The notes under the pieces are model-generated. The model searched no databases and was not told where the DNA came from. It saw only the letters and a list, made by a program, of their open reading frames with translations. Below, piece by piece: positions 1-64,000 of a stretch of DNA of 64,000 nucleotides. The position numbers were made by a program, and so were the translations under genes. Positions within the stretch are counted from its first letter, which is position 1. Every line of letters begins with the position of its first letter. Origin of the DNA: Synechococcus sp. CC9605 (GTDB lineage Bacteria > Cyanobacteriota > Cyanobacteriia > PCC-6307 > Cyanobiaceae); contig NC_007516.1 of assembly GCF_000012625.1 (NCBI RefSeq), positions 992,001-1,056,000 on the forward strand, read 5' to 3'.

Positions 1-1
1 C

Positions 2-613
2 ACCGCCCTTGCGCCGCTGCGCCGTTCGCTCAAACAGGCTGCAGTTGAGACGCGGCCGCGGCTGTTGGCGGAACTGCACCGGCGTTGGCAGCGGGACCTC
101 GAATCGCTGCGGCGGGAACGCTTTCTGCAGATCCAGCAGCGCACCCAGTGGGTGGTGGCTGGGTCTGTGATGGCCTCCCCCATTGCCAGCCTGGATCTCC
201 TCGCCGTCGCCGTCGCGAACGGTTTGATGATCAAGGAGATGGGAGAGATCTGGGGGACGTCACTGCAGCCCGATGTGCTGAGGGAGGCGGCGGCACAGCT
301 GGCTCGGGTGGCCCTCGCCCAGGGCGTGGTGGAGTGGACCGGTCAGACCTTGCTTGGACTGGCCAAGCTCGACGGGGGCAGCTGGCTGATCGCTGGCTCG
401 ATGCAGGCGCTCAGCGCTGCTTACCTCACCCGGGTGGTGGGCCGATCCATGGCGGATTGGCTGGCGATCAATGCCGGTGTGGATGAGCTCGATCTTGTGG
501 CCCTGAAGCAGCAGGCACCGTTGCTGGTGGCTCGGGCTGCAGAGCAGGAACGGGTGAACTGGAACGGCTTCGTTCAGCAATCCCGCGACTGGTTGCTTCA
601 TGCAACTTCATGA
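2..613 (+). CDS. DUF697-family protein, C-terminal part
   Basis: This reading frame is open from the left edge, so the gene starts outside the window; the last 203 codons are seen. The visible part has two hydrophobic stretches (around 'VVAGSVMASPIASLDLLAVA' and 'GSWLIAGSMQALSAAYLTRV') in an otherwise charged, Ala/Leu-rich helical protein. This resembles the DUF697 C-terminal region that follows a GTPase domain in cyanobacterial YcjF/Era-like proteins. The GTPase part, if present, lies upstream. The stop is 141 nt before psbA and no terminator is obvious between them. Family assignment is by resemblance only. Confidence 0.6.
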   Translation, partial: TALAPLRRSLKQAAVETRPRLLAELHRRWQRDLESLRRERFLQIQQRTQWVVAGSVMASPIASLDLLAVAVANGLMIKEMGEIWGTSLQPDVLREAAAQLARVALAQGVVEWTGQTLLGLAKLDGGSWLIAGSMQALSAAYLTRVVGRSMADWLAINAGVDELDLVALKQQAPLLVARAAEQERVNWNGFVQQSRDWLLHATS

Positions 614-754
614 ACGCTTCATAAAGTGCTTAATGAAGTTTTTTTGAGAGCTGATTCCGATTGTTGAGTTGTCATGTAACGGAACGTTCCATCCATAAAC
701 TTGATCCACCTGTCCCTTTTTTGAGGGAGAGGTTCATCCGTCTTCTTTTCTTCT

Positions 755-1831
755 ATGTCCACCGCAATTCGCAGCGGACGCCAGAGCAATTGGGAAGCCT
801 TTTGTCAGTGGGTGACCGACACCAACAACCGCATCTATGTGGGTTGGTTCGGCGTGCTGATGATTCCCTGCCTCCTGGCGGCCACCATCTGCTTCACCAT
901 TGCTTTTATCGCCGCTCCCCCGGTTGATATCGATGGCATCCGTGAGCCCGTCGCTGGCTCCCTGATCTACGGCAACAACATCATCTCTGGTGCTGTTATT
1001 CCGTCTTCCAACGCCATCGGCCTGCACTTCTACCCCATCTGGGAAGCTGCTTCCCTCGATGAGTGGCTGTACAACGGCGGCCCTTATCAGTTGGTTTGCT
1101 TCCACTTCCTGATCGGCATTTCCGCCTACATGGGTCGTCAGTGGGAACTCTCCTACCGCCTGGGCATGCGCCCCTGGATCTGCGTCGCTTACAGCGCTCC
1201 GCTGTCTGCAGCGATGGCTGTTTTCCTGGTGTACCCCTTCGGTCAGGGTTCTTTCTCTGATGGCATGCCCCTGGGCATCTCTGGCACCTTCAACTTCATG
1301 TTGGTGTTCCAGGCCGAGCACAACATCCTGATGCACCCCTTCCACATGCTGGGCGTCGCAGGTGTTTTCGGCGGCAGCTTGTTCTCCGCCATGCACGGCT
1401 CCCTGGTGACTTCCTCCCTGGTGCGTGAAACCACCGAGGCCGAGTCCCAGAACTACGGCTACAAGTTCGGCCAAGAGGAAGAGACCTACAACATCGTGGC
1501 TGCCCACGGTTACTTCGGTCGCCTGATCTTCCAATACGCCTCCTTCAACAACAGCCGTAGCCTTCACTTCTTCCTGGGTGCCTGGCCTGTTGTCGGCATC
1601 TGGTTCACGTCCATGGGCATCAGCACCATGGCCTTCAACCTGAACGGCTTCAACTTCAACCAGTCGATCCTGGATAGTCAGGGCCGCGTCCTGAACACCT
1701 GGGCTGATGTGCTGAACCGCGCCAACCTCGGCATGGAAGTGCAGCACGAGCGCAACGCTCACAACTTCCCCCTCGACCTGGCTGCTGCTGAGTCCACTCC
1801 TGTGGCTCTGCAGGCTCCTGCCATCGGTTGA
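755..1831 (+). CDS. psbA: Photosystem II D1 protein, Gln130 (D1:1) form
   Basis: The 358-residue protein is full-length D1, the reaction-centre subunit that binds P680, the manganese cluster and QB in the thylakoid. Visible landmarks are the TyrZ region '[17 protein letters not shown]', the '[12 protein letters not shown]' helix with its His ligands, and the C-terminal extension after 'NFPLDLA' that CtpA removes. The residue equivalent to position 130 is Gln ('MGRQWELSY'), which marks the D1:1 isoform; stress-induced D1:2 copies carry Glu. Marine Synechococcus normally hold one D1:1 and several D1:2 genes. The gene is monocistronic, with a strong terminator 60 nt downstream. Confidence 0.98.
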
Positions 1832-1892
1832 TCTGGAATCAATCTGTTGAATACGGAACAGCAAAAACGATTCAGATCAACTGAATCGGAAA

Positions 1893-1916
1893 GCCCCCTC
1901 CTCGGAGGGGGTTTTT
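1893..1916 (+). terminator. Intrinsic terminator of psbA
   Basis: A GCCCCCTCC/GGAGGGGG stem with a very short loop is followed by TTTTTG. It lies 60 nt after the psbA stop codon. Confidence 0.85.
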
Positions 1917-1950
1917 GTTGCTGCGTTGGCTTTGAAGGTTGGGCGGCGAA

Positions 1951-2127
1951 TCAGGCTCCTTCAGGGCACCAGCCGATCTCCTTCTCCAGCCGTTGCATCC
2001 ATTGGTGGCAGCGGTGGGTGAGGTGTGCCCCTTGGGGGATGCGCTGTTGGTGGTGTGCGCAGGCCGGCTGGGTGACCCCTGCCTCAGCAAGGGTGTGCTG
2101 AAAGTGCTGGCAGGTGAGGCACACCAT
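1951..2127 (-). CDS. Small Cys/His-rich protein, probably zinc binding
   Basis: The 58-residue protein carries 'CLTCQHF', 'CAHHQQ' and 'LTHRCHQW', a spacing that suggests one metal site made of Cys and His. The start was placed at the ATG just before 'VCLTC'; a longer start at 2205 would add a Pro-rich tail of doubtful value. Its last residues 'EKEIGWCPEGA' resemble remnants repeated inside the integrative element near 7970 and 8660. It converges on psbA. Function unknown. Confidence 0.55.
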   Translation of the reverse strand: MVCLTCQHFQHTLAEAGVTQPACAHHQQRIPQGAHLTHRCHQWMQRLEKEIGWCPEGA

Positions 2128-2279
2128 CAGGCACCGGCTGGGTCGGAGCTGTCCTGATCCCATCGGCGGCCAGGCTCTTGGCGGGGGTGCGTTGACAAGG
2201 CCCATGGTCTTTTGATTGGTAGCTATGTACTACTCGTTCGCTTGTGGGCTGTCAACGTGGTGTTGGGGAGAATGGGGTC

Positions 2280-2477
2280 ATGAGTGAACCTCACCCCACC
2301 CTCCAGTTCGATCTGGACCTTGAAGCTGTTCGCCTGCTCCACCGCTCGGTGAGCTTTCACCTTGAGAAATGGCCCGGGGGGCCAGATCCCAGGGAGCAGG
2401 AGGCCCTGCAGTCGATGAAGACCTTGCTCACGGCAGCTTTGCTTGAGTTCAGCCTCGATCAGGACGGTCAGCGCTGA
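2280..2477 (+). CDS. Conserved hypothetical protein, 65 aa
   Basis: The protein starts 'MSEPHPTLQFDLDLEA' and is helical and acidic, with a central 'WPGGPDPREQEALQSMKTLL' segment. A GGGGAG run lies just upstream of this ATG, which is why it was preferred to an in-frame ATG 36 nt earlier. A perfect 10-bp hairpin (2483-2511) follows but has no T-run. I do not recognise a family. Confidence 0.6.
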   Translation: MSEPHPTLQFDLDLEAVRLLHRSVSFHLEKWPGGPDPREQEALQSMKTLLTAALLEFSLDQDGQR

Positions 2478-2523
2478 AACGTGCGCCTTCACTCCTGAGC
2501 GGTGAAGGCGCAACAGCGGTGCG

Positions 2524-2670
2524 TTGGCAGGTCTACAACGCATTGAGTCGGTTCAGGCCTGCCTGGACTGCATCCCCACCTGTTGCATCGACGATGGGAA
2601 AGAGCAGGGCTGCAGAAGCCTGTGTCTCCTGCGTTGTTCTCCTAAGCCGTTGTCCCCGTGGGTTGGTTGA
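2524..2670 (+). CDS. Cysteine-rich small protein, 48 aa
   Basis: Read from a TTG codon, this frame gives a 48-residue protein in which the core 'ACLDCIPTCC' and 'GCRSLCLLRC' supply eight cysteines in 28 residues. That density and regular spacing are hard to explain by chance and suggest metal or disulfide binding, loosely like DUF326-type Cys helices. It overlaps the next small gene by 13 nt, consistent with coupled translation. Start codon and expression are unproven. Confidence 0.45.
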   Translation: MAGLQRIESVQACLDCIPTCCIDDGKEQGCRSLCLLRCSPKPLSPWVG

Positions 2671-2810
2671 TCGCCGTTGCCATCGTCGTGCTGCTGTCCT
2701 GGCTGGGATGGCGTTGGAATCAGCTCGAGTGTGCTGAAAGCCGCTCCGTCAGCGGCCGCTTGGTGAAGCGGATGCGTCGTCATTCGCGGCGACGCAAGCA
2801 CCATCACTAG
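2658..2810 (+). CDS. Small membrane protein with basic tail, 50 aa
   Basis: A GTG start gives one transmembrane helix ('GWLIAVAIVVLLSWLGWRW') followed by a strongly basic, His-ending tail ('RMRRHSRRRKHHH'). It overlaps the end of the Cys-rich gene upstream. Topology by the positive-inside rule would put the tail in the cytoplasm. No homologue recognised. Confidence 0.45.
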   Translation: MGWLIAVAIVVLLSWLGWRWNQLECAESRSVSGRLVKRMRRHSRRRKHHH

Positions 2811-2818
2811 GCCTGCAA

Positions 2819-3001
2819 TCAGGCCATGGGCATGCGACAACCCAGCTGAATCGTGCCTTCGTCGATCAACCGGCCCAGCCGTTGAGCGACAGCCTCTTCA
2901 GTTCGTGTGAATTGATCCTGGCGGGCGGTTACCCACGCCATCTCGCCGTTGGTAATCACGCCGGTGGACATGGCTTCGAGAAAGAGTTCGCCGAGCGTCA
3001 T
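2819..3001 (-). CDS. Small conserved protein, paralogue of 11791-11961
   Basis: The 60-residue protein 'MTLGELFLEAMSTGVITNGE...' aligns along its length with the 56-residue product at 11791: both have M-[TS]-L, a '[VI]ITN.E[ML]A' core, 'QD.F.RTE', and an 'R[L]..LI..G.I..G' end. The shared start fixes the initiation codon in both. Likely a small two-helix protein; role unknown. Confidence 0.6.
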   Translation of the reverse strand: MTLGELFLEAMSTGVITNGEMAWVTARQDQFTRTEEAVAQRLGRLIDEGTIQLGCRMPMA

Positions 3002-3068
3002 GACACGGATGTGGTTGGAATCACGTTGATGGGACTCCACCGGGGCTGCATGACCTGCTCACCTTTCT

Positions 3069-3644
3069 TCATGGCGAGGGACCAAGGATGGTATTGAGGG
3101 CCCTGTGGATCTGAGTGTTCAGGTGTGAGCCGGCGGGATTGAGGCGAATCAAGCCTGTGAATCCTTCGCTGAGTTCGGGCCTGTCAGGGCGACTGCTCAG
3201 CCTGAAGTGCATCGCACGAATCACGGTTTCTTGAACGGATCGTTGACGGGAGCGGTTCCAGACCAGGCACTGATCCAACGGTGTCTGCAACCACCAGCCG
3301 GTCCATTCAGCGTGTTGGCCCCCCATGCTTCGGTGCATCAACCGTTGGCGCCAGTCCCGCTGCGCATGGGTTGCATCCACAAGCACGTTGTCGCCATCAG
3401 CAATGGCGCGGTCGATGGCCCCATGCAGGTGGGGCTCCAATTCAGACCAAGGGCTCTGGACATTCGCGTCCCCCCACAGCTGCTCTCTCAAAGCGTCAGT
3501 GGAGATCACTTCTGCAGAGAGAAGCGGAGCGAGGATCGCCGCGAGGGTGGACTTTCCGCTGCCCGGTGGGCCGATCAACAGATGGCCCTGGGGCCGTGGT
3601 TCAGGCAACGAAGCGTTTGTAGAGCCACCGCACCAGTCCACCAA
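3069..3644 (-). CDS. P-loop kinase of the AAA/T4 Pnk-like type
   Basis: The 191-residue protein has a clear Walker A 'GPPGSGKST' near residue 28, a 'STDALREQLWGD' segment, and 'VLVDATH' as the Walker B/acceptor region, the arrangement of small predicted kinases that phosphorylate nucleic-acid ends or small molecules. It is the last gene of a minus-strand group and overlaps the end of the SnoaL-like gene by 44 nt at the annotated start, so the true start may be slightly internal. Substrate unknown. Confidence 0.7.
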   Translation of the reverse strand: MVDWCGGSTNASLPEPRPQGHLLIGPPGSGKSTLAAILAPLLSAEVISTDALREQLWGDANVQSPWSELEPHLHGAIDRAIADGDNVLVDATHAQRDWRQRLMHRSMGGQHAEWTGWWLQTPLDQCLVWNRSRQRSVQETVIRAMHFRLSSRPDRPELSEGFTGLIRLNPAGSHLNTQIHRALNTILGPSP

Positions 3645-4047
3645 TCACGGGCACCGGAGCAAACGTGGGGCCGACAAAATCGAAGTAATCGCGGTGGTCT
3701 CCGATCTTTCCGTCTGGATTGAAGCTGAGTCGGGTCGCTCCCGGGTAGATGAACTCAATTCCTTTGATCTTGAGTCCCATGCGCCATTCAACAAAGGCTG
3801 TTTCACCATTCACCACCACCGACTCCGTTTCCAGGAAAACGTCATCACAGCGCTGCATCAGACCGTCCTGGGCAAGGATGTAGGCGTCGACCCCCTGCCG
3901 TTCCTGGGTTGGATCGGTGAAGTGCACGTCGTCGGCGTAGACGGCCTTCCATTGCGCAGCTGTGGGGCCAGCAGTGCCGTAGGGCTTGGTGAACAGGGCA
4001 CGGATCTGTTCGGCGTCCAGCGGGGGGTGAAGCATGGGAGTGGTCAT
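3601..4047 (-). CDS. SnoaL/NTF2-like protein
   Basis: The 148-residue protein has the cone-shaped NTF2/SnoaL pattern: N-terminal helix, 'WKAVYADDVHFTDPTQERQG', then strands 'ETESVVVNGETAFVEWRMGLK' and 'ATRLSFNPDGKIGDHRDYFDF'. Such proteins are isomerases, hydrolases or binding domains and the fold does not reveal the substrate. Its ATG shares one base with the stop of the upstream DUF481 gene (TGATG), implying coupled translation. Confidence 0.75.
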   Translation of the reverse strand: MTTPMLHPPLDAEQIRALFTKPYGTAGPTAAQWKAVYADDVHFTDPTQERQGVDAYILAQDGLMQRCDDVFLETESVVVNGETAFVEWRMGLKIKGIEFIYPGATRLSFNPDGKIGDHRDYFDFVGPTFAPVPVIGGLVRWLYKRFVA

Positions 4048-4946
4048 CAGAAGTCGGCGCCCAACTGAGCGGTGATGGTGTTGTTCAACTCGGGTGTGCT
4101 CATGCTTTGGTAAATCGATTGCACCCGCAATGTTGTGAACAACTTGCTGTTCTCTGCGGGGTAATAGCGCACCTCAGCGGTCAGGGTGTTGCCCGGTTGA
4201 ACTTCATTTGCCCAGACCGCTGTGAACTGGTTTTGAAGTCCGAACTGAAGCGAAGGCCAGGGTTTCCAGCCGAGATCGGCCGTCAGCGTTGCGCCGCCAT
4301 AGCTGTTGCCGCAGAAGGTGTCGCTGGCACAGGTGATCCCACCCCCGCTCCACTGCAGAGAGGGACCGATGGACAGGGTGAGTTCAGTTGTTTCTGACTT
4401 CAACAACGGGAAGGCGACACCGATGTTTCCCAGAACGGTATTCACCCCGGAATCATTTGTGCCGTTGTATTGGTAGTTGCTCAGAGCAAACAAATCGAGG
4501 TTGGCTGCGATCGGTTTGTCGTAGCGGAGTTCTGCAGATCCTTTCTCTGTATCGATCGAGAGTGGCTCCCCTGAATCCTTCGACTTGCTGGAATTGAAAC
4601 TGCCGCTCAACGACAACTTCTGTTGATCGTCTTTGTAGCGGGTTTTTCCGCTGAAGCTGATCGAGAGGGAGTTGTCGCCATCTTTCTCATTGCCGATCAC
4701 TCCAGCGGAGATCGAGCTGGCCCAAAGGGGCTTGGGCTTGGCTGGTTTGAGTTGGTCTGCGGTGAGTTCCAACCGTCCCAGCTGGGGATGGTTCAGCACC
4801 GTGGTCCCGTTGTCTGGATTTCGCTCAACCAACTCCCCGTTCAGGCTGTCGCCGTTGCGCAGGGTCAAGCTGACGGTCTCGGCCCAGCTCATGCCTGGAG
4901 CCAGGCAGAAGCACAGAAGTCCAGCCGTGGCGAGGCAACGATGCAT
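4047..4946 (-). CDS. DUF481 outer-membrane-type protein with signal peptide
   Basis: From the ATG at 4946 the 299-residue product begins with a signal peptide ('LATAGLLCFCLAPGMSWAE'). A short SH3-like 'LRNGDSLNGELVERN' segment follows, then alternating beta strands typical of a DUF481 barrel ending in 'ITAQLGADF' with a C-terminal Phe, as in outer-membrane proteins. The reading frame stays open to 5252, but that extension is integrase-side DNA and was rejected. The gene lies directly beside the left end of the integrative element, whose att-like repeat starts 5 nt upstream of the start codon, so its original promoter may have been displaced. Confidence 0.75.
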   Translation of the reverse strand: MHRCLATAGLLCFCLAPGMSWAETVSLTLRNGDSLNGELVERNPDNGTTVLNHPQLGRLELTADQLKPAKPKPLWASSISAGVIGNEKDGDNSLSISFSGKTRYKDDQQKLSLSGSFNSSKSKDSGEPLSIDTEKGSAELRYDKPIAANLDLFALSNYQYNGTNDSGVNTVLGNIGVAFPLLKSETTELTLSIGPSLQWSGGGITCASDTFCGNSYGGATLTADLGWKPWPSLQFGLQNQFTAVWANEVQPGNTLTAEVRYYPAENSKLFTTLRVQSIYQSMSTPELNNTITAQLGADF

Positions 4947-4950
4947 GGCG

Positions 4951-4975
4951 TCAGCTGAAAAAGCCTTGGACTGAA
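4951..4975 (+). other. Left att-like core (attL)
   Basis: The sequence starting TCAGCTGAAAAAGCC aligns with 9696-9721 over 26 columns with 22 identities and one gap. On the minus strand it reads as 'QSKAFS', a relic of the 'QSKGFFS' end of the gene at the right boundary. It sits 5 nt from the DUF481 start codon. Confidence 0.6.
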
Positions 4976-5015
4976 AACAGCGTACTTGCGCTGCTGCAAC
5001 TGGTTTGCCACCATC

Positions 5016-6155
5016 ATGTGTGTCCCTAAGCGTGTCCCTATCCGAGTCCCTATGGGAAGGCGAGTGGTTGGACCAAGGCACGTACATGGACCAGAGGGCC
5101 TGTGGTTTGCGGTGTTCAGGGACAAGGATGGCAGGACCTACAGGGAATCGCTCAAGACCAGAGACCATGCCAAAGCACTGAGGTTGTGGCCTGCTGCCTA
5201 CCAACGGCTCAAAGACAAAGCCAATGGAGTCAGACCGGGCTACATCCCACAATCACCAGATCAAGTCGGCTACGAGCTGGACCCTCAGACCGGAGAGCGA
5301 AGGGAGATACAGGCATCCGACGTCTACGGACCCGGTGAACTGGAGGAGGCCATGACCTGGCAACAGGCAGCGGCCATCCATAACGAACGGATAGCTGACA
5401 AGAGAGGCAGAGCCCTCACGGAAAAGACCAAGGCATCAAGCCAAGCCCTAGCCATCAAGCCCATCTCTCACGTCCCGCCTGCATTGGTTCAAGTGAGCGA
5501 TGTGCAGCGATACATGCGGGAGCTGAAGGACCAGGGGCTCTCGGCCAACACGATCATGCAAAGGCACGGGATGCTCCGGGCCATCACCAAGTCCCTGATG
5601 AAGCAGGGCTACCTGACCAACAACGTGTGGGACAGGGTCGAAGCCACGGCAATGCCAGGCGAACCACTTCCCTTCTTAACACCTGAGGAGGTCAAACAGC
5701 TGTGGGATACCGGCAACTGGCATCTCCAGGTCCTGCTCTACACAGGCCTCAGGGAGAACGAGCTATGCCCCCGACAGCAAGCTCACCTGGATGGCAGGTG
5801 GCTGCGTATTGACAGATCACTGGGCTGCTCAGTCAAGAACGACGACAGCCTGCGTGAGGTGTTGCTGCCTGAATGGGCAGGCACTCAACTACCCAAGCCA
5901 CCCGGCAAGACAACCCTCTGGCGGTTGGTGAAGAGAACCACCCCACGGCTCACGCTTCACTCCCTGCGAAGTGCACTCCGCACAGCATTGGCGCAGGCAG
6001 GAGTGACCACTGAGGTCAGCGAACGGATACTGGGCCAGAAGGTTGGCAAGGCAGCAGGTGCCTCTCACGTTCGCAAGTACACCGAGTACACGCGGGAGAT
6101 CATCGGGCCAGCACTCGAGGCTGGGTGGGTAGTGATGGATGAGTGGTGTCGCTAG
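5016..6155 (+). CDS. Tyrosine recombinase (phage-type integrase)
   Basis: The protein has an N-terminal arm-binding-like segment ('GLWFAVFRDKDGRTYRES'), a SAM-like core-binding domain ('SANTIMQRHGMLRAITKSL') and a catalytic domain. The catalytic Arg is in 'YTGLRENEL', the second motif is 'LHSLRSALRTAL' (H-x-x-R), and the nucleophile is a Tyr in 'RKYTEYTREI' near the C-terminus. The start is open: ATG 5016 places the 12-nt repeat inside the coding region as 'VPKRVPIRVP', while ATG 5052 begins after it at 'MGRRVV'. Its position at the left end, reading inwards, fits self-integration of the element. Confidence 0.85.
   Translation: MCVPKRVPIRVPMGRRVVGPRHVHGPEGLWFAVFRDKDGRTYRESLKTRDHAKALRLWPAAYQRLKDKANGVRPGYIPQSPDQVGYELDPQTGERREIQASDVYGPGELEEAMTWQQAAAIHNERIADKRGRALTEKTKASSQALAIKPISHVPPALVQVSDVQRYMRELKDQGLSANTIMQRHGMLRAITKSLMKQGYLTNNVWDRVEATAMPGEPLPFLTPEEVKQLWDTGNWHLQVLLYTGLRENELCPRQQAHLDGRWLRIDRSLGCSVKNDDSLREVLLPEWAGTQLPKPPGKTTLWRLVKRTTPRLTLHSLRSALRTALAQAGVTTEVSERILGQKVGKAAGASHVRKYTEYTREIIGPALEAGWVVMDEWCR
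5020..5052 (+). repeat. Triple 9-mer, candidate integrase arm sites (left)
   Basis: GTGTCCCTA occurs at 5020-5028 and 5032-5040, and GAGTCCCTA at 5044-5052, with an exact 12-nt period. The same 9-mers occur at 9629-9637 and, inverted, at 9652-9660 inside the right end. Their positions 45 nt from the core on one side and 36 nt on the other match the plan of lambda-type integrase arm sites. Confidence 0.6.
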
Positions 6156-6270
6156 CGCCGACAGCATCCACACCAGGCTCCTGCCGATCCTCAAGCAAGA
6201 GCACCTCGAACGGCCCTCTTCTGATCCACTCTTGAGGTGAAGGCTGTGGTGCCTTCAATGCGTCAAGCAG

Positions 6271-6300
6271 GAGCGGGCTGAGGGGCCGGCTCTTTTTTTT
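6271..6300 (+). terminator. Terminator after the integrase
   Basis: A GC-rich imperfect stem (GAGCGGGC...GGCCGGCTC) is followed by eight T residues. Confidence 0.65.
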
Positions 6301-6371
6301 GGATCAGAAGGCCAGCAAAGTCAGTAGTCCGCCTCACCAGCCACAAGACTGAAACCAGCTGATCCAACGCC

Positions 6372-6890
6372 GTGCTGCTCCTGCTGGCTTTCAACTTGAT
6401 CGTCGTTCAAGAACCGGCGACCCCGCCTCCAATGAACTTGGCCTGCCCAGACGAAGTGCGACAACAGCTGGACGGGCTCTACGAATGGCAGGTGCAGCGC
6501 ATGGACCAACCGAATAACACCTCCACTTCGCTCTCAAGCCAGAGCGAGCGCTTCAGTCCTAGTCTATTCAGTCTGCTGACGGAAGCCCGGCAACTCACCC
6601 CATCAAAGGATGGCCGCTATTTGGACTTCGACGTCTTCAGTAACACCCAGGTGCGGACCTTTTCAGCAGTCATTACCGGCTGCAGCGCGGCCCAGAAGAA
6701 CAGCATCCTTGCTGCAGTGGAGGTGCAAGCCGGATTGCGCAACACCCCCAGCGCAACACCCCGACGATTGGAATACGAACTACAGCGGGACTGCACAGGC
6801 CAGTGGAAGATCGCAGAAATCACTTACCGCAATGAGCGGGTGTTTCACCTGAGGACTTATCTCGAGAAACTTGTGAATCCAACACCCTGA
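6372..6890 (+). CDS. Secreted protein of unknown function, 172 aa
   Basis: Starting at GTG, the product opens with a short hydrophobic signal-like segment ('LLLLAFNLIVVQEPATPPP'). It then has a helix ('EVRQQLDGLYEWQVQRM') and strands around 'YLDFDVFSNTQVRTFSAVI' and 'LEYELQRDCTGQWKIAEITY'. The layout resembles NTF2-like lipocalin-sized DUF3828 proteins, which are exported. It is cargo of the integrative element. Function unknown; the family link is tentative. Confidence 0.6.
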   Translation: MLLLLAFNLIVVQEPATPPPMNLACPDEVRQQLDGLYEWQVQRMDQPNNTSTSLSSQSERFSPSLFSLLTEARQLTPSKDGRYLDFDVFSNTQVRTFSAVITGCSAAQKNSILAAVEVQAGLRNTPSATPRRLEYELQRDCTGQWKIAEITYRNERVFHLRTYLEKLVNPTP

Positions 6891-6931
6891 TCTTCAACAG
6901 CCAAGCTGATAAAGGAGATCAACATCTCTGC

Positions 6932-7162
6932 ATGCGTCGCAATTTCCTCCTGCTCAGAGGCTTACTGCTGGCGCTGAGCCTTCGGACCACTCTCCCCGCA
7001 GCGGCCATGGAAGTTGGCCTCCGATCTCTGATGGCAGACGGTGAAATACCAAAGGTTGCCCTGGAGATCTATGAGAAAAGGTCCCGAGAAAGAGTTGCGA
7101 GAGCCGAAGCCAGGACCGCAATAGCTGACTTCATCAATGACGCCGAAGGAGGACCGTTCTGA
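6932..7162 (+). CDS. Small secreted protein, 76 aa
   Basis: An AAGGAGAT ribosome site precedes the ATG. The first 25 residues ('RRNFLLLRGLLLALSLRTT' to 'PAAA') form a signal peptide. The mature part is a charged helix rich in Arg, Glu and Ala. It lies between the 172-aa exported protein and the amber-interrupted gene, all in one direction. No family recognised. Confidence 0.55.
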   Translation: MRRNFLLLRGLLLALSLRTTLPAAAMEVGLRSLMADGEIPKVALEIYEKRSRERVARAEARTAIADFINDAEGGPF

Positions 7163-7164
7163 AC

Positions 7165-7545
7165 ATGACCAACGCACCTACTTCTCCCAGCAACAACGAC
7201 GACGACTTCCGTCGCGCACTCATCCGCACCTTGACGAATGGGCTGAATCAAAGGCAATGCCACCATCGCCAGAACATGGCGGGGCAGGAGGCACTGTCAG
7301 ATCAGATCGATCAGCGGTAGTACCGTACCGATGTCGGCATCGGCATAGTCCTGAAGATGCAGATGTACACCGAGGACGCCCGAAAGGAAGACAGCGACGC
7401 CACCAAGGAATCGCTTGCGGTGATCACAGGGTTGCTCAGCTCAATCCTCAAAGAGCTGCAAGGGAATGATTTCCTGCGCATCCCAAAAGAGGAGCGCCAG
7501 TACACGGAGAACAATGAGGGGTACAATAGTCTCTCTGTGGGTTGA
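7165..7545 (+). pseudogene. Gene interrupted by an in-frame amber codon
   Basis: A strong AAGGAGG ribosome site (7146-7152) precedes ATG 7165. The frame runs 51 codons to a TAG at 7318 and then, in the same frame, a further 75 codons to the stop at 7543. Both halves look like coding sequence ('DDDFRRALIRTLTNGLNQR' before, 'ATKESLAVITGLLSSILKEL' after). A one-base change TGG to TAG would explain the interruption. An independent second gene starting at ATG 7357 is the alternative. Function unknown. Confidence 0.45.
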
Positions 7546-7549
7546 GCGG

Positions 7550-7816
7550 TCAGGTAGAGGATGGCAGCCGTAAGCCTCCGCTACGGCAAGAAAGACCCCT
7601 GGTGGTGTCAGTCCCAGGGGCTGAGCTCTCCTCGCCGAACTCAAGTTGATGCACTTGTGTGACCAGGTTGTGATTGGCAGGCACGGGGTTGATGACCAGG
7701 TGCAACTCGCGGGCGTATCTCGACCACGTAGCAAGTGATGTGTCAGGACATTGAGCGCCATGGCTAAGACAGCACTGCTCGCAGTTGATTCGCACCTCTG
7801 AGAGCGGCGAGGTCAC
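7550..7816 (-). CDS. Doubtful hypothetical protein, 88 aa
   Basis: The middle of this product ('WSRYARELHLVINPVP') looks protein-like and the start has 'CEQCCLSHGAQC', but the ends are low in information and no ribosome site is clear. It may be a decayed gene of the integrative element. Kept at low confidence because the opposite strand offers nothing better across this stretch. Confidence 0.3.
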   Translation of the reverse strand: MTSPLSEVRINCEQCCLSHGAQCPDTSLATWSRYARELHLVINPVPANHNLVTQVHQLEFGEESSAPGTDTTRGLSCRSGGLRLPSST

Positions 7817-7856
7817 CTTTTTAAGGCTGGTGGCTTCGCTTGGCTATTCGCAGACA

Positions 7857-7890
7857 GGGGGGATCTAGTGAGCCGTCGAGCAGATCCCCC
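7857..7890. repeat. Inverted repeat in the element
   Basis: GGGGGATCT (7858-7866) and AGATCCCCC (7882-7890) form a perfect 9-bp stem around a 15-nt loop. No T-run follows, so it is not a simple terminator. Confidence 0.5.
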
Positions 7891-7969
7891 GAGCCGTAGT
7901 CCGCCCCACATCTGGCCGACTCGTCTCATCTCCACCGATAGCCAGGGAAGGCGACATCGTCAGCCAGCC

Positions 7970-8007
7970 TCAGGAGCCCAACCCATCTCCTTCTGCCAGG
8001 TGGGCGC
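7970..8007 (+). repeat. Direct repeat copy 1 flanking the secreted repeat protein
   Basis: This 38-nt sequence (TCAGGAGCCCA...TTCTGCCAGG) matches 8660-8697 at 33 of 38 positions. Read on the minus strand it encodes 'WQKEMGWAPE', like the C-terminus of the small Cys/His protein at 1951-2127. Confidence 0.6.
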
Positions 8008-8021
8008 TGCTCCCTCGTGGA

Positions 8022-8546
8022 TCACCACTCGGTCACTGGATAAGAGTGGAACCTGTTAGCTCTTTTGATTGGTGAACGTAGGATTGGCTCCCTGTCGATA
8101 GAGAAAATCCCTTTAGCTTTTTTGCTTGGAATACGTGGGAACGGCTCCCTGTCGATAGAATTAAGTCCTTTGGTTCTGCTTGGAAGACGTGGAAAATACA
8201 TGTGCTGATTTTTGGCCTTGGGAAGAAAAGTTCCTACATCAGGCTCAGAAATGTATCCCTTGCTTGAAGAGGATCTCAATTCGTTAATCTTCACGCCACG
8301 GGGGAGTGGCTTAAAAACACCATTAAAGCCAGGATCGGGCTGATTACTAAATCCCTTGGTTGAAGAGGGTCTCAATTGTTTACTTTTTACACCAATAGGG
8401 AGTGGCCCAAAGAATTTTTTAATGCCAGGATCGGGCTCATTAGTAAATCCGGCAGGATTCGCTCCTACGACTGCAGGGAATGTGCCGACAAGCAGTGATG
8501 TTGAGGCAATGGCAATCAAAGTTTTGATGGTTCGGGTCATGAGCAT
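8022..8546 (-). CDS. Secreted protein built of internal repeats
   Basis: The 174-residue product has a signal peptide ('TIKTLIAIASTSLLVGTFPA') and then tandem repeats. Two units of about 32 residues begin 'GFTNEPDPG' and 'GFSNQPDPG', contain 'FGPLPIGVK'/'FKPLPRGVK' and end 'SSTK'/'SSSSK'; a third, degenerate unit begins 'GYISEPDVG'. Two 19-residue units follow around 'SIDREPFPRIP' and 'SIDREPILRSP'. The product is very basic and Pro/Ser-rich. The DNA is AT-rich compared with its surroundings, a sign of separate origin, and the gene is bracketed by 38-nt direct repeats. No function can be assigned. Confidence 0.6.
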   Translation of the reverse strand: MLMTRTIKTLIAIASTSLLVGTFPAVVGANPAGFTNEPDPGIKKFFGPLPIGVKSKQLRPSSTKGFSNQPDPGFNGVFKPLPRGVKINELRSSSSKGYISEPDVGTFLPKAKNQHMYFPRLPSRTKGLNSIDREPFPRIPSKKAKGIFSIDREPILRSPIKRANRFHSYPVTEW

Positions 8547-8659
8547 TAGAAAAGCAATTGGTGGCAGGGTTATCCCCTTTGCTGCACACACCATCCCCGG
8601 ATTCAATTACTGAACCGTTGACAGAGCTCACAAGGGACTGTGACCTTGCTCACCCCGCT

Positions 8660-8697
8660 TCAGGAGCCCAGCCCACCTCTTTCTGCCAGGTCAGCGC
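8660..8697 (+). repeat. Direct repeat copy 2 flanking the secreted repeat protein
   Basis: Partner of 7970-8007. The two copies enclose the AT-rich secreted-repeat gene like a cassette. Confidence 0.6.
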
Positions 8698-8725
8698 CCA
8701 GAGCTTGCAGCGCTTCTTCAAAGGA

Positions 8726-8887
8726 TTACCCGATGCTTGGTGTGTTTCTGCCGTACTTCTGCCCTGCAGCAATCACGCCTGGATCTCTCCTGATCTCTGC
8801 CTTCAGTGATCGAAGCCTCCAGCTCGATGCCAGGGAGTTGGGGCCATTGACCAGCAGGTCCAGCTCACGGTCGCTCAGTTGTCTCAT
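8726..8887 (-). CDS. Small hypothetical protein, 53 aa
   Basis: From ATG 8887 the product 'MRQLSDRELDLLVNGPNSL' continues as a charged helical peptide to 'YGRNTPSIG'. Past the stop the same frame carries on with 'FEEALQALGADLAERGGLGS', so this may be a longer gene cut by a TAA at 8726. It is upstream of, and in the same direction as, the secreted repeat protein. Function unknown. Confidence 0.4.
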   Translation of the reverse strand: MRQLSDRELDLLVNGPNSLASSWRLRSLKAEIRRDPGVIAAGQKYGRNTPSIG

Positions 8888-9174
8888 TGCTCATCCCCTC
8901 CTTTGAGCTGTTCAAGTGTTCCGAGTTAGGCCTTCAGTTCCTTCAGTCGACTGGCATCCAACTTGTCCAGTCCCATCTCTTTGATCACCTGATCATCCAG
9001 CAAAAGCCATATGCCGTTAGCGACAACGTCGGTATCAGCCTCAAGGTGCTGGGTGTCCAGGTGCTGGAGATCAAGACCCAAGACAGCGCACAAGGCAATC
9101 GTGACCCCTATGCCTTCGGGGATGACCACCTGAGCCAAGACGACCTGGGTGCCCTGTTCAAGAAGGCAGCTTGA
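8887..9174 (+). CDS. Possible fragment of a phage-like protein
   Basis: The C-terminal half ('DNVGISLKVLGVQVLEI' then 'DDHLSQDDLGALFKKAA') is convincing and resembles the end of single-stranded-DNA-binding proteins of phage (DUF2815-like). The N-terminal half is not convincing and the only start is TTG, so this is probably a truncated gene. A minus-strand frame (8926-9225) ending 'EMGLDKLDASRLKELKA' also looks protein-like, and I cannot decide between them from sequence alone. Confidence 0.35.
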   Translation: MLIPSFELFKCSELGLQFLQSTGIQLVQSHLFDHLIIQQKPYAVSDNVGISLKVLGVQVLEIKTQDSAQGNRDPYAFGDDHLSQDDLGALFKKAA

Positions 9175-9308
9175 TCTCTCATCGAGGTGCGCATCGGGGC
9201 ACATGGGCCAGCTCCACAACGGCAATCGCAGCTCTGCTGCTCTTACCTGTTCCGCTGGCTCATCTTGCTTGCTCGTGATCCTGAGCTGCGGAAGTTGGCC
9301 TTCAATGA

Positions 9309-9527
9309 AGACTGAAGACTCTGATCGTTATTACGGTTCTTAGCTTCTTCTCCTTCTTGCTCCTGTGGACCCTCGTCTACATGCTCCTCATCACCGAGTT
9401 GAACCTTTACTTCGATTACGACTGGAGGAGGAAAGGGAAAGCACGAGCTGAAAAGTTGGCACACCTTGTTGCGTACTTCGGCGGCTTCTTTCTCTTTCTC
9501 AAGTTCGTGGTGCCTTTCTTGGACTAA
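9309..9527 (+). CDS. Small membrane protein with unresolved start
   Basis: The frame encodes two membrane segments ('VITVLSFFSFLLLWTLVYM' and 'LVAYFGGFFLFLKFVVPFL') joined by a charged linker 'DYDWRRKGKARAEK'. There is no ATG or GTG at a suitable place: an ATG at 9305 is out of frame by one base, and ATG 9381 would remove the first helix. A frameshift near the start or a rare initiation codon is likely. Confidence 0.45.
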   Translation, partial: RLKTLIVITVLSFFSFLLLWTLVYMLLITELNLYFDYDWRRKGKARAEKLAHLVAYFGGFFLFLKFVVPFLD

Positions 9528-9628
9528 AGCCCGTGCATCACCGGTTCTCCACAGCGGCTAGTCAGTTGGCGCGGTGCCCAGGTCGTTGCCGCGGCTTTCC
9601 GCAGCGGGCTGGTGCGGCGCCCTTTGAC

Positions 9629-9660
9629 GTGTCCCTATTCTTCGCTTGAGGTAGGGACTC
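9629..9660 (+). repeat. Candidate integrase arm sites (right)
   Basis: GTGTCCCTA (9629-9637) and TAGGGACTC, the inverse of GAGTCCCTA (9652-9660), match the left-end 9-mers exactly and lie 36 nt inside the right core. Confidence 0.55.
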
Positions 9661-9695
9661 CAGTCAGTGACTGCAATCGTTCTGCCCTGGTCAGC

Positions 9696-9721
9696 TCAAC
9701 TGAAAAAACCCTTGGATTGAA
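9696..9721 (+). other. Right att-like core (attR)
   Basis: TCAACTGAAAAAACCC and the following bases match the left core. The sequence is the 3' end of the 41-residue membrane protein gene, so insertion here keeps that gene intact. Confidence 0.6.
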
Positions 9722-9821
9722 GCCAAAGGCCAATGGCAAGCAGGGGCCCGAAGCCGGCGATCAATACGGTGATCTTCAGGCGCAGCGGTGAAACCTGAGG
9801 TTTGGTCTCTCGAAGAGCCAT
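9696..9821 (-). CDS. Small membrane protein, 41 aa; target gene of the element
   Basis: The product starts 'MALRETKPQVSPLRLKITV' and has one membrane helix ('LIAGFGPLLAIGLWLQ') ending 'SKGFFS'. Its last 26 nt coincide with the right att-like core. The left core next to DUF481 encodes the variant 'QSKAFS', so before insertion this gene probably stood directly upstream of DUF481. Function unknown. Confidence 0.6.
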   Translation of the reverse strand: MALRETKPQVSPLRLKITVLIAGFGPLLAIGLWLQSKGFFS

Positions 9822-9873
9822 GGCAAGGCACAAAGGCAAATGAACTTAAACGCTGTAAGGCGTTGATGCCTGC

Positions 9874-10170
9874 TTAGAGCTCGTACTCCTCTTCAAACTG
9901 CTGAATCAGACCCTTGTAGAGCGCCAGCAGGCCCTCGGTTTCTTCGCAGAAACCGTCCGTTGTGTACTTCGCGATCAGATTCACCACGGCGCTGCGGATT
10001 TGCGTGAAGGCGCCGAGGTACTCACCCTGGATGTCCTCATCGCGGATGTCATTGATCAGAGCGCCCACCAGCTCAATCTTCCGCTTGGCAGCGGCCATCT
10101 CCGCTTCCATCTCTTTGTTGAGCTTGCGGCGTTTCTTCGGCATCCCCTCAACCGGTTCACTCGGCGACAT
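9874..10170 (-). CDS. Conserved cyanobacterial hypothetical protein, 98 aa
   Basis: A Lys-rich start ('PKKRRKLNKEMEAEMAAAK') leads into helices ending 'EETEGLLALYKGLIQQFEEE'. The initiator may be the ATG nine codons in ('MPKKRR'), at 10143. The composition suggests a soluble all-helical protein. Function unknown. Confidence 0.7.
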   Translation of the reverse strand: MSPSEPVEGMPKKRRKLNKEMEAEMAAAKRKIELVGALINDIRDEDIQGEYLGAFTQIRSAVVNLIAKYTTDGFCEETEGLLALYKGLIQQFEEEYEL

Positions 10171-10240
10171 TACGGGAGCCGCATGCCTTCCTCGTTCGAG
10201 CGGCTTCCCTTAGCGTCGGGTTCGCTCGACCCATGGCCTT

Positions 10241-10471
10241 GTGAATCGGACCTTTCGCGGTGTTGCTTACGTGTCCGTCTGGGTGGTGATCTGGGGGACG
10301 GTGGCGTCCTTGATGGACTGGATGCTGCTGACGGGTGAGGTTTATGAAACGGCCAGCGCCGGTCAGGGGGTGACGTTCATCGCCTACGGGGCCGCAACAG
10401 TGGTGTTGGCCACGCGGTTCTCGGGGCGTTTTCTTGCAGACGCCGATTCAGAGGCTTCGGATCAGGAGTGA
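10241..10471 (+). CDS. Small membrane protein, 76 aa
   Basis: From GTG 10241 the protein has two hydrophobic stretches ('VAYVSVWVVIWGTVASLMDW' and 'VTFIAYGAATVVLATRF') and an acidic tail. Its 3' end overlaps the convergent TauE/SafE gene by 24 nt. Resembles conserved hypotheticals of marine Synechococcus; function unknown. Confidence 0.6.
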   Translation: MNRTFRGVAYVSVWVVIWGTVASLMDWMLLTGEVYETASAGQGVTFIAYGAATVVLATRFSGRFLADADSEASDQE

Positions 10472-11218
10472 TCCACCCATCAGCAGCGCCAGGATCTCGA
10501 AGGCTTGCTTGACCAGGCGGCTTCCTTTCACCAGGGAATAGTGCGCCCCCAGAAAGCCTCCGATCAGCGATCCGAGAACGAGAGCGGGAAGCCAGTCCCA
10601 ACGGATTTCACCGCTCAATCCCAGCACCAGCGCCCCGGTGCCATTCCACCCCAGACCCACCAGCACCAGGGTGTGGGCGACGGCTCTGGCATAGCTCAGC
10701 CCGAACCAGCGCACCATCCAAAGGGTGACGAATAATCCCGTTCCTGAGGTTAGTGAGCCGTTGAGAATGCCGATGATGAAGAGGCCGCAGCTGCCAAGTC
10801 CGACGGTGCGGGCTGTCAGGGGTCGGGGCTGGTCTGTCGTTCCCAGATCAGGTTTCCGGGCCGAGTACAACCCCAGCCCCAGGGTCAGCAGCCCAAGGCT
10901 GGTGGTGGCCACTTGATCCGGCAGCGCAAGAACCATGCTGGCCCCCACAAACACTCCTGGGAGACCGGCGGCCAACACCAGCGCGGAGCGTTTGAGATCA
11001 AGGCTGCTGGCCCGCCAATGAAGTCCCGTGGCTCCCAGCCCCAGGGCCACGCTGGCCACTTTGTGGGTGGCCAGCGCCATGGAGAAAGGAAGGCCCAGAA
11101 GGATGAGGGCGGGCAGTTGCACCAGTCCTGCTCCCCCTCCCGCCAAAGCTGAGAGGGCATTGGCGCCTATGGCGATGCCCAGCAGGGCGATTTGCATCAA
11201 CAGTTCAGACACACTCAA
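10448..11218 (-). CDS. TauE/SafE-family membrane exporter
   Basis: The 256-residue polytopic protein has about eight helices with the family's two-fold pattern: 'LSALAGGGAGLVQLPALILL' early and 'GILNGSLTSGTGLFVTLWMV' in the second half. Family members move small sulfur or organic anions across the inner membrane. Its ATG overlaps the stop of the upstream 11215-11712 gene by four bases, indicating an operon. Substrate cannot be told from sequence. Confidence 0.85.
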   Translation of the reverse strand: MSVSELLMQIALLGIAIGANALSALAGGGAGLVQLPALILLGLPFSMALATHKVASVALGLGATGLHWRASSLDLKRSALVLAAGLPGVFVGASMVLALPDQVATTSLGLLTLGLGLYSARKPDLGTTDQPRPLTARTVGLGSCGLFIIGILNGSLTSGTGLFVTLWMVRWFGLSYARAVAHTLVLVGLGWNGTGALVLGLSGEIRWDWLPALVLGSLIGGFLGAHYSLVKGSRLVKQAFEILALLMGGSLLIRSL

Positions 11219-11712
11219 GTTCGTGTCAGGAAGGCGATCGGCACCGAAAACGTGATGATGCGATGGGGATCGCCGGGAAGAATGGCGACGCAGGCCACCT
11301 CACGATCAGCGTGGGCTTCGCGGGACTGCACCACAAAGGCCGTGGCGTCTTCGATGCTCCACATCGGGGCGTCACCGCAACGGCGTTCATCCCTGTAGGC
11401 CTGCCAGACCTCGCAGAACGCCTCTCCATCGTCACCGCGTTTCATTTCCGTCAGCGCCTGTTCCAAGCCCACGTCTTCGAAACGCTCGAACAGGCGCACC
11501 ATCAATGGATGGGCAATGGTGGATGAGGCCTTCAAGGTGGAGTTAATGGTGCCAATGGCGCTCACCATCAGCTTCGGTTTGGAGCGTCGTGCATCGATCA
11601 CTCCCACTGGCAGGTTGAGGTCCCAACTGGGGTGTCCGCTCACGGCACAGGCCAGATCGAACAGCCCCAAACTGCACTGCTTGATCAAGCTCTGAATGGT
11701 CTCTCGATCCAT
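11215..11712 (-). CDS. Conserved hypothetical protein, 165 aa
   Basis: The soluble product contains 'DLNLPVGVIDARRSKPKLMV', 'EALTEMKRGDDGEAFCEVW' is roughly central, and it ends 'GDPHRIITFSVPIAFLTRT'. It looks like a compact alpha/beta protein found in cyanobacteria, without a motif I can name. Coupled by an ATGA overlap to the TauE/SafE exporter, so the two may act together. Confidence 0.65.
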   Translation of the reverse strand: MDRETIQSLIKQCSLGLFDLACAVSGHPSWDLNLPVGVIDARRSKPKLMVSAIGTINSTLKASSTIAHPLMVRLFERFEDVGLEQALTEMKRGDDGEAFCEVWQAYRDERRCGDAPMWSIEDATAFVVQSREAHADREVACVAILPGDPHRIITFSVPIAFLTRT

Positions 11713-11790
11713 AACTTCAGTTCCGCGCGGCCTGATTCACCGTTTGCTCTCCAGTGTTGCCAGGATGGCCAGCGGATGGTTCCTGTTTGG

Positions 11791-11961
11791 ATGTCCCTGG
11801 TTCAGATCTACCTTGATGCTGTCACCCACCAGGTGATCACCAATGAAGAGCTTGCCTACGTTGCCGGCAATCAGGATCGATTCGATCGCACCGAACTGAA
11901 ACTCACTGCACGTCTGGAACAACTGATTGGCGCAGGGAACATCAGTGTGGGGACACGCTGA
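11791..11961 (+). CDS. Small conserved protein, paralogue of 2819-3001
   Basis: The 56-residue product 'MSLVQIYLDAVTHQVITNEE' aligns end to end with the product at 2819-3001; comparison selects ATG 11791 rather than the in-frame ATG 15 nt upstream. Two amphipathic helices are likely. Unknown role. Confidence 0.6.
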   Translation: MSLVQIYLDAVTHQVITNEELAYVAGNQDRFDRTELKLTARLEQLIGAGNISVGTR

Positions 11962-12051
11962 TTAACCGAACAGAAAACGTTGGAGCCGATTGAGCAATTG
12001 TCGCATCAGTCTTTTGTCACGACTGAAGATCATTCGCTCATGTGACAGCAT
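11962..12051 (-). CDS. Very small basic peptide, 29 aa
   Basis: The peptide 'MLSHERMIFSRDKRLMRQLL' ending 'NRLQRFLFG' is strongly basic and amphipathic. It lies downstream of, and in the same direction as, the 52-aa membrane protein. Little supports it beyond composition. Confidence 0.25.
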   Translation of the reverse strand: MLSHERMIFSRDKRLMRQLLNRLQRFLFG

Positions 12052-12108
12052 CGCGCGACTCACCCGATCTGCGCTTCTGGTAGGCGGGGAAGGCTGTTGC
12101 GTCAACCT

Positions 12109-12267
12109 TCACGGCAGGGCAACCACCCCCGACCAACTTTGGAGAACATCGGGTGCGCCTTGGGTTAGGGCGGCAACAGCACTGGCTGAGCCAATCCCGA
12201 TTCCCACCACAACCCCTACGGCAAAAACAAGCAGCCCTGTCAGAACACTGCGTTCGGAAAATGGCAT
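12109..12267 (-). CDS. Small membrane protein, 52 aa
   Basis: The product 'MPFSERSVLTG' is followed by a long helix ('LLVFAVGVVVGIGIGSAS') with a small-residue face, then 'GAPDVLQSWSGVV'. It lies in an otherwise gene-poor 480-nt stretch (11962-12440). Function unknown. Confidence 0.5.
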   Translation of the reverse strand: MPFSERSVLTGLLVFAVGVVVGIGIGSASAVAALTQGAPDVLQSWSGVVALP

Positions 12268-12440
12268 CCACTCAACGATCAGCCGTTCTGACTTTCCTCC
12301 TATTAACGACCAATGGCCACTGTTGTGTCACAGGACGTGATGGTGCCTGGAGTGAATCTGTTGTGTGGTTTCGGCCACAAAGGTAGATCTACCGACTGAT
12401 CGATCGGGGTGGTCTTCGCTAACAACCGAATGTCAGCCAG

Positions 12441-12674
12441 ATGACAGTTTCAGTCATGAAAACGATTGACGAGCACATCCAGAAGGACCAAGAGGAGTTC
12501 CTTAAGGCCCTGTCTGAGCACAACGAAGGCAAGGTGCGTCATCTCACAGAGGAGCTGCAGTGGCTGTTGGATCACAAGAAGGAATTTCCTGATGATCCCC
12601 ATGACCCCTCACCCCTTGAGTTGTTCTGCGAGCAGAACCCCGATGAGCCCGAGTGCTTGGTGTACGACGACTGA
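12441..12674 (+). CDS. CP12-like protein lacking the N-terminal cysteine pair
   Basis: The 77-residue acidic protein ends 'SPLELFCEQNPDEPEC' plus 'LVYDD', which matches the C-terminal CP12 motif (C-x-x-N-P-x-x-x-E-C-x-x-Y-[ED]-[DN]) that binds GAPDH and, with PRK, switches the Calvin cycle off in the dark. The usual N-terminal Cys pair and 'AWD.VEEL' core are absent; the corresponding region reads 'VRHLTEELQWLLDHKKEF'. It may therefore bind GAPDH without forming the full complex. The start could be ATG 12441 or 12456. Confidence 0.7.
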   Translation: MTVSVMKTIDEHIQKDQEEFLKALSEHNEGKVRHLTEELQWLLDHKKEFPDDPHDPSPLELFCEQNPDEPECLVYDD

Positions 12675-12718
12675 GTAGAAGTACCTATTCCTTGCTCTGC
12701 CCGGGCGGTAAGCCGCGC

Positions 12719-12752
12719 AACTACACGCAACTTATTTAAATTGTGTGTAGTT
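12719..12752. promoter_or_regulatory. Inverted repeat upstream of the DoxX gene
   Basis: AACTACACGCAA (12719-12730) and TTGTGTGTAGTT (12741-12752) pair at 11 of 12 positions around a 10-nt AT-rich spacer. The right arm overlaps the TTG start candidate of the DoxX gene. It could be a repressor operator or an RNA hairpin. Confidence 0.45.
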
Positions 12753-13269
12753 GACGCGTTTTGTGGTGATTCGAGCCATCCTGACCCGCCCCATTGCTGG
12801 TGATCTCGGTCTGCTCCTGCTTCGGGTGTTCACCGGAGCACTTCTGATTCACCACGGTTACGAAAAGCTCGCCAATATCGAGAATTTTGCTGATGCATTT
12901 GTTCGCCCTCTGCATCTGCCCTTCCCGATCCTCCTCTCCTACGTGGCAGCATTCTCTGAGGTGATTGGCAGCTGGTTGTTAATCACTGGGTTGCTGACGC
13001 GGATGGGAGCCTTGGCAGTGGCGGGGACGATCTCCGTCGCCATCTATCACGCCATCGTCACAGCAGGCTTCAACATCTATCTGTTGGAGCTGCTAGGTCT
13101 TTATTTCGCGGCTGCTGTGGCCGTTTTGGCCTGTGGCCCGGGCGTCTTTTCCATTGACGAGCTCATTGCTCGCCGGCTAGAACCCGACATGCAGTTCTCC
13201 GCTGCGGAAGATACCGATTACGCCGGTGGAGAGGCCTCAGTTCTGGAAGAAGCCGTCGCCAGCCGCTGA
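12751..13269 (+). CDS. DoxX-family membrane protein
   Basis: The product has four membrane helices with the DoxX hallmark 'LLLRVFTGALLIHHGYEKLA' at the start, then 'FPILLSYVAAFSEVIGSWLL', 'MGALAVAGTISVAIYHAI' and a final helix, followed by a hydrophilic acidic tail. DoxX/DoxD-like proteins are linked to quinone redox reactions or stress resistance; the exact role is unknown. Only TTG 12751 and GTG codons at 12763 and 12766 are available as starts. A terminator follows. Confidence 0.8.
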   Translation: MTRFVVIRAILTRPIAGDLGLLLLRVFTGALLIHHGYEKLANIENFADAFVRPLHLPFPILLSYVAAFSEVIGSWLLITGLLTRMGALAVAGTISVAIYHAIVTAGFNIYLLELLGLYFAAAVAVLACGPGVFSIDELIARRLEPDMQFSAAEDTDYAGGEASVLEEAVASR

Positions 13270-13291
13270 AAATCAGGGTGATTAGGTCCAA

Positions 13292-13317
13292 AAGCCCCGC
13301 CATGGTGGGGCTTTTTT
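13292..13317 (+). terminator. Terminator after the DoxX gene
   Basis: AAGCCCCGCC/GGTGGGGCTT hairpin with a short loop followed by six T residues. Confidence 0.85.
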
Positions 13318-13369
13318 GATGGCTTGACGCCGGTATGGGCAACAAACGCGTCAGAATCATCAAAGTTGA

Positions 13370-13534
13370 ATGAACGCGATGAAAGAGGTCAGCCTGCTCG
13401 AGATGATTGGCCGTTCATTGGCGAAGGTTGCTGCAGGGGCTGGTATTGCAGCAATTTTGATTTGGCTCACCTACGTGATGCTTGATGTTGGTCATATGCA
13501 GTCGGGTTTCACACTGCCTCAATCCAGTTACTGA
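13370..13534 (+). CDS. Small membrane protein, 54 aa
   Basis: The product has an N-terminal amphipathic segment ('MKEVSLLEMIGRSLAKVA') and one membrane helix ('AGIAAILIWLTYVMLDV'). It is the first of three same-direction small membrane protein genes (13370-14026) separated by 3-6 nt, which look like one operon. Function unknown. Confidence 0.55.
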   Translation: MNAMKEVSLLEMIGRSLAKVAAGAGIAAILIWLTYVMLDVGHMQSGFTLPQSSY

Positions 13535-13540
13535 GCTCAG

Positions 13541-13726
13541 ATGCAGTGGAATGGTCTTGAATTTCCGGTTCTGATCATTGCTTCGCTGTTGATTGCCCTG
13601 CAGGTTTGCTGGATTGGAGCTGTGCTCCGGCGCAACCAACGCAGGCGCCTGAGAGAACCTCTCAGCGCAACAGCGTTTCAGCGTGAACTCAAGCGGATTT
13701 TTTCAAGAGCGAATGGACTGTCCTAA
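13541..13726 (+). CDS. Small membrane protein, 61 aa
   Basis: One membrane helix ('PVLIIASLLIALQVCWIGA') is followed by a very basic stretch ('LRRNQRRRLREP') and a helical tail. Second gene of the small membrane protein operon; gaps to its neighbours are 6 and 3 nt. Function unknown. Confidence 0.6.
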   Translation: MQWNGLEFPVLIIASLLIALQVCWIGAVLRRNQRRRLREPLSATAFQRELKRIFSRANGLS

Positions 13727-13729
13727 GCC

Positions 13730-14026
13730 ATGAAGCAGCTTCCAGGTCAACGGAGCAAAGCCTTGCCGCGATGGCTGAAGACGGTCATGGCGGGTGCCAT
13801 CACTGTGATTGCCACCATTTGGCTGGTGTCGTTGCTCCCCTTTCTGCTTCTCGCAGCCTTGGTGCTTTCAGTAGCACTGATTCCAGTCACCCGTCATCTG
13901 AAACGGGAGTTGGAAGAGGCTGGATTCAGTGTTGATAAAGCGAGAACAACCCATCAACGCCCTGACCTCAACATCACTCCCTGGCATCGCCAGATTCGCA
14001 ATCTCTGGAGAGATTTCAGTTCTTGA
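13730..14026 (+). CDS. Membrane protein, 98 aa
   Basis: A hydrophobic hairpin ('AGAITVIATIWLVSLLPFLL' and the following Leu/Ala run) is flanked by basic residues, with a soluble C-terminal tail. Third gene of the operon. Its end overlaps the convergent 14016-14672 gene by 11 nt. Function unknown. Confidence 0.6.
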   Translation: MKQLPGQRSKALPRWLKTVMAGAITVIATIWLVSLLPFLLLAALVLSVALIPVTRHLKRELEEAGFSVDKARTTHQRPDLNITPWHRQIRNLWRDFSS

Positions 14027-14672
14027 ACAGGTCGCTCGCCATGGAGCGATAACGACCGAGAGAACTACCGGCGCGACGGGATTTTGTGGGCACACTTTGA
14101 CCCGGCAAAAGGTTCAGGGGAGCGAAATTCACTAACGTCACCTCCGGCCGCTCCTGCTGTTCAGCTGCCAACAGCTCGGCAATGGCTTCTGCTGTGGTTT
14201 GTGCTGGAGGTGCGCTCTCCAAAACAGCTTCGATCGTTTCCACCGGCTTGGCCTTGAGTGGACTTTTGGCTTTGGCGGCGCCGAGGGGCCACAGAAAAAC
14301 CAGACTCAGCAGAAGAGCAACGGCGGACGTCAGGGTGCCGGTGAGTCCAAATGACAAACCCTGAAAGTTCCACAGCAACCCCGAACCCGCCATGCCGAAG
14401 GTGCCGAGGATGGCAAGCATCAGGCCGAGGAAGGATGCCTGTGGTGCTTTGATTTTGAGCGGCTGGCTGGATTCAGAGACTTCAACGGGTGAAAGTCGTG
14501 GTTCAGGCCGAAGCAGAACAAAGCTGATTCCCAGCAAAACCAACGCCGTGATGGTGCTGCCAAGCCCCAGGGTGCGGCCTTGAAAATTCCAAAGCAGACC
14601 ACCGCCAGCAAGACCTGAAACCCCGAGGGTTGCCAATGCAAGTCCGCTCAAGAAAGGGAGACGATTGCGCAT
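14016..14672 (-). CDS. Membrane protein with internally duplicated hairpin
   Basis: The 218-residue product contains two copies of a roughly 50-residue membrane hairpin: one around 'GVSGLAGGGLLWNFQGRTLG', the other around 'GTFGMAGSGLLWNFQGLSFG'. Each is followed by a long hydrophobic helix. A hydrophilic, Ala/Pro/Glu-rich C-terminal tail follows. The duplication is clear by eye. It lies 3 nt downstream of the 41-aa membrane protein gene and is probably co-transcribed with it. Function unknown. Confidence 0.7.
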   Translation of the reverse strand: MRNRLPFLSGLALATLGVSGLAGGGLLWNFQGRTLGLGSTITALVLLGISFVLLRPEPRLSPVEVSESSQPLKIKAPQASFLGLMLAILGTFGMAGSGLLWNFQGLSFGLTGTLTSAVALLLSLVFLWPLGAAKAKSPLKAKPVETIEAVLESAPPAQTTAEAIAELLAAEQQERPEVTLVNFAPLNLLPGQSVPTKSRRAGSSLGRYRSMASDLFKN

Positions 14673-14675
14673 GAC

Positions 14676-14801
14676 TCAGTCGTTCCGGTTTTGCGTGGCG
14701 GCGTAAGCAACGGCTCCGCCTGTGATCACAGTGAGTAGGCCTGTGGTCAGCAAAAAGCCCACCAACATGGCGAATCCAAGAACAGAACCCAGGAGGGACA
14801 T
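14676..14801 (-). CDS. Small membrane protein, 41 aa
   Basis: The product 'MSLLGSVLGFAMLVGFLLTT' continues as a second hydrophobic stretch and ends 'AYAATQNRND'. The frame is open far upstream but those residues look random, so ATG 14801, preceded by GGAGG-like sequence on the coding strand only weakly, was chosen. Sits directly upstream of the duplicated-hairpin protein. Confidence 0.55.
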   Translation of the reverse strand: MSLLGSVLGFAMLVGFLLTTGLLTVITGGAVAYAATQNRND

Positions 14802-15056
14802 CTTGATTCGCAGCAATTTCGACTTCATCAACATCACCAACAGCAAGACCACCGTGGTCTTCAAGCCAGCGATTTTTGCCGCGCTGATCGGGCAAAAAGG
14901 ATTGATCAACACCATCGGCTGGTCTTGGCCTTCTTCAGTGTTTATGAAGTCTGGCGAAAACAAGAGCGCACCGCGAAAAGAGCACTGGGGAGAGCGCACC
15001 GTTAATAGAGCACCGTGGCGTGGCGACTTGATCCGCTTTGAGCGACGGACGGGCAC

Positions 15057-15087
15057 AAAAAAACGGGCCCTTGGGCCCGTTTTTTTG
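15057..15087. terminator. Bidirectional terminator downstream of rpsU
   Basis: ACGGGCCC-TT-GGGCCCGT stem with A-run before and T-run after; serves rpsU on the minus strand and could also act on the plus strand. Confidence 0.85.
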
Positions 15088-15101
15088 ACTGACGTGTCAG
15101 C

Positions 15102-15278
15102 TCAGCGACGACGGTTGCGGGAACGCTGCTTCAGCTTGCGCTTGTATTTCTCAACGGGGGTCTCGTGGTGACGGATCCGACGCAGATCAGAAAAGATGCC
15201 GGCTTTGGCGACGGAGCGCTTGAAGCGGCGCAACGCTGATTCAATACCTTCGTTTTCGCCGACTGTGACCTGACTCAT
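15102..15278 (-). CDS. rpsU: 30S ribosomal protein S21
   Basis: The 58-residue product '[20 protein letters not shown]' through the basic '[20 protein letters not shown]' tail is a typical bS21, which binds the small-subunit platform near the anti-Shine-Dalgarno sequence and helps initiation. The internal ATG at 15278 gives the usual family length; a seven-residue extension was rejected. Monocistronic with a strong terminator. Confidence 0.95.
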
Positions 15279-15448
15279 CCGTTCCCCGAAAGAGAGCAAT
15301 AAACAACTACTTTACCAGCCACCCCCTACCCCTTTTCCCCCACCTGCCGGTAGTGGGCTGAGTCTCTTGCATGACGCTTGTTGAAGAGATCGTGGCGCGT
15401 CCCAGCTTCTGCTTTGGGATGGGTCCATCACTCCGGTAGGCCCCTGTC

Positions 15449-15604
15449 TTGACCCTCACGCACTGCCCCCTGTGCATTGGTCTGGCTGTTCTTTCGGCCG
15501 TTCGATTCATGGCCCACTGCGTCATGGCCGTTCAGCTCGAACGCAGCACGGCAGGAGCTTCGACCCATCCCGCCATGCTGCTGGGGACTCTGTTCGAACT
15601 TTGA
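15449..15604 (+). CDS. Hypothetical small protein, 51 aa
   Basis: From a TTG start the product has 'THCPLCIGLAVLSAVRFMAH' and a C-terminal 'PAMLLGTLFEL'. A CxxC motif and one hydrophobic segment are present. Short length and lack of a good start keep confidence low. Confidence 0.35.
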   Translation: MTLTHCPLCIGLAVLSAVRFMAHCVMAVQLERSTAGASTHPAMLLGTLFEL

Positions 15605-15616
15605 AGGAGTTCCGCC

Positions 15617-15952
15617 TCAGGGATCCATGGGATCCACTAGCTGCAGATAGGCCGCGTCGGTGTTCTGCAGGGCTTCATCATCGTGATGAGCTTCCACGCT
15701 GTAGATGAGGTGAAGCAGCCTGCCTCGGTCCATCCCTCGGTCGGCCACGTCTTTCCAGAGGCGCGAGCTGAGCTGCGCATCACGCCATTCGAGCTGGGCC
15801 TTGACCAGCGCCCGCGTCATCGTGATGTAGCTCTGCCGGTCGTTGCGCAGCCGGTCTTCGGAGAAGCTGTGTTGAGCTGCCGGCTTGAGCAGATTGCGAA
15901 TCCTCTTTGAGGCCGCCTTCAGCACCTTTGGCATCGTCGTTACCCGACTCAC
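15617..15952 (-). CDS. Conserved hypothetical protein, 111 aa
   Basis: A basic N-terminal helix ('PKVLKAASKRIRNLLKP') is followed by 'MTRALVKAQLEWRDAQLSSR' and an acidic C-terminus ('EAHHDDEALQNTDAAYLQL'). Start could be six codons in, at 15934. Helical, soluble, unrecognised. Confidence 0.6.
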   Translation of the reverse strand: MSRVTTMPKVLKAASKRIRNLLKPAAQHSFSEDRLRNDRQSYITMTRALVKAQLEWRDAQLSSRLWKDVADRGMDRGRLLHLIYSVEAHHDDEALQNTDAAYLQLVDPMDP

Positions 15953-16120
15953 TTCAGTCTGATTCGGCCGTCTGGACTGACAACGGAGTGAAATGCCTAT
16001 GCCTCAATCAGAAATGAGTATTTGGACTCACTCCTGCGGGACGGTAGTGCTGATGACTTTTTGTAAAGTCAAATCCTTTAACTTCTTACTGCTTTTCTTT
16101 GGCCTGTGGAAATACTTGTG

Positions 16121-16204
16121 ATGGCGGCCGTTTTTATGCCCTTTTCTGCCCTCGTGATGAATGCATTTGCCGGTGATTCGGAAGACGATTTCGATTTCCT
16201 CTAA
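16121..16204 (+). CDS. Possible 27-aa peptide
   Basis: The peptide 'MAAVFMPFSALVMNAFAGDS' ends with an acidic 'EDDFDFL'. Its stop is directly followed by the ATG of the next small gene. No other support. Confidence 0.25.
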   Translation: MAAVFMPFSALVMNAFAGDSEDDFDFL

Positions 16205-16327
16205 ATGGAATCCAAGCTCCTAGCAATGTTGGCCTTTGGTGCCGCAGTTATGACCCTCTGGGCTTGGTTGATGGCGAATCTGCCGCGGATGGCGTCTGAC
16301 CGGAACAAGCCAGACAACCTCCGTTGA
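16205..16327 (+). CDS. Small membrane protein, 40 aa
   Basis: One membrane helix ('LLAMLAFGAAVMTLWAWLMA') precedes a short basic tail. The 3' end overlaps the convergent zinc-ribbon gene by 80 nt, which lowers confidence in one or other gene end. Confidence 0.4.
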   Translation: MESKLLAMLAFGAAVMTLWAWLMANLPRMASDRNKPDNLR

Positions 16328-16745
16328 TCCGGTACGGCGCTAAGTGACCACGAAGACAGGTTGTGCCACGGAAGAAGAGTTTTTGTCCCAGCTCGCGCGC
16401 GTGGGAATCGGTGAGCGGTAGAGATAGCCAGCGTTCGGGCACCTGACCATTCAGCTGTGATCTGGCTTCAAGCGCAGCTTGGCGGCGTTGTTTTTCCTCG
16501 CGATCGTTTTTGAGATACACCCCTTCAATCTGTAATTCGCGGGCACAGGTTTCACAGGCATTCACGGTGGGCTTGCGGCGGGCCGTGTTCAGCGACAACT
16601 TGTCGCTGGGAACTTCCCGCTCGGCCCCGCAACTGCAGCGGCACCACCAGAAGGCGTTTCCTGCTTTGGTACGCCGTTCGGATGCGCGAACCACGGTGAG
16701 TTTGCCGTAAACCTCGCCGATGCGGTTGCGTGGACTGGATGGCAT
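16248..16745 (-). CDS. Cys-rich zinc-ribbon protein of phage-associated type
   Basis: The N-terminus 'IGEVYGKLTVVRASER' followed by 'WWCRCSCGAEREVPSDKL' and 'CETC' matches the small zinc-binding module often found at the start of phage HNH/AP2-type nucleases. A second set, 'CLRGHLAPYRINGGCLAC', is near the C-terminus. No HNH catalytic core is evident. It follows the DUF2130 gene by 3 nt in the same direction and may act with it on nucleic acid. Confidence 0.65.
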   Translation of the reverse strand: MPSSPRNRIGEVYGKLTVVRASERRTKAGNAFWWCRCSCGAEREVPSDKLSLNTARRKPTVNACETCARELQIEGVYLKNDREEKQRRQAALEARSQLNGQVPERWLSLPLTDSHARELGQKLFFRGTTCLRGHLAPYRINGGCLACSGQTPSAADSPSTKPRGS

Positions 16746-16748
16746 TGG

Positions 16749-18125
16749 TCAGGCGGATTTCTGATCAGGAGCGTTGTTTAAGTCGGCAAACTTGGCTGCC
16801 ATCGTTGGATTGCGTCGGGTCAACTTTTTAACGGTTACATCCTGTGCCTTGTCATTGGCAAGCCGCAGGTTTCGATCAGCACCCATCAGTGCATCCTTGG
16901 TTTTTTGGAGGTGATCGATCGACTTATCGATTTCATCGATTGCCGTTTCGAAACGTCTGGAGGCGAGGTCGTAGTTGCGGGAAAAGGCCGTTTTGAAGGT
17001 TTCCAGGTCGTTCTCGAAGTTGGTGACATCGATGTTCTGGGCTTTTACAAGAGCCAGTTCAGCTTTGTATTCCAGAGATTTCATGGCTGCATTTCGGAGC
17101 AATGTGATGAATGGAATGAAGAATTGTGGGCGAATTATATAGGTTTTAGGGAAGCGATGAGATACATCAACAATGCCTGAATTGTAAAGCTCATTTTCGG
17201 GCTCAAGCAGGGAGACGAGCACTGCATACTCGCAATTTTTTTCGTTCCTGTCCTTGTTCAGCTCTTTGAGGAAGTCTTCATTTTTCTTCTTGGTTGCCGT
17301 TGTGTCAGCTTCGTTTTTCATCTCAAACATGATCGAGATGATTTCGTTGTTGTGGTCGTCCTGGTCGCGGAAGATGTAGTCACCCTTGCTTCCACTGCGC
17401 GCGTCGTTGTCTTTTTCGAAATAGGCCATCGGAAAAGCGGCTGCACGAATCCTGTTGAATTCGGTTTCGCAGTGTTGTTCGAGGGTTTCCCCCACCATTT
17501 TGGTGGAGAGCCGCGCCTTCATGTCGCGCAAGCGTTCAATGGCCTGATCCCGATCACTGAGCTGGGCTTCGTAGCGATCCTTCAGTGATTGAGATTCCAG
17601 CTGATGCTTTAGTTCTGCTTCCTTAAAGCCGCTTTGAAGTGCATCCCGTTGTTTCTCCACGGAACTCACGGCTTCATTCACGGCCAGCTGGCGTTGCATG
17701 GCCCCGGCCTGGAGCTGCGCTTGCAAATCTCTCACCTCATTGTCTTTTTGTAGCGTCATCGCCTGCATTTCTTTGGCGAATTTGGTTTCGGCTAGGCGTA
17801 GTTCTGTGGCCTGCTGCTCACGCATTTGCTGGAGTTCAATGGCAATGCGATCCCGCTGCTTCTCCGCTTTGTTCACAGCATCTTTGATCGCCAGTTCTTG
17901 ATGCATTGCACTTTGCTTGAGTTGTGCCTCAAGCGTTTGCATTTCCCTGTCTTTTTTGGCAATGGCCAACTCGATGGCGTTTCGTTTGTCCTGTTCCGCC
18001 AGGGCGAGCCGCTTGTTCAGTTGCTGCTCGAATTCTCGATCCCTCACCTGTTTGAGGATGTCGGCATACCCGCCTTCATCCACCTTGAAGGCTGTGTTGC
18101 AGTGAGGGCAGATGATGTCGTGCAT
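16749..18125 (-). CDS. DUF2130 protein: zinc knuckle, coiled coil, nuclease-like domain
   Basis: From ATG 18125 the 458-residue protein starts with '[20 protein letters not shown]'. A coiled coil rich in Gln, Lys and Glu follows (about residues 30-210), and then the DUF2130 domain with '[10 protein letters not shown]', '[11 protein letters not shown]' and '[15 protein letters not shown]'. The E-x-K in 'FEMKNE' resembles a PD-(D/E)xK nuclease centre. The family is related in layout to RmuC and suspected to act on DNA; the true substrate is unknown. Confidence 0.85.
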
Positions 18126-18211
18126 GTCTGACGATTTGTGTTGAACGTACGCGCTACGTGCTGGGATTTTATCGGCTCTGGCTAACACGAGATCAGCTCA
18201 CGGTTCATGCC

Positions 18212-18352
18212 ATGCCCGATTGGATCGATCCACGTTCACTGCTTGACACAGTGATCATCGTCAGCATCGTGGCCCTGGCTGCCGTCGGATTCGTTGTTGG
18301 CATGAAGCAGATGATCATTGATCTGAGCAACCTGCGTCGCGCCAAGGTTTAA
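18212..18352 (+). CDS. Small membrane protein, 46 aa
   Basis: 'MPDWIDPRSLLDTVIIVSIV' leads into one helix and ends in basic 'DLSNLRRAKV'. It is divergent from DUF2130 and convergent with the DUF1499 gene. Function unknown. Confidence 0.5.
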   Translation: MPDWIDPRSLLDTVIIVSIVALAAVGFVVGMKQMIIDLSNLRRAKV

Positions 18353-18359
18353 GCCAGCG

Positions 18360-18800
18360 TCAGCCTTTCAGCCTGGATTGCAGTGCCGCCAGTCTTGCGG
18401 CGTTTACACCAAGATCCGAGTCGCCGAGGCGCGACTCGGATCTTGCCTGGATCCGGTTGTTATCGCGATCAGCAAACAGTTCGAGGTCGTCCACAAAACC
18501 AAAGAATGCGCTGCTGGCCTCGGCATGGAGGTAGGTCTCGGTTTGATCCATGACAACCGTCCGCGGCGTCTCCTGCACCAACTCACTCAGCCTGTTGAAT
18601 TCAGCCATCGTCTTAGAGCTCTCCCAGGTTTGGCTGGAACAGTGAGCTGTTGTCGGGCAGTCGCGTAAAGCCCCGTTGCTGACGCCGAGATCCCCTGGGA
18701 CGGGGCCAGCAAGATGGAACAGCATCAGTACGGGGGCCAGTAGGCCGGCAAGGAAGGTCACTGGTCTTTGCGGGAATGACCTCTCCAGTTGAGCATCCAA
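18360..18800 (-). CDS. DUF1499 family protein
   Basis: The 146-residue product has an N-terminal hydrophobic anchor ('FLAGLLAPVLMLFHLAG') and then the DUF1499 motifs: 'CPTTAHCSS', 'TYLHAEASSAFFGFVDDLEL' and 'RSESRLGDSDLGVNAARL'. Members are secreted or membrane-anchored and of unknown function, common in phototrophs. Its start lies within the end of the upstream 41-aa gene. Confidence 0.85.
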   Translation of the reverse strand: MDAQLERSFPQRPVTFLAGLLAPVLMLFHLAGPVPGDLGVSNGALRDCPTTAHCSSQTWESSKTMAEFNRLSELVQETPRTVVMDQTETYLHAEASSAFFGFVDDLELFADRDNNRIQARSESRLGDSDLGVNAARLAALQSRLKG

Positions 18801-18883
18801 ACCCAGATGCCAAAAAGGGTTCCAACCGGTAGTGCGATCACCACCAACTGGCTGATCACGAACTGGCGCTCCTCAGGATTCAT
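18758..18883 (-). CDS. Small membrane protein, 41 aa
   Basis: 'MNPEERQFVISQLVVIALPV' continues as one membrane helix with 'FGIWVWMLNW' and a basic end. It overlaps the start of the DUF1499 gene by 43 nt, suggesting coupled expression. Confidence 0.5.
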   Translation of the reverse strand: MNPEERQFVISQLVVIALPVGTLFGIWVWMLNWRGHSRKDQ

Positions 18884-18958
18884 GGTTGTTTTGATACGGG
18901 GGTATGCGGGCAAAAGTCGCTTCCCGTTCGCCATCATGGAGCGCAGTGCTGGGCAAAG

Positions 18959-19135
18959 ATGACGAATCCTGGGTGGATTGTGCTCGCGTGGCTGGTGGTG
19001 GCGCTGGCTTCTGCCTTCAAGTTTTGGTCGATCACGCGCCCCTACCGCGACAAAACTGCTCTATTGCGTGGGCAAACCGTTGACGAAGCACGCCAGCGCC
19101 TGGAACGTCGCTGGCGAAGCGACAGCAAGGTGTGA
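18959..19135 (+). CDS. Small membrane protein, 58 aa
   Basis: An N-terminal helix ('WIVLAWLVVALASAFKFW') is followed by a charged helical tail ('TVDEARQRLERRWRSDS'). Convergent with the NblA-like pair. Function unknown. Confidence 0.5.
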   Translation: MTNPGWIVLAWLVVALASAFKFWSITRPYRDKTALLRGQTVDEARQRLERRWRSDSKV

Positions 19136-19138
19136 GGC

Positions 19139-19297
19139 TTATTTCTCGGCGATCACCCAGGCTGTTGCAGCTCTCTGACGCACGTAGAGGTCAGCGAGCT
19201 CCCGTGCCAGAGACTTCAACTGGTCGAGATCGTCCGTGTCATCGATGGACCGCTTGATCGCTTCTGCTTCAAACTGCTGGGGCAAGCTGAGGTTCAT
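19139..19297 (-). CDS. NblA-like small protein 1, 52 aa
   Basis: The product 'MNLSLPQQFEAEAIKRSIDD' then 'DQLKSLARELADLYVRQRAA' has the L-[ST]-L-x-x-Q-F start and two-helix length of NblA, the adaptor that marks phycobilisomes for degradation. It is paralogous to the gene just upstream. The NblA link rests on a short motif and length only; key NblA C-terminal residues cannot be confirmed. A longer start (19387) was rejected because the paralogue begins at the same place as ATG 19297. Confidence 0.5.
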   Translation of the reverse strand: MNLSLPQQFEAEAIKRSIDDTDDLDQLKSLARELADLYVRQRAATAWVIAEK

Positions 19298-19332
19298 GAC
19301 TCGCAAGCAGGTCAACCAACTGTAACGAAGCG

Positions 19333-19506
19333 TTACTTCTGGTGTGGGCGTGCTGCTGACCGTGAGCGGGCAATCTCCTTTTGCCAAGCCAAAAGCAGAT
19401 CTTTGCTGATCTCCTGGAGCTGTTTGACGTCAGTCATTGAATTGATATCACGACTACGCTGTTCGATAACGAACTGTTGGCCAAGTGTCAGAGCGATGGG
19501 CTCCAT
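19333..19506 (-). CDS. NblA-like small protein 2, 57 aa
   Basis: 'MEPIALTLGQQFVIEQRSRD' followed by 'DVKQLQEISKDLLLAWQKEI' aligns with the 52-aa product downstream and shares the L-[ST]-L-x-Q-Q-F motif. The gap between the genes is 35 nt. Tandem duplication is clear; the assignment to NblA is tentative. Confidence 0.5.
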   Translation of the reverse strand: MEPIALTLGQQFVIEQRSRDINSMTDVKQLQEISKDLLLAWQKEIARSRSAARPHQK

Positions 19507-19734
19507 GGTGACGTCGGCAGATTGAATTCAAATTATTGACTTGACCCTGTGTTGTCGTATCAACGGGCACGGTTCATTGCCGATGTGTGCTGTTGCGAAT
19601 TTTGTTTTGATGAAAAAGGATCGCCTTTCATTGTTGATGGATTGATCTTCATCCAGAGCCGATCGCTAAATGTTGACATCACAAACAAATCGATTTGGCG
19701 TTGCCTAGATTGAAATGGAGATGCTGAGAGAGCT

Positions 19735-19896
19735 TTGGACGGTTCCGGACAAAATCTCGAGCGCCGTTATCGCCTGGAAATCTGGAGGGAAACGGTGTAT
19801 TGGATGCAAATGCGATGCAGCGACCTGGAAGAGCTGGATCGTGAGCGTGATGCCGCCTCGATCTACACAGAATTTCGCTTGAAAGGTACGGGCTAA
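19735..19896 (+). CDS. Small charged helical protein, 53 aa
   Basis: From TTG 19735 the product has 'NLERRYRLEIWRETVYWMQM' and 'DLEELDRERDAASIYTEFR', an amphipathic, strongly charged helix. Only TTG is available as start. Its stop overlaps the end of the convergent 35-aa gene. Confidence 0.4.
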   Translation: MDGSGQNLERRYRLEIWRETVYWMQMRCSDLEELDRERDAASIYTEFRLKGTG

Positions 19897-20000
19897 GGGT
19901 GAAATCGGTTCTGGGATTCGGCGACGGGCAGAGAAACAGCTACCAGAAGGGCAATTCCGATTTCAGTGGCGGCGATCAGCAGTTCAGTAACAATTCCCAT
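19893..20000 (-). CDS. Small membrane peptide, 35 aa
   Basis: 'MGIVTELLIAATEIGIALLV' forms one membrane helix followed by a short polar tail. It lies 8 nt after the 38-aa gene on the same strand; the two look like one transcript. Confidence 0.4.
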   Translation of the reverse strand: MGIVTELLIAATEIGIALLVAVSLPVAESQNRFHP

Positions 20001-20008
20001 GCTCAATT

Positions 20009-20125
20009 TCAGTTCTCGTCGATGGGTGGCATGTCACTGGGGCGAATCAGGGCAAACACCACAGCAGCTGTCAACACGATGCCGATGCCAACCATGGCGA
20101 TGATTGCCGTTGTGTAATCGCCCAT
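20009..20125 (-). CDS. Small membrane protein, 38 aa
   Basis: 'MGDYTTAIIAMVGIGIVLTA' runs into a single helix and ends 'IRPSDMPPIDEN'. Its size and layout resemble small thylakoid subunits, but I cannot place it in a known family. Confidence 0.5.
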   Translation of the reverse strand: MGDYTTAIIAMVGIGIVLTAAVVFALIRPSDMPPIDEN

Positions 20126-20180
20126 GGAGTTGCTCGGACAGGCCTACGCTACACGAATGTAACGCTCTGTAAAGCACTTC

Positions 20181-21641
20181 TCAGTTTTGGTTGGGCGTGA
20201 CGGTGTTCCGGTTCAGCAAATCCTCTCCACGTCGATGGATCTCCCTGGCGTACTCGGTCCATGCCCCTTGCCCCCAGTACCGAAAACAACTGGTTTCCAG
20301 CAGCAGCAGATGCAGTAATGACTCCTGATAAGCCCGGGTGCGGGTGGTGGTGGGGTCTGCGGCGACTGATGGGTCGAACCGCGCATGAAACTGAGCGCTG
20401 AGTTGATTCATCGGGGCCAGCACATTGGCGTAACCCTCAACCCAGCTCAGGTTGTTGGTCCAGGACGCACCCTCCATGCTGAAGCTGGTTTCGCCAGCAG
20501 TCAGTTTGCTGATGGTCTCCTCCAGCCCTTCGGTTGAGGTGTTGTCGCCAAGTTCACTCCAAAGGCGGTGTTGTTGCACCGCCTGGATGGCGGGGAAGTG
20601 GTGAGGATCTACTCCGTTGAGCTCCAGAGTCTCCAGGTATTCACTGCCGTTGATTGCCGCGGTGCCTTTGGGGTTGTCACGGATGTGGCGATTGGCCTGC
20701 CGGAAAGCCTCTGGAAATTCATTCATCATCACCCCACCGTTTTCTCCATCGGCAATCTGGCTCACCAGTGCTGGCACCTCGACTTCACCAAGACGTTGCC
20801 GTTCGCAACCCAATGCCTCGTAATAGGGCTGCATCTGCCCCACAAGTTTGGTGTCAGACCCCTGGGTTTTGATCAGTGCCGTGATGCTGACCTCCTCGCC
20901 CCGACTGTTCCTGGCTAGAAGTTGATTGGGAACGAAGCATTGGCTGCGTTGCAGTGGGCTGCCGTCCATGCACTCAACGCTGTGCTCTTGCACTAGGAGC
21001 CACTGATATCCAGCTTCCTTAAGGGCCTTGATGAATTCGAAAAGGGTGTCGGGATGGTTGGGTAGCGCCATCTCCGGTGGAGAAAAGCCCTTGACTCGTT
21101 CCAGGGCAGCGCTGCCAAAACAGGCCTCGAACTGCTGTTGCCAGGCGCTGATCTGCAGTTTCAGGTCTGGGATGGGTGTGGACGGAGCCACGGCATGGCT
21201 CCAAAAGGTTCCAAGCCACTCCACATGCCCCTGCATCAAAGGATCACAGGCGAGGTAATTGAGTGCATCGCCAATGTCGCGGCGCCCCATCTGCTCGATT
21301 CCCCAGAGCAGATTGCCCGAGTAATCGAGCATGATTCTTGGGCTGCAGCCCTCATTGATCAGTTCCGGCAGCAGGTCGGCAAGACGCCGATAGCAGTGGG
21401 CGAATGGTTCGGCGTTGTGGTTATCACCCTCATTGGGGTGATCCAGCATGTATTGAAGATGAGAGATCAAGCTCTTGTTCGCCCCCGCCGGCACCGTTGG
21501 TTGGTGCATGTGAAGAGCACAGGCAAAGCCGGAATGCAGGTGATCAAGATCGATCGCACTGTTCGACCAGACCTGCCGTTGTTTTTGCATCGCAGCAGCG
21601 ACGTCCGCTTCTCGTCCGCTGATCGGTGGACAGCCTGTCAT
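20181..21641 (-). CDS. Glycoside hydrolase family 57-like protein
   Basis: From ATG 21641 (486 aa) the protein shows the GH57 start 'ALHMHQPTVPAG', then 'IMLDYSGNLLWGIEQM', 'GHVEWLGTFWSHAVAPSTPI' and 'GFSPPEMALPNH', followed by a helical C-terminal half with 'CFRYWGQGAWTEYAREI'. GH57 enzymes act on alpha-glucans (amylase, branching or pullulanase activity). Which one cannot be told, though glycogen metabolism is likely. The frame extends to 21806 but overlaps the upstream gene, so the internal start is preferred. Confidence 0.8.
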   Translation of the reverse strand: MTGCPPISGREADVAAAMQKQRQVWSNSAIDLDHLHSGFACALHMHQPTVPAGANKSLISHLQYMLDHPNEGDNHNAEPFAHCYRRLADLLPELINEGCSPRIMLDYSGNLLWGIEQMGRRDIGDALNYLACDPLMQGHVEWLGTFWSHAVAPSTPIPDLKLQISAWQQQFEACFGSAALERVKGFSPPEMALPNHPDTLFEFIKALKEAGYQWLLVQEHSVECMDGSPLQRSQCFVPNQLLARNSRGEEVSITALIKTQGSDTKLVGQMQPYYEALGCERQRLGEVEVPALVSQIADGENGGVMMNEFPEAFRQANRHIRDNPKGTAAINGSEYLETLELNGVDPHHFPAIQAVQQHRLWSELGDNTSTEGLEETISKLTAGETSFSMEGASWTNNLSWVEGYANVLAPMNQLSAQFHARFDPSVAADPTTTRTRAYQESLLHLLLLETSCFRYWGQGAWTEYAREIHRRGEDLLNRNTVTPNQN

Positions 21642-21657
21642 TGCACTCCGCTCGTGA

Positions 21658-22008
21658 TCACCAGCCGGCACGCGGTGTTTGGCGCAGCATGCCTTCCCAA
21701 TGATCACGCCAGGTGTGCTGATCGCCAATACCTGCCAAAAGTTCAACCTCAGCAGGCGCCTGATCCAGCCGATGCCTCCAGCGGGTGATGTCTTCGGCTT
21801 GATCAAGCCAGGTGCTCATCACGTCGTGACGAATCGCCTCACCATCCCAGTGGTGCTGGTCGGCCATGTTTTGCGACCAGCGCATCAATTCATCCAGGCT
21901 GAGTGGTCTGAAGCCCATGATTGTGAGGCCTGTGATCTGCTCGAGTTCAAAGCGTCGCAGAACGTCTCCAAGGCCAAAGAAGTGAAGAAGGATCATTGAG
22001 CTGATCAC
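21658..22008 (-). CDS. Conserved hypothetical protein, 116 aa
   Basis: The product contains 'GFRPLSLDELMRWSQNMADQ' and 'WDGEAIRHDVMSTWLDQAED' and is Trp/His-rich. The first 30 residues may be non-coding, with a true start at 21918 ('MGFRPLS'). It precedes the GH57 gene by 16 nt in the same direction, so they may form an operon. Confidence 0.55.
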   Translation of the reverse strand: MISSMILLHFFGLGDVLRRFELEQITGLTIMGFRPLSLDELMRWSQNMADQHHWDGEAIRHDVMSTWLDQAEDITRWRHRLDQAPAEVELLAGIGDQHTWRDHWEGMLRQTPRAGW

Positions 22009-22103
22009 TTTTGCGTGAAATTTATGAGCCTTTCTCTGTTCGAATAGTTCAGGTTGATAGTCTTTGCTATTGGAAATATTTCAATTAGATCAACATCCAG
22101 GGA

Positions 22104-22130
22104 TTGGCACTCATGGCTTGAGAGTGCCAA
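22104..22130. promoter_or_regulatory. CIRCE-like HrcA operator
   Basis: TTGGCACTC-N9-GAGTGCCAA is a perfect inverted repeat with the exact nine-base spacer of the CIRCE element (TTAGCACTC-N9-GAGTGCTAA), differing by one symmetric base pair. HrcA binds CIRCE and represses chaperone genes until heat stress. It lies 25 nt before the MIF-family ATG and also upstream of the divergent 21658-22008 gene. Confidence 0.7.
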
Positions 22131-22154
22131 GCTTCTCCCAGCATTCTTGAACCG

Positions 22155-22493
22155 ATGCCTCTGATTAATGTGCGCACGTCGCTTCCAGCACTGAAAGACG
22201 GATCGGCGTTGTTGCAGGAGCTTTCGTATGAGTTGGCCGATCAGACGGGTAAACCGGAGGCCTACGTGATGACGCTTCTGGAGACAGGCGTTCCGATGAC
22301 CTTCGCCGGCAGTCATGAGCCCTGTGCCTATGTCGAGGTGAAATCGATCGGTGCGCTGCGTCCGCCTGCGATGACAGCTGCGTTCTGTGAGCTGATTCAG
22401 GCGAGGACGGGAATCCCCGCCAACCGGGTGTACATCGGGTTTGAGGATGTGCAGGCCAGCTGCTGGGGATGGAACGGCAACACCTTTGGCTGA
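22155..22493 (+). CDS. MIF-family tautomerase-like protein
   Basis: The 112-residue protein starts Met-Pro ('MPLINVRTSLPALKDGSALL'), keeping the catalytic Pro that becomes N-terminal after Met removal. It has the family's 'GKPEAYVMTLLETGVPMTFA' and C-terminal 'VYIGFEDVQASCWGWNGNTF'. Bacterial MIF homologues are trimeric and may tautomerise phenylpyruvate. The CIRCE-like palindrome just upstream suggests heat or stress control. Confidence 0.9.
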   Translation: MPLINVRTSLPALKDGSALLQELSYELADQTGKPEAYVMTLLETGVPMTFAGSHEPCAYVEVKSIGALRPPAMTAAFCELIQARTGIPANRVYIGFEDVQASCWGWNGNTFG

Positions 22494-22527
22494 TGCTCAC
22501 CCATACTGAGGCCAAGATCGCGCTCTG

Positions 22528-22707
22528 GTGGTGACAAGCTCTCCTCTCGGCACCCCGGGCAACCCACGTCAAACCACGTTGATCGCATCGTTGAGTGAAA
22601 GGTTTCGCTTGGCGGAACAGAACCGTGATGCCAAGGCGAAGCAGGCTCTCTTCCGCGAAGCGATCTATCTCGGCATTCAGCCGCAGGTGTTTACGGAAAT
22701 CCATTGA
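22528..22707 (+). CDS. Small conserved protein, 59 aa
   Basis: Two adjacent GTG codons can start it. 'TLIASLSERFRLAEQNRDAK' and 'QALFREAIYLGIQPQVFTEI' are helical. The TGA overlaps the TTG start of the next gene (TTGA), so the two are probably translationally coupled. Function unknown. Confidence 0.5.
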   Translation: MVTSSPLGTPGNPRQTTLIASLSERFRLAEQNRDAKAKQALFREAIYLGIQPQVFTEIH

Positions 22708-23573
22708 GCAGCCCCAGGTTGCTGCTGTTAAAAACACTGTGGGGCTGGACTGGGTCCCTTGAACAGGCCTGCTCCTCCGCTGAAGGCGAGCGCTTTGATG
22801 GCCTTGAGGTGAACCTTGATCACCCTTGTCTTAAGGCTCTTCAGCCTGGAGGGATCCGACGCTGCCTCTCCGATGCAAAACAGCATCTGATTGTTGAAAT
22901 TGTTACGGGGGGGGATTACACCCCCGATCTCAACTGCTCCCCATCGCAGCATCTTGATCAAGTTCAGCGTGGCTTGGAGCGCGCCATGGCGCTGGCACCG
23001 CTCAAGATCACTCTGATCACCGGCAGCGACAGCTGGGACGAAGTCGAGCAGCATCGTTTTCTCGACAGACTTCTGGATCAAATTGATGCGTGTTCGATTC
23101 CGGTAACGCTCGAGACGCATCGCAGTCGTTCTCTCTTCGACCCATGGCGCATGCCCGCCTGGCTGGCCCGCCATCCACGGCTTCGGCTCACAGCGGATCT
23201 CAGTCACTGGTGTGCGGTATCGGAACGGTTAATGACACCTGAACTCCCCCCCATTCAGGCGGTGGCCGCTCGGGTTGATCACATTCATGCCCGAATCGGC
23301 CATGCTCAGGGCCCCTCCGTCAGCCACCCTTTCGCACCGGAATGGGCTGAGGCCCTCGAGAGCCATCGCCGCTGTTGGCAGTTGTTTCTCGATCAGAGCG
23401 CGAGGCCCGAACGGCCGATCACGATGACGCCTGAGTTTGGCCCCGATGGCTATATGCCGCTTCAGCCATTCACAGCTGCGCCCCTTGCGGATGTTCAGCT
23501 CCTCAATGCAGAGATGGCCTCATGGCTGCGTTCCTCAATGCTGTTTCCTGCTGATCCCAACCGTTCTCGGTAG
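22704..23573 (+). CDS. TIM-barrel sugar isomerase/AP-endonuclease-family protein
   Basis: The 289-residue protein has the xylose-isomerase-like barrel pattern: 'FDGLEVNLDHP' on an early strand, 'SIPVTLETHRSRSLFDPW', 'LRLTADLSHWCAV', 'ARVDHIHARIGHAQGP' and 'PITMTPEFGPDGY', giving the Glu, His and Asp metal ligands. Such enzymes isomerise or epimerise sugars or related polyols. TTG is the only sensible start. The 3' end overlaps the convergent Rieske oxygenase gene by 79 nt. Confidence 0.75.
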   Translation: MSSPRLLLLKTLWGWTGSLEQACSSAEGERFDGLEVNLDHPCLKALQPGGIRRCLSDAKQHLIVEIVTGGDYTPDLNCSPSQHLDQVQRGLERAMALAPLKITLITGSDSWDEVEQHRFLDRLLDQIDACSIPVTLETHRSRSLFDPWRMPAWLARHPRLRLTADLSHWCAVSERLMTPELPPIQAVAARVDHIHARIGHAQGPSVSHPFAPEWAEALESHRRCWQLFLDQSARPERPITMTPEFGPDGYMPLQPFTAAPLADVQLLNAEMASWLRSSMLFPADPNRSR

Positions 23574-24565
23574 AGACCCTGCCAATGCAGGATCCTTCCT
23601 TCCAGCTGATGCGGAGGCCCTGGCTGGAAATCCTCTCGATATCCGTGTTGGACTGATTCAACCAAAGCCTTGTCTTCGTCCAGAAAGGTGAGCATGTCCT
23701 TCAGCCAGGCGTCGGCTGTGGCTGCATCCATGGCGTCGCTGCCTGCAAACAGGTGCAATTGCATCGTGCAGCGGTCGGGTCGTTTGGGTATGAATTCCAG
23801 CCATGCCAACCTCCCGTCTGGCCAGACCAGCAGATGGCTCCATGGCGGCAGCCCGAAGGTGAGGAATCGACCACCGTCCGGGTGGGGTGTCTCCAGAAGG
23901 TTGTTGTGTTGGCTGAAGCGATGTCGGTAATCCCTCACCGGCCCTTGTTCGCGGTGCAGCGTTGTCGGATGAGCAATGGCGACGTGGTAGTCGTCAAGTG
24001 TGTTGTCGTGGGCGATCTTCCAATTGCAGGCCAGGCTGCTTCGGCTCTGTCGCAGCAGGGTGGATGCAGTGTTCCAGGCTGCTCCGGCTTCGGTATGAAC
24101 CAGCTGCAGCTGCTCCTCGAGCGTTAGAGCATGGTCGCTGAAAGCGATCCAGATCAATGGGCCATCGATGCGGCAGGCAAGCTCTTGCAACCCCCATTTC
24201 TGCCGATCGAAGTTCTGCTCAAAATCGGCTTCACGCGCCGCGGCCAGCAGCTCTCCGCGCAGGTTGTAGGTCCAGCCGTGATAAGGACAAACCAAGCGTC
24301 GACAGGACTGCCCCGTTGCTCCGCCATGCCGAAAGGCAACACCGCGATGGGGACAGCGGTTGCGAAAAGCACGGGGATGCTCTCCCTCGGGCCAGGTGAG
24401 CAGAATTGGCTGATCCAGCATGGTGATGGCCAGCACCTCTCCCGGTTGGAGATGGCTGATAGCTGCAACCGGATGCCAGTAGTGGTTGGCATAGGTGTGG
24501 ATGTCCCATTGATGCATCTCGTCGCCGCGGTACAGCGATGCAGGAAGGAACGTCTGATTCAACAC
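23495..24565 (-). CDS. Rieske-type oxygenase, large subunit
   Basis: The 356-residue protein has a Rieske 2Fe-2S centre ('CPHRG' and 'CPYHGW', 18 residues apart) near residue 70-95 and the mononuclear iron site in 'CNWKIAHDNTLDDYHVAIAH' with its Asn/Asp and two His. This is the aromatic-ring-hydroxylating or N-demethylating oxygenase family; it needs a reductase, which is not seen here. The GTG start lies only 22 nt after the ABC ATPase stop, so it is probably the last gene of the guanidine operon, an association I do not know from other cyanobacteria. A second start (24517, ATG) is possible. Confidence 0.85.
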   Translation of the reverse strand: MLNQTFLPASLYRGDEMHQWDIHTYANHYWHPVAAISHLQPGEVLAITMLDQPILLTWPEGEHPRAFRNRCPHRGVAFRHGGATGQSCRRLVCPYHGWTYNLRGELLAAAREADFEQNFDRQKWGLQELACRIDGPLIWIAFSDHALTLEEQLQLVHTEAGAAWNTASTLLRQSRSSLACNWKIAHDNTLDDYHVAIAHPTTLHREQGPVRDYRHRFSQHNNLLETPHPDGGRFLTFGLPPWSHLLVWPDGRLAWLEFIPKRPDRCTMQLHLFAGSDAMDAATADAWLKDMLTFLDEDKALVESVQHGYREDFQPGPPHQLEGRILHWQGLYRERLGSAGNSIEERSHEAISALRS

Positions 24566-24587
24566 GGCTTCACTTAAGACAGTTCAG

Positions 24588-25343
24588 TCAGGAACATGCC
24601 GGCTCCAGCTCCCGCATGGTGACGGAAAGGGAACGACGCATGGAGAGGAAGTCGCTGCTTAGGCGCAGCTGATCGAGATCGGTTTTATCGAGATCGACAT
24701 CGAGGGATCGAATGATTCGCCCTGGATTTGGGGCAAGCACGTGGACTCGCTGGGCCAGCACCAAAGCTTCTTCAACGTCGTGGGTGATCAGCAGAACGGT
24801 CAGGCCTGTTCGTTGCCAGAGCTTGAGTAGGAAGTCCTGCATCGATTCGCGGATCTGTAGATCTAGAGCCCCGAAGGGTTCATCCAGCAGCAGGATGCTG
24901 GGGTTGGTGGCGAGGGCCCGGGCGATGGCCACCCTCTGCTGCATGCCGCCCGACAGTTCGCGCGGCAATTTTGTGGCGGCGTCACTAAGGCCAACCACTT
25001 CGAGGAAATAGGCGGTTCTCTCCTTGATCTCTGCTGCTTTCATCCGCTGAAGTCGCATCCCGAAGGCAACGTTTTCAGCGGCGTTGAGCCATGGATAAAG
25101 GCTGTATTTCTGAAACACCATGCCCCGGTCTGGCCCGGGACCGGAGACTGGGGTGCCGTCAACAGTGATGCTGCCGCTGCTCGGTTGATCCAGACCAGCA
25201 ACCAGCCGCAGAATCGTGCTCTTCCCGGACCCAGAGCTGCCCACAAGGGCCATGAAGTCTCCGGATTTCATGGAAAACGACAGGTGATCGAGGATCAATT
25301 TCTCCCCGAAACGCTTGCTGAGGTTGTTGATGATCAGTTCCAA
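24588..25343 (-). CDS. ABC importer ATPase of the guanidine operon
   Basis: The 251-residue ATPase has Walker A 'GSSGSGKST', Q-loop 'GMVFQKYSLYPWLNAAENV', signature 'LSGGMQQRVAIARAL', Walker B 'ILLLDEPFGALD' and switch 'LITHDVEEAL'. It is of the NrtD/SsuB/TauB class that energises uptake with a THI5-like binding protein. It follows the permease by 3 nt. The order of neighbours is the one seen for Synechocystis sll1077-sll1082, where the transporter is linked to guanidine. Confidence 0.9.
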   Translation of the reverse strand: MELIINNLSKRFGEKLILDHLSFSMKSGDFMALVGSSGSGKSTILRLVAGLDQPSSGSITVDGTPVSGPGPDRGMVFQKYSLYPWLNAAENVAFGMRLQRMKAAEIKERTAYFLEVVGLSDAATKLPRELSGGMQQRVAIARALATNPSILLLDEPFGALDLQIRESMQDFLLKLWQRTGLTVLLITHDVEEALVLAQRVHVLAPNPGRIIRSLDVDLDKTDLDQLRLSSDFLSMRRSLSVTMRELEPACS

Positions 25344-25346
25344 GGC

Positions 25347-26174
25347 TCACACCGCCCATTTGCAGCTGAGACGCAGCAACAGCCTGAATCCCATGTCGAT
25401 GGCGAAGCCGATCAAGCCGAGAACGATCAACTCGGCGAAGATCTGATCGGTGCGGAAAAAGCGCTGAGCCAGCTGGATGCGTTTGCCAAGGCCCACTTCC
25501 GCGGCCACCAGCTCAGCCACCACCACAAGGTTCCAGGAGGTTGCGATGTTGATTCGCAAGGTGTCGATGATGCTGGGCAGGCTGTAGCGGGCGACGACTT
25601 GCACCAGCACCTGCCGGCTGCGACCACCCAGGGTGAGTGTGGTTTCGATGAGTTCTTTGGGAACGAACTTCACCGCATCCATCACCATCAGGATGTTGAA
25701 GTAGATCGTGCCGAGAAAAATCAGAGCGATCTTGGGTTCCTCCCCGATGCCGAGGTAGATGATCAGCAGAGGGATAAATGCCGCTGCAGGCATGTAACGC
25801 AGCATGGCAATCAGCGGCTCGCAAATCGCGCAGATCGCTGGGTACACCCCCATGCAGATGCCGATCGGCACCGCCAGAAGTGTGGCGAGAAGAAATCCTC
25901 CAAACACGCGACCGGTGCTGGCCACAATATCCTGGAAAAGGATTCCGCTCTCGGCCATGGAGGCCAGGGAGCGGAATACGGCCTGCGGAGAGGGAAGGAA
26001 TTTTTCATCCACCAGTCCTAGGGAAGCGATGGCGGTCCAGAGCAGGAGTGGCACCAGCAGTGATGCAACCTGCAGGCCGCCACGCACGGCCTTGGATGGC
26101 ATGGCACCAAGGGTAAACAGGGAAAGAAGCCCATTGCTTCTCCCCTTGCGGGCAGCAGCGGCCGTGGCAGCCAT
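25347..26174 (-). CDS. ABC importer permease of the guanidine operon
   Basis: The 275-residue protein has six membrane segments and the 'ELIETTLTLGGRSRQVLVQV' EAA-like loop that contacts the ATPase. It belongs to the SsuC/TauC/NrtB class. Its ATG shares a base with the stop of the binding-protein gene (TGATG), indicating coupled translation. Confidence 0.9.
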   Translation of the reverse strand: MAATAAAARKGRSNGLLSLFTLGAMPSKAVRGGLQVASLLVPLLLWTAIASLGLVDEKFLPSPQAVFRSLASMAESGILFQDIVASTGRVFGGFLLATLLAVPIGICMGVYPAICAICEPLIAMLRYMPAAAFIPLLIIYLGIGEEPKIALIFLGTIYFNILMVMDAVKFVPKELIETTLTLGGRSRQVLVQVVARYSLPSIIDTLRINIATSWNLVVVAELVAAEVGLGKRIQLAQRFFRTDQIFAELIVLGLIGFAIDMGFRLLLRLSCKWAV

Positions 26175-27175
26175 CAGGAGGCGGCGACCTTCTTGATGAA
26201 GCTGTCGTCAAACAGCTTGCTCATGTCTGGTTTCTCAGGGATGAAGCCCACCGAAACCATGAAGTCGGCCATCGACTCAGCAGCGAACGGCATGAACTTC
26301 ATTCCCTCACCAGCGCTGAAGGCCTCGAGGTTTTCCTCGATGGAGAAGAAGCGGGTGCCGTCTTTGTACTGCTCGTATTCCTCCGTGGGAATGCCGGCAC
26401 GCTTGGCCATGATCGCCTCGGATTTTTCGCGGTTCTTTTCCATGAACTCGCGAACGTCCCACCAGGTCTTCACGATCTTCTGCACATCGTCGGGACGTTC
26501 CTTAATCAGATCACCGCTGACGGTGAGCAGATCAGGAATGGCACCGGGATACTCCTTGGAACTGGCGATCACCTGCGCACCTTCTCGCTGCATGGCGGTA
26601 CCTGTGTAGGGAGGGAAGGCACCAACGGCATCAACCTGACCTGCCGCGAATGCAGTGGCTGCCTGATCGGTGGGCATGCCTTTGATCACCACGTCGTCGC
26701 GGCTCAGGCCCGCATCCTTGAGGGCCAGGCTGAGCAGGTAGTCATCCACAACGCCTTCCTCAACAGCAACGGTCTTGCCTTTGAGATCGGTGATGGATGT
26801 GATGGAGGCATCGGCAATGATCTGGTCATTGCCAGCAGAATTGTCGTTCACCAAAACCACCACTTCACCGCCGTTTTCACCCGGCAGGAAGGAAATGGTG
26901 TCGTTCAAGGTTTGGGAGTTGCCGTCGATCTTGCCAGCGGCGAAGGTTTCCATCGACTGCACGTAGCCGTCGAACCACTTCATCTCCACATTTACGCCGT
27001 TCTTCTCGAACAGCTTTTCCTCCACGGCAATCGCCCAGGGCCACCATCCGGCCCAGTTGCTGTAGCCCAAAACAATTGGTGTGCCGCCCACCGTCGGTGT
27101 GGAGGGCTTGGAGCAAGCGACAGCCAGCACGATGGCGAGGCCGGCGAAAAGTAGGTTGCGTAGTTGTTTGGTCAT
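26174..27175 (-). CDS. ABC importer substrate-binding lipoprotein (probable guanidine)
   Basis: The 333-residue protein has a lipoprotein signal ending 'LAVACSKPST', then the NMT1/THI5-like fold: 'IVLGYSNWAGWWPWAIAVEE', 'QTLNDTISFLPGENGG', 'VAVEEGVVDDYLLSLALKDA' and 'QVDAVGAFPPYTGTAM'. The aromatic 'NWAGWWPW' segment could form a cation-binding pocket suited to guanidinium, by inference. Its place between the HypB-like gene and the permease, behind a guanidine riboswitch, supports guanidine as substrate. Confidence 0.85.
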   Translation of the reverse strand: MTKQLRNLLFAGLAIVLAVACSKPSTPTVGGTPIVLGYSNWAGWWPWAIAVEEKLFEKNGVNVEMKWFDGYVQSMETFAAGKIDGNSQTLNDTISFLPGENGGEVVVLVNDNSAGNDQIIADASITSITDLKGKTVAVEEGVVDDYLLSLALKDAGLSRDDVVIKGMPTDQAATAFAAGQVDAVGAFPPYTGTAMQREGAQVIASSKEYPGAIPDLLTVSGDLIKERPDDVQKIVKTWWDVREFMEKNREKSEAIMAKRAGIPTEEYEQYKDGTRFFSIEENLEAFSAGEGMKFMPFAAESMADFMVSVGFIPEKPDMSKLFDDSFIKKVAAS

Positions 27176-27213
27176 GGCATGGGCGGGAGGAACAAGACGT
27201 TGAATTGATCTGC

Positions 27214-27918
27214 TCAGGCGGTGGCCAGAGCAGGGGTTGTGGTGGTCCGGCTGGCGAGGACTTGCCGCACCCAGATGTGCCAGGCATCCAGGCCTTCACC
27301 TGTCAGGGCGGAGACCTCGATCACCGTGGCGTTGGGATTGATGCTCTGGATGTTGCGGCGGATCGCTGCCACATCCACAGGCAGGTGGGGCAGAAGATCC
27401 ACCTTGGTGATCAGCACCAGATCCGCGTTGCGGAACATCAGGGGGTACTTGAGCGGCTTGTCATCGCCCTCGGTCACGCTGAGCAACGCCACTTTGTGGT
27501 GTTCCCCAACGTCAAATTCCGCAGGGCAGACCAGGTTGCCCACGTTTTCCACGAGCAGTAAATCCAGCGCGGAAGGATCGAGCCGTTGTTGCAGCAACTT
27601 CAGGCCACCACTCACCATGGCCGCATCAAGGTGGCAGGCTCTGCCTGTGGTGATGGGCACCACCGGGATGCCAACAGTTTCCAAGCGGTCGGCATCCAGC
27701 TGGGTGGTCATGTCGCCTTCCAGCACGGCCATGCTGAGTTCGCGAGCCAAGGCAGGGAGGGACCGTTCGAGCAGGGCGGTTTTTCCTGCGCCTGGGCTGC
27801 TCATCAGGTTGAGGCAAAGCAGTTCCCAGCTCTGGAAATGTTCGTTGTTGTGTTCGGCCTGATGGTTGTTGGCGGCAAGCAGATTGAGGCCGAGGGTGTC
27901 CTCAAGAGGCATATGCAT
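27214..27918 (-). CDS. ghaB: HypB-like Ni-chaperone GTPase for guanidine hydrolase
   Basis: The 234-residue protein is a SIMIBI GTPase: P-loop '[16 protein letters not shown]', '[15 protein letters not shown]', '[20 protein letters not shown]' and '[10 protein letters not shown]'. There is no hydrogenase gene in the window; the gene sits between the HypA-like and transporter genes, as GhaB of the nickel-dependent guanidine hydrolase does. The start at 27918 ('[14 protein letters not shown]') avoids overlap with the HypA-like gene; longer starts to 28044 would overlap it. Confidence 0.88.
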
Positions 27919-27940
27919 GGCAAAAGCGGGGGTATTGGTT

Positions 27941-28339
27941 TCAGCGCTGACGCTGGATTGGAGCGGACTCAAGGGCAGCGGCGGCATCGCTGCGGTAATC
28001 GATGCTGCGGATGCGCAATTCCCTACCGCTGACGATCTCCTCAAGCGGGTGATCGCAGCAGGGAGAGCGATAGGCGTTTTCGGGCACGGGGTCGTAGGTG
28101 CCGTTGCAGATCAAGCAGCGGCCCAGAAAGGGGATTTCCGTGATCGTGAGCCGGGATCCATCCAGCCAGGTGCCCTGCACCGCAGCGTTGTAAGTGGTCA
28201 CCAACTGATCGGGTTCAACGCAGGTGAATCGCCCCACATCGAGATGAACGGTTTCGACCATCGCAGAGGTGTCTTCGCGACGGTCGCGCCATTCATTCAG
28301 GGAGATCAGCAGGCACTTGGTCATGTCGACTTCATGCAT
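27941..28339 (-). CDS. ghaA: HypA-like Ni-chaperone for guanidine hydrolase
   Basis: The 132-residue protein begins '[14 protein letters not shown]' with the N-terminal MHE nickel-binding motif of HypA, and has the zinc loop '[20 protein letters not shown]' plus a following Cys. It starts 3 nt after the guanidine hydrolase stop. By context it is GhaA, which with GhaB loads nickel into GdmH. Confidence 0.88.
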
Positions 28340-28342
28340 GGC

Positions 28343-29533
28343 CTATCTCCACTTCTGATCAACGTTCATGTTGCAGGTGTCGCTGATCCACTCCGGCTTC
28401 TCTTTGCGGGGTAACTGACCGCTCACCACAAGGTGGGCCATGGTGTCGCAAATAACCCGGGTGGCCATCAGGGAGGTCATGTCACTGATGTCGTAGGGAG
28501 GTGAAACCTCAACGATTTCCAGGCCGCAGACGGGAACGTTGCGCACGATCAGCTCGAGCAGCTTGAGCGCTTCTCGCGGCATCAAGCCACCGGGCTCAGG
28601 CCAGCCAGTTCCCGGCACGAAGCCGGCATCGATGCAGTCAATGTCGAAGGAGATGTAGACGCAGTCCGTGCCATCGGTGGCTCGTTCAATGGCGTATTGG
28701 GCTGCGGCTTCCAGCCCCATTTCAGTGATGTCGGTCACCGTGAGCACATTGGTGCCCCGCTCCCTGCAGACCTTGACGCCCTCGCGAGGCACTTGCCAAC
28801 CACCAATGCCCAGCTGCACCAGGTTTTCTGCCGGGGCGTTGGCCATGTTTGTGGCATGGAACCAAGGGCAGGTGTGCATCCGCTCATCAAGGTCGATCTC
28901 CTGGGTGTCGACGTGGCGATCGAAATGGATGATTCCCACTTTTTTGTCGCCGAGATGGCGACACACCCCACGCACCGTGGGGAAACCGATCGAGTGGTCG
29001 CCACCGAGGATGATCGGGAAGGTGCCGCTCGAGAAGACGTGGGCGATGCCTTTGGAGATCTGATCGAAGCTCTTTTCGTTGTTGGCCGGGATCGTGAAGA
29101 TGTCACCCACATCGCAGAGGGTGATCTGTTCACGCAGGTCGACACCCATTTCGTAGTTGTAAGGGGTGTAAAGCGCTGATATTCGTCGGATCCCCTGGGG
29201 GCCGAAGCGCGTTCCGGGCCGGTAGGTGGTGCCGCAGTCGTGGGGTACACCAACGATGGCGACGTCGTAGTTGCCCACCTGGTTCACATCTTCTAAATAG
29301 GGCGCCTTCATGAAGGTGTTGATGCCGGCGAAATGCGGCAGCTCGCCTCTAGAGAAGGTGGAGATGTTGCGGTCAACAATGCTTTCGGCGGCTTCAAGCC
29401 CGAAGCGTTTGGCCTGGTCAACTTCTTGCTGCCAGCCAGTGAGTGGAAGCTTGCGTTCTTTCTCGAGTGCCTGCATGCCTTCGCTGGGATACGAACGCTG
29501 GAAGGCCCCTGAAGGGTCCGATGGGGATGACAT
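28343..29533 (-). CDS. gdmH: Nickel-dependent guanidine hydrolase (ureohydrolase family)
   Basis: The 396-residue enzyme splits guanidine to urea and ammonia. Metal ligands are visible: H180 in 'GGDHS', D205/H207/D209 in 'HFDRHVDTQ' and D297/D299 in 'SFDIDCIDAG'. The DRHVD variant, the long N-terminal extension (about 85 residues before 'NYDVAIVGVP') and the Hyp-like chaperones separate it from ordinary agmatinases, as which such genes are usually labelled. The reading frame is open to 29662, but that extension lies inside the riboswitch, so ATG 29533 is the start. It is the first gene of the operon. Confidence 0.9.
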   Translation of the reverse strand: MSSPSDPSGAFQRSYPSEGMQALEKERKLPLTGWQQEVDQAKRFGLEAAESIVDRNISTFSRGELPHFAGINTFMKAPYLEDVNQVGNYDVAIVGVPHDCGTTYRPGTRFGPQGIRRISALYTPYNYEMGVDLREQITLCDVGDIFTIPANNEKSFDQISKGIAHVFSSGTFPIILGGDHSIGFPTVRGVCRHLGDKKVGIIHFDRHVDTQEIDLDERMHTCPWFHATNMANAPAENLVQLGIGGWQVPREGVKVCRERGTNVLTVTDITEMGLEAAAQYAIERATDGTDCVYISFDIDCIDAGFVPGTGWPEPGGLMPREALKLLELIVRNVPVCGLEIVEVSPPYDISDMTSLMATRVICDTMAHLVVSGQLPRKEKPEWISDTCNMNVDQKWR

Positions 29534-29556
29534 CAAACAAGGGAGTGTGCGTTGAG

Positions 29557-29652
29557 GCGGTCTCCCGGGCTTTTGTCCCTCCGTGCAACCGGCAAGGCCG
29601 GTGGAAACCTCTTGGACCAGGCATCCCCGTGAAGAGATCGGAACCCTAGATT
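29557..29652 (-). promoter_or_regulatory. Guanidine-I (ykkC) riboswitch
   Basis: Read on the minus strand, the conserved pieces appear in order: CTAGGGTTCCG (from 29649), a hairpin, CCTGGTCCAAGAGG, a second hairpin (CCACCGG..CCGG), then ACGGAGGGACAAAAGCCCGG and GAGACC. These match the guanidine-I aptamer consensus (CTAGGG.TCCG, CTGGTCC.AGAG, ACGG.GGGA.AAAAGCCCGGGAG). The aptamer ends about 24 nt before the gdmH start, so control probably acts on ribosome access or on a short downstream structure. Confidence 0.92.
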
Positions 29653-29826
29653 TCATCCGCAATTTAACTGTCTGCGGCTTTGATGCTCTGCGGAGTGTGA
29701 ACCGCTACAAATGATTGGTGTGGCAGATTTTGCAGAAGATGGCTGTTGGGTAACAACAGCTGCTAACAGCACTTAACAGGCCAATTCGCGTTGTCAATCG
29801 TGCTGCTTGGCGTTTGCTCAACACGG

Positions 29827-30000
29827 ATGATTGCTGTGTGTGAATCCTTCGGTGGTCTGCCCAACAAACAGTTGAGTTCTGGTGTGTCGCAGTGGTGGCG
29901 CGAACGGGTTCAACATCTAATTGATTGCGGCAGGGCTGAGGATGCTCGCTGCCTTTACCTGGAGTTCGGAGAGGACAGTGCAGGAACGCTGGGCTTCTGA
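29827..30000 (+). CDS. Small conserved protein, 57 aa
   Basis: 'GVSQWWRERVQHLIDCGRAE' and 'DARCLYLEFGEDSAGTLGF' form a helical, Cys-containing product. Start ATG 29827 is preferred; an earlier TTG is possible. Divergent from the guanidine operon. Confidence 0.5.
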   Translation: MIAVCESFGGLPNKQLSSGVSQWWRERVQHLIDCGRAEDARCLYLEFGEDSAGTLGF

Positions 30001-30010
30001 AAAACCCCAT

Positions 30011-30038
30011 AAAAAAGGAGGGTTCCCTAAGCCCTCCC
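30011..30038 (-). terminator. Terminator after the 54-aa protein gene
   Basis: On the minus strand GGAGGG...CCCTCC is followed by six T residues. It lies about 100 nt downstream of the 30136-30300 gene; a second hairpin (CCCC/GGGG near 30056-30067) lies in this 3' region. Confidence 0.7.
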
Positions 30039-30135
30039 GGAGTCGACGCATTACCCCTCACCGGGGTACGCCAAGTGTTGTGTGCTGAACACTCAAGCGC
30101 TGTAAGTGTTGATACTTATTCCTGGCCCCCTTCAA

Positions 30136-30300
30136 TCAAGTTAAGGATTGTTCCTGACGCCGCAGAATCTCATAGGCCTGCCAAAGACCTTCAACGTCAG
30201 AGCAAACCGCATGTCGGTTGCAAACGCGGTAGCGGCCCTGGCCGATGGCATCAATGGTGGTGCCTTTGGAGGTGGCACAGATGCGACTGATACTGTCCAT
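30136..30300 (-). CDS. Small conserved protein, 54 aa
   Basis: 'MDSISRICATSKGTTIDAIG' continues 'GRYRVCNRHAVCSDVEGLWQ' and ends with a charged helix. Three Cys are present. The frame is convincing compared with the opposite strand. Function unknown. Confidence 0.5.
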   Translation of the reverse strand: MDSISRICATSKGTTIDAIGQGRYRVCNRHAVCSDVEGLWQAYEILRRQEQSLT

Positions 30301-30416
30301 GGGATTCGCTCAGTGGATCAAGGATCTACAGCCGTAAGGGGGCTGCATGCACATCTGATTTGCAGTTCTAAATCTCTTCTGCGGGAGAAAAGATCCATGG
30401 CTGAAAGCCCATCGCC

Positions 30417-30443
30417 AAAAACCGGGCTTGGCCCGGTTTTTGT
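30417..30443. terminator. Terminator, probably bidirectional
   Basis: AAAAACCGGGC-TTG-GCCCGGTTTTT forms a strong stem with A-run and T-run on either side, between the 54-aa and 27-aa minus-strand genes. Confidence 0.8.
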
Positions 30444-30469
30444 TCAGCTTTTGCTGGCGTTTTGAACGC

Positions 30470-30553
30470 TCAGGCTTTGGAAGGCTTGGTGGTGAGTGCA
30501 GCAGACATGGCGGAAGCCAGGAGCATGCATCCGGCGACGGCCAGGAAACCCAT
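30470..30553 (-). CDS. Very small membrane peptide, 27 aa
   Basis: 'MGFLAVAGCMLLASAMSAAL' is one hydrophobic helix or signal-like segment with a short polar end. It directly precedes the terminator at 30417-30443, which gives some support. Confidence 0.4.
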   Translation of the reverse strand: MGFLAVAGCMLLASAMSAALTTKPSKA

Positions 30554-30600
30554 GGTTGAGGGGGGAGGGAACGACATGAGCACCATTCCCACAGCTGGTG

Positions 30601-30786
30601 TCAGCTTTTGTTGCTGTTGGCACGGAATTCGGAAGAACCTTGCTTCCGACCGGTCTCGGCCGTTTTCAGAGGCATCTCCTGGCGATCAAGACAGGTGGAG
30701 CACAGCAGTTTCCCCTTGTTGCGCCAGTACGCCGCCATCGAGCGTTCGATGCGCATGGAGCACCCTTCACAGCGAAATAACGGCAT
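30601..30786 (-). CDS. Small zinc-ribbon-like protein, 61 aa
   Basis: 'CEGC' and 'CSTC' spaced 18 residues apart ('MPLFRCEGCSMRIERSMAAY' then 'LLCSTCLDRQEMPLK') form a likely zinc site. The tail is polar and basic. Function unknown. Confidence 0.55.
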   Translation of the reverse strand: MPLFRCEGCSMRIERSMAAYWRNKGKLLCSTCLDRQEMPLKTAETGRKQGSSEFRANSNKS

Positions 30787-30881
30787 CGACGGCTCCGCGA
30801 CGCAGCTCTTCTAACGCAACAGTGCGGTTGAACCGGTGCTCTCTGTGACGATGGGTGCGCTTTGCTCGCTCCAGCCTTGTG

Positions 30882-31181
30882 ATGCAGGCCTTTCACGTGT
30901 TGCTGCTCATCCTGATGGTGCCTGTCGCTTCTGCCTCAACGGCGTTTCAGCCCTTGGATCGTGTGGAGGGTTGGTTGATCGAGCGACGTCTGGACGACAA
31001 ACAGGATCCGATCTGCCGTGCGTCTGTGCCAGGACCTGGCACCTGGTTCTCAGCACGGGTTCATTTGGATGCGGACGACGTGATGGTGGTGCCTGCCGGG
31101 CTGCATCGGCCAGACGAAACGGGGCTGGAGGCTGTGCGTGATGCGCTCCGGCGTTGTCGCGCCAGTTTTCTCTATTTGTAG
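30882..31181 (+). CDS. Secreted conserved protein, 99 aa
   Basis: A signal peptide ('QAFHVLLLILMVPVASAS') precedes a globular domain with 'GWLIERRLDDKQDPICRAS' and 'GTWFSARVHLDADDVMVVPA'. Two Cys remain in the mature part. A GTG start nine codons earlier (30855) is possible. Confidence 0.6.
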   Translation: MQAFHVLLLILMVPVASASTAFQPLDRVEGWLIERRLDDKQDPICRASVPGPGTWFSARVHLDADDVMVVPAGLHRPDETGLEAVRDALRRCRASFLYL

Positions 31182-31278
31182 TGGATAAAGCTTTGTGGCT
31201 GGGGGAGCTGCTGTTCTGAAATCGGGCTATGAAATCAGAGTCGGCAGTTGCAAAATCGTCGACTCCTCACACCACCCG

Positions 31279-31306
31279 AGCCTCCGCTCAGCGCGGGGGC
31301 TTTTTT
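31279..31306 (+). terminator. Terminator
   Basis: AGCCTCCGC...GCGGGGGCT stem with one G-T pair followed by six T residues, about 100 nt after the secreted protein gene. Confidence 0.7.
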
Positions 31307-31387
31307 GACCGATCCCGAAAACCATCTTTTGTTTTTGTGCTCAGCAAAAGTTTTGCGGTTGTGATGTTTTTAACCGCTTGATCTCTG

Positions 31388-31573
31388 ATGTACTGCATCG
31401 AGAGGCTTGATAATGGAGGGCAGTGGATCCAAGAGATCTGCTTCAAAACGGAGTTCAAAGCCTTCGTAAACGCCCGCACCAAATCACGCGCCACCTTGAA
31501 GACCTATCGCGTGGTGCATGCCACCTGGAATCAGGTGGTCACCGTTGTGCAGGGATCAGCTGAATCACATTGA
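31388..31573 (+). CDS. Small conserved protein, paralogue 1, 61 aa
   Basis: 'MYCIERLDNGGQWIQEICFK' with 'FKAFVNARTKSRATLKTYRV' aligns with the next gene (31684): both have an N-terminal strand, '[GW]...E.C....F.A[FY][IV][ND]AR', and a final 'V[TS]V' strand. Small alpha/beta fold likely; function unknown. Confidence 0.55.
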   Translation: MYCIERLDNGGQWIQEICFKTEFKAFVNARTKSRATLKTYRVVHATWNQVVTVVQGSAESH

Positions 31574-31683
31574 TCTGCCTTACTTCAGGTTCATTCTTTC
31601 CGTTGTGATCCCGAAGACTTCAAGTCACTTCCTGAGATGCGGAATGTCCTGAGCCATAACCAGTGGCCTAGGCGTCTGTGGGC

Positions 31684-31896
31684 ATGATCCTCACGCGATA
31701 TCTCAGCAGTGAAGGTTGGGTGGAGGAGTGTTCCCATGCCAACGCTTTTGATGCCTATATCGATGCACGGCGGCGCTGCGTGCTCCGAGGCTGCCCCTAC
31801 CTGCTGGTGGATGCAGAGACGGGCAGCACGGTCTCAGTGCTCACGGTGAAACAGTGTTTGCATCAGTACGGCGTGGAGGGGGATTTTCCGGTGTGA
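31684..31896 (+). CDS. Small conserved protein, paralogue 2, 70 aa
   Basis: 'MILTRYLSSEGWVEECSHAN' and 'FDAYIDARRRCVLRGCPYLL' match the 61-aa product upstream. ATG 31684 fits the start of the paralogue better than ATG 31678. Confidence 0.55.
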   Translation: MILTRYLSSEGWVEECSHANAFDAYIDARRRCVLRGCPYLLVDAETGSTVSVLTVKQCLHQYGVEGDFPV

Positions 31897-31952
31897 TCGT
31901 TTCAAGGGATCGACGCAAGAGCCGGCAGGATGGCGGTTGCTGAAACCTCCCG

Positions 31953-32618
31953 ATGGCGACATTTCTAGTCACCGGTGCCAACCGTGGGATCGGCTTGGAA
32001 TACTGCAGGCAGCTCAAGGCCCGGGATGATGACGTGGTGGCGGTTTGCCGTCAAACCAGTGATGAACTCGAGGGTCTGCGGGTGCGGGTGGAAGCCGGCC
32101 TTGAGTTGAGCGACAGCCAAGCCATTGATGACCTGGTGCAGCGTCTGGATGGTTTGCCCCTCGATGGCGTCATCCTCAATGCCGGGATTTTGCAGTCGAT
32201 GGGCCTGATGGATTTGGATCCCACCGGGATTCGACGCCAGTTTGAGGTGAATGCCCTTGCTCCTTTGCTGCTGGCCAGGGCGTTGGTGGATCAGATGCCC
32301 AGTGGCGCCAAGTTGGTGCTGATGACCAGCCGCATGGGGTCCATCGACGACAACAGCTCGGGAGGTTCCTATGGCTATCGGATGTCGAAGGTGGCCCTCA
32401 ACATGGCTGGAAAATCGTTGGCGATTGACCTGGAATCGCGGGGCATCGCCGTGGCGATTTTGCATCCCGGATTGGTGCGCACCCGCATGATTCGCTTCAA
32501 TCCCAGCGGGATCCCCCCCGAGCAGTCGGTGAAGGGTCTGCTGGCACGGATCGATGGCTTAACCATGGCCACCAGCGGCAGCTTCTGGCATGCCAATGGT
32601 GAGTTGTTGCCGTGGTGA
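31953..32618 (+). CDS. Short-chain dehydrogenase/reductase
   Basis: The 221-residue protein has the SDR nucleotide-binding 'TGANRGIG' at residues 7-14, 'LNAG' after strand 4, catalytic Ser in 'VLMTSRMGSIDDNSSG', and Y-x-x-x-K in 'YGYRMSKVALNMAG'. It acts on an alcohol or carbonyl group with NAD(P)H; the substrate is not predictable. 15 nt separate it from the J-domain gene. Confidence 0.88.
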   Translation: MATFLVTGANRGIGLEYCRQLKARDDDVVAVCRQTSDELEGLRVRVEAGLELSDSQAIDDLVQRLDGLPLDGVILNAGILQSMGLMDLDPTGIRRQFEVNALAPLLLARALVDQMPSGAKLVLMTSRMGSIDDNSSGGSYGYRMSKVALNMAGKSLAIDLESRGIAVAILHPGLVRTRMIRFNPSGIPPEQSVKGLLARIDGLTMATSGSFWHANGELLPW

Positions 32619-32633
32619 GACGGGAGACACGCT

Positions 32634-33410
32634 TTGGGCTTTGATCCGCGGCATTGGTCTGGTGGACGTCCTGAACAACGGGTCACAAGCAATGTTGAGG
32701 CGTTGCTGGCAGAGAACGATGCTTTGCGTCGCGAGGTGTTGCGGCTCAACCGTGAGTTGGAGCGATTGCAACGCCAACGCATTCGCACGCAACCAAGATC
32801 CCATCGCCCCTGGAGTGAGCCATCGGCTCAAGCTTCACCGCGGATCAGCAGCCAACAGGTGCAGGCCTGGGGGCAGGCCCTTGCTCAGCAGCCGGGATGG
32901 ACGGCACTGCGTCAGCGGGGTTTGGAGCTGTTGATTGAGCAGCTAAACCGCATTGGTTTTCCTGCCCACTTAAGCCTTGAACAGCGGTTGGATCGGTTGG
33001 TTCCGGGGCTGGGAACAGATCTCCTGGCGGCGGTGGGTGCCAAGCCGAACAAGCAAACAACGGCAGTTCTGGCGGCGTTTGCCTTGTTTGGGGTTCGCGC
33101 TAGTGAATGGCTGGATGAGGATTCACAGCGTGTGGTGGAGCAGCTGCGTCAGCGTCAGGAGCAATCCGGTTCCAGACGGCAGGGGCGCCGCACCCGAACA
33201 GACCAACGTCAAACCGATCGTCCGGAAAATGGCCATGCCCATGAATCACGCCGTGCAGCTTTAGAGGTGTTGGGCTTGGATGCCAACGCATCCCTGGCGG
33301 AGATCAAGCAAGCGCATCGAAAACTGGTGAAGCAGCACCATCCCGATCTCGGTGGTTCTGCTGAGGCGTTTCGACGCGTCAATGAGGCGTATCAGTCGTT
33401 GGTTCAGTAA
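32634..33410 (+). CDS. J-domain protein
   Basis: The 258-residue protein has an N-terminal coiled coil ('ALLAENDALRREVLRLNREL'), a central helical region and a C-terminal J domain with the HPD motif ('QAHRKLVKQHHPDLGGSAEA'). It probably stimulates a DnaK. The J domain at the C-terminus, without Gly/Phe or zinc regions, makes it a type III co-chaperone. Start is TTG 32634. Confidence 0.8.
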   Translation: MGFDPRHWSGGRPEQRVTSNVEALLAENDALRREVLRLNRELERLQRQRIRTQPRSHRPWSEPSAQASPRISSQQVQAWGQALAQQPGWTALRQRGLELLIEQLNRIGFPAHLSLEQRLDRLVPGLGTDLLAAVGAKPNKQTTAVLAAFALFGVRASEWLDEDSQRVVEQLRQRQEQSGSRRQGRRTRTDQRQTDRPENGHAHESRRAALEVLGLDANASLAEIKQAHRKLVKQHHPDLGGSAEAFRRVNEAYQSLVQ

Positions 33411-33488
33411 CACCTTGGTTCGACAACGCCGCCTTTCCCGTGTTGATCGGTCTTGTCCGATGATTTGAAGGAGCAACAGGTGGTGTTG

Positions 33489-33608
33489 ATGCCGGTGGAA
33501 GTTGGTGTGGTGCTGATTGGTGCTGGCTTTGCTGTGGCTGTGTCCCTCGCCGTCGCCGTTTGGTTTGAACGTTGGAAGGCAAGACAGCCCGATCCTGAAG
33601 GCGAATGA
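33489..33608 (+). CDS. Small membrane protein, 39 aa
   Basis: 'MPVEVGVVLIGAGFAVAVSL' continues into one membrane helix and a charged tail ('WFERWKARQPDPEGE'). Size and layout resemble small thylakoid subunits but no family was recognised. TTG or GTG starts just upstream are possible. Confidence 0.5.
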   Translation: MPVEVGVVLIGAGFAVAVSLAVAVWFERWKARQPDPEGE

Positions 33609-33613
33609 GCCAT

Positions 33614-33638
33614 AAAAAAAGCCCCGCTTCGGCGGGGC
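33614..33638 (-). terminator. Terminator of the DUF4278 gene
   Basis: GCCCCGC-TTCG-GCGGGGC stem followed on the minus strand by seven T residues. Confidence 0.85.
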
Positions 33639-33662
33639 TTGAAAGAGGTCGTCGTGCTGTTG

Positions 33663-33767
33663 TCAGCGAGCGACTTTCTGACCGCGGTAAACAAGAACAG
33701 GGCGCTGAACATCGGAAGCAGCAGCGTTGCTCTGGTTGTACTTCTGGCCGCGATAGGTCAGGGTCAT
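33663..33767 (-). CDS. DUF4278-like small protein, 34 aa
   Basis: The product has the 'LTYRGQKY' start of DUF4278 proteins and a second copy 'LVYRGQKVAR' at its end, joined by 'NQSNAAASDVQRP'. Such short proteins are common in cyanobacteria, with unknown function. A terminator lies 25 nt downstream. Confidence 0.7.
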   Translation of the reverse strand: MTLTYRGQKYNQSNAAASDVQRPVLVYRGQKVAR

Positions 33768-34048
33768 GATGAGTTCCTCGAAGCAAGCTCAGGTCCCCGT
33801 TCCATGGCCTGAGTCGAACTGCGCCTCGCCGAAGACGAGGTGAACGTGGTCGCGTAGCAGTTGCTACACACCTCTTACAGAAGGACTGTCAATCCGCGCG
33901 TCGTTCGTACCGTTACAAAACAGGAATTCTGTTCGGCTCAGGCTGTTTGATTCAGGCCTTCAAGTGGTTCAAGCGCGTTTGGGAGGTGTGTGCACGGGGC
34001 GTGGCTTGAGTTGGGGTGCTTTTTGCGTCATCACAGGCTGAAGATGAA

Positions 34049-34240
34049 CTAAGTCAATTCTGTCGTTGCTGGGATGGTCGGAATGATGGATCGGCTACCG
34101 ATCTCGAGGTTCCAGATCTGAACCTTCTGGCCCGGACTCAAAGCTTCCATTAATTCGTTGTTCTGCTGAACAGTTCGGCTGCGATTGGGTGATGCTTGAT
34201 GCTTACTCAATGTGAAGCTGCTGGCGCTCAGAGATGCCAT
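34049..34240 (-). CDS. Hypothetical protein, 63 aa
   Basis: 'NNELMEALSPGQKVQIWNLE' and 'IGSRSIIPTIPATTELT' look like coding sequence; the N-terminal Ser-rich part is less certain and the true start may be ATG 34147. Its start would be only 9 nt from that of the divergent 34250 gene. Confidence 0.4.
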   Translation of the reverse strand: MASLSASSFTLSKHQASPNRSRTVQQNNELMEALSPGQKVQIWNLEIGSRSIIPTIPATTELT

Positions 34241-34249
34241 CCGTACGGT

Positions 34250-34465
34250 ATGGACACAACAGTTTTCGCGGTCATGAACAGCTCTCAGAGCAAGGATGAT
34301 TGGGTGAAGGCGCAGCAGCACAAGTTCCATAAACCCATTGATGTGGACACCTTGATGTGGGTGCGCAATCGCTTGATGCGCTTGGAAGTGGAGGCTCGTT
34401 GGGCCGACCGCATCTGTGTGTTTGAAGAGTTCTTCCCCAACGACGCGATCATTCCGCGCATTTAA
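34250..34465 (+). CDS. Conserved hypothetical protein, 71 aa
   Basis: 'QSKDDWVKAQQHKFHKPIDV' and 'LMWVRNRLMRLEVEARWADR' give a helical product ending 'EEFFPNDAIIPRI'. It ends 9 nt before the ParA-like gene and may be co-transcribed. Function unknown. Confidence 0.6.
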   Translation: MDTTVFAVMNSSQSKDDWVKAQQHKFHKPIDVDTLMWVRNRLMRLEVEARWADRICVFEEFFPNDAIIPRI

Positions 34466-34474
34466 ACCTCCGCC

Positions 34475-35122
34475 ATGTTTTTGACTGTCTTTGGCCAGAA
34501 AGGTGGTGTGGCAAAAACCTGCACCAGCATTCATTTGGCTTGTGTTTGGGCTCAGCAGGGCCTACCGGTGTGTGTTGTTGATGCGGATCGCAACCGCTCG
34601 GCAACCGCCTATGCCGCCCGAGGTATGCTCCCATACGAGGTGGTGCCTGTGGAGGCTGCAGCAAAGGCCACCCGCCATGCCCAGGTGATCATCACCGACG
34701 GGCAGGCCAGCAGCCACGAAGATGAACTCAAGAACCTTTCGGCCGGAGCAGACCTGGTTTTGCTGCCCACCACGCCGCAGGCTAGATCGGTTGAGCTCAC
34801 CGTTGAGCTCTCCTCAATCCTCAGGCAGATGGACACGAGACATGCCGCGTTGTTGGTGAAGGTGGACAGCCGAAAACAACGGCTTGCCCAGGAAGCGCGC
34901 CAAATTTTGGAGGGGTTTGATGTGGATGTGATGCAGGCGGAAATCCCCTTGTTGGCGGCGTTTGAAAAAGCAGAGGTGGAGGGTGTTTGTGTGTCGAATG
35001 CTGTGGATGATCGTGGTCGTGCCGATCTGCGCCGCATGGGGGGATGGTCGGCTTACTGCCAGGCCGCTGTTCAGATTCGTGATCGCTTGTTGGCAGCACC
35101 GCCTGACGCCGTAAGTGCTTGA
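34475..35122 (+). CDS. ParA-like ATPase (orphan)
   Basis: The 215-residue protein has a deviant Walker A 'QKGGVAKTCTSIHLA' (Ala where Gly is usual), switch I-like 'VVDADRNRSATAY', and 'VIITDGQASSHEDEL' in place of the usual D-x-P. It resembles ParA proteins of mobile or accessory type. No parB or parS is seen nearby. The altered motifs may mean changed ATP turnover. Confidence 0.8.
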   Translation: MFLTVFGQKGGVAKTCTSIHLACVWAQQGLPVCVVDADRNRSATAYAARGMLPYEVVPVEAAAKATRHAQVIITDGQASSHEDELKNLSAGADLVLLPTTPQARSVELTVELSSILRQMDTRHAALLVKVDSRKQRLAQEARQILEGFDVDVMQAEIPLLAAFEKAEVEGVCVSNAVDDRGRADLRRMGGWSAYCQAAVQIRDRLLAAPPDAVSA

Positions 35123-35213
35123 TCAAGAACCACCTCACTTCCTGCATCGGTCGCCAATCAGACAGATCTTCAGCGCTGCAGCCGCAATCCTTGACGCAGC
35201 TGATTGAAGGTTG

Positions 35214-35372
35214 ATGGGACGCAGTTCTTGGTTGAAAAATCCCACCCGTTGCTCAGCAGCATCCACCTGGCAGCCCCAAGCTCAATCTGCTTCTTCTGGT
35301 CAGGTGACCGTGAAGCCTTCCTCCGCCGCGGTTCTGCTCAAAACGCCGAGCATCACCAACAAAGCCGCGTGA
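35214..35372 (+). CDS. Small hypothetical protein, 52 aa
   Basis: 'MGRSSWLKNPTRCSAASTWQ' then a Ser/Ala/Gln-rich polar chain. It is preceded by GAAGG and its TGA overlaps the GTG start of the next small gene (GTGA). An alternative overlapping frame (35204-35455) has a less natural N-terminus. Confidence 0.35.
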   Translation: MGRSSWLKNPTRCSAASTWQPQAQSASSGQVTVKPSSAAVLLKTPSITNKAA

Positions 35373-35455
35373 TCGAAGCCGTTGTGATGCTCGCCATCGG
35401 TTTGTCGATGGCGAGCGTGGTTCTTGGCAATCTGAACAACGACGAATCCGTCTAG
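35369..35455 (+). CDS. Small membrane peptide, 28 aa
   Basis: 'VIEAVVMLAIGLSMASVVLG' is one helix with an acidic end. GTG start overlaps the previous stop. Confidence 0.35.
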   Translation: MIEAVVMLAIGLSMASVVLGNLNNDESV

Positions 35456-35476
35456 GTTCAAAAGCGCCTGCTTTTG

Positions 35477-35626
35477 ATGACTAACTTGTTGGCCTTTATG
35501 CTCGGGCAGCTTGAGATCAGCAATCTCACAGCGGCCTTCCTCCTCCTGGTGGCGGTTGTCTTTGTGGGCAGCTTCGCTGTGGTGTCATTGCAGACCGGTG
35601 AGCTGATCAAACCGCTCAAAAAATGA
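35477..35626 (+). CDS. Small membrane protein, 49 aa
   Basis: 'MTNLLAFMLGQLEISNLTAA' leads into a helix ('FLLLVAVVFVGSFAVV') and a basic end. Its stop overlaps the ATG of the next gene (ATGA). Confidence 0.5.
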   Translation: MTNLLAFMLGQLEISNLTAAFLLLVAVVFVGSFAVVSLQTGELIKPLKK

Positions 35627-35832
35627 CTGACACGTTTGAGCTGAACGGCCGGCAGATCCTTTTGAAAGCATCCAGTGATCGTGTCGTCGCTGAACGGGTG
35701 GTGCGTCACATCCAACGGCGCCTTGATGAAGACGACTGGCGTCCCTACACCTGCAAGGCAGATGCCGTTCAAGCTTGGTTTCGTCTCGGCGGGATTCGAG
35801 CTCAAGTGCTTAGGGCTTTGAACCTGATCTGA
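35623..35832 (+). CDS. Small conserved protein, 69 aa
   Basis: 'RVVAERVVRHIQRRLDEDDW' and 'TCKADAVQAWFRLGGIRAQV' give a basic helical product. Coupled by an ATGA overlap to the membrane protein before it. Function unknown. Confidence 0.6.
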   Translation: MTDTFELNGRQILLKASSDRVVAERVVRHIQRRLDEDDWRPYTCKADAVQAWFRLGGIRAQVLRALNLI

Positions 35833-35846
35833 TTGCACCCTGAAGC

Positions 35847-35954
35847 TCAGAACGATCCCAGCAACTGGGTCATCGCTGCTGCAGCGCCGATGCCACCAAA
35901 GAACAGCACCAACGGCAGGAACACAGGCCAGCGGACGGCCGTATCGGAAGCCAT
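35847..35954 (-). CDS. Small membrane protein, 35 aa
   Basis: 'MASDTAVRWPVFLPLVLFFG' is followed by 'GIGAAAAMTQLLGSF': one helix with a short polar start. Confidence 0.45.
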   Translation of the reverse strand: MASDTAVRWPVFLPLVLFFGGIGAAAAMTQLLGSF

Positions 35955-36072
35955 AAAACGATTTCATCTACGGGCGACGTTATTCATTTCTTCTTCTCTG
36001 TGGCGATGGCGACCTTTTCCTCTCCAGAGCTGCATGATGTGAGGCTCACCCAAGCCTCTCTCTCTGTGGTCG

Positions 36073-37707
36073 ATGCCTGAGCCATCCAAGGCCGCTAACG
36101 CTGATGCTTCCCATGTGATGGTGATCGGTGCTGGCTGGGCTGGCTGGGGTGCAGCCAAAGTCCTCTGTGAAGCCGGTGTTCGCGTCACCCTCGTCGATGG
36201 CATGTCGGATCCCACGGGACGGACGCCGATGCGCACCGCCAGCGGTAAACCCTTCGAAGCCGGCACCCGGGGCTTTTGGAGGGATTACCCCAACATCAAT
36301 GCGCTGACCGATGAGCTTGGGCTCACCCATGCGTTCACTGAATTCACCACCAGCGCCTTCTGGTCTCCCACCGGTCTTGAGGCCACCGCGCCGGTGTTCG
36401 GTGATGGGCTGCAGCTGCCCAGTCCCCTGGGCCAGGCCATGGCAACAATCAAGAACTTCAAGCGACTGCCTTTTGCCGATCGCCTGAGCATTGCCGGCCT
36501 TTTGGTGGCGATGCTGGATCTGAATCGCAACGAGGAGACCTTCCGGCGCTACGACGCCATCGATGCGTTGACCCTGTTCCGCCAACTGGGAATCACGGAG
36601 CGGATGATCGACGAATTCTTGCGTCCGATTCTTTTGGTGGGGCTGTTCAAGCCACCGGAGGAATTATCGGCAGCCGTCACCATGGAGCTGCTCTACTACT
36701 ACGCCCTGGCGCATCAAGATTCCTTTGATGTGCGCTGGATTCGTTCCGGCAGCATCGCCGAGCAGCTGATCGCTCCCCTGGCGGAACGCTTGCTCAACTC
36801 TGGTCTGCTAACCGTTTTGGGAGGAACGTTGGCCACGCGCCTGAATCTTGATCAGCCAGGCGAAGCGATTCGGTCGGTGGAGATTCGCTTCAAAGCGACA
36901 GGACGCTCCAGCCTTGTTGATGACGTTGATGCGGTTGTGCTGGCGGTGGGTGCCAAGGGCATGCATGCCCTGATGGCGGAGTCGCCGCACTGCATTGATG
37001 TGCTGCCGGAGCTGGCGGCTGCTGGCGGTTTGGGGGCGATTGATGTGGTGTCGGTGCGGTTGTGGCTGGATCGCACCATCGCGGTCGCCGATCCCGCCAA
37101 TGTCTTCTCGCGCTTTGATGCCTTGCAGGGTGCGGGCGCCACTTTTTTCATGCTCGATCAGCTGCAGAACGCTGATCAAGATGCACTCTGGGGCGGCGGC
37201 GAGCCCCAGGGCTCCGTGGTGGCCAGCGACTTCTACAACGCCACGGCGATCGCAGCCTTGAGTGATCAGGAGATCGTCGACACCCTGCTGAATCAGCTGT
37301 TGCCCCAAACGGTGCCAGCCTTTCGGCTTGCCCAGGTGCTGGAGTTTGAGGTGCGCCGTTACCCGGGCTCGGTGTCGTTGTTCTCCCCCGGCAGTTTCAG
37401 CCAACGGCCGCCGTTGCAGACGGCACTTCCATCTGTGGTCTGCGCTGGCGATTGGGTGCGGATGGGCGAACACGAGCACGGTGCCAAGGGGCTTTGCCAG
37501 GAACGGGCCTACGTCTGTGGTCTTGAGGCAGCCAATGCACTGGTGCGCAGTAGGGTTGTGAGGGGGGCGAATGCATCAAGGCGCCAAGAGCACCCGGTGC
37601 GTCCGATCCGTCCTGAAGAACCCCAGGTGCTGTTGGGCCGGGCCCTCAACAAGCTTGTGATGGATCCCTTGGAGGCTTTCGGGATCCGTTGGCCTTGGCT
37701 GGCCTGA
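36073..37707 (+). CDS. FAD-dependent oxidoreductase, phytoene-desaturase-like
   Basis: The 544-residue protein has an N-terminal dinucleotide fold ('VMVIGAGWAGWGAAKVLCEA'), a substrate-domain middle, and the C-terminal FAD-closing motif 'VVCAGDWVRMGEHEHGAKGL' followed by 'CQERAYVCGLEAANAL'. This is the pattern of flavin amine oxidases and carotenoid desaturases/isomerases in cyanobacteria. Which pigment or quinone it uses cannot be told. Convergent with a small membrane protein gene. Confidence 0.8.
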   Translation: MPEPSKAANADASHVMVIGAGWAGWGAAKVLCEAGVRVTLVDGMSDPTGRTPMRTASGKPFEAGTRGFWRDYPNINALTDELGLTHAFTEFTTSAFWSPTGLEATAPVFGDGLQLPSPLGQAMATIKNFKRLPFADRLSIAGLLVAMLDLNRNEETFRRYDAIDALTLFRQLGITERMIDEFLRPILLVGLFKPPEELSAAVTMELLYYYALAHQDSFDVRWIRSGSIAEQLIAPLAERLLNSGLLTVLGGTLATRLNLDQPGEAIRSVEIRFKATGRSSLVDDVDAVVLAVGAKGMHALMAESPHCIDVLPELAAAGGLGAIDVVSVRLWLDRTIAVADPANVFSRFDALQGAGATFFMLDQLQNADQDALWGGGEPQGSVVASDFYNATAIAALSDQEIVDTLLNQLLPQTVPAFRLAQVLEFEVRRYPGSVSLFSPGSFSQRPPLQTALPSVVCAGDWVRMGEHEHGAKGLCQERAYVCGLEAANALVRSRVVRGANASRRQEHPVRPIRPEEPQVLLGRALNKLVMDPLEAFGIRWPWLA

Positions 37708-37709
37708 GC

Positions 37710-37892
37710 TCAGAAATTCAGTTGACCTGAAAGCCAGAGTTCCTGCCAAGACCCTGCGGCTGAGGCATTCAGCGCCATCAGGATGGTCACGCTGATGCCA
37801 CCCAGGGTGAGCCCCACCCCCATCATGATCAGGACGGTCAGTCCTTCCGCTTCGGTGAGCGGTTGCTTTTCGAGAAAGCGACGCTTGGCCAT
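37710..37892 (-). CDS. Small membrane protein, 60 aa
   Basis: 'KQPLTEAEGLTVLIMMGVGL' runs into a membrane helix ('TLGGISVTILMALNASAAG') with a Trp-containing end. Start ATG 37892 preferred to 37943. Confidence 0.5.
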   Translation of the reverse strand: MAKRRFLEKQPLTEAEGLTVLIMMGVGLTLGGISVTILMALNASAAGSWQELWLSGQLNF

Positions 37893-38038
37893 GGCTGCTG
37901 ATCCGATGCACCAGTTCTGCATCGGCCAAAGGGCACTTGGCAACCGGCCGTATCACTCATTCACGCAGAGCTGCGGGGGGATGACTCAGCGTTGCTTAGG
38001 TTGCTGGCCTTTGCTTGACGCCGCCCCGATGGGTTACA

Positions 38039-38207
38039 TCATGCAGCCATGACTGGTTTGATCTGTGGCATGACCGCCCTGTGGCTCCACGCCTGGTGGT
38101 GTTGCAGAACAACCAATTCGCCTGCGGTCAAACGCAGCTGGCCATATCCGCGCTCGTGGAAAAACAGCGCCGATCTGTATGCGAGGCCCTGTCGCCGTCA
38201 CCGTCAT
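38039..38207 (-). pseudogene. Possible frameshifted small gene
   Basis: From ATG 38207 the frame begins 'MTVTATGPRIQIGAVF', then at a run of five T residues the convincing frame shifts to 'HERGYGQLRLTAGELVVLQH' and ends 'QIKPVMAA'. One T fewer would join them into a 55-residue protein. The rest of 37893-38323 shows no gene that I can support. Confidence 0.25.
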
Positions 38208-38323
38208 CTCAGGGCGCGCACGCAACTCAGTGCACGCAGCCGCCGCGGCATCCCCGGCAGAACTCCTGTCTTGGTAGCTCATGCTACCGAAAACGCTTAA
38301 GTTGGCTCGTCTGAATTTTTCCG

Positions 38324-38470
38324 TTGAATGGCAGCCAATCGGTCGAGGCCAGCAGTGAGAAGCGCCGTCAGCAGCTGATGGGAGTGTCGTTTGTGGCTGC
38401 GGCGGTTGGCGTTCTGGCGTTGTTGACGATCCGTCTTGGCACCTGTTGCTCTTGGCTCGGTTCGCACTGA
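38324..38470 (+). CDS. Small membrane protein, 48 aa
   Basis: From TTG 38324: 'VEASSEKRRQQLMGVSFVAA' continues to a single helix with 'VGVLALLTIRLGTCCSW'. Two adjacent Cys lie at the end of the helix. Unknown role. Confidence 0.45.
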   Translation: MNGSQSVEASSEKRRQQLMGVSFVAAAVGVLALLTIRLGTCCSWLGSH

Positions 38471-38604
38471 CCTTTTCGCGTTGGCAGCTGGAGCTCAGTG
38501 GTGTTATGTGCCTCGGCAAGGCTGCTCCTGCCACCAGATGTGGTGTCCTCAGCCCTTGATTGTGGGTGCAGGGCCGGTATGTTTCATTCGTTCCCCATCA
38601 CCTG

Positions 38605-38634
38605 GCTTCAGCCCATGCGGCTGAGGCTTTTTTA
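38605..38634 (+). terminator. Terminator-like hairpin
   Basis: TCAGCC-CATGC-GGCTGA stem, extended by weaker pairs, followed by TTTTTT. Confidence 0.6.
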
Positions 38635-38757
38635 TTGCCTTGTTTCAAACGTTGTATCCAGGCAGACCAACTTTCGATTGTCTTAAGTGACATCGCTTGG
38701 TGGCAACGGCCACATCGATATCACGTTCCTTAAGTTGATGAGCCGCGTCCTCCCTTG

Positions 38758-38931
38758 ATGTCTCCTGCTGAATTGTCGAGCATCAAATGGGAGCAAGATG
38801 GTGAGATGTCTGCCCAAGACACCTGGACTCTTGTGAAGAAGCTCACCAAGGTGGAAGAGCAAGACAAGGCATCCAACCTGTTGCATCTGTCGTCGAAACA
38901 CAGCCATTCCAAGCGGTCCAGTCGCCGCTGA
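38758..38931 (+). CDS. Small hypothetical protein, 57 aa
   Basis: 'MSPAELSSIKWEQDGEMSAQ' continues 'DTWTLVKKLTKVEEQDKASN' and ends with a Ser/His/Arg-rich basic tail. Helical and charged. Function unknown. Confidence 0.45.
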   Translation: MSPAELSSIKWEQDGEMSAQDTWTLVKKLTKVEEQDKASNLLHLSSKHSHSKRSSRR

Positions 38932-39006
38932 GCCGGATCTTTTCCTCGTGCGGGTTGTTGGCTCGTTCGATCTGTGCGTGCGCTCGGCCTCTTCTTTCAG
39001 CTTGAT

Positions 39007-39054
39007 CCCCCAGTTGAGGGGGGGAGAAACCCTGGGAACTCCCTCAATTGAGGG
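39007..39054. promoter_or_regulatory. Two related palindromes upstream of the porin gene
   Basis: CCCCCAGTTGAGGG (39007-39020) and CCCTCAATTGAGGG (39041-39054) match at 12 of 14 positions, are each palindromic or nearly so, and are 34 bp apart. They may be a paired regulator site. The rest of 38932-39231 shows no gene. Confidence 0.35.
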
Positions 39055-39231
39055 ATTGATGCAAGTCATTCGCCTGGGACGCACCTGGCTTCATTGGCGC
39101 CGGGGTGGATGGTCTTAACCGATACATAAACGACCCTTGGCTAGCTCTTACCGACACCGTGATTCCGGGCCCATAGCGTAAGGCCGCTGGCATGTCTTGC
39201 CGGCACTTTTCTCTTGGTGTGAGAACCCAAA

Positions 39232-41998
<2,767 letters not shown>

Positions 41999-42258
41999 TG
42001 CCTTGTTCTGCAAAGAACTTACTTAGAAAATCTAACCTTCATCTGGCGCTGACAATTAACAAATGAATAAGACTTGGTAGAGGTTTGCTTATTTCTCTTC
42101 AGTCTTTTTTATTTCTTGGCCTAACCTTATTGCATTCATAACCTTTGGGGCTGTTTGATGCATTGCCTTTGAACGTGACTGGGTTTGTCATCAGCTCATT
42201 CTTCCGGTATCCTCTTGTTCGTTTCGTGGGTTCACCCAATCAGGAGTCTGGAGCTTGT

Positions 42259-42411
42259 ATGAGTTGCCCCTCTTCCTCAACGTCTGCGATGCGCCCGGAG
42301 GTTGATCACTGTGTTGATCGCTGCGAGTACAACCAGAAGCGTGAGGCAAACCGATTTGTAATCCAACTGGGCCAGGCCGAAGCCAACACACTCTCATGCT
42401 GGGCCTCGTGA
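42259..42411 (+). CDS. Cys-containing small protein, 50 aa
   Basis: 'MSCPSSSTSAMRPEVDHCVD' continues 'RCEYNQKREANRFVIQLGQA' and ends 'TLSCWAS'. A GGAG site precedes the ATG. Four Cys and charged helices; unknown function. Confidence 0.45.
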   Translation: MSCPSSSTSAMRPEVDHCVDRCEYNQKREANRFVIQLGQAEANTLSCWAS

Positions 42412-42556
42412 TCATGCATGACTGTGGTGTAGGAGTTGATCAAGACTCCGCATCACGAATCCGATGTTTCGTTGACGCAAAAGCGCAACAAAGTTGTTTA
42501 GGAAGTCGCTTGGACTGAGCAAGGTCAAGTTCCTGTAGCTCACCTTCGCTAATGGC

Positions 42557-42712
42557 CTAGTGATTGGTTACGTCCTGGCGTTTCTGGCTCACCGTTAACG
42601 CTTGATCAGAGGGGATCGGCACAACACCGTTGTGTTGTAGGTGAAGTGCGACCGCCCCTGGGCCCCACACGATGCCCGCTGCCAGCAGCCACGACCAGAA
42701 CGGTGATCTCAA
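42557..42712 (-). CDS. Small membrane protein, 51 aa
   Basis: From TTG 42712: 'LRSPFWSWLLAAGIVWGPGA' forms the start of one helix, then 'VALHLQHNGVVPIPSDQAL' and a polar tail. The composition is convincing though the start is weak. Confidence 0.45.
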   Translation of the reverse strand: MRSPFWSWLLAAGIVWGPGAVALHLQHNGVVPIPSDQALTVSQKRQDVTNH

Positions 42713-42866
42713 GAGTAGGTCTTGCAAGGGTTCCTGCCCAGATCAGTGCTATTTACGGCCTGAAGGTCAAGGCTTGATTGCAACGTGATTAAGAGATCCG
42801 CATAGGCATGAATCCCCTGGCGTTATGAGGTGGTAGAGATAAATGATTGGTTAAAAGGTGGTTGTA

Positions 42867-43007
42867 ATGAATCCGCTAAAGCAATTTCTGAAGCTGCATC
42901 GCCTTGAGCTTGAGGCTCGAGCGTGCGTTGATCGCTCTTCCGCACAGAAGCTGATCAGAAAAGCAGAGAAGGCCAAGCGGAAGCTTGAAGGCTCCCGCTG
43001 CTACTGA
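42867..43007 (+). CDS. Small basic helical protein, 46 aa
   Basis: 'MNPLKQFLKLHRLELEARAC' and 'KLIRKAEKAKRKLEGSRCY' form a very basic helix, possibly nucleic-acid binding. In an AT-richer accessory stretch between phnC and acr3. Confidence 0.5.
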   Translation: MNPLKQFLKLHRLELEARACVDRSSAQKLIRKAEKAKRKLEGSRCY

Positions 43008-43153
43008 GATCAGGCTTTTAGGCAAAAATCCCTGCGGGTATTAAAGTGTACAAAACGATACATAAGCGGTCTGGTGCGGGCGACAGATCACGCGCGAAAA
43101 GAAATTCGAGACATGATTGATGCCACCTTGTCAGTATCGTTCGCGAGCATGCT

Positions 43154-43369
43154 GTGGATGAAAGTTTTGTGATCAATGAAATCAAGGATTATCTTTCTGA
43201 GACTGATGCTGCCGGCCCGAGAAACAATGGTTTGAAGGTGATTCGATACTCACCAGCACAAGACCTCAGGTGCGGCGGTTTTGGCTTGGTCGTGAATGTA
43301 ATTCGTTCGAAAGTGCAAATAATCAGTGGGATTCGCCTCGCGCCGTGGACGCCTGATAGCTCGAACTAG
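43154..43369 (+). CDS. Hypothetical protein, 71 aa
   Basis: From GTG: 'MDESFVINEIKDYLSETDAA' and 'GGFGLVVNVIRSKVQIISGI' give an alpha/beta-like product. Unrecognised; accessory region. Confidence 0.4.
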   Translation: MDESFVINEIKDYLSETDAAGPRNNGLKVIRYSPAQDLRCGGFGLVVNVIRSKVQIISGIRLAPWTPDSSN

Positions 43370-43474
43370 CTGAGCAAGTCTTGATTCCATCTTGCTGCTG
43401 ACCACAACACCAGGGTGGGCGATATCAAAGTAAGCTTCGCCTCATTGTTTTGGCGATCCTCACTCAGTTCCCCA

Positions 43475-44149
43475 ATGGAGATGTTTGCTTTTCTGCTGGC
43501 TGTCCTGGCGATTGCTTTTGTTCTCTCCAAGGCGATTGGCAGGCGCGTAGCTCGAAAGCTCAAGAACACGAGGCCCATCAGGGTATCTGGCTTTAGAGGT
43601 TCGCGATCCGCTGAGCTCCGAGCAGAAGTTTCTGGGTTAACGCCGTCTTCATCGTTACCGCCTGATGCAGAGCCGCCTGCACTTTCCAGGCCGACTCTGG
43701 TTGAGACTTTCGATTCTGACCTTGACTGGTCTCTCGGAGCCGACCTTGTAGGCAAAACCCCTGGCGAGATCTTGGCGATGATGTTCCCCCAAACGCGCGG
43801 TGTTGAGAAGCAGGATTGGAAGGCTGTGAAGGATTCTCCAGAGAACAAAAAAAATCTAGATTTGATGTTGGTTTGTTGCAAGGCCGAGATTGAGGCATCT
43901 CAGAGCAATTTTGTTTTTCCTGCGCCTGACTGCTTCAAGCGGGTTACAAGCATACTTCGCAAGCGTAAGGACTATGCACGAGAGTTGGGCATTGTTGAGC
44001 TCTATTGGCAGCTGTGTGACTCAGTTTTTGAGGAGTTGAAGCGGCGGGTTGGCCTCCGTGCTCAGCTCATGGCCCAGCATTCGGCGCTAAAAGCTGTTTT
44101 TAAAAAGCGCCATGACAAAGCCCTGTCTTTGTTGGAAAAAAGAATCTAA
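43475..44149 (+). CDS. Membrane-anchored hypothetical protein, 224 aa
   Basis: An N-terminal membrane helix ('MFAFLLAVLAIAFVLSKAIG') precedes a basic, Ser/Pro-rich linker and a helical domain with 'ILAMMFPQTRGVEKQDWKAV', 'CFKRVTSILRKRKDYARELG' and a coiled C-terminus. The cytoplasmic domain is very basic. ATG 43475 is preferred to a TTG or GTG 60 nt upstream. No family recognised. Confidence 0.55.
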   Translation: MEMFAFLLAVLAIAFVLSKAIGRRVARKLKNTRPIRVSGFRGSRSAELRAEVSGLTPSSSLPPDAEPPALSRPTLVETFDSDLDWSLGADLVGKTPGEILAMMFPQTRGVEKQDWKAVKDSPENKKNLDLMLVCCKAEIEASQSNFVFPAPDCFKRVTSILRKRKDYARELGIVELYWQLCDSVFEELKRRVGLRAQLMAQHSALKAVFKKRHDKALSLLEKRI

Positions 44150-44321
44150 AACCTCGGCTAATAAGCTGCTTACTTTTTCGATAATTTAATTTTTTGAGAT
44201 AGTCATTGGTTGTTCTTGTCGTCGTTGTCTGAGTAATCTGTGCTCTCGGGTTTGTTTGGAATAGCCCTTCGTGTATCTCGGAACACACCTGTTTGTGACC
44301 AGAGCCTGTCGAAGGTAGTGT

Positions 44322-44349
44322 TATCCCATCAAGAATTCTTGATGGGATA
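44322..44349. promoter_or_regulatory. ArsR/SmtB-type operator palindrome
   Basis: A perfect 28-bp palindrome whose centre is ATCAAGAATTCTTGAT matches the ArsR/SmtB operator pattern ATCAA-N6-TTGAT. It ends at the base before the acr3 ATG, so a bound repressor would cover the ribosome site region; in RNA it could also fold into a hairpin. No arsR gene is in the window. Confidence 0.75.
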
Positions 44350-45360
44350 ATGGGTTTGTTTGAGCACTATCTCTCCGTCTGGATTGGTCTGGCAATCCTG
44401 GCGGGAGTTGGCCTTGGTGCTTGGTTTCCTGATGCGGCGGCAAGCATTGCAGCCCTGGAGGCTGCGGGGATCAATCTGCCGATCGCGGTGCTGATCTGGG
44501 GAATGATCTTCCCGATGATGTTGGCGGTCGACTTCTCCTCCATCGGAGCGATTCGCCAGCACCCGCGGGGGCTTTTGGTGACAGCTGTCGTCAACTGGGT
44601 GATCAAGCCCTTCACCATGACAGCCCTGGCCTGGCTCTTCATCCGTGGCGTGTTTTCTACCTGGATCCCGGCAGCCATTGGCCAGGAGTACGTGGCAGGG
44701 ATGATTCTTCTTGGCGTCGCGCCCTGCACAGCGATGGTGTTCGTGTGGAGTCGTCTCAGCGACGGCGATCCCAACTACACCCTGGTGCAGGTCGCGTTGA
44801 ACGACCTGATCATGGTCTTCGCCTTTGCCCCGATTGCGGCGCTCCTGCTGGGGGTTTTAGATGTGTTTGTGCCTTGGGACACGATGCTCACGGCAGTGGG
44901 TCTGTTCGTAGTGGTCCCCCTGGTGGCCGGATGGTTCACGAGGCTGAGCCTGCGCAGTGTTCGCCGGATTAAGCGGTTGGAGACGCGGCTCAAGCCCTTG
45001 TCGATTTGCGCGTTGATCGCCACCGTGTTGCTGCTGTTCATGGTGCAGGCCCAGTCGATCCTGGCCAATCCGCTGGCCATCGTTTTGATTGCCATCCCTT
45101 TGATCCTCCAGACCTATCTGATCTTCTGGATCACGGCGTTCTGGATGCGCTCAGCAGGACAGCCACGATCGATTGCCGCACCCGGGGCCATGATCGCCGC
45201 GTCCAACTTTTTTGAGTTGGCGGTTGCGGTGGCCATCAGCCTGTTCGGTTTGAACTCCGGGGCTGCCTTGGCCACGGTTGTTGGCGTGCTGGTGGAGGTT
45301 CCGGTGATGCTCTCGCTGGTGGCGATGGCCAACCGAAACCGACGCCTGTTCCCCGCCTGA
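44350..45360 (+). CDS. acr3: Arsenite efflux transporter, ACR3 family
   Basis: The 336-residue protein has ten membrane segments and ACR3 hallmarks: '[20 protein letters not shown]', the thiol-bearing '[20 protein letters not shown]' (essential Cys) and '[20 protein letters not shown]'. It expels arsenite, limiting damage when arsenate enters through phosphate transporters. It is followed 13 nt later by chrA, so metalloid and oxyanion export are probably co-expressed under the ArsR-type operator. Confidence 0.93.
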
Positions 45361-45373
45361 GAGGAGCAGCGTG

Positions 45374-46558
45374 ATGCCCGCTCCGCTACAGGTGTTCGTC
45401 CAGTTCTTCGTGTTGGGGCTGACCTCCTTCGGTGGCCCCGTGGCGCACCTCGGTTACTTCCACGAGCGGTTTGTGCAGCGGGAGCGTTGGATCACAGTTG
45501 AGGCCTACGCCGATCTGGTTGGTCTATGTCAACTGTTGCCGGGCCCTTCGAGTTCCCAGGTGGGGATGGGGTTGGGGCTGATCCGGGCCGGTTGGCTCGG
45601 CGGTGTGGCCGCCTGGGCTGGGTTCACCTTGCCTTCGGCTGTATTGATGGTGCTGGCGGCGTCGCTGCTTTCGGCTCATCCCAGTTGGATCGACGGGGGT
45701 TGGGTGCATGGCTTGATGGTGGCGGCTGTGGCCGTGGTGGCTCAGGCCGTTCTGGGCCTGCAGCGCAAGCTGGCTCCCGATCGGCAGCGGGCCAGCCTGA
45801 TGGTTGCGGCTGCTGTGCTGGTGCTGTTGGTGCCTCGCGTCTGGGCCCAGCTGTTGGCCCTGTTGCTTGGCGGATTGGTGGGTTGGTGCGCTCTGATGCC
45901 ACCTGAGCTGGAGCCATCGGCACCTGAACGTCTCATGGTTCCGCTGCGGCGCTCGGTGGCGGTGGTTTTGCTTGGTTTCGCTGTGCTGCTGTTCGTGGCT
46001 CTGCCCTGGCTGTCAGCCGAAGCCAGGCCGCTGCTGGTGCAGCAGCTCAGTGGTTTCCTGCGCACCGGTGCCTTGGTGTTCGGTGGTGGCCATGTGGTGC
46101 TCCCCTTGCTGGAGCAAGCCTTGGTGCCCAATGGTTGGATCGACCTGCAGCAGTTTCTGGCGGGGTATGGCGCTGCCCAGGCGGTGCCAGGGCCGATGTT
46201 CAGTTTCGCGGCCTTTCTTGGTTTTGATCTGCAGCCAGGGCTTCAGGGCATCGGCGGTTCTGTGATGGCGCTCATGGCCCTCTTTTTTCCATCGTTCTTG
46301 TTGATTGGTGGGCTCTTGCCTTTCTGGAGTGACCTGGGCCGTTTGGCTCCGATGCGTCGAGCCCTGCTGGGTATCAATGCTTCGGTGGTGGGCATCCTGC
46401 TGGCGGCGTTGTTTCAACCCGTCTGGCAGACAGGCATCCGCGGAGGCGCTGAGTTCAGCTTGGCGTTGGTGGCATTTGTGCTCTTGGTGAGTTGGCGGCA
46501 ACCGGCCTGGCGAGTGGTGCTGTTCTGCGCCGGAGTGGGTGGTTTCACCCTGGCTTGA
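45374..46558 (+). CDS. chrA: Chromate transporter family protein
   Basis: The 394-residue protein is made of two homologous halves, as in long-chain ChrA: 'GLTSFGGPVAHLGYFHERFV' and 'LCQLLPGPSSSQVGMGLGLI' in the first half, 'GALVFGGGHVVLPLLEQALV' and 'GAAQAVPGPMFSFAAFLGFD' in the second. It is a membrane carrier for chromate export. ATG 45374 follows GAGGAG. Its last 30 codons are repeated in degenerate form at 48414. Confidence 0.92.
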   Translation: MPAPLQVFVQFFVLGLTSFGGPVAHLGYFHERFVQRERWITVEAYADLVGLCQLLPGPSSSQVGMGLGLIRAGWLGGVAAWAGFTLPSAVLMVLAASLLSAHPSWIDGGWVHGLMVAAVAVVAQAVLGLQRKLAPDRQRASLMVAAAVLVLLVPRVWAQLLALLLGGLVGWCALMPPELEPSAPERLMVPLRRSVAVVLLGFAVLLFVALPWLSAEARPLLVQQLSGFLRTGALVFGGGHVVLPLLEQALVPNGWIDLQQFLAGYGAAQAVPGPMFSFAAFLGFDLQPGLQGIGGSVMALMALFFPSFLLIGGLLPFWSDLGRLAPMRRALLGINASVVGILLAALFQPVWQTGIRGGAEFSLALVAFVLLVSWRQPAWRVVLFCAGVGGFTLA

Positions 46559-46559
46559 T

Positions 46560-46753
46560 CCATTCCTCTGCAGAATCACCGCAAAGCTGATCAGGCAGGG
46601 CAGGAACCCCTTCTCTACGACACCGCACACCAGCCGACGCGGATCCAACACGCAGACCATCAACTGAGCAATCCAAAAAATCGCAACCTTCACGGCAAAG
46701 GAAGTGAGGGCGAAACGCCTTTCCGCTGCACTGAGACGAAACACAGTCAGCAT
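46560..46753 (-). pseudogene. Truncated membrane protein fragment
   Basis: The first 60 residues ('FALTSFAVKVAIFWIAQLMV' with a second hydrophobic stretch 'GFLPCLISFAVIL') look like genuine membrane protein, after which the frame runs into the antisense of chrA. The join is at about 46582, the end of the chrA-derived sequence. A gene cut by the insertion event is the likely explanation. Confidence 0.35.
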
Positions 46754-47240
46754 TCAGCACGCCGGTTCCAAAATCGACCGATTCGGCCCAGAAGGCAATG
46801 AGCACGACAGCTGATTGCCTGATGCTCCACCGCTTCCGAGAGTGTGTGCATCGAGATCGGAGGAGCCCATGACGGCCGAACCCCACCTGAGCAAATCGCA
46901 GAAGCAGCCTGACTTTTCTGGCCCCTGCTCCAACTTTTCAACCCAACCGTGAGCGCCTCGTCTGTGACGACACTGATGTGCGTCTGATCAGTCGACACTC
47001 CTCTGCACCGTTCGTCTAGGTGCCCCGTAGGAGTCCCGCTTCACACCTGGTCCAAATGGCCCCAGGGTTGCCACAAGCCAGACGCTTCGACCTTCCTCTC
47101 TCAGGCCCATTGCCAAGGAGATCCCCAAAGGCAACACGTACTGACTAGGTCGACTGCAATGCATAAACGAGCGAGTTAGGCCGTCTCTTCCATCTGGAAG
47201 GGCCGCCTCCGCTTTTATTGAAGTGCAGGTGAGCAGTTCC
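46583..47240. other. Stretch without a supportable gene
   Basis: Apart from the membrane protein fragment at its left end, no frame on either strand here looks like coding sequence and no RNA gene was recognised. It lies in the first cargo segment after chrA and may be decayed DNA. Confidence 0.5.
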
Positions 47241-47408
47241 CTAGGACGCCTTGCTGTTTTTGCACGGGCGTTCACCTCGTTTCAACTTGAGCCACATCGC
47301 TTTCTCAAGCGCCGTCAGCTTTGGGTCTGTCTCATGCATTGCAGCTTCCGCACGTCGCCTGGCGGCAATGATGAAGCGGTCTGTCTTATCGACTCCGTCG
47401 AATCCCAT
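47241..47408 (-). CDS. Small hypothetical protein, 55 aa
   Basis: 'DKTDRFIIAARRRAEAAMHE' and 'ALEKAMWLKLKRGERPCKNS' give a basic helical product. Last of four minus-strand small genes in this cargo segment. Confidence 0.45.
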   Translation of the reverse strand: MGFDGVDKTDRFIIAARRRAEAAMHETDPKLTALEKAMWLKLKRGERPCKNSKAS

Positions 47409-47553
47409 GTCCCTAAAGAGGACGACACTCGCAAGGTAGACATACGAATCGAGCATGCATCGAATGCCAGTGAGCCCTCACTTCAAGCGATGGCCAGAGC
47501 TGACTGGGGCTTCAATCGCTCGACCAAATCTTGGCCGTTGCGAATGATCTCTT

Positions 47554-47778
47554 TCACGCCGATGCCTGTTCAGTCGTGTCATCAAGGACATCTTGCTGAA
47601 GCTGCTGAACTGCGCAGAGGGCTTCATGCGCTGGCCATCCATGGACGTCCATCAACTCCTTAACAAGAGCATCAGGGGCCTGAGTGATCGAGGCGCGAAT
47701 GGCATTGACGACTTTGTTGTCCCTTGCGAGTGCAGATAGCCGTAGAGCCCTAAGTCGCTGTGTGTTCGGCTGTTTCAT
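47554..47778 (-). CDS. Small hypothetical protein, 74 aa
   Basis: 'MKQPNTQRLRALRLSALARD' then 'DALVKELMDVHGWPAHEALC' and a Gln/Asp-rich end; helical. ATG 47778 preferred to 47820. Function unknown. Confidence 0.45.
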   Translation of the reverse strand: MKQPNTQRLRALRLSALARDNKVVNAIRASITQAPDALVKELMDVHGWPAHEALCAVQQLQQDVLDDTTEQASA

Positions 47779-47855
47779 AACCGCACTCTGGACTACCGCT
47801 GGTTTTGCTCCAATTGCCAACTACGCGTAAGCACTTGGTTGCCCAGTTCACTGCC

Positions 47856-48119
47856 CTACCGAAGTGGACCGGCGCAGCGCCTCCAGCCCATTGACTTGAG
47901 TGCATTCCATTTTTCCAGCGCCTCTTGTCGTGTCATCAGTTGACTCCCCTGAGGAATCGGGTCGTCAGGTGGTCGCCAATGGAAACTGCGCATGACGATC
48001 GACTCGCCTCGAGAGCCATCCTTGGAAGGGGTGAATTGGTAGTAAAGCTGCTGTGGCTCATTGACAAGCCACGCGCCAACCGACTTGTAGGAGAGTTCTT
48101 CAGTGATGAGTTCGCACAA
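47856..48119 (-). CDS. Small hypothetical protein, 87 aa
   Basis: 'SVGAWLVNEPQQLYYQFTPS' and 'MTRQEALEKWNALKSMGWRR' look like a compact alpha/beta protein ending 'CAGPLR', a form often seen in short cyanobacterial proteins. It overlaps the preceding gene by 20 nt. Confidence 0.5.
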   Translation of the reverse strand: MCELITEELSYKSVGAWLVNEPQQLYYQFTPSKDGSRGESIVMRSFHWRPPDDPIPQGSQLMTRQEALEKWNALKSMGWRRCAGPLR

Positions 48120-48312
48120 TGGGAGAGGAGCCTGATCGATCGCTCAGACGGCTTTTTTCGTAGGTGAGCTGGCGGAGCCTTTCGATGTGCTGCTCATGCT
48201 CTCCGCTGCTCCAGTGCTGTGGGTAGGCAACCCGAGCTTGAAGCTCCGAGATTTGGTTGTTGAGTTCTCTCGCTGGGTCCTCGGACCGAAGTTCCTCTCC
48301 ACAGTGGACCAT
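48100..48312 (-). CDS. Small coiled-coil-like protein, 70 aa
   Basis: 'ELNNQISELQARVAYPQHWS' and 'HIERLRQLTYEKSRLSDRS' suggest a short coiled coil. The frame extends upstream to 48663 but there it is antisense of the chrA/DUF4336 repeat, so ATG 48312 is the start. Confidence 0.5.
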   Translation of the reverse strand: MVHCGEELRSEDPARELNNQISELQARVAYPQHWSSGEHEQHIERLRQLTYEKSRLSDRSGSSPIVRTHH

Positions 48313-48413
48313 CACCTCCCCCTTCTGGTGAGGGAAAAGTGAATCTCTTGAATCACTACTGATGCTCTGCTCGGGAGAGGCTATTGACCTATCAGGAAGG
48401 TCGGCCCATCCCT

Positions 48414-48683
48414 TTGGTGGTGTTTGTGTTGCTGGTGCGCTGGCGGCAACCGGCCTGGCGGGTGGTGCTGTTCTGCGCCGGAGTGGGTGGTTTGCCGCTG
48501 GCCTGATCCATTCCTCTGCAGAATCACTGCATTGATGGGGAGCGTGGTGGCAGGAGCTGGTGTGGATCCTGCTGATCAGCGCTGGGGTTTCTGGCCACTG
48601 CTGCCACTTAGCTCCCAATTGTTGGAACAGGTCTGAAGGGCTTGTTCCTGAACTGTCCCTCATTTTTTGTGCAATTAGGCTGA
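48414..48683 (+). repeat. Degenerate copy 1 of the chrA end/DUF4336 start junction
   Basis: 48414-48506 encodes the last 30 residues of a ChrA ('RQPAWRVVLFCAGVGG'), clearly like the real chrA end at 46466-46558 but diverged. After 28 nt, 48535-48636 encodes a 33-residue truncated DUF4336 N-terminus ('DQRWGFWPLLP'). About 50 further nt are shared with the second copy at 56219-56430. It marks the boundary between two cargo segments. Confidence 0.75.
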
Positions 48684-48772
48684 ATGATGTGCAACTGGGG
48701 CATTCGTGGTTTTCTAAAGCTGTCTTGTGAATCGTCTATTAATGGTTGGCTTTGATCAGTTAAGTCCCAGGT

Positions 48773-50086
48773 TTATGAACCCAGGATTGCTGTGCATTCC
48801 AGTCGTTCTTGGCAGGCATCACGGCGTTGCAAACGCAGATTGATCACTTGGGCGAGATAACGCGCGTCGTCGCTTACGCCGCAGAAGCGACCGGAGCCCC
48901 AGGTGTGCAGCCAAGGCAAGCCGATGAAATACAGGCCAGCGCTTTGGGTGACGCCGCGATCATGGCCCGGCAACCCACTTCCATCAAAGACGGGCGCCTC
49001 AATCCAGCTGAAGTCACTGCGGTACCCCGTGCACCAGATCACAGCGGCGAGCGGCTGTGAGCTCAGATCAATCCCTGGATCTTCGATGTGAGATGGCTGC
49101 CAGCAGGGGGAATATGCCGGTTCAGCCGGTGCATCGATCCCTTCCTGTTTGATCCAGTTGTCAATGCTGGTGCGAATGCGACAATACACCGCATCGGCTT
49201 GATCAAGATTGCTGGCTAGGTCATTCGCGAAACCGATGTGTTCGCGGGAGATGGTCGAGAGTCGGCCATGTAGATGCATGCCCTCAATCGCCCGTTGTCG
49301 TAGATCAATCTCACGCCCGCCGTCTCGGCCTGTGAGGTAGTGATTGGTCTTGGCTCGGACCGAGCGTGGATCCGTGTGATCGCTTATTGGCATGGCGTAG
49401 TAGCCCATGCGATCCAACCAATCCACAACGTCTTTGCCGCGATAGCGACGCGGAGATCGTGGGGCTCGGCCCACGCTCAGGTGCACGGAACGACCCGCAA
49501 GGTGAAGGTCTTCAGCGATCTGACTGCCGGATTGGCCATTGCCGACGACCAGCACCGGACCATCGGGTAGTGCCTCGGGATTTCGGTAGGAACGAGCATC
49601 CAGTTGCTGCACAGATGCTGGTAGACGTTCGGCGAGTGGATGACGTCGGAGAATGTGGTAGCCCCCAGTGGCAACGATGACGTGTTCGGCTTCGATGACT
49701 CCCTCATTAGTGTCGAGCCGATACCCGTTCACGATGGGTTTCAACCGCGAGACGGCCACGCCTTCGCGAAGGTCGGCGTTGACGTGCTGAGCGAAGCGCT
49801 GGAGATAATTCACAATCGACGTCTTGCCCATGAAGCCGTCGGGCTGATCACCGCTGTAGGGAAAGTCGGGCAAACGGCATTGCCAGTTCGGCGTGACGAG
49901 GCAGAAGGAATCCCAGCGCTGTTGGTCCCAGGCATACGCCACACGGTTCTTTTCAAGAACGAGCGGTCGTATCCCTTGTTGCTGCAAGGCATAGGCAGCA
50001 GACAGACCAGCCTGGCCTGCACCAATGACCACTGCCGAACGTCGCTGGATTGAGGAGTTGGATTGCGCGTCCACTGGCAACGTCAA
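48773..50086 (-). CDS. Nit1C flavin-dependent oxidoreductase (MSMEG_0569-like)
   Basis: The 437-residue flavoprotein has an N-terminal FAD fold ('AVVIGAGQAGLSAAYALQQQ'), an NADPH fold ('VLVVGNGQSGSQIAEDLHLA') and 'VIWCTGYRSDFSW' near the C-terminus, as in flavin monooxygenases. It is the divergent member of the Nit1C cluster. Its role in the pathway is not settled; oxidation of a nitrogen compound before or after the nitrilase step is possible. Confidence 0.88.
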   Translation of the reverse strand: MTLPVDAQSNSSIQRRSAVVIGAGQAGLSAAYALQQQGIRPLVLEKNRVAYAWDQQRWDSFCLVTPNWQCRLPDFPYSGDQPDGFMGKTSIVNYLQRFAQHVNADLREGVAVSRLKPIVNGYRLDTNEGVIEAEHVIVATGGYHILRRHPLAERLPASVQQLDARSYRNPEALPDGPVLVVGNGQSGSQIAEDLHLAGRSVHLSVGRAPRSPRRYRGKDVVDWLDRMGYYAMPISDHTDPRSVRAKTNHYLTGRDGGREIDLRQRAIEGMHLHGRLSTISREHIGFANDLASNLDQADAVYCRIRTSIDNWIKQEGIDAPAEPAYSPCWQPSHIEDPGIDLSSQPLAAVIWCTGYRSDFSWIEAPVFDGSGLPGHDRGVTQSAGLYFIGLPWLHTWGSGRFCGVSDDARYLAQVINLRLQRRDACQERLECTAILGS

Positions 50087-50253
50087 TTGGCAAACATCTT
50101 TAAAAGATCATTTCTCGGAAAACGATGAATGCTGTAGTGAAAAGCACGGAATTGTTGATTGATTGGTCTGCTGATGTCGTTGATTTGGTTGCAATAGGCA
50201 CATCGCTGATCGCTGAAGAAGAGTCACGCTTGGAGTGCTTATGAAAACTTTAC

Positions 50254-50736
50254 ATGCCTGCAGTAGATCGTCCTGCCAATCAGCCCGGCGACTTCCTGGT
50301 TGACTATGAGGAAAAAGTTTTTCCTGATGTGAAGGCCGAGCCTGGGGAAAAGGCTCTTGTCACATTTCATACCGTTGCTTTCGAGGGCTCGATTGGCTTG
50401 GTGAATCTGCTCCAAGCCAGTCGTCTGATCAACAAAGGCTTCGAAACTTCAGTTCTGCTCTACGGTCCAGGTGTCACGTTGGGTGTGATGCGCGGCTTCC
50501 CCAAGCTTGGTGATGCGGCATTTGATGGTCACCTGAACTTCAATGCACGCCTGCAGAAATTCATGGATCAAGGCGGAAAAGTGTATGCCTGCCGGTTTGC
50601 CTTACAGGCTCTCTATGGCCATGGAGAAAAAGCCTTGATGCCTGGAATCACGCCCGTGAATCCACTTGATGTACTTGACATCGTCTTGATGCACCGCAAG
50701 GAAGGCGCCTTCATTCTCGACACCTGGACGCTCTGA
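50254..50736 (+). CDS. Nit1C protein of the MSMEG_0572/Sll0783 family
   Basis: The 160-residue protein has '[20 protein letters not shown]', '[20 protein letters not shown]' and '[20 protein letters not shown]', the DsrE-like fold seen in this family. Synechocystis Sll0783 is induced by nitrogen starvation. It is the first gene of the plus-strand run 50254-54817, where the gaps are mostly very short or overlapping. Biochemical role unknown. Confidence 0.88.
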
Positions 50737-50758
50737 TTCTTTCCGGAGGCTCTCCGCT

Positions 50759-51757
50759 GTGACCACAGTCAAAGTTGCTGCCGCGCAAATCCGTCCCGTC
50801 CTGTTCAGCCTGGACGGATCCCTGCAAAAGGTGCTGGATGCCATGGCCGAAGCCGCGGCTCAAGGGGTGGAACTGATCGTTTTTCCTGAAACGTTTCTGC
50901 CCTATTACCCCTATTTCTCGTTTGTTGAACCCCCGGTCTTAATGGGGAGATCCCATCTGGCTTTATATGAGCAGGCTGTGGTGGTTCCTGGCCCTGTCAC
51001 CGATGCCGTTGCGGCTGCTGCCAGTCAGTACGGCATGCAGGTTCTGTTGGGCGTCAACGAGCGTGATGGTGGAACCCTCTACAACACGCAGTTGTTGTTT
51101 AACAGCTGCGGCGAACTGGTTCTTAAGCGGCGAAAAATTACGCCGACCTATCACGAGCGGATGGTCTGGGGCCAAGGAGACGGCTCTGGTCTCAAGGTGG
51201 TGCAGACGCCGTTGGCTCGCGTCGGGGCTCTGGCCTGTTGGGAGCACTACAACCCCTTGGCTCGCTACGCCTTAATGGCCCAGGGGGAAGAGATCCACTG
51301 CGCTCAGTTCCCGGGCTCCTTGGTGGGCCCGATCTTCACGGAACAGACCGCCGTCACCATGCGCCATCACGCGCTTGAAGCCGGGTGTTTTGTGATCTGT
51401 TCCACCGGTTGGTTGCACCCCGACGATTACGCGTCGATCACGTCGGAGTCTGGTCTTCACAAGGCGTTTCAAGGGGGGTGTCACACCGCTGTGATCAGCC
51501 CTGAGGGCCGGTATCTGGCAGGACCCTTGCCAGATGGTGAGGGTTTGGCGATCGCCGATCTCGATCTTGCCCTGATCACCAAGCGCAAACGGATGATGGA
51601 CAGCGTCGGCCATTACAGCCGCCCCGAACTGTTGTCGTTGCAGATCAACAGTTCGCCGGCGGTTCCCGTTCAAAACATGTCGACTGCATCGGTTCCATTG
51701 GAGCCGGCCACAGCTACCGATGCCTTGTCCTCGATGGAGGCGTTGAACCATGTCTGA
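50759..51757 (+). CDS. Nitrilase, Nit1/Nit6803 type
   Basis: The 332-residue enzyme has the E-K-C triad: Glu in '[17 protein letters not shown]', Lys in '[20 protein letters not shown]' and Cys in '[16 protein letters not shown]'. It converts nitriles to acids and ammonia. Nit1C nitrilases have been linked to growth on cyanide and aliphatic nitriles, so here it probably feeds nitrogen assimilation. Its stop overlaps the radical SAM gene start by 8 nt. Confidence 0.93.
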
Positions 51758-52838
51758 GCTTGGTCGCCTGGTCACGGAATTGCAGGTGCATGGCGTTCGG
51801 GTTGACCCTGTTAAGGGCAACCCGGGACGACGGGGAGGTGCGGGTCCCTCCGACCACCGTGCCTTGGATTTCGATGGCACCACCGTGATGGTGCCCGTCT
51901 ACAACGATGCCTCCGCAGCGTCTCCCTACAAGTTGGCATCCTCCGGTGCTGCTCTTGCAATTGAGGGACCAGAGCAGCAGTGCTCTCCAGGGATCACAAC
52001 CCCACGGGAGCCATCGTTTTACGGCTTAAGCACAGCCGACGGAATCTCCTACCGATCGATTGCCTTGCTGCACAGCAAGGATGTGTTGGCTACCACGTTG
52101 CTGCAGACCTGCATTCGTTTTCGGGATCGATCCCAGTCGTGCCAGTTCTGTGCGATTGAACAGTCAATCGTGGATGGGGCCTTGGTTCGCAAAACGCCCG
52201 AGCAGGTGGCGGAAGTGGCGGAAGCGGCTGTCCGGCTGGACGGGGTCAAGCAATTGGTGATGACCACAGGAACGCCCAACAGTGACGATCGCGGAGCCCG
52301 TCTGATGGCTGAAACCGCTGAAGCCGTCAAGCGTCGGGTGAATCTCCCGATCCAGGGCCAGTGTGAACCGCCGGAAGATCCACGCTGGTATCAGCGCATG
52401 AAGGACTCTGGAATTGACAGTCTCGGCATGCACTTGGAGGTGGTGGAGCCGGATGTGCGGCGTCGGATCCTTCCCGGGAAATCGGAGCTCAGTCTTGAGC
52501 GCTATTACGAGGCCTTCGCTGATGCCGTTGCGGTGTTCGGTCGCGGTGAAGTGTCCACGTATCTGCTGGCCGGCCTGGGTGACAGCAAGGAGACCTTGCT
52601 CGACTGCAGCCGACGTCTAATTGAACTCGGGGTCTACCCCTTTGTGGTGCCTTTTGTGCCGATCTCTGGCACACCCCTGGAGAGCCATCCATCACCGGAC
52701 AGCTCCTTCATGGTTGATGTGTATCAAGGTGTTGCCGCGATGTTGAAAGCGGGGGATCTGCGCTCGGAGCAGATGTCCGCCGGTTGTGCCAAATGCGGAG
52801 CTTGCTCCGCACTCTCGTTGTTCGAGCAGGTGTCGTAG
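51750..52838 (+). CDS. Nit1C radical SAM protein (MSMEG_0568-like)
   Basis: The 362-residue protein has the iron-sulfur Cys set in '[19 protein letters not shown]'. The spacing C-x9-C-x2-C differs from the usual C-x3-C-x2-C. The C-terminus carries an extra '[10 protein letters not shown]' cluster. It has a biotin-synthase-like barrel pattern ('[20 protein letters not shown]', '[20 protein letters not shown]'). It is required as a conserved member of the Nit1C set; the reaction is unknown. Confidence 0.88.
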
Positions 52839-52840
52839 TC

Positions 52841-53509
52841 ATGGTCTCGTGTCTTGATCCCAGTAGCTGCGGAATTGGCCGCAGCATCAGTTCCGCGCCC
52901 CACTTATTCACGCCCTCGGTGCGCGCTGGCATCGGCATTGATGCCGATGATTTCCGTCTGTCTCCCACCGCGAGTTCGGATCGTTTCACCTTTCATCTTT
53001 TGCGTGCCGACGCGTTGCTAATCCAGGGGTATTGGTCGTTGCGGCGCAGCATCTTCTGCAGCGAGCAGCACGTGTTTGAAGAGTCTGATCGTGATGAGCT
53101 CGATGCGATCGCCTACCCCATTGCGGCGTTGCATCACAGTTCAGAGCCAAAGCATGACGATGGCGCTGAAACAGATGTGGTTGGCGTGGTGCGGATTGTG
53201 GAAACAGAGCCGCGACTTTGGTATGGCGGTCGCCTCGGCGTGCATGCCGATTTCCGCCGCCAAAACCAGATTGGCAAGGGGTTGATCTGGAAGGCTGTTA
53301 CCACCGCCAATGGTTGGGGATGTGATCGTTTCCTGGCCACGGTGCAGATTCAGAACGTCCGCTTTTTCCGCCGCTTGCACTGGACCTCAATCGATGAACT
53401 TGAGATCCGGGGCATCCGCCATCACCTGATGGAAGCGGATCTCGGCTACTACCTGCCCTCCCGTGAGCAGCGGCCGATCGCCTCGCATCACGTATTAGCT
53501 GCGGCATGA
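52841..53509 (+). CDS. Nit1C GNAT acetyltransferase (MSMEG_0567-like)
   Basis: The 222-residue protein has the GNAT core 'DVVGVVRIVETEPRLWYGGR' and the acetyl-CoA loop 'RRQNQIGKGLIWKAVTTANG'. It starts 2 nt after the radical SAM stop and overlaps the next gene by four bases (ATGA). A longer frame starting inside the radical SAM gene was rejected. Confidence 0.88.
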   Translation: MVSCLDPSSCGIGRSISSAPHLFTPSVRAGIGIDADDFRLSPTASSDRFTFHLLRADALLIQGYWSLRRSIFCSEQHVFEESDRDELDAIAYPIAALHHSSEPKHDDGAETDVVGVVRIVETEPRLWYGGRLGVHADFRRQNQIGKGLIWKAVTTANGWGCDRFLATVQIQNVRFFRRLHWTSIDELEIRGIRHHLMEADLGYYLPSREQRPIASHHVLAAA

Positions 53510-54483
53510 ATGACGTGGGCCTTGTGAACGCCTTGCGCAGGACCAGTGGCCTGTTGGCGAAGCGCGATATCCGCTCGGCAGCTGCCACCTTTTGCCATCA
53601 GCCCTTTCCGCAGCTGGGATTGGCCGGGATGCTGGGTGACGACGCTGCTGTGCTGCCCGCTCAGACCGGCCAACTGTTGCTGGCCTGTGAGGGGATGCAT
53701 CCCGGTCTGGTCGAAGAGGACCCGTGGTTTGCCGGCTGGAGTGGGGTCTTGGTGAACCTCAGTGACATCGCTGCCATGGGTGGTCGTCCCTTGGCGCTAG
53801 TGAACAGTGTCTGGAGTGCCGGTGCTGAAGACATCAGCGCCTTGATGGAGGGAATGCGATTCGCGTGTGATCGCTTCGGTGTCCCCATGGTGGGCGGCCA
53901 CTCCAACCAGCAGAGCACTTATCAGGCGCTCTCGGTGTCCGTTCTGGGAGTGGCGGAAGGTCCCGTCCTGTCCGCTCGTGCAGCACGACCCGGCGATGAG
54001 CTGTGGATGCTGGTGAACAAAGCAGGAAGCTTCTATCGCCACTACCCCTTCTGGGATGCCGCGACCCATGCCCCGCCCGAGCGTCTTCGTTCGCAACTTG
54101 CCTTGCTGCCCATGCTGGCCGCTGAACAGCTGGTGCACGCCGCCAAAGACATCAGCATGGGAGGCATCACCGGCACCGCCGTGATGTTTGCCGAGGCGTG
54201 TGGTCATCAGTTAGTCCTTGACCTCGACGCCGTGGAACGACCTGAAGGCATCCACGATGAGGTTTGGCTGACCTGTTTTCCGAGTTTCGGCTATCTGCTG
54301 GCTGTGAACCCCTCGCGCACGGACGGCTTGGCGCAACTGGCCTCACACGATTCGACGCTGATTTGTTGCCGTATCGGTCACTTTGCCTTGGGCAATTGTA
54401 GTGTAGTTGTGAACCATTCAGGTGACACGCATCACTTCTGGGATGGTACTGATGCGCTGACGGGTTTTGGCTGTGTTCGATGA
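53506..54483 (+). CDS. Nit1C AIR-synthase-related protein (Sll0787-like)
   Basis: The 325-residue protein has PurM/ThiL-family features: 'GDDAAVLPAQTGQLLLACEG', 'GVLVNLSDIAAMGGRPLALV' and 'HAAKDISMGGITGTAVMFAE'. Such proteins bind ATP to activate an amide or carboxylate oxygen. It is coupled to the GNAT gene by an ATGA overlap. Confidence 0.88.
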   Translation: MNDVGLVNALRRTSGLLAKRDIRSAAATFCHQPFPQLGLAGMLGDDAAVLPAQTGQLLLACEGMHPGLVEEDPWFAGWSGVLVNLSDIAAMGGRPLALVNSVWSAGAEDISALMEGMRFACDRFGVPMVGGHSNQQSTYQALSVSVLGVAEGPVLSARAARPGDELWMLVNKAGSFYRHYPFWDAATHAPPERLRSQLALLPMLAAEQLVHAAKDISMGGITGTAVMFAEACGHQLVLDLDAVERPEGIHDEVWLTCFPSFGYLLAVNPSRTDGLAQLASHDSTLICCRIGHFALGNCSVVVNHSGDTHHFWDGTDALTGFGCVR

Positions 54484-54535
54484 GACAGTCATGGTCAATC
54501 TTGCCGTGCAGGATCATTGAATTGACTATCAATCC

Positions 54536-54817
54536 ATGCCTGAAGTTCGCTTTCAACTGGAGTGGCCAGACGGGCAATCCAGCACGTTATATTCACCATC
54601 GACGGTGATTCTCGATTACTTTCGGCCAGGCGATTCGCTGTTGGTTTCTGAGCTTGAAGAGCGCGGAGTTGAAGCGCTTCGTGCTGCTTCTGAGCGTGTT
54701 CGTGCGCGGTACGGCTTTGCCTGCACGCGCGCAGACGAAGAAGAATCCCAGTTGCGCCAGTGGGTCTCTCGCTACAGCTCCGATGATACGGTTCGTGTTA
54801 TCGGACAGCCTTCTTAA
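54536..54817 (+). CDS. Nit1C protein of the MSMEG_0570/Sll0788 family
   Basis: The 93-residue product 'MPEVRFQLEWPDGQSSTLYS' with 'VILDYFRPGDSL' and 'ASERVRARYGFACTRADEEE' matches the small nitrogen-starvation-response protein of the Nit1C cluster. With it, all seven core Nit1C members are present here. Confidence 0.88.
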   Translation: MPEVRFQLEWPDGQSSTLYSPSTVILDYFRPGDSLLVSELEERGVEALRAASERVRARYGFACTRADEEESQLRQWVSRYSSDDTVRVIGQPS

Positions 54818-54843
54818 TTGTTATTTTCACTGATTAATTTTTC

Positions 54844-55311
54844 ATGTCTGGAAAACCTCCCTTTCCTCCGTTCACTTTGGAAACGGCCCGCCAGAAAGCA
54901 CGCATGGCGGAAAATGCTTGGAACAGCAAGGACCCCGACAAGGTCTCACTCGCTTACACCGAAGACAGCGTGTGGAGAAATCGCAGTGAGTTCATCCGCG
55001 GCCGCGCTGAAATCCTGGCTTTCCTGCAGCGCAAATGGGCCAAGGAGCTGGATTACAAACTGATCAAAGAAGTCTGGGCCTGCAGCGACAACCGGATTGC
55101 GGTTCGCTTTCAGTACGAGTGGCACGACACCTCGAGGCAATGGTTCCGGGCCCACGGCAACGAAAACTGGGAGTTCGCCGAGAACGGCTTGATGCGTCGG
55201 CGCGAAGCCAGCATCAATGATGTGGCGATCGCTGAAAGTGACCGCCTTTTCACCTGGGGGGATGGACCGCGTCCGGATGATTTTCCGGGTTTGACGGAGC
55301 TGGGACTCTGA
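54844..55311 (+). CDS. DUF1348 (NTF2-like) protein
   Basis: The 155-residue product '[20 protein letters not shown]' then '[20 protein letters not shown]' and '[20 protein letters not shown]' is a typical DUF1348 NTF2-like protein. It follows the Nit1C run by 26 nt in the same direction and ends just before the DUF3050 gene. Substrate unknown. Confidence 0.88.
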
Positions 55312-55312
55312 G

Positions 55313-56104
55313 TTGATGGAGCTGCACCGTCATCCGCTGCCGCAGGCGATCACGTCCATCGCGGACCTGCGGCTTTTCATGGAACACCACGTGTTTGCGG
55401 TGTGGGATTTCATGCTGCTGCTCAAGTCCTTGCAGCAGCACCTGGCGCCTTCCGGTGTCCCCTGGGTGCCGCCGCTCCATCCCGAGATCGCAGGTCTGGT
55501 GAACAGCCTGGTGGCGGAAGAGGAATGTGATCTTGTGCCCGAAAACCTCGGGGGACCTCTTCATCTCTCACATTTCGCGATCTATCGACGCGCGATGGTG
55601 GAGATCGGTGCGGACACCGTGGTGATCGATGCGGTGCTCCAGCAGGCCTCGAGAGGTGACCTCTATGGCGCTGTGCGCCATAGAGGAATCCCTGCTTCAT
55701 CAGCTCGTTTCCTACGCACCACCCAGGAGTTGATTTCCACCGGTGAAGTGCATGCCTTAGCAGCGGCGTTCGCATATGGCCGGGAGCTGTTGGTGCCCGA
55801 CCTGTTTCGCGGGCTGCTCGATCGGTTGATCGTGTTGGAGCTGCCCTGCCCGACCCTGCGTTGGTACCTCGAACGCCACATCACCCTGGACGGCGACAGC
55901 CATGGGCCGTTGGCGGAAAAGATGGTGCTCACCCTGGCCGGAAATGACTCTGCCGCGCATCAGGCGGTCCGTACGGTTCGCAGGCAAGTGCTTGCTGATC
56001 GGGCTGCGTTCTGGGATGCGATCCAGCTCCAGCTTCGGGAAAGGCCTCCGAGCAATCGATCCGGTAGCCAACATTCACAGATGCTCTGTTCTGGTCTTAC
56101 CTAA
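55313..56104 (+). CDS. DUF3050 protein (heme-oxygenase-like fold)
   Basis: The 263-residue protein has 'ADLRLFMEHHVFAVWDFMLL' and 'LVAEEECDLVPENLGG' with conserved His, Glu and Asp. The pattern is that of DUF3050, a heme-oxygenase-like helical fold that can hold a di-iron site; members of this fold oxidise small organic acids or amines. The start is GTG or TTG at 55313-55316. It is the last gene before repeat copy 2 and may be part of the nitrile/cyanide cargo. Confidence 0.8.
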   Translation: MMELHRHPLPQAITSIADLRLFMEHHVFAVWDFMLLLKSLQQHLAPSGVPWVPPLHPEIAGLVNSLVAEEECDLVPENLGGPLHLSHFAIYRRAMVEIGADTVVIDAVLQQASRGDLYGAVRHRGIPASSARFLRTTQELISTGEVHALAAAFAYGRELLVPDLFRGLLDRLIVLELPCPTLRWYLERHITLDGDSHGPLAEKMVLTLAGNDSAAHQAVRTVRRQVLADRAAFWDAIQLQLRERPPSNRSGSQHSQMLCSGLT

Positions 56105-56218
56105 CTCCAAACACTGTCCCGGCTCAAGTGGCCTGTTTGGCGTTTTGAAATGTTTGTCGTGTTGGCTGCGATGTTCTCAGCTGTCTGTTTTGCGGTGATA
56201 GTTCGTGGTTCATTTTCA

Positions 56219-56430
56219 GCGCCGGGGGGGGGGTGGTTTGACCCTGGCCTGATCCATTCCTCTGCAGAATCACTGCATTGATGGGGAGTGTGGTGGCTGG
56301 AGCTGGTGTGAATCCTGCTGATCAGCGCTGGGGTTTCTGGCCGCTGCTGCCATTTGGCTATCAGTTGCAGGAAGAGTTCTGAGGGGCTTGTCCCTGAGTT
56401 GTCCCTGGAATTTTGTGGAACTGGAGGTGA
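56219..56430 (+). repeat. Degenerate copy 2 of the chrA end/DUF4336 start junction
   Basis: The block starts inside the chrA end (a G-run replaces part of 'GVGG'), includes the spacer and a 33-residue truncated DUF4336 start at 56281-56382 ('DQRWGFWPLLPFG'), and ends in about 48 nt shared with copy 1. Nit1C cargo lies exactly between the two copies. Confidence 0.75.
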
Positions 56431-56538
56431 TTGTGGGCAACCGCTGGATTCAGCAAGTTCATCCGATTTTCGAATGGCGTGATGGTGCTGCTCGATCAGT
56501 CGTTACTGAAGAAGCTGGTATCCCCACATCGCTTTTCG

Positions 56539-57588
56539 CTATTTCCGTTCGACCTTCACTTTCATAATTGCACCGGGTGCTGGCACGTACGCACGAAGGA
56601 CCCCATAGAAGTCTGTCCCAGTTGGGATTCCGTTTTTTCCACTCCCACTCGGACTGAGAGTGATGGTTGTTGTTCCGTCTTGGTTCGGCTCTGAAGAGAA
56701 CGTGGTTCGGTCGTAGATCTTCAGATCGTTCGGGATCAGCAGTTTGTTGTCGGTTCCATAGAGGGTCACCGAGAAGTAGCCTCCCGGGTTGTAGAGCCCT
56801 ATAGGCACAGTCACGACATACGTCGCATCACCGCGCAAAGCTGCACCGGTGTCGTCCACCAAGATGGTGCCGTAACGGACCGTGCCTGAGGGCGTTCCTA
56901 GCTAGCCCAACTTCACTCCGGCTGCGAGGTCGAGGAAGCTGACGTCACCGCTGACTCGACCGAAGGCGTCATCGGGGTTGATGTAGGTGATCACCGTGTC
57001 GATCACGGCCTGGGCGTTCTTTTCCGTCTCTGGGCTGAATTGCTGAACCTCACGCTGCATGTCCCCCTTGCCGCCCTGCATCTGGAATTGGGTACGGGAG
57101 GCGACGACTGCGTCAAGGTTTTCGACAACGACCATTCTGGTCAGCACAAGACCTTGATCCGTCTCAAGATCAACCACCTCGAAGTCGCCCTCGGGGATCG
57201 CTTGGTTGGGTCGTTTGAGCAGGATCGGCTTGGTTGGGTTGGTGATCACAGCCGACAGATTGTGCTTCATATCGAAGACTGACACCGACGAGAATTTGTT
57301 GTAAGTCGGCGTCGTCAGGATTGCCGGTCCGTCTGAGATCGAGAACCAGTTGTAGCTGTAGTCGACAGTCGCTTGTGGTGTGACCACTGTGGTGTCACTG
57401 GGATCCACCAAGCTGGTGAATTTGAAAGTGCCCTTCTCGTTCTTCTCCAGTCAAGTGTTCATCATATTGACCTGTTCCTGATTTGGATACTCCCTCAAGT
57501 AGGACTCGACAATTTCCTGTGCTGCTGCTATTGGGCTCAAGGTCAGCAGAGGCAGGAGGCAGAGGAAACGACGAAGGCGGTGAGACAT
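56539..57588 (-). pseudogene. DUF1254/DUF1214 protein gene with two in-frame stops
   Basis: From ATG 57588 the frame encodes a signal peptide ('LCLLPLLTLSPIAAAQ'), a DUF1254 domain ('DYSYNWFSISDGPAILTTPT') and a DUF1214 domain ('LYNPGGYFSVTLYGTDNKLL', ending 'MKVKVERK'). The single frame of 349 sense codons is interrupted only by TGA at 57451 and TAG at 56902, with no frameshift. That suggests a recent pseudogene. The intact relative is next to it at 57678. Confidence 0.7.
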
Positions 57589-57677
57589 CTCAGAAATTCT
57601 GGAGGGAGAACGTGGTCTTTATCACTGCGAGGGAGGTTTTTGGGGCAATCCGACTAATGCAGGCTTACTCACCATAT

Positions 57678-58790
57678 TTACTGACTACTGGCAGCAGATT
57701 GTATTTCGGGAACTTTCCAACTTCCATCAAAATAAGGCTTTTGCGGAGAGTAGATGCGTAGGGTTGCGTTGGAGCCTGGGTAAATTTCTAAGAAATTTTC
57801 TTTGGCTGAATTCTTTCCGAAATTAAGCAAATAGTTGCCATCTTTATCCTGCTTCGCAAAGGAGCTGTTTACATTGTAATTCTTTCCTTGGGCGAATCCA
57901 TCCTTGTCGTAGACAGTTACCGACCAGAAAGCATTGCTTGCCATAGGGACATCCTTCAGTACGAGTGTGAATTCTTCATCAAATCCAGGAATGCTAATTG
58001 AAGGATAGACGGCTCCTTCTTTTGTCAGGGCCCCCCACCCGAAGGCAACCCCAATATTTCTCATCTCCGAACTGATTTCACCCTTGTCGCCAAAGATTTC
58101 TTCGCTGCTAATGCCTTTATCATCTTTTTCTTTTTGGTAGTCAGATCTCATTGAAAGCATTTTACTTCTATCCCAATCTTTGGTTTGCACAAATTCGCCG
58201 CGATTCTTTTGGCGAATTGTTATTTCATCTTGAATCCCGCTAACCCGCTCAATGTCAGCAGGATCCTGCATGTTTACTTGGGTGCGAATGATGACAAATG
58301 CGAAGCGGCTGCCCACCATTTCTTCTGTTATTTCGTAGGCGCCGGGCTTGCTCGCTACCAATGGAATCCAGTGATAAGCGCTAACGACTTCCAGGATTTG
58401 CAGCCGATCGGCAGGTGGCAGGGTAATTGTTGCTGAACTTTTTAAGTCGACAACAGCTGCTGAGTACAATGTATCGAAGTTTGGCCTCAATATAGTTTTA
58501 TCTTTTGGATCCATTGCCTTTCGGAAATGCATGAACACGCCCATCCCTTCTGAACAGGTTGCCTTGGCAATTTTTTGAACATAATCACCGAGAATTATTT
58601 CGGTTTCAGCAAACGCGTAGTTGTCTGCATTGACGATGGCTTTCGTCGTTGAACTTTCTTTTTTGAGAGCAGGCTTGATGTCGTCGCACTCTGATGGCCT
58701 GCTGCTGGCAAAACCAGAAGTATTGGCGCTCATCGCCAAGGTCGCTGCGATGACAGCCGCAAGACAAAAAGCAGGCTTGATCTGATTCAT
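57678..58790 (-). CDS. DUF1254/DUF1214 secreted protein
   Basis: The 370-residue protein has a signal peptide ('FCLAAVIAATLAMSANTSG'), a DUF1254 half ('RPNFDTLYSAAVVDLKSSAT', 'RFAFVIIRTQVNMQDPADIE') and a DUF1214 half ('NAFWSVTVYDKDGFAQGKNY', 'YSPQKPYFDGSW'). The family is periplasmic and of unknown function. The DNA is clearly AT-richer than its neighbours, consistent with acquisition. It is the third cargo segment of the hot spot. Confidence 0.85.
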   Translation of the reverse strand: MNQIKPAFCLAAVIAATLAMSANTSGFASSRPSECDDIKPALKKESSTTKAIVNADNYAFAETEIILGDYVQKIAKATCSEGMGVFMHFRKAMDPKDKTILRPNFDTLYSAAVVDLKSSATITLPPADRLQILEVVSAYHWIPLVASKPGAYEITEEMVGSRFAFVIIRTQVNMQDPADIERVSGIQDEITIRQKNRGEFVQTKDWDRSKMLSMRSDYQKEKDDKGISSEEIFGDKGEISSEMRNIGVAFGWGALTKEGAVYPSISIPGFDEEFTLVLKDVPMASNAFWSVTVYDKDGFAQGKNYNVNSSFAKQDKDGNYLLNFGKNSAKENFLEIYPGSNATLRIYSPQKPYFDGSWKVPEIQSAASSQ

Positions 58791-58888
58791 ATTTAAGCTT
58801 CAAAAGCTGTTGTGACTTTAGTCAATATTTCTGGCTAAGCATTAATATTAGAGAAATCAGAGCGCTCCCAACACCAGCTAGAGCAGTC

Positions 58889-60085
58889 ATGAAGGGCGAT
58901 CTGAGTGCAACTGAGGGCGTCTCGGCGGAAGGCCAGCGCTGGCCCTGGTGGCCGCTGCTGCCGCTTTACCCCTACGGCCGCCGCCGCACGCTGTTCAGTG
59001 AGCTGATCCCTGGGCAGCTCTGGAGTCTGGAGCAGCTGCAGGGGGTGTATTACGTGGCCGTGCCGGTGCGGCTTACCGTGGCCAAGGTGCCCGGCGGCTT
59101 GATGCTGGTGAACCCCCTGCCCCCCACCGGTGAAGTGCGCCAAGCCATCGCCAGGCTGGTGCAAATGCACGGCCCCGTGCGCACGATCGTGCTGCCCACC
59201 GCCTCTGGTTTGGAGCACAAGCTTCCCCTCGGTCCCCTGGCCCGCGCCTTCCCGGATGCGGACATTTGGGTATGTCCGGGTCAGTGGAGCTTCCCGGTGC
59301 AGTTGCCTCTGTCCTGGTTGGGTGTGCCGGCACGTCGCACCAAGGTGTTGTTCGACGATGGCCTTCCCCATGGCGATGTTTGTGAGTGGTTCTCCCTTGG
59401 ACCGCTCGACCTTGGCGTCGGCCGTTTCCAGGAAGTCTCCTGCTTCCATCGCCCGTCAGGCGCTCTGTTGGTAACCGACGCCCTTGTGGGCATCAGTGCT
59501 GAACCCCCGGCTCTGTTCGATCTTGATCCAACGCCGCTGTTGTTCCATGCCCGCGAACGCGGCGATGAGCCCCTTACTGATTCAGCGGAAGCCCGCCGCC
59601 GCGGCTGGGCCCGGCTGGTGCTGTTTGCCTCCTACCTCAGGCCTGAACCGCTGGAGGTGCCAGAGCTGCCGGAGTTGCTCCGGGATGCGTTCAAGCCCGG
59701 GCTCCGTTCCCTCAAAGCCCACTACGGCCTCTACCCCTTCCGTTGGAAGGCCGGTTGGCAGGCGGCTGCCGATGGCCTTATTGGCGAAGAAGCGCCCAGG
59801 CTGCAGGTGGCTCCGGTGCTTGAGCGGTTGGTGTTGCCCAGGGCCCAGGAGGCTCTGTTGCGATGGCTGCAGGAGTTGAGCGGCCGGGCTGAGCTGCGCT
59901 GGCTGGTTCCGGCCCATTACAACGCGCCGGTCACATTCACGCCCGAAGACGTGCAACAACTGCTCGCGTCATTGCAACAAAGGGACTGGGCTCCCAGTTC
60001 AGAAAACTGGGAGTTTCTGGGGTCGATTGATCAGCGTTTGCTCGATCTTGGTGTTGTGCCAGATCAGCCGTTGATCAAAGCATGA
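58889..60085 (+). CDS. DUF4336 protein
   Basis: The 398-residue protein has 'EGQRWPWWPLLPLYPYGRRR', 'LIPGQLWSLEQLQGVYYVAV' and 'GPVRTIVLPTASGLEHKLPL', typical of DUF4336, a metallo-beta-lactamase-like family. Truncated relatives of its first 25 codons occur at 48535 and 56281. The order chrA - 28 nt - DUF4336 in those copies suggests that this gene once followed chrA directly. It overlaps the convergent DUF760 gene by 11 nt. Confidence 0.8.
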   Translation: MKGDLSATEGVSAEGQRWPWWPLLPLYPYGRRRTLFSELIPGQLWSLEQLQGVYYVAVPVRLTVAKVPGGLMLVNPLPPTGEVRQAIARLVQMHGPVRTIVLPTASGLEHKLPLGPLARAFPDADIWVCPGQWSFPVQLPLSWLGVPARRTKVLFDDGLPHGDVCEWFSLGPLDLGVGRFQEVSCFHRPSGALLVTDALVGISAEPPALFDLDPTPLLFHARERGDEPLTDSAEARRRGWARLVLFASYLRPEPLEVPELPELLRDAFKPGLRSLKAHYGLYPFRWKAGWQAAADGLIGEEAPRLQVAPVLERLVLPRAQEALLRWLQELSGRAELRWLVPAHYNAPVTFTPEDVQQLLASLQQRDWAPSSENWEFLGSIDQRLLDLGVVPDQPLIKA

Positions 60086-60428
60086 GTTCGTCTTCCGGCT
60101 CGATTGCCATTTGTTCGTCCGCGAACAGCGTCTCTTCCAGCTCCTTGCGCTGTTCCATCTGGCGCAGGAAATAGCCAGTCATCATTGCTGAGGCCAGCAT
60201 GTTGGCGAGGTTGTCGCGGTTGGCCGTCACCTTCACCTCAAAGTGCTCGCCTGGAAGCATTCCCAGCAGGCCCTGAACGTTGTGGCGAATGATGTCTTGA
60301 ATATCATTGCTTGCTGATTTGGCGACCCGTTGCAAGGTGTCGGGTGACTGCTCCTGCAGGTACTGGATCAGGCTGTTTCCCGCGTGACCATCACTGCTGT
60401 CAGTTGTTAGAAACTCGGGGTTAAACAT
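60075..60428 (-). CDS. DUF760 protein
   Basis: The 117-residue product 'SLIQYLQEQSPDTLQRVAKS', 'NVQGLLGMLPGEHFEVKVTA' and 'ANMLASAMMTGYFLRQMEQR' is a typical DUF760 protein of cyanobacteria and plastids. ATG 60428 is preferred to 60608, which would overlap lepB. Function unknown. Confidence 0.85.
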   Translation of the reverse strand: MFNPEFLTTDSSDGHAGNSLIQYLQEQSPDTLQRVAKSASNDIQDIIRHNVQGLLGMLPGEHFEVKVTANRDNLANMLASAMMTGYFLRQMEQRKELEETLFADEQMAIEPEDELML

Positions 60429-60477
60429 TCTGTTGTGATCTACATCACGGACCTGACCATAACGCAAGCCATCGGCA

Positions 60478-61068
60478 TCAACCGCCATCGCTGCTGTCGG
60501 TGATCCGTAACGGACCGAACCTCTGCAGCGGCCAATACCGCCAGACCGCCGTGCCCAGCACATTGTTCTCCGGCAGTGATCCCCAGAGGTGGGAATCGAG
60601 GCTGGCATTGCGGTTGTCCCCCATCACCCACAGCTGATCCGCCGGCACGGTGATCGGGTCCATTTTGTAGTTGATTGGTTCCGCCAACCAGGGTTCTGCA
60701 GCAGGTTCGCCGTTGCGGAACAGCCTGCCGTCGTGCACGTCCAGCTGATCGCCCGGCAGCCCCACCACCCGTTTGATCAACGCAGCGGAGGCGTCGTAGC
60801 CAGCGGCCACGAGCTGCTCGGGAGGCGCGAACACCACCACATCGCCCCGGTGCAGATGGCTGTGGCGGCTGCGGGCCAGGCGGGGCCTCACTTTCTCCAC
60901 GAGGATGCGGTCCTGCAGCTGCAGGGTGGGCAGCATCGAGCCGGAGGGAATCCAGCGCGGTTCCACCACCAACCAGCGCAGCAGCAGCGCCAGCAGGGCC
61001 CAGAGAATCAGATTGCGCCAGAAGCCCTTGCTGTCTTTTCCTGGAGCGGGTGTCGTGGGTTGGGTCAT
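60478..61068 (-). CDS. lepB: Signal peptidase I
   Basis: The 196-residue enzyme has one N-terminal membrane anchor ('LILWALLALLLRWLVVEP'), the catalytic Ser in 'PSGSMLPTL', the Lys in 'ALIKRVVGLPGDQL', and the conserved 'VPADQLWVMGDNRNASLDSH'. It cleaves signal peptides in the inner or thylakoid membrane. Divergent from menD. Confidence 0.95.
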   Translation of the reverse strand: MTQPTTPAPGKDSKGFWRNLILWALLALLLRWLVVEPRWIPSGSMLPTLQLQDRILVEKVRPRLARSRHSHLHRGDVVVFAPPEQLVAAGYDASAALIKRVVGLPGDQLDVHDGRLFRNGEPAAEPWLAEPINYKMDPITVPADQLWVMGDNRNASLDSHLWGSLPENNVLGTAVWRYWPLQRFGPLRITDSSDGG

Positions 61069-61125
61069 CGTTGACCGAAGATCACACCAGCCTGGCCTGC
61101 TGCACTGACCATCGCTCGCGCCAAT

Positions 61126-62811
61126 TTGCAGGCCGCCCTCACGCTGCTGGAGGCTCTATGTCTCCAGGGTCTGAAGCAGCTGGTACTCTGCCCTGGCAGC
61201 CGTTCCGGTCCCCTGGCAACAGCGGCGGGCGTGCTGGCATCCCAGGCGAAGCTGCAGTTGGTCACGGCCATCGACGAGCGCTCGGCCGCGTTTCTGGCCC
61301 TCGGCATGGCAACCGCCCATGGCCGTGTCGTGGCAGTGGTCACCACCTCTGGCACCGCGGTGTCCAATCTGCTGCCCGCTGCGGTGGAGGCGGACCGCTC
61401 CTGTCAGCCCTTGCTGCTGCTCACGGCGGATCGCCCCGTCCGGCTCAAAAACTGCGGCGCCAACCAGACGGTTAATCAGGAATCTTTTCTGCTCGCGGCC
61501 TGCCGCTGGTTCGGCAGTGGTGCGGCAGACGGCATCCACACGCAGGCCAACGACGCCCTCAATGCCCTGGCAGTTAAGGCCTGGCAGCAAGCCCAGGGTG
61601 CAGGTACTGGGCCGCCGGGAGCGGTTCACCTCAACCTGCCCTTTGAGGAGCCGCTGCACACCACGCTCGAGCAGCAACAACAGCTGGCTTCGGCTGCGCT
61701 CCCGCCCACGGCTTGCCCTGAGCCTTCGCCCGGGATCGGGCCTGCGCTTCGCCTCGATCCAGAGCGCCCGGGGGTTGTAGTTGCGGGCCCGTGGCGTGGG
61801 CTCACGCTTTCCTTGGAGGCCCATCAACAGGCGTTGCATCGCTGGCTGAACCTCAGCGGTTGGCCTCTGCTGGCCGATCCCCTTGCCGCCCTGCCCCCCG
61901 ATTGCCCCAACCGCATCGAGCACTGGGAGCTGCAGCTCGATCGGCTGAGCCTGCCTGACGACGCTCAGGTGTTGCGGCTGGGACCGATGCCCGCCAGCCG
62001 GCGGCTGGAGGCTTGGCTTCAGCGCCATCAGGGCCCCCAGCTGTTGATCACCGAAGGGGATCCAAGGCCGCTGGATCCGCTGCATACCGCCAATCAATGG
62101 TCGGGGGGCATGGCCGCCTGGATCGCTCAACAGCCTGGTCTGAAACAGGCGACCAAACCATCTGTTGGCACCAATGATCTGTCGCCGTGGCTTGAGACCC
62201 AGCTGCCCCTGCGTGGCGCCGTCACTGAGCCTGCTCTGGCCTACTGGCTCCCCCAGCTGCTTCCGGAGCAGTTGCCGGTGATGCTGGCCGCCAGTTCACC
62301 GGTGCGCGACTGGTTGACCTGGGGCGGGTACTCCTGCGGCCGCCACCGTTGCTTCAGCTTCCGTGGGGCCTCGGGCATCGACGGCACTTTGTCGCTCGCC
62401 ATGGGTCTGGCGGCGAATCTCGGTCCGTTGGCGCTGGTGACCGGTGATCTGGCCCTGCTGCACGACAGCAACGGTTGGCTGCATGCATCGTCCGCTGCCG
62501 CACCTCCACCTCTGCTGGTGCTGCTGATCGACAACGGCGGCGGCGGCATTTTTCAGCAGCTGCCCATTGCCACACCGGGCTTCGAATCGCTCTTCGCCAT
62601 GCCCCAGCAGGTGGACTCCCTGGCCCTGGCGGCAGCCCATGGTGTGCCTGGTCGCCAGGTGGCCTGTCTGGAGGATCTGCAGGAGGCCTTGGCCTGGGGC
62701 TTGTCGCAGCAACGGCCGGTGTTGTTGCGATTGTGCAGCGACCGCGGTCGTGATGCTGTCCTGCGTCAGCAGTTGCGCGCTGCTGCTCAGAATGAGGGCA
62801 CTGAGCTCTGA
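61126..62811 (+). CDS. menD: SEPHCHC synthase (menaquinone/phylloquinone pathway)
   Basis: The 561-residue thiamine-diphosphate enzyme has '[15 protein letters not shown]', the catalytic Glu in '[16 protein letters not shown]', '[20 protein letters not shown]' and the ThDP motif near '[16 protein letters not shown]...NGGGGIF'. It joins isochorismate and 2-oxoglutarate on the way to phylloquinone, the photosystem I A1 cofactor. Only TTG 61126 is a standard start near the N-terminus; a rarer codon slightly upstream is possible. menB follows 5 nt later. Confidence 0.95.
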
Positions 62812-62816
62812 GCCCG

Positions 62817-63686
62817 ATGAGTGACATGCGTCAGGTGCTCCCCGGTGCGCCAACCGCGCAATGGACACCGTGGGGCAGCTACCAAGACATCCTGGTGGAC
62901 CGTTGCGCGGACGGCCTGGCGCGTGTGGCCATCAACCGCCCCGCCAAGCGCAACGCCTTCCGCCCGCAGACAGTGATGGAGCTCTGTGATGCCTTCACAC
63001 GCATCCGGGATGACCGTGACATCGGTGTGGTGCTGTTCACGGGTGTTGGCCCAGCCCCCGATGGCGGTTACGCCTTCTGTTCCGGCGGCGACCAGAGTGT
63101 TCGCGGCGACGGCGGTTACGTCGGTGAGGACGGTCTGCCGCGCCTGAACGTGCTCGATCTGCAGCGCATCATCCGCAGCCTGCCCAAGGTGGTGATTGGC
63201 CTGGTGGCCGGCTACGCCATGGGCGGCGGCCAGGTGTTGCATCTGCTCTGCGACCTCAGCCTCGCCGCCGACAACGCTGTGTTCGGCCAGACCGGTCCCA
63301 AGGTCGGCAGTTTTGATGGCGGTTTTGGCGCGGGCTACCTGGCGCGGGTGGTGGGCCAGCGCAAGGCCCGTGAAATCTGGTTTCTCTGCCGCCGTTATGG
63401 CGCCAAGGAGGCCCTGGAGATGGGTCTCGTCAACGCCGTGGTGCCGTTAGAGCAGCTGGAGGCGGAGGGGGTGCGTTGGGCTAGGGAGGTGCTGAAGCAC
63501 AGCCCTACGGCCATCCGTTGCCTTAAGGCCGCATTCAATGCCGAAACCGATGGCCTCGCCGGGCTGCAGGAGCTGGCCGGCAACGCCACACATCTCTTTT
63601 ATCGAACCGAAGAAGCCGTGGAAGGCCGCAATGCCTTCCTTGAAAAGCGGTCTCCGGATTTTTCCGAGACAGGCTGGTTACCCTGA
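62817..63686 (+). CDS. menB: 1,4-Dihydroxy-2-naphthoyl-CoA synthase
   Basis: The 289-residue crotonase-fold enzyme has '[17 protein letters not shown]', the oxyanion-hole '[20 protein letters not shown]', and '[20 protein letters not shown]', all typical of MenB. It closes the second naphthoquinone ring. Operon with menD. Confidence 0.97.
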
Positions 63687-63751
63687 CGGAAAAGCGCTCT
63701 CTCTCCCCGCCGGAACCGCTGGCCCTGCTGCATGCGGCGGCTGCGGATTCC

Positions 63752-64000
63752 GTGACGGCAGGCCTGGCTTCACTGCCTCAGGATTTGCTTGAGCAGAGCA
63801 GTCGCCATGTGGTGATGCTTCGCGGCCATCGCCGTCTGTTTCTGCTCGAGAACGGCACGCTGCGCAACGCCTTTCCGGTGGCCATCGGCATGCCCGGCTG
63901 GGAGACCCCCACCGGACGTTTTGAAGTGCTGCAGAAGATTCCCAATCCGGTGTGGGTGCATCCGGTGAGTGGCGAGCGGGTGGAGGAGCAAGGTCCCAAC
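63752..64000 (+). CDS. L,D-transpeptidase (YkuD), partial
   Basis: The start of a YkuD domain is visible: 'VVMLRGHRRLFLLENG' then 'NAFPVAIGMPGWETPTGRFE' and 'PNPVWVHPVSGERV'. The catalytic Cys motif lies beyond the window. Such enzymes cross-link peptidoglycan or attach proteins to it. GTG 63752 is the first standard start codon seen, but the frame is open back to 63640, so the N-terminus may be longer. Confidence 0.8.
   Translation, partial: MTAGLASLPQDLLEQSSRHVVMLRGHRRLFLLENGTLRNAFPVAIGMPGWETPTGRFEVLQKIPNPVWVHPVSGERVEEQGPN

Follow-up and report, generated by a model that had tools for sequence, protein, structure and literature searches.

Features of the locus

All coordinates refer to the window, the 64,000-nucleotide (nt) stretch of Synechococcus sp. 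CC9605 that was analysed (NC_007516.1, positions 992,001 to 1,056,000, forward strand). An element of ~4.75 kb lies there between two host genes encoded on the minus strand, a DUF481 gene on its left (4047 to 4946; Pfam PF04338, E = 9e-8) and a gene for a 41-amino-acid (aa) membrane protein (9699 to 9821, stop codon at 9696 to 9698). Core repeats bound the element at its integrase end (4951 to 4975) and its 41-aa-gene end (9696 to 9721). Local alignment returned the same pair that had been predicted originally, with 22 of 26 columns identical and a gap as one of the four differences, and none of 2,000 random 60-mers drawn from positions 10000 to 63900 of the window reached its score. The right core takes in the final codons of the 41-aa gene together with its stop codon. 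A tRNA target was rejected, no tRNA gene having been found in the 64-kb window, in agreement with the original prediction that the 3′ end of this protein gene is the integration site.

Inside the left core, three arm-type 9-mers of the form G(T/A)GTCCCTA follow one another on the plus strand with a 12-nt period (5020 to 5052), base 5052 doubling as the initial A of the putative integrase start codon. The right-end arm sites (9629 to 9660) comprise GTGTCCCTA on the plus strand at 9629 to 9637 and GAGTCCCTA on the minus strand at 9652 to 9660. The pattern GWGTCCCTA has exactly five matches in the 64,000 bases, at 5020, 5032, 5044, and 9629 on the plus strand and at 9652 to 9660 on the minus strand. 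All five are at the element ends, relative to 0.37 expected in the window, and none of 100 shuffles gave as many. Their numbers and places are those predicted, with the added correction that the right-end pair is in opposite orientations. A looser version of the pattern occurs eight times in the window, five of them at the element ends and the others at 3029, 3772, and 44874. Chance repeats are ruled out by the excess of 9-mers, by their 12-nt tandem spacing (expected 0.00), and by the core comparison.

Other features of the DNA were less informative. The G+C content (55.6% for the element versus 57.3% for the window) is not telling, a promoter scan gave 2 matches versus 1.7 expected, and there were 9 terminator-like sites versus 5.2 expected. 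No known RNA family was found at an E value of 0.5 between 4000 and 10500, and no excisionase was recognised in the element.

The integrase and its start codon

The gene for a 367-aa tyrosine integrase most likely spans 5052 to 6155 on the plus strand (PHROG 1 integrase, E = 6e-24, for the open reading frame [ORF] starting at 4986), and the 389-aa reading from a TTG at 4986, the longest of the ORFs listed, probably extends too far upstream. Because the related genes in two genomes of a second genus, G332 and G324, have in-frame stops inside the arm region and the aligned N terminus is conserved as MGRR or MGRQ, the arms probably lie outside the coding sequence. The three arms would then be located in the 5′ leader of the gene and overlap its start codon by one base, so that the earlier suggestion of an arm repeat inside the integrase coding start gives way to one in which the arms probably abut the start codon.

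Of the R-K-H-R-H/W-Y residues typical of tyrosine recombinases, R234, K262, H303, R306, and Y343 are conserved in the alignment, and the invariant Gly is followed by Gln329 in the window integrase and by His in all five aligned relatives. The Pfam score was 19.1 bits relative to Pfam's own cut-off of 27.1 bits; the assignment is also supported by PDB profile matches. A structural model of middling quality (pLDDT 75.3, pTM 0.47, with residues 333 to 344, by the nucleophile, below 50) matched Xer and phage integrases, PDB entries 1z1b and 1z1g among them, in a fold comparison that hardly covered the N-terminal domain.

Occupied and empty sites in relatives

Within the genus, 32 of 34 genomes contain the 41-aa gene. 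Both neighbour genes are found in 29 of the 34, and they are adjacent (7 to 105 bp apart) in 27 of these 29 and separated by an insert in the other 2. When the window flanks were joined, they matched the nearest empty site, that of genome G023, with 96.6% identity over 1,155 bp across the junction, as the original prediction of an uninterrupted locus in relatives had anticipated.

A sister element occupies the same site in the same orientation in genome G027 of the genus (C1:677142-693474, between the 41-aa and DUF481 genes). Its integrase is 78% identical to that of the window, its cores and arms are present as predicted for relatives with this integrase, both ends are alike, and the arm layout at the integrase start is the same. 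A looser 9-mer search of 19 kb placed five of five matches at its ends. The G027 element differs from the window element in size (16.3 kb) and cargo, blastn finding only the integrase gene with the left end (79% nucleotide identity) and a 97-bp right end (80%) in common. The empty sites and this sister element together bear out the original prediction of a small integrative element with an integrase, core repeats, and arm 9-mers.

Since the right end of the G027 element carries two direct 9-mer copies 12 nt apart (its inverted copy being degenerate, as judged by eye), relative to one direct copy in the window, the window element seems to have lost one. Given this apparently missing arm copy and the Gln in place of His, the window copy may be crippled, and we think it rather likely to be impaired now.

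Related integrases in the opposite orientation

In the second genus, G332 and G324 also carry related integrases after the 3′ end of the same 41-aa gene, although in the opposite orientation to that of the window: the integrase follows the 41-aa gene and is read in the same direction. The G332 integrase is 52% identical to that of the window, and the broken G324 integrase is 48 to 66% identical in two pieces. Arms with a 12-nt period again stand beside the integrase start codon; their layout in G324 is that of the window with base changes, whereas the middle copy in G332 has diverged. The looser 9-mer pattern placed four of five matches in 15.9 kb of G332 at the ends. The idea that an inverted repeat in attB underlies the change of orientation found no statistical support: 9-bp half-sites agreed at no more than 6/9 in two cores (the window's genus and G291) and 5/9 in G332, and 6/9 was reached in 9% (the window's genus) and 18% (G291) of 5,000 shuffles.

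Cargo of the two elements

The window element has a mosaic cargo that includes a very recent copy of DNA from another part of its own chromosome. A 45-bp fragment (6165 to 6209, plus strand) matches, with 98% identity, a section of the integrase gene carried by the glyS-site element of this genome. It overlaps a plus-strand copy of chromosomal region C1:1432757-1433561 (6201 to 7005), which contains one whole 172-aa gene and ~25 codons of ggt (Pfam PF01019, E = 1.3e-114, for ggt of the copied region). This segment is joined at a microhomology, and 785 bp of it (6221 to 7005) are an exact copy with no mismatch; this recent, microhomology-joined chromosomal copy in the cargo is new here. The 172-aa ORF within the segment (6372 to 6890, plus strand) had no family found, and the start of ggt is fused to other sequence in a 76-aa ORF (6932 to 7162, plus strand). 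Dispersed sequence of the same genome is matched at 7545 to 8004, in pieces 77 to 88% identical at several other places, and over a short stretch at 8649 to 8721 (83 to 90%). A 194-aa ORF (8022 to 8606, minus strand) covers a region with internal repeats and was present in 1 of 151 family genomes, the window's own; a 56-aa ORF (9357 to 9527, plus strand) had no family found.

No convincing domain was detected in the cargo ORFs. The ORF at 8887 to 9174 was considered as a Gp2.5-like single-stranded DNA-binding protein and rejected, the PHROG match being weak (E = 0.0063) and without Pfam support. Among the scanned ORFs, neither an AlpA nor a primase family was seen, and no capsid, structural, or replication family scored convincingly, consistent with the original prediction that capsid and replication genes are missing, although decayed genes could escape such family scoring.

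The G027 element, in contrast, encodes a T7-type RNA polymerase (PHROG 414, E = 3.5e-90), a terminase-small-subunit-like protein (PHROG 891, best E = 1.1e-5, 3/3 homologues), a second tyrosine recombinase, a T5orf172/GIY-YIG-like protein, and a thioredoxin-like protein that scored slightly below Pfam's cut-offs. The polymerase was matched by 2,360 phage records, all below 60% identity (22 to 25% in the ten matches listed), and had no match in viral_contigs. With the terminase-like protein as query, a single copy turned up in the window's genome, within the glyS-site element (C1:1158797-1159036), and none in the window element; neither this protein nor its 1.6-kb surroundings had a phage match. 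The terminase-like gene and the T7-type RNA polymerase of this larger relative hint at phage satellites.

Nature and origin of the element

We conclude that 4951 to 9721 is very probably a small, largely conventional integrative element of the lambda-integrase type whose target is the 3′ end of a protein gene; comparison with other genomes establishes its insertion, site, ends, and arms. In the proposed mechanism, the tyrosine integrase would have recombined an attP core in the element with the matching attB core at the 3′ end of the 41-aa gene, strand exchange presumably occurring at the core, which would have put ~4.75 kb between the 41-aa and DUF481 genes without damage to the former. Contact with the GTGTCCCTA arm sites, of which three are near ones beside the integrase gene and one or two lie at the opposite end, is presumably made by the N-terminal part of the integrase, and the remainder of the protein would bind the cores. 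Since the near arms coincide with the integrase leader and start codon, their binding probably restricts synthesis of the integrase too. Such a coupling between predicted arm binding and integrase expression, a form of autoregulation, is plausible.

Phage lambda combines core and arm sites with a tyrosine integrase, as does the window element; direct cores at both ends, an empty site in relatives, and arm-type repeats inside both ends are all present, as for lambda-type elements. The window element differs from lambda in its tandem arms upstream of the integrase start codon, and no IHF or Xis sites were identified. Tycheposons are inserted at tRNA genes. One study places integrase elements of marine picocyanobacteria at tRNA-Phe and tRNA-Cys (PMC10187409). 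Both groups share a tyrosine recombinase, variable cargo, and related hosts with the window element, which nevertheless uses a protein gene in a 64-kb region where no tRNA gene was found. PICMI satellites of Vibrionaceae, according to PMC10803314, are likewise small elements with direct repeats at a protein gene 3′ end, that of fis, and have alpA and primase, with int, among their core genes. By that description the window element is not a PICMI: its site is the 41-aa gene rather than fis, its host is different, and its scanned ORFs include neither an AlpA nor a primase family. A literature search, in which subscription papers were mostly outside the scope, found no published record of the element. 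A figure in Dufresne 2008 (PMC2441476) marks integrases and islands of CC9605, and the accessible part of that paper contains no mention of it.

Alternatively, the window element could have been reduced by deletions from a larger phage satellite like that of G027, persisting only because the integrase and ends survived. The shared integrase and ends, the terminase-like protein and T7-type polymerase in the 16.3-kb relative, and the damaged look of the window integrase and right arms make this account quite possible. We nonetheless hold it short of probable: no convincing trace of G027 cargo was found in the window element, six-frame tblastn outside the integrase and ends gave only short matches with E values no better than ~0.003 (an 18-residue match within the polymerase gene among them), and much of the cargo of the window element is of other origin. 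Exchange of cargo between the elements may be all that is involved. That the element is what remains of a T7-like cyanophage prophage is improbable. Such phages can carry integrases and integrate, according to PMC8776855, and G027 encodes a T7-type polymerase; however, both phages examined in that study insert at tRNA-Leu rather than at the 41-aa gene, tblastn against 50,697 phage records returned nothing for the window integrase (E value of 1e-3), the element DNA had no phage match either (E value of 0.01), and no convincing structural gene was seen in the scanned ORFs. In a short-peptide-pattern scan, in which absence is weak evidence, the integrase as a single-sequence query had no match in genome_contigs or viral_contigs, and an alignment query found two loci in the former and none in the latter. 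That the integrase and cargo arrived by separate illegitimate insertions beside coincidental repeats, as the patchwork cargo with its microhomology joint might suggest, is most improbable and largely refuted by the G027 element, since cores and arms lie at the exact ends and recur in another element at the same site and the neighbour genes are adjacent in 27 of 29 genomes.

Returning to an integrative element of the lambda-integrase type, we offer a broader picture only tentatively and consider it doubtful as a whole. Marine Synechococcus may harbour undescribed phage satellites that insert where protein genes such as the 41-aa gene and glyS have their 3′ ends and that swap cargo and a terminase module among themselves, one integrase lineage having reversed its orientation of insertion at an unchanged site; on this view the window element has been stripped down and refills with chromosomal DNA through microhomology joins. 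The 785-bp exact copy is a new example of an element capturing a gene from the chromosome. The lineage has a defined integrase with known core and arm sites, many strains in which the site is naturally empty, and insertions in both orientations at one site, and so offers a compact system for studying how the direction of integration is determined.

Structure and occupancy of the integration site

The window lies at positions 992001-1056000 of a single-contig genome of 2,510,659 bases. The core repeat predicted at 4951-4975 and 9696-9721 was borne out, with 22 of 26 columns matching, above chance. The five predicted arm 9-mers, G(T/A)GTCCCTA, were likewise all present and above chance, although their description needed amending at the right end, where one copy is direct and the other inverted. 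The observation of cores and 9-mers is thus confirmed. Because the right-end core spans the stop and last codons of the gene for a 41-aa membrane protein, this gene is intact after insertion. On the minus strand, its 3' end (9707-9731) scores, by consensus match only, as a terminator-like hairpin with a T run overlapping the core.

The original prediction also implied that relatives would carry an uninterrupted junction between the 41-aa gene and the DUF481 gene. Among 34 genomes of the genus, the 41-aa protein was matched in 32, DUF481 in 30, and both in 29; G009, G012, and G029 (41-aa gene only), G018 (DUF481 only), and G017 (neither) were not counted. The expected junction was found in 27 of these 29, the two genes adjoining at 7 to 105 bp, with spacings approximate where the DUF481 match is partial (as in G003 and G028, where it covers the first 27 residues only). 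The two exceptions are the window genome (4752 bp) and G027 (16,333 bp). When the window flanks were joined in silico, they were 96.6% identical to G023 over 1155 bp spanning the junction, and five further empty sites aligned to them at 80-94%. In G028 (L037 3430-3507) and G003 (L038 3870-3947), an intact empty junction is followed by a match to no more than the first 26-27 DUF481 residues. Taken together, these data support an integrative element, with one correction made to the prediction, and its mechanism is conventional.

The search for another element with a related integrase and the 9-mers succeeded in G027, whose integrase is 78% identical and has the same position and orientation. Its arms number three on the left (12-nt period) and two, both direct, on the right (12-nt period). 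A blastn comparison (E up to 0.1) gave only two pieces in common: one reaches from the left core almost to the end of the integrase (79% over 1197 bp), and the other covers 97 bp of the right end (80%). Six-frame tblastn between the elements gave no convincing cargo match. The G027 element is followed by a DUF481 gene with two internal stops (L035 13476-14369), perhaps reflecting decay once it was severed from its upstream neighbor.

Opposite orientation in a second genus

Integrase matches occurred in 12 of 400 family genomes, three of them in the window's genus besides the window's own. Outside the genus, the closest integrases were those of G332 (52%) and G324, the latter broken. In each of these genomes the integrase comes after the 3' end of the 41-aa gene with both genes pointing the same way, opposite to the arrangement in the window and G027. 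The 41-aa gene was found in 28 of 31 genomes of this second genus, and integrase fragments lie downstream of it on the same strand in G291 (83 bp) and G306 (137 bp). These four cases were identified by sequence match; two more, G286 and G296, have remnant-like sequence, read by eye only. No second-genus genome examined had the window's orientation. The switch between genera is an observation; an inverted repeat considered as its cause failed its control.

At its far end, the G332 element shows two arm copies, both diverged, and a sequence resembling the core; the contig stops before any known host gene, so the right flank is tentative. In G324 (contig C20; L092 4000-4200), right arms, then a core, then diverged left arms occur in a row, as would be expected in a tandem pair or circle junction. 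At L090 13830-13960, right arms, core, and left-end-like sequence were also read consecutively by eye. The L092 and L090 arrangements suggest that elements have accumulated in tandem at a single site.

Integrase start and catalytic residues

The window integrase frame is open upstream as far as the core, which is why the listed 389-aa open reading frame (ORF) begins at TTG. The proposal that the arms lie inside the integrase coding start probably does not hold: G332 and G324 have stops inside the arm region in the corresponding frame, G027 lacks the window's upstream ATG, and the conserved N-terminus is MGRR or MGRQ. The likely start, judged from these comparisons, is the ATG at 5052-5054, with the third arm ending on its A; the same one-base overlap occurs in G027, G332, and G324. 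The more distant G086 carries two copies of another 9-mer, TTGCTCTAT, at a 12-nt period shortly before the integrase, seen by eye with no chance estimate. Since the arms adjoin or overlap the likely start across relatives, it is reasonable to infer that arm binding may be coupled to integrase expression.

Of the catalytic residues listed for lambda integrase in PMC10187409, the integrase has Arg, Lys, His, Arg, and Tyr; Gln329 is His in all five aligned relatives. Matches of the fold model (pLDDT 75.3) include archaeal Xer (4a8e; Z 14.6, rmsd 8.9 over 231), SSV1 (3vcf; Z 14.2, rmsd 3.0 over 147), P2 (5c6k; Z 12.5, rmsd 2.1 over 123), Tn1549 (6en2; Z 12.3, rmsd 6.2 over 226), and lambda (1z19; Z 12.2, rmsd 5.6 over 225).

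Cargo, partly captured from the host chromosome

Window positions 6201-7005 differ from chromosomal positions 1432757-1433561 by two mismatches confined to the left edge, with no difference across 6221-7005. The chromosomal copy continues into a 590-aa ORF encoding gamma-glutamyltranspeptidase (Pfam E=1.3e-114), and G022 has the same chromosomal arrangement (76% over 2427 bp), while the element's copy of the gene is cut off after ~25 codons. Given the intact chromosomal gene and the same layout in G022, the element's copy is the derived one. Just to its left, 6165-6209 matches a segment of a different integrase gene of the same genome at 44/45 positions, and the two pieces join at GCACCT, found in both donors. 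Two more cargo stretches resemble dispersed sequence of the window genome. Of the cargo proteins, the 172-aa one is matched in 25 of 151 family genomes and the 194-aa one in the window genome alone (1 of 151).

Possible links to phage satellites

The G027 element encodes a 957-aa T7-type single-subunit RNA polymerase (L073 6879-9752), for which the ten phage matches listed are only 22-25% identical. It also encodes an 80-aa protein that hits PHROG 891 (terminase small subunit; 6.6e-5), as do 3/3 of its homologues (best, 1.1e-5). The terminase-like gene lies within a 1067-bp stretch 85% identical between this element and another integrative element of the window genome, at glyS; the two also share smaller pieces. 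The terminase-like protein was present in 4 of 400 family genomes and had no phage match, and no other virion gene was found among the ORFs scanned in the G027 element. The pairing of terminase-like protein and T7-type polymerase hints at a phage-satellite link; the lack of phage matches and of other virion genes in those searches speaks against it, as does the window element, which carries none of this.

The glyS-site element spans L117 4399-13619 (chromosomal positions 1150398-1159618), its integrase gene beginning just after glyS (identified by Pfam). A perfect, largely palindromic 16-bp direct repeat, ATTTGAATCGATTCAA, has one copy within the 3' end of glyS and the other 9205 bp beyond it. 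In G033 (contig C32; L165 1-2600), the terminase-like protein has G027-like surroundings at yet another location, upstream of dapF, which Pfam identifies as DAP epimerase. A strong hairpin (L073 1900-1990; z -3.2) beside the terminase-like gene, in a stretch conserved with the glyS-site element, might act as a packaging signal or a terminator.

This integrase-element lineage appears to be undescribed in the searchable literature, and it is made moderately interesting by the switch in orientation, the capture of a chromosomal gene, and the possible ties to satellites.
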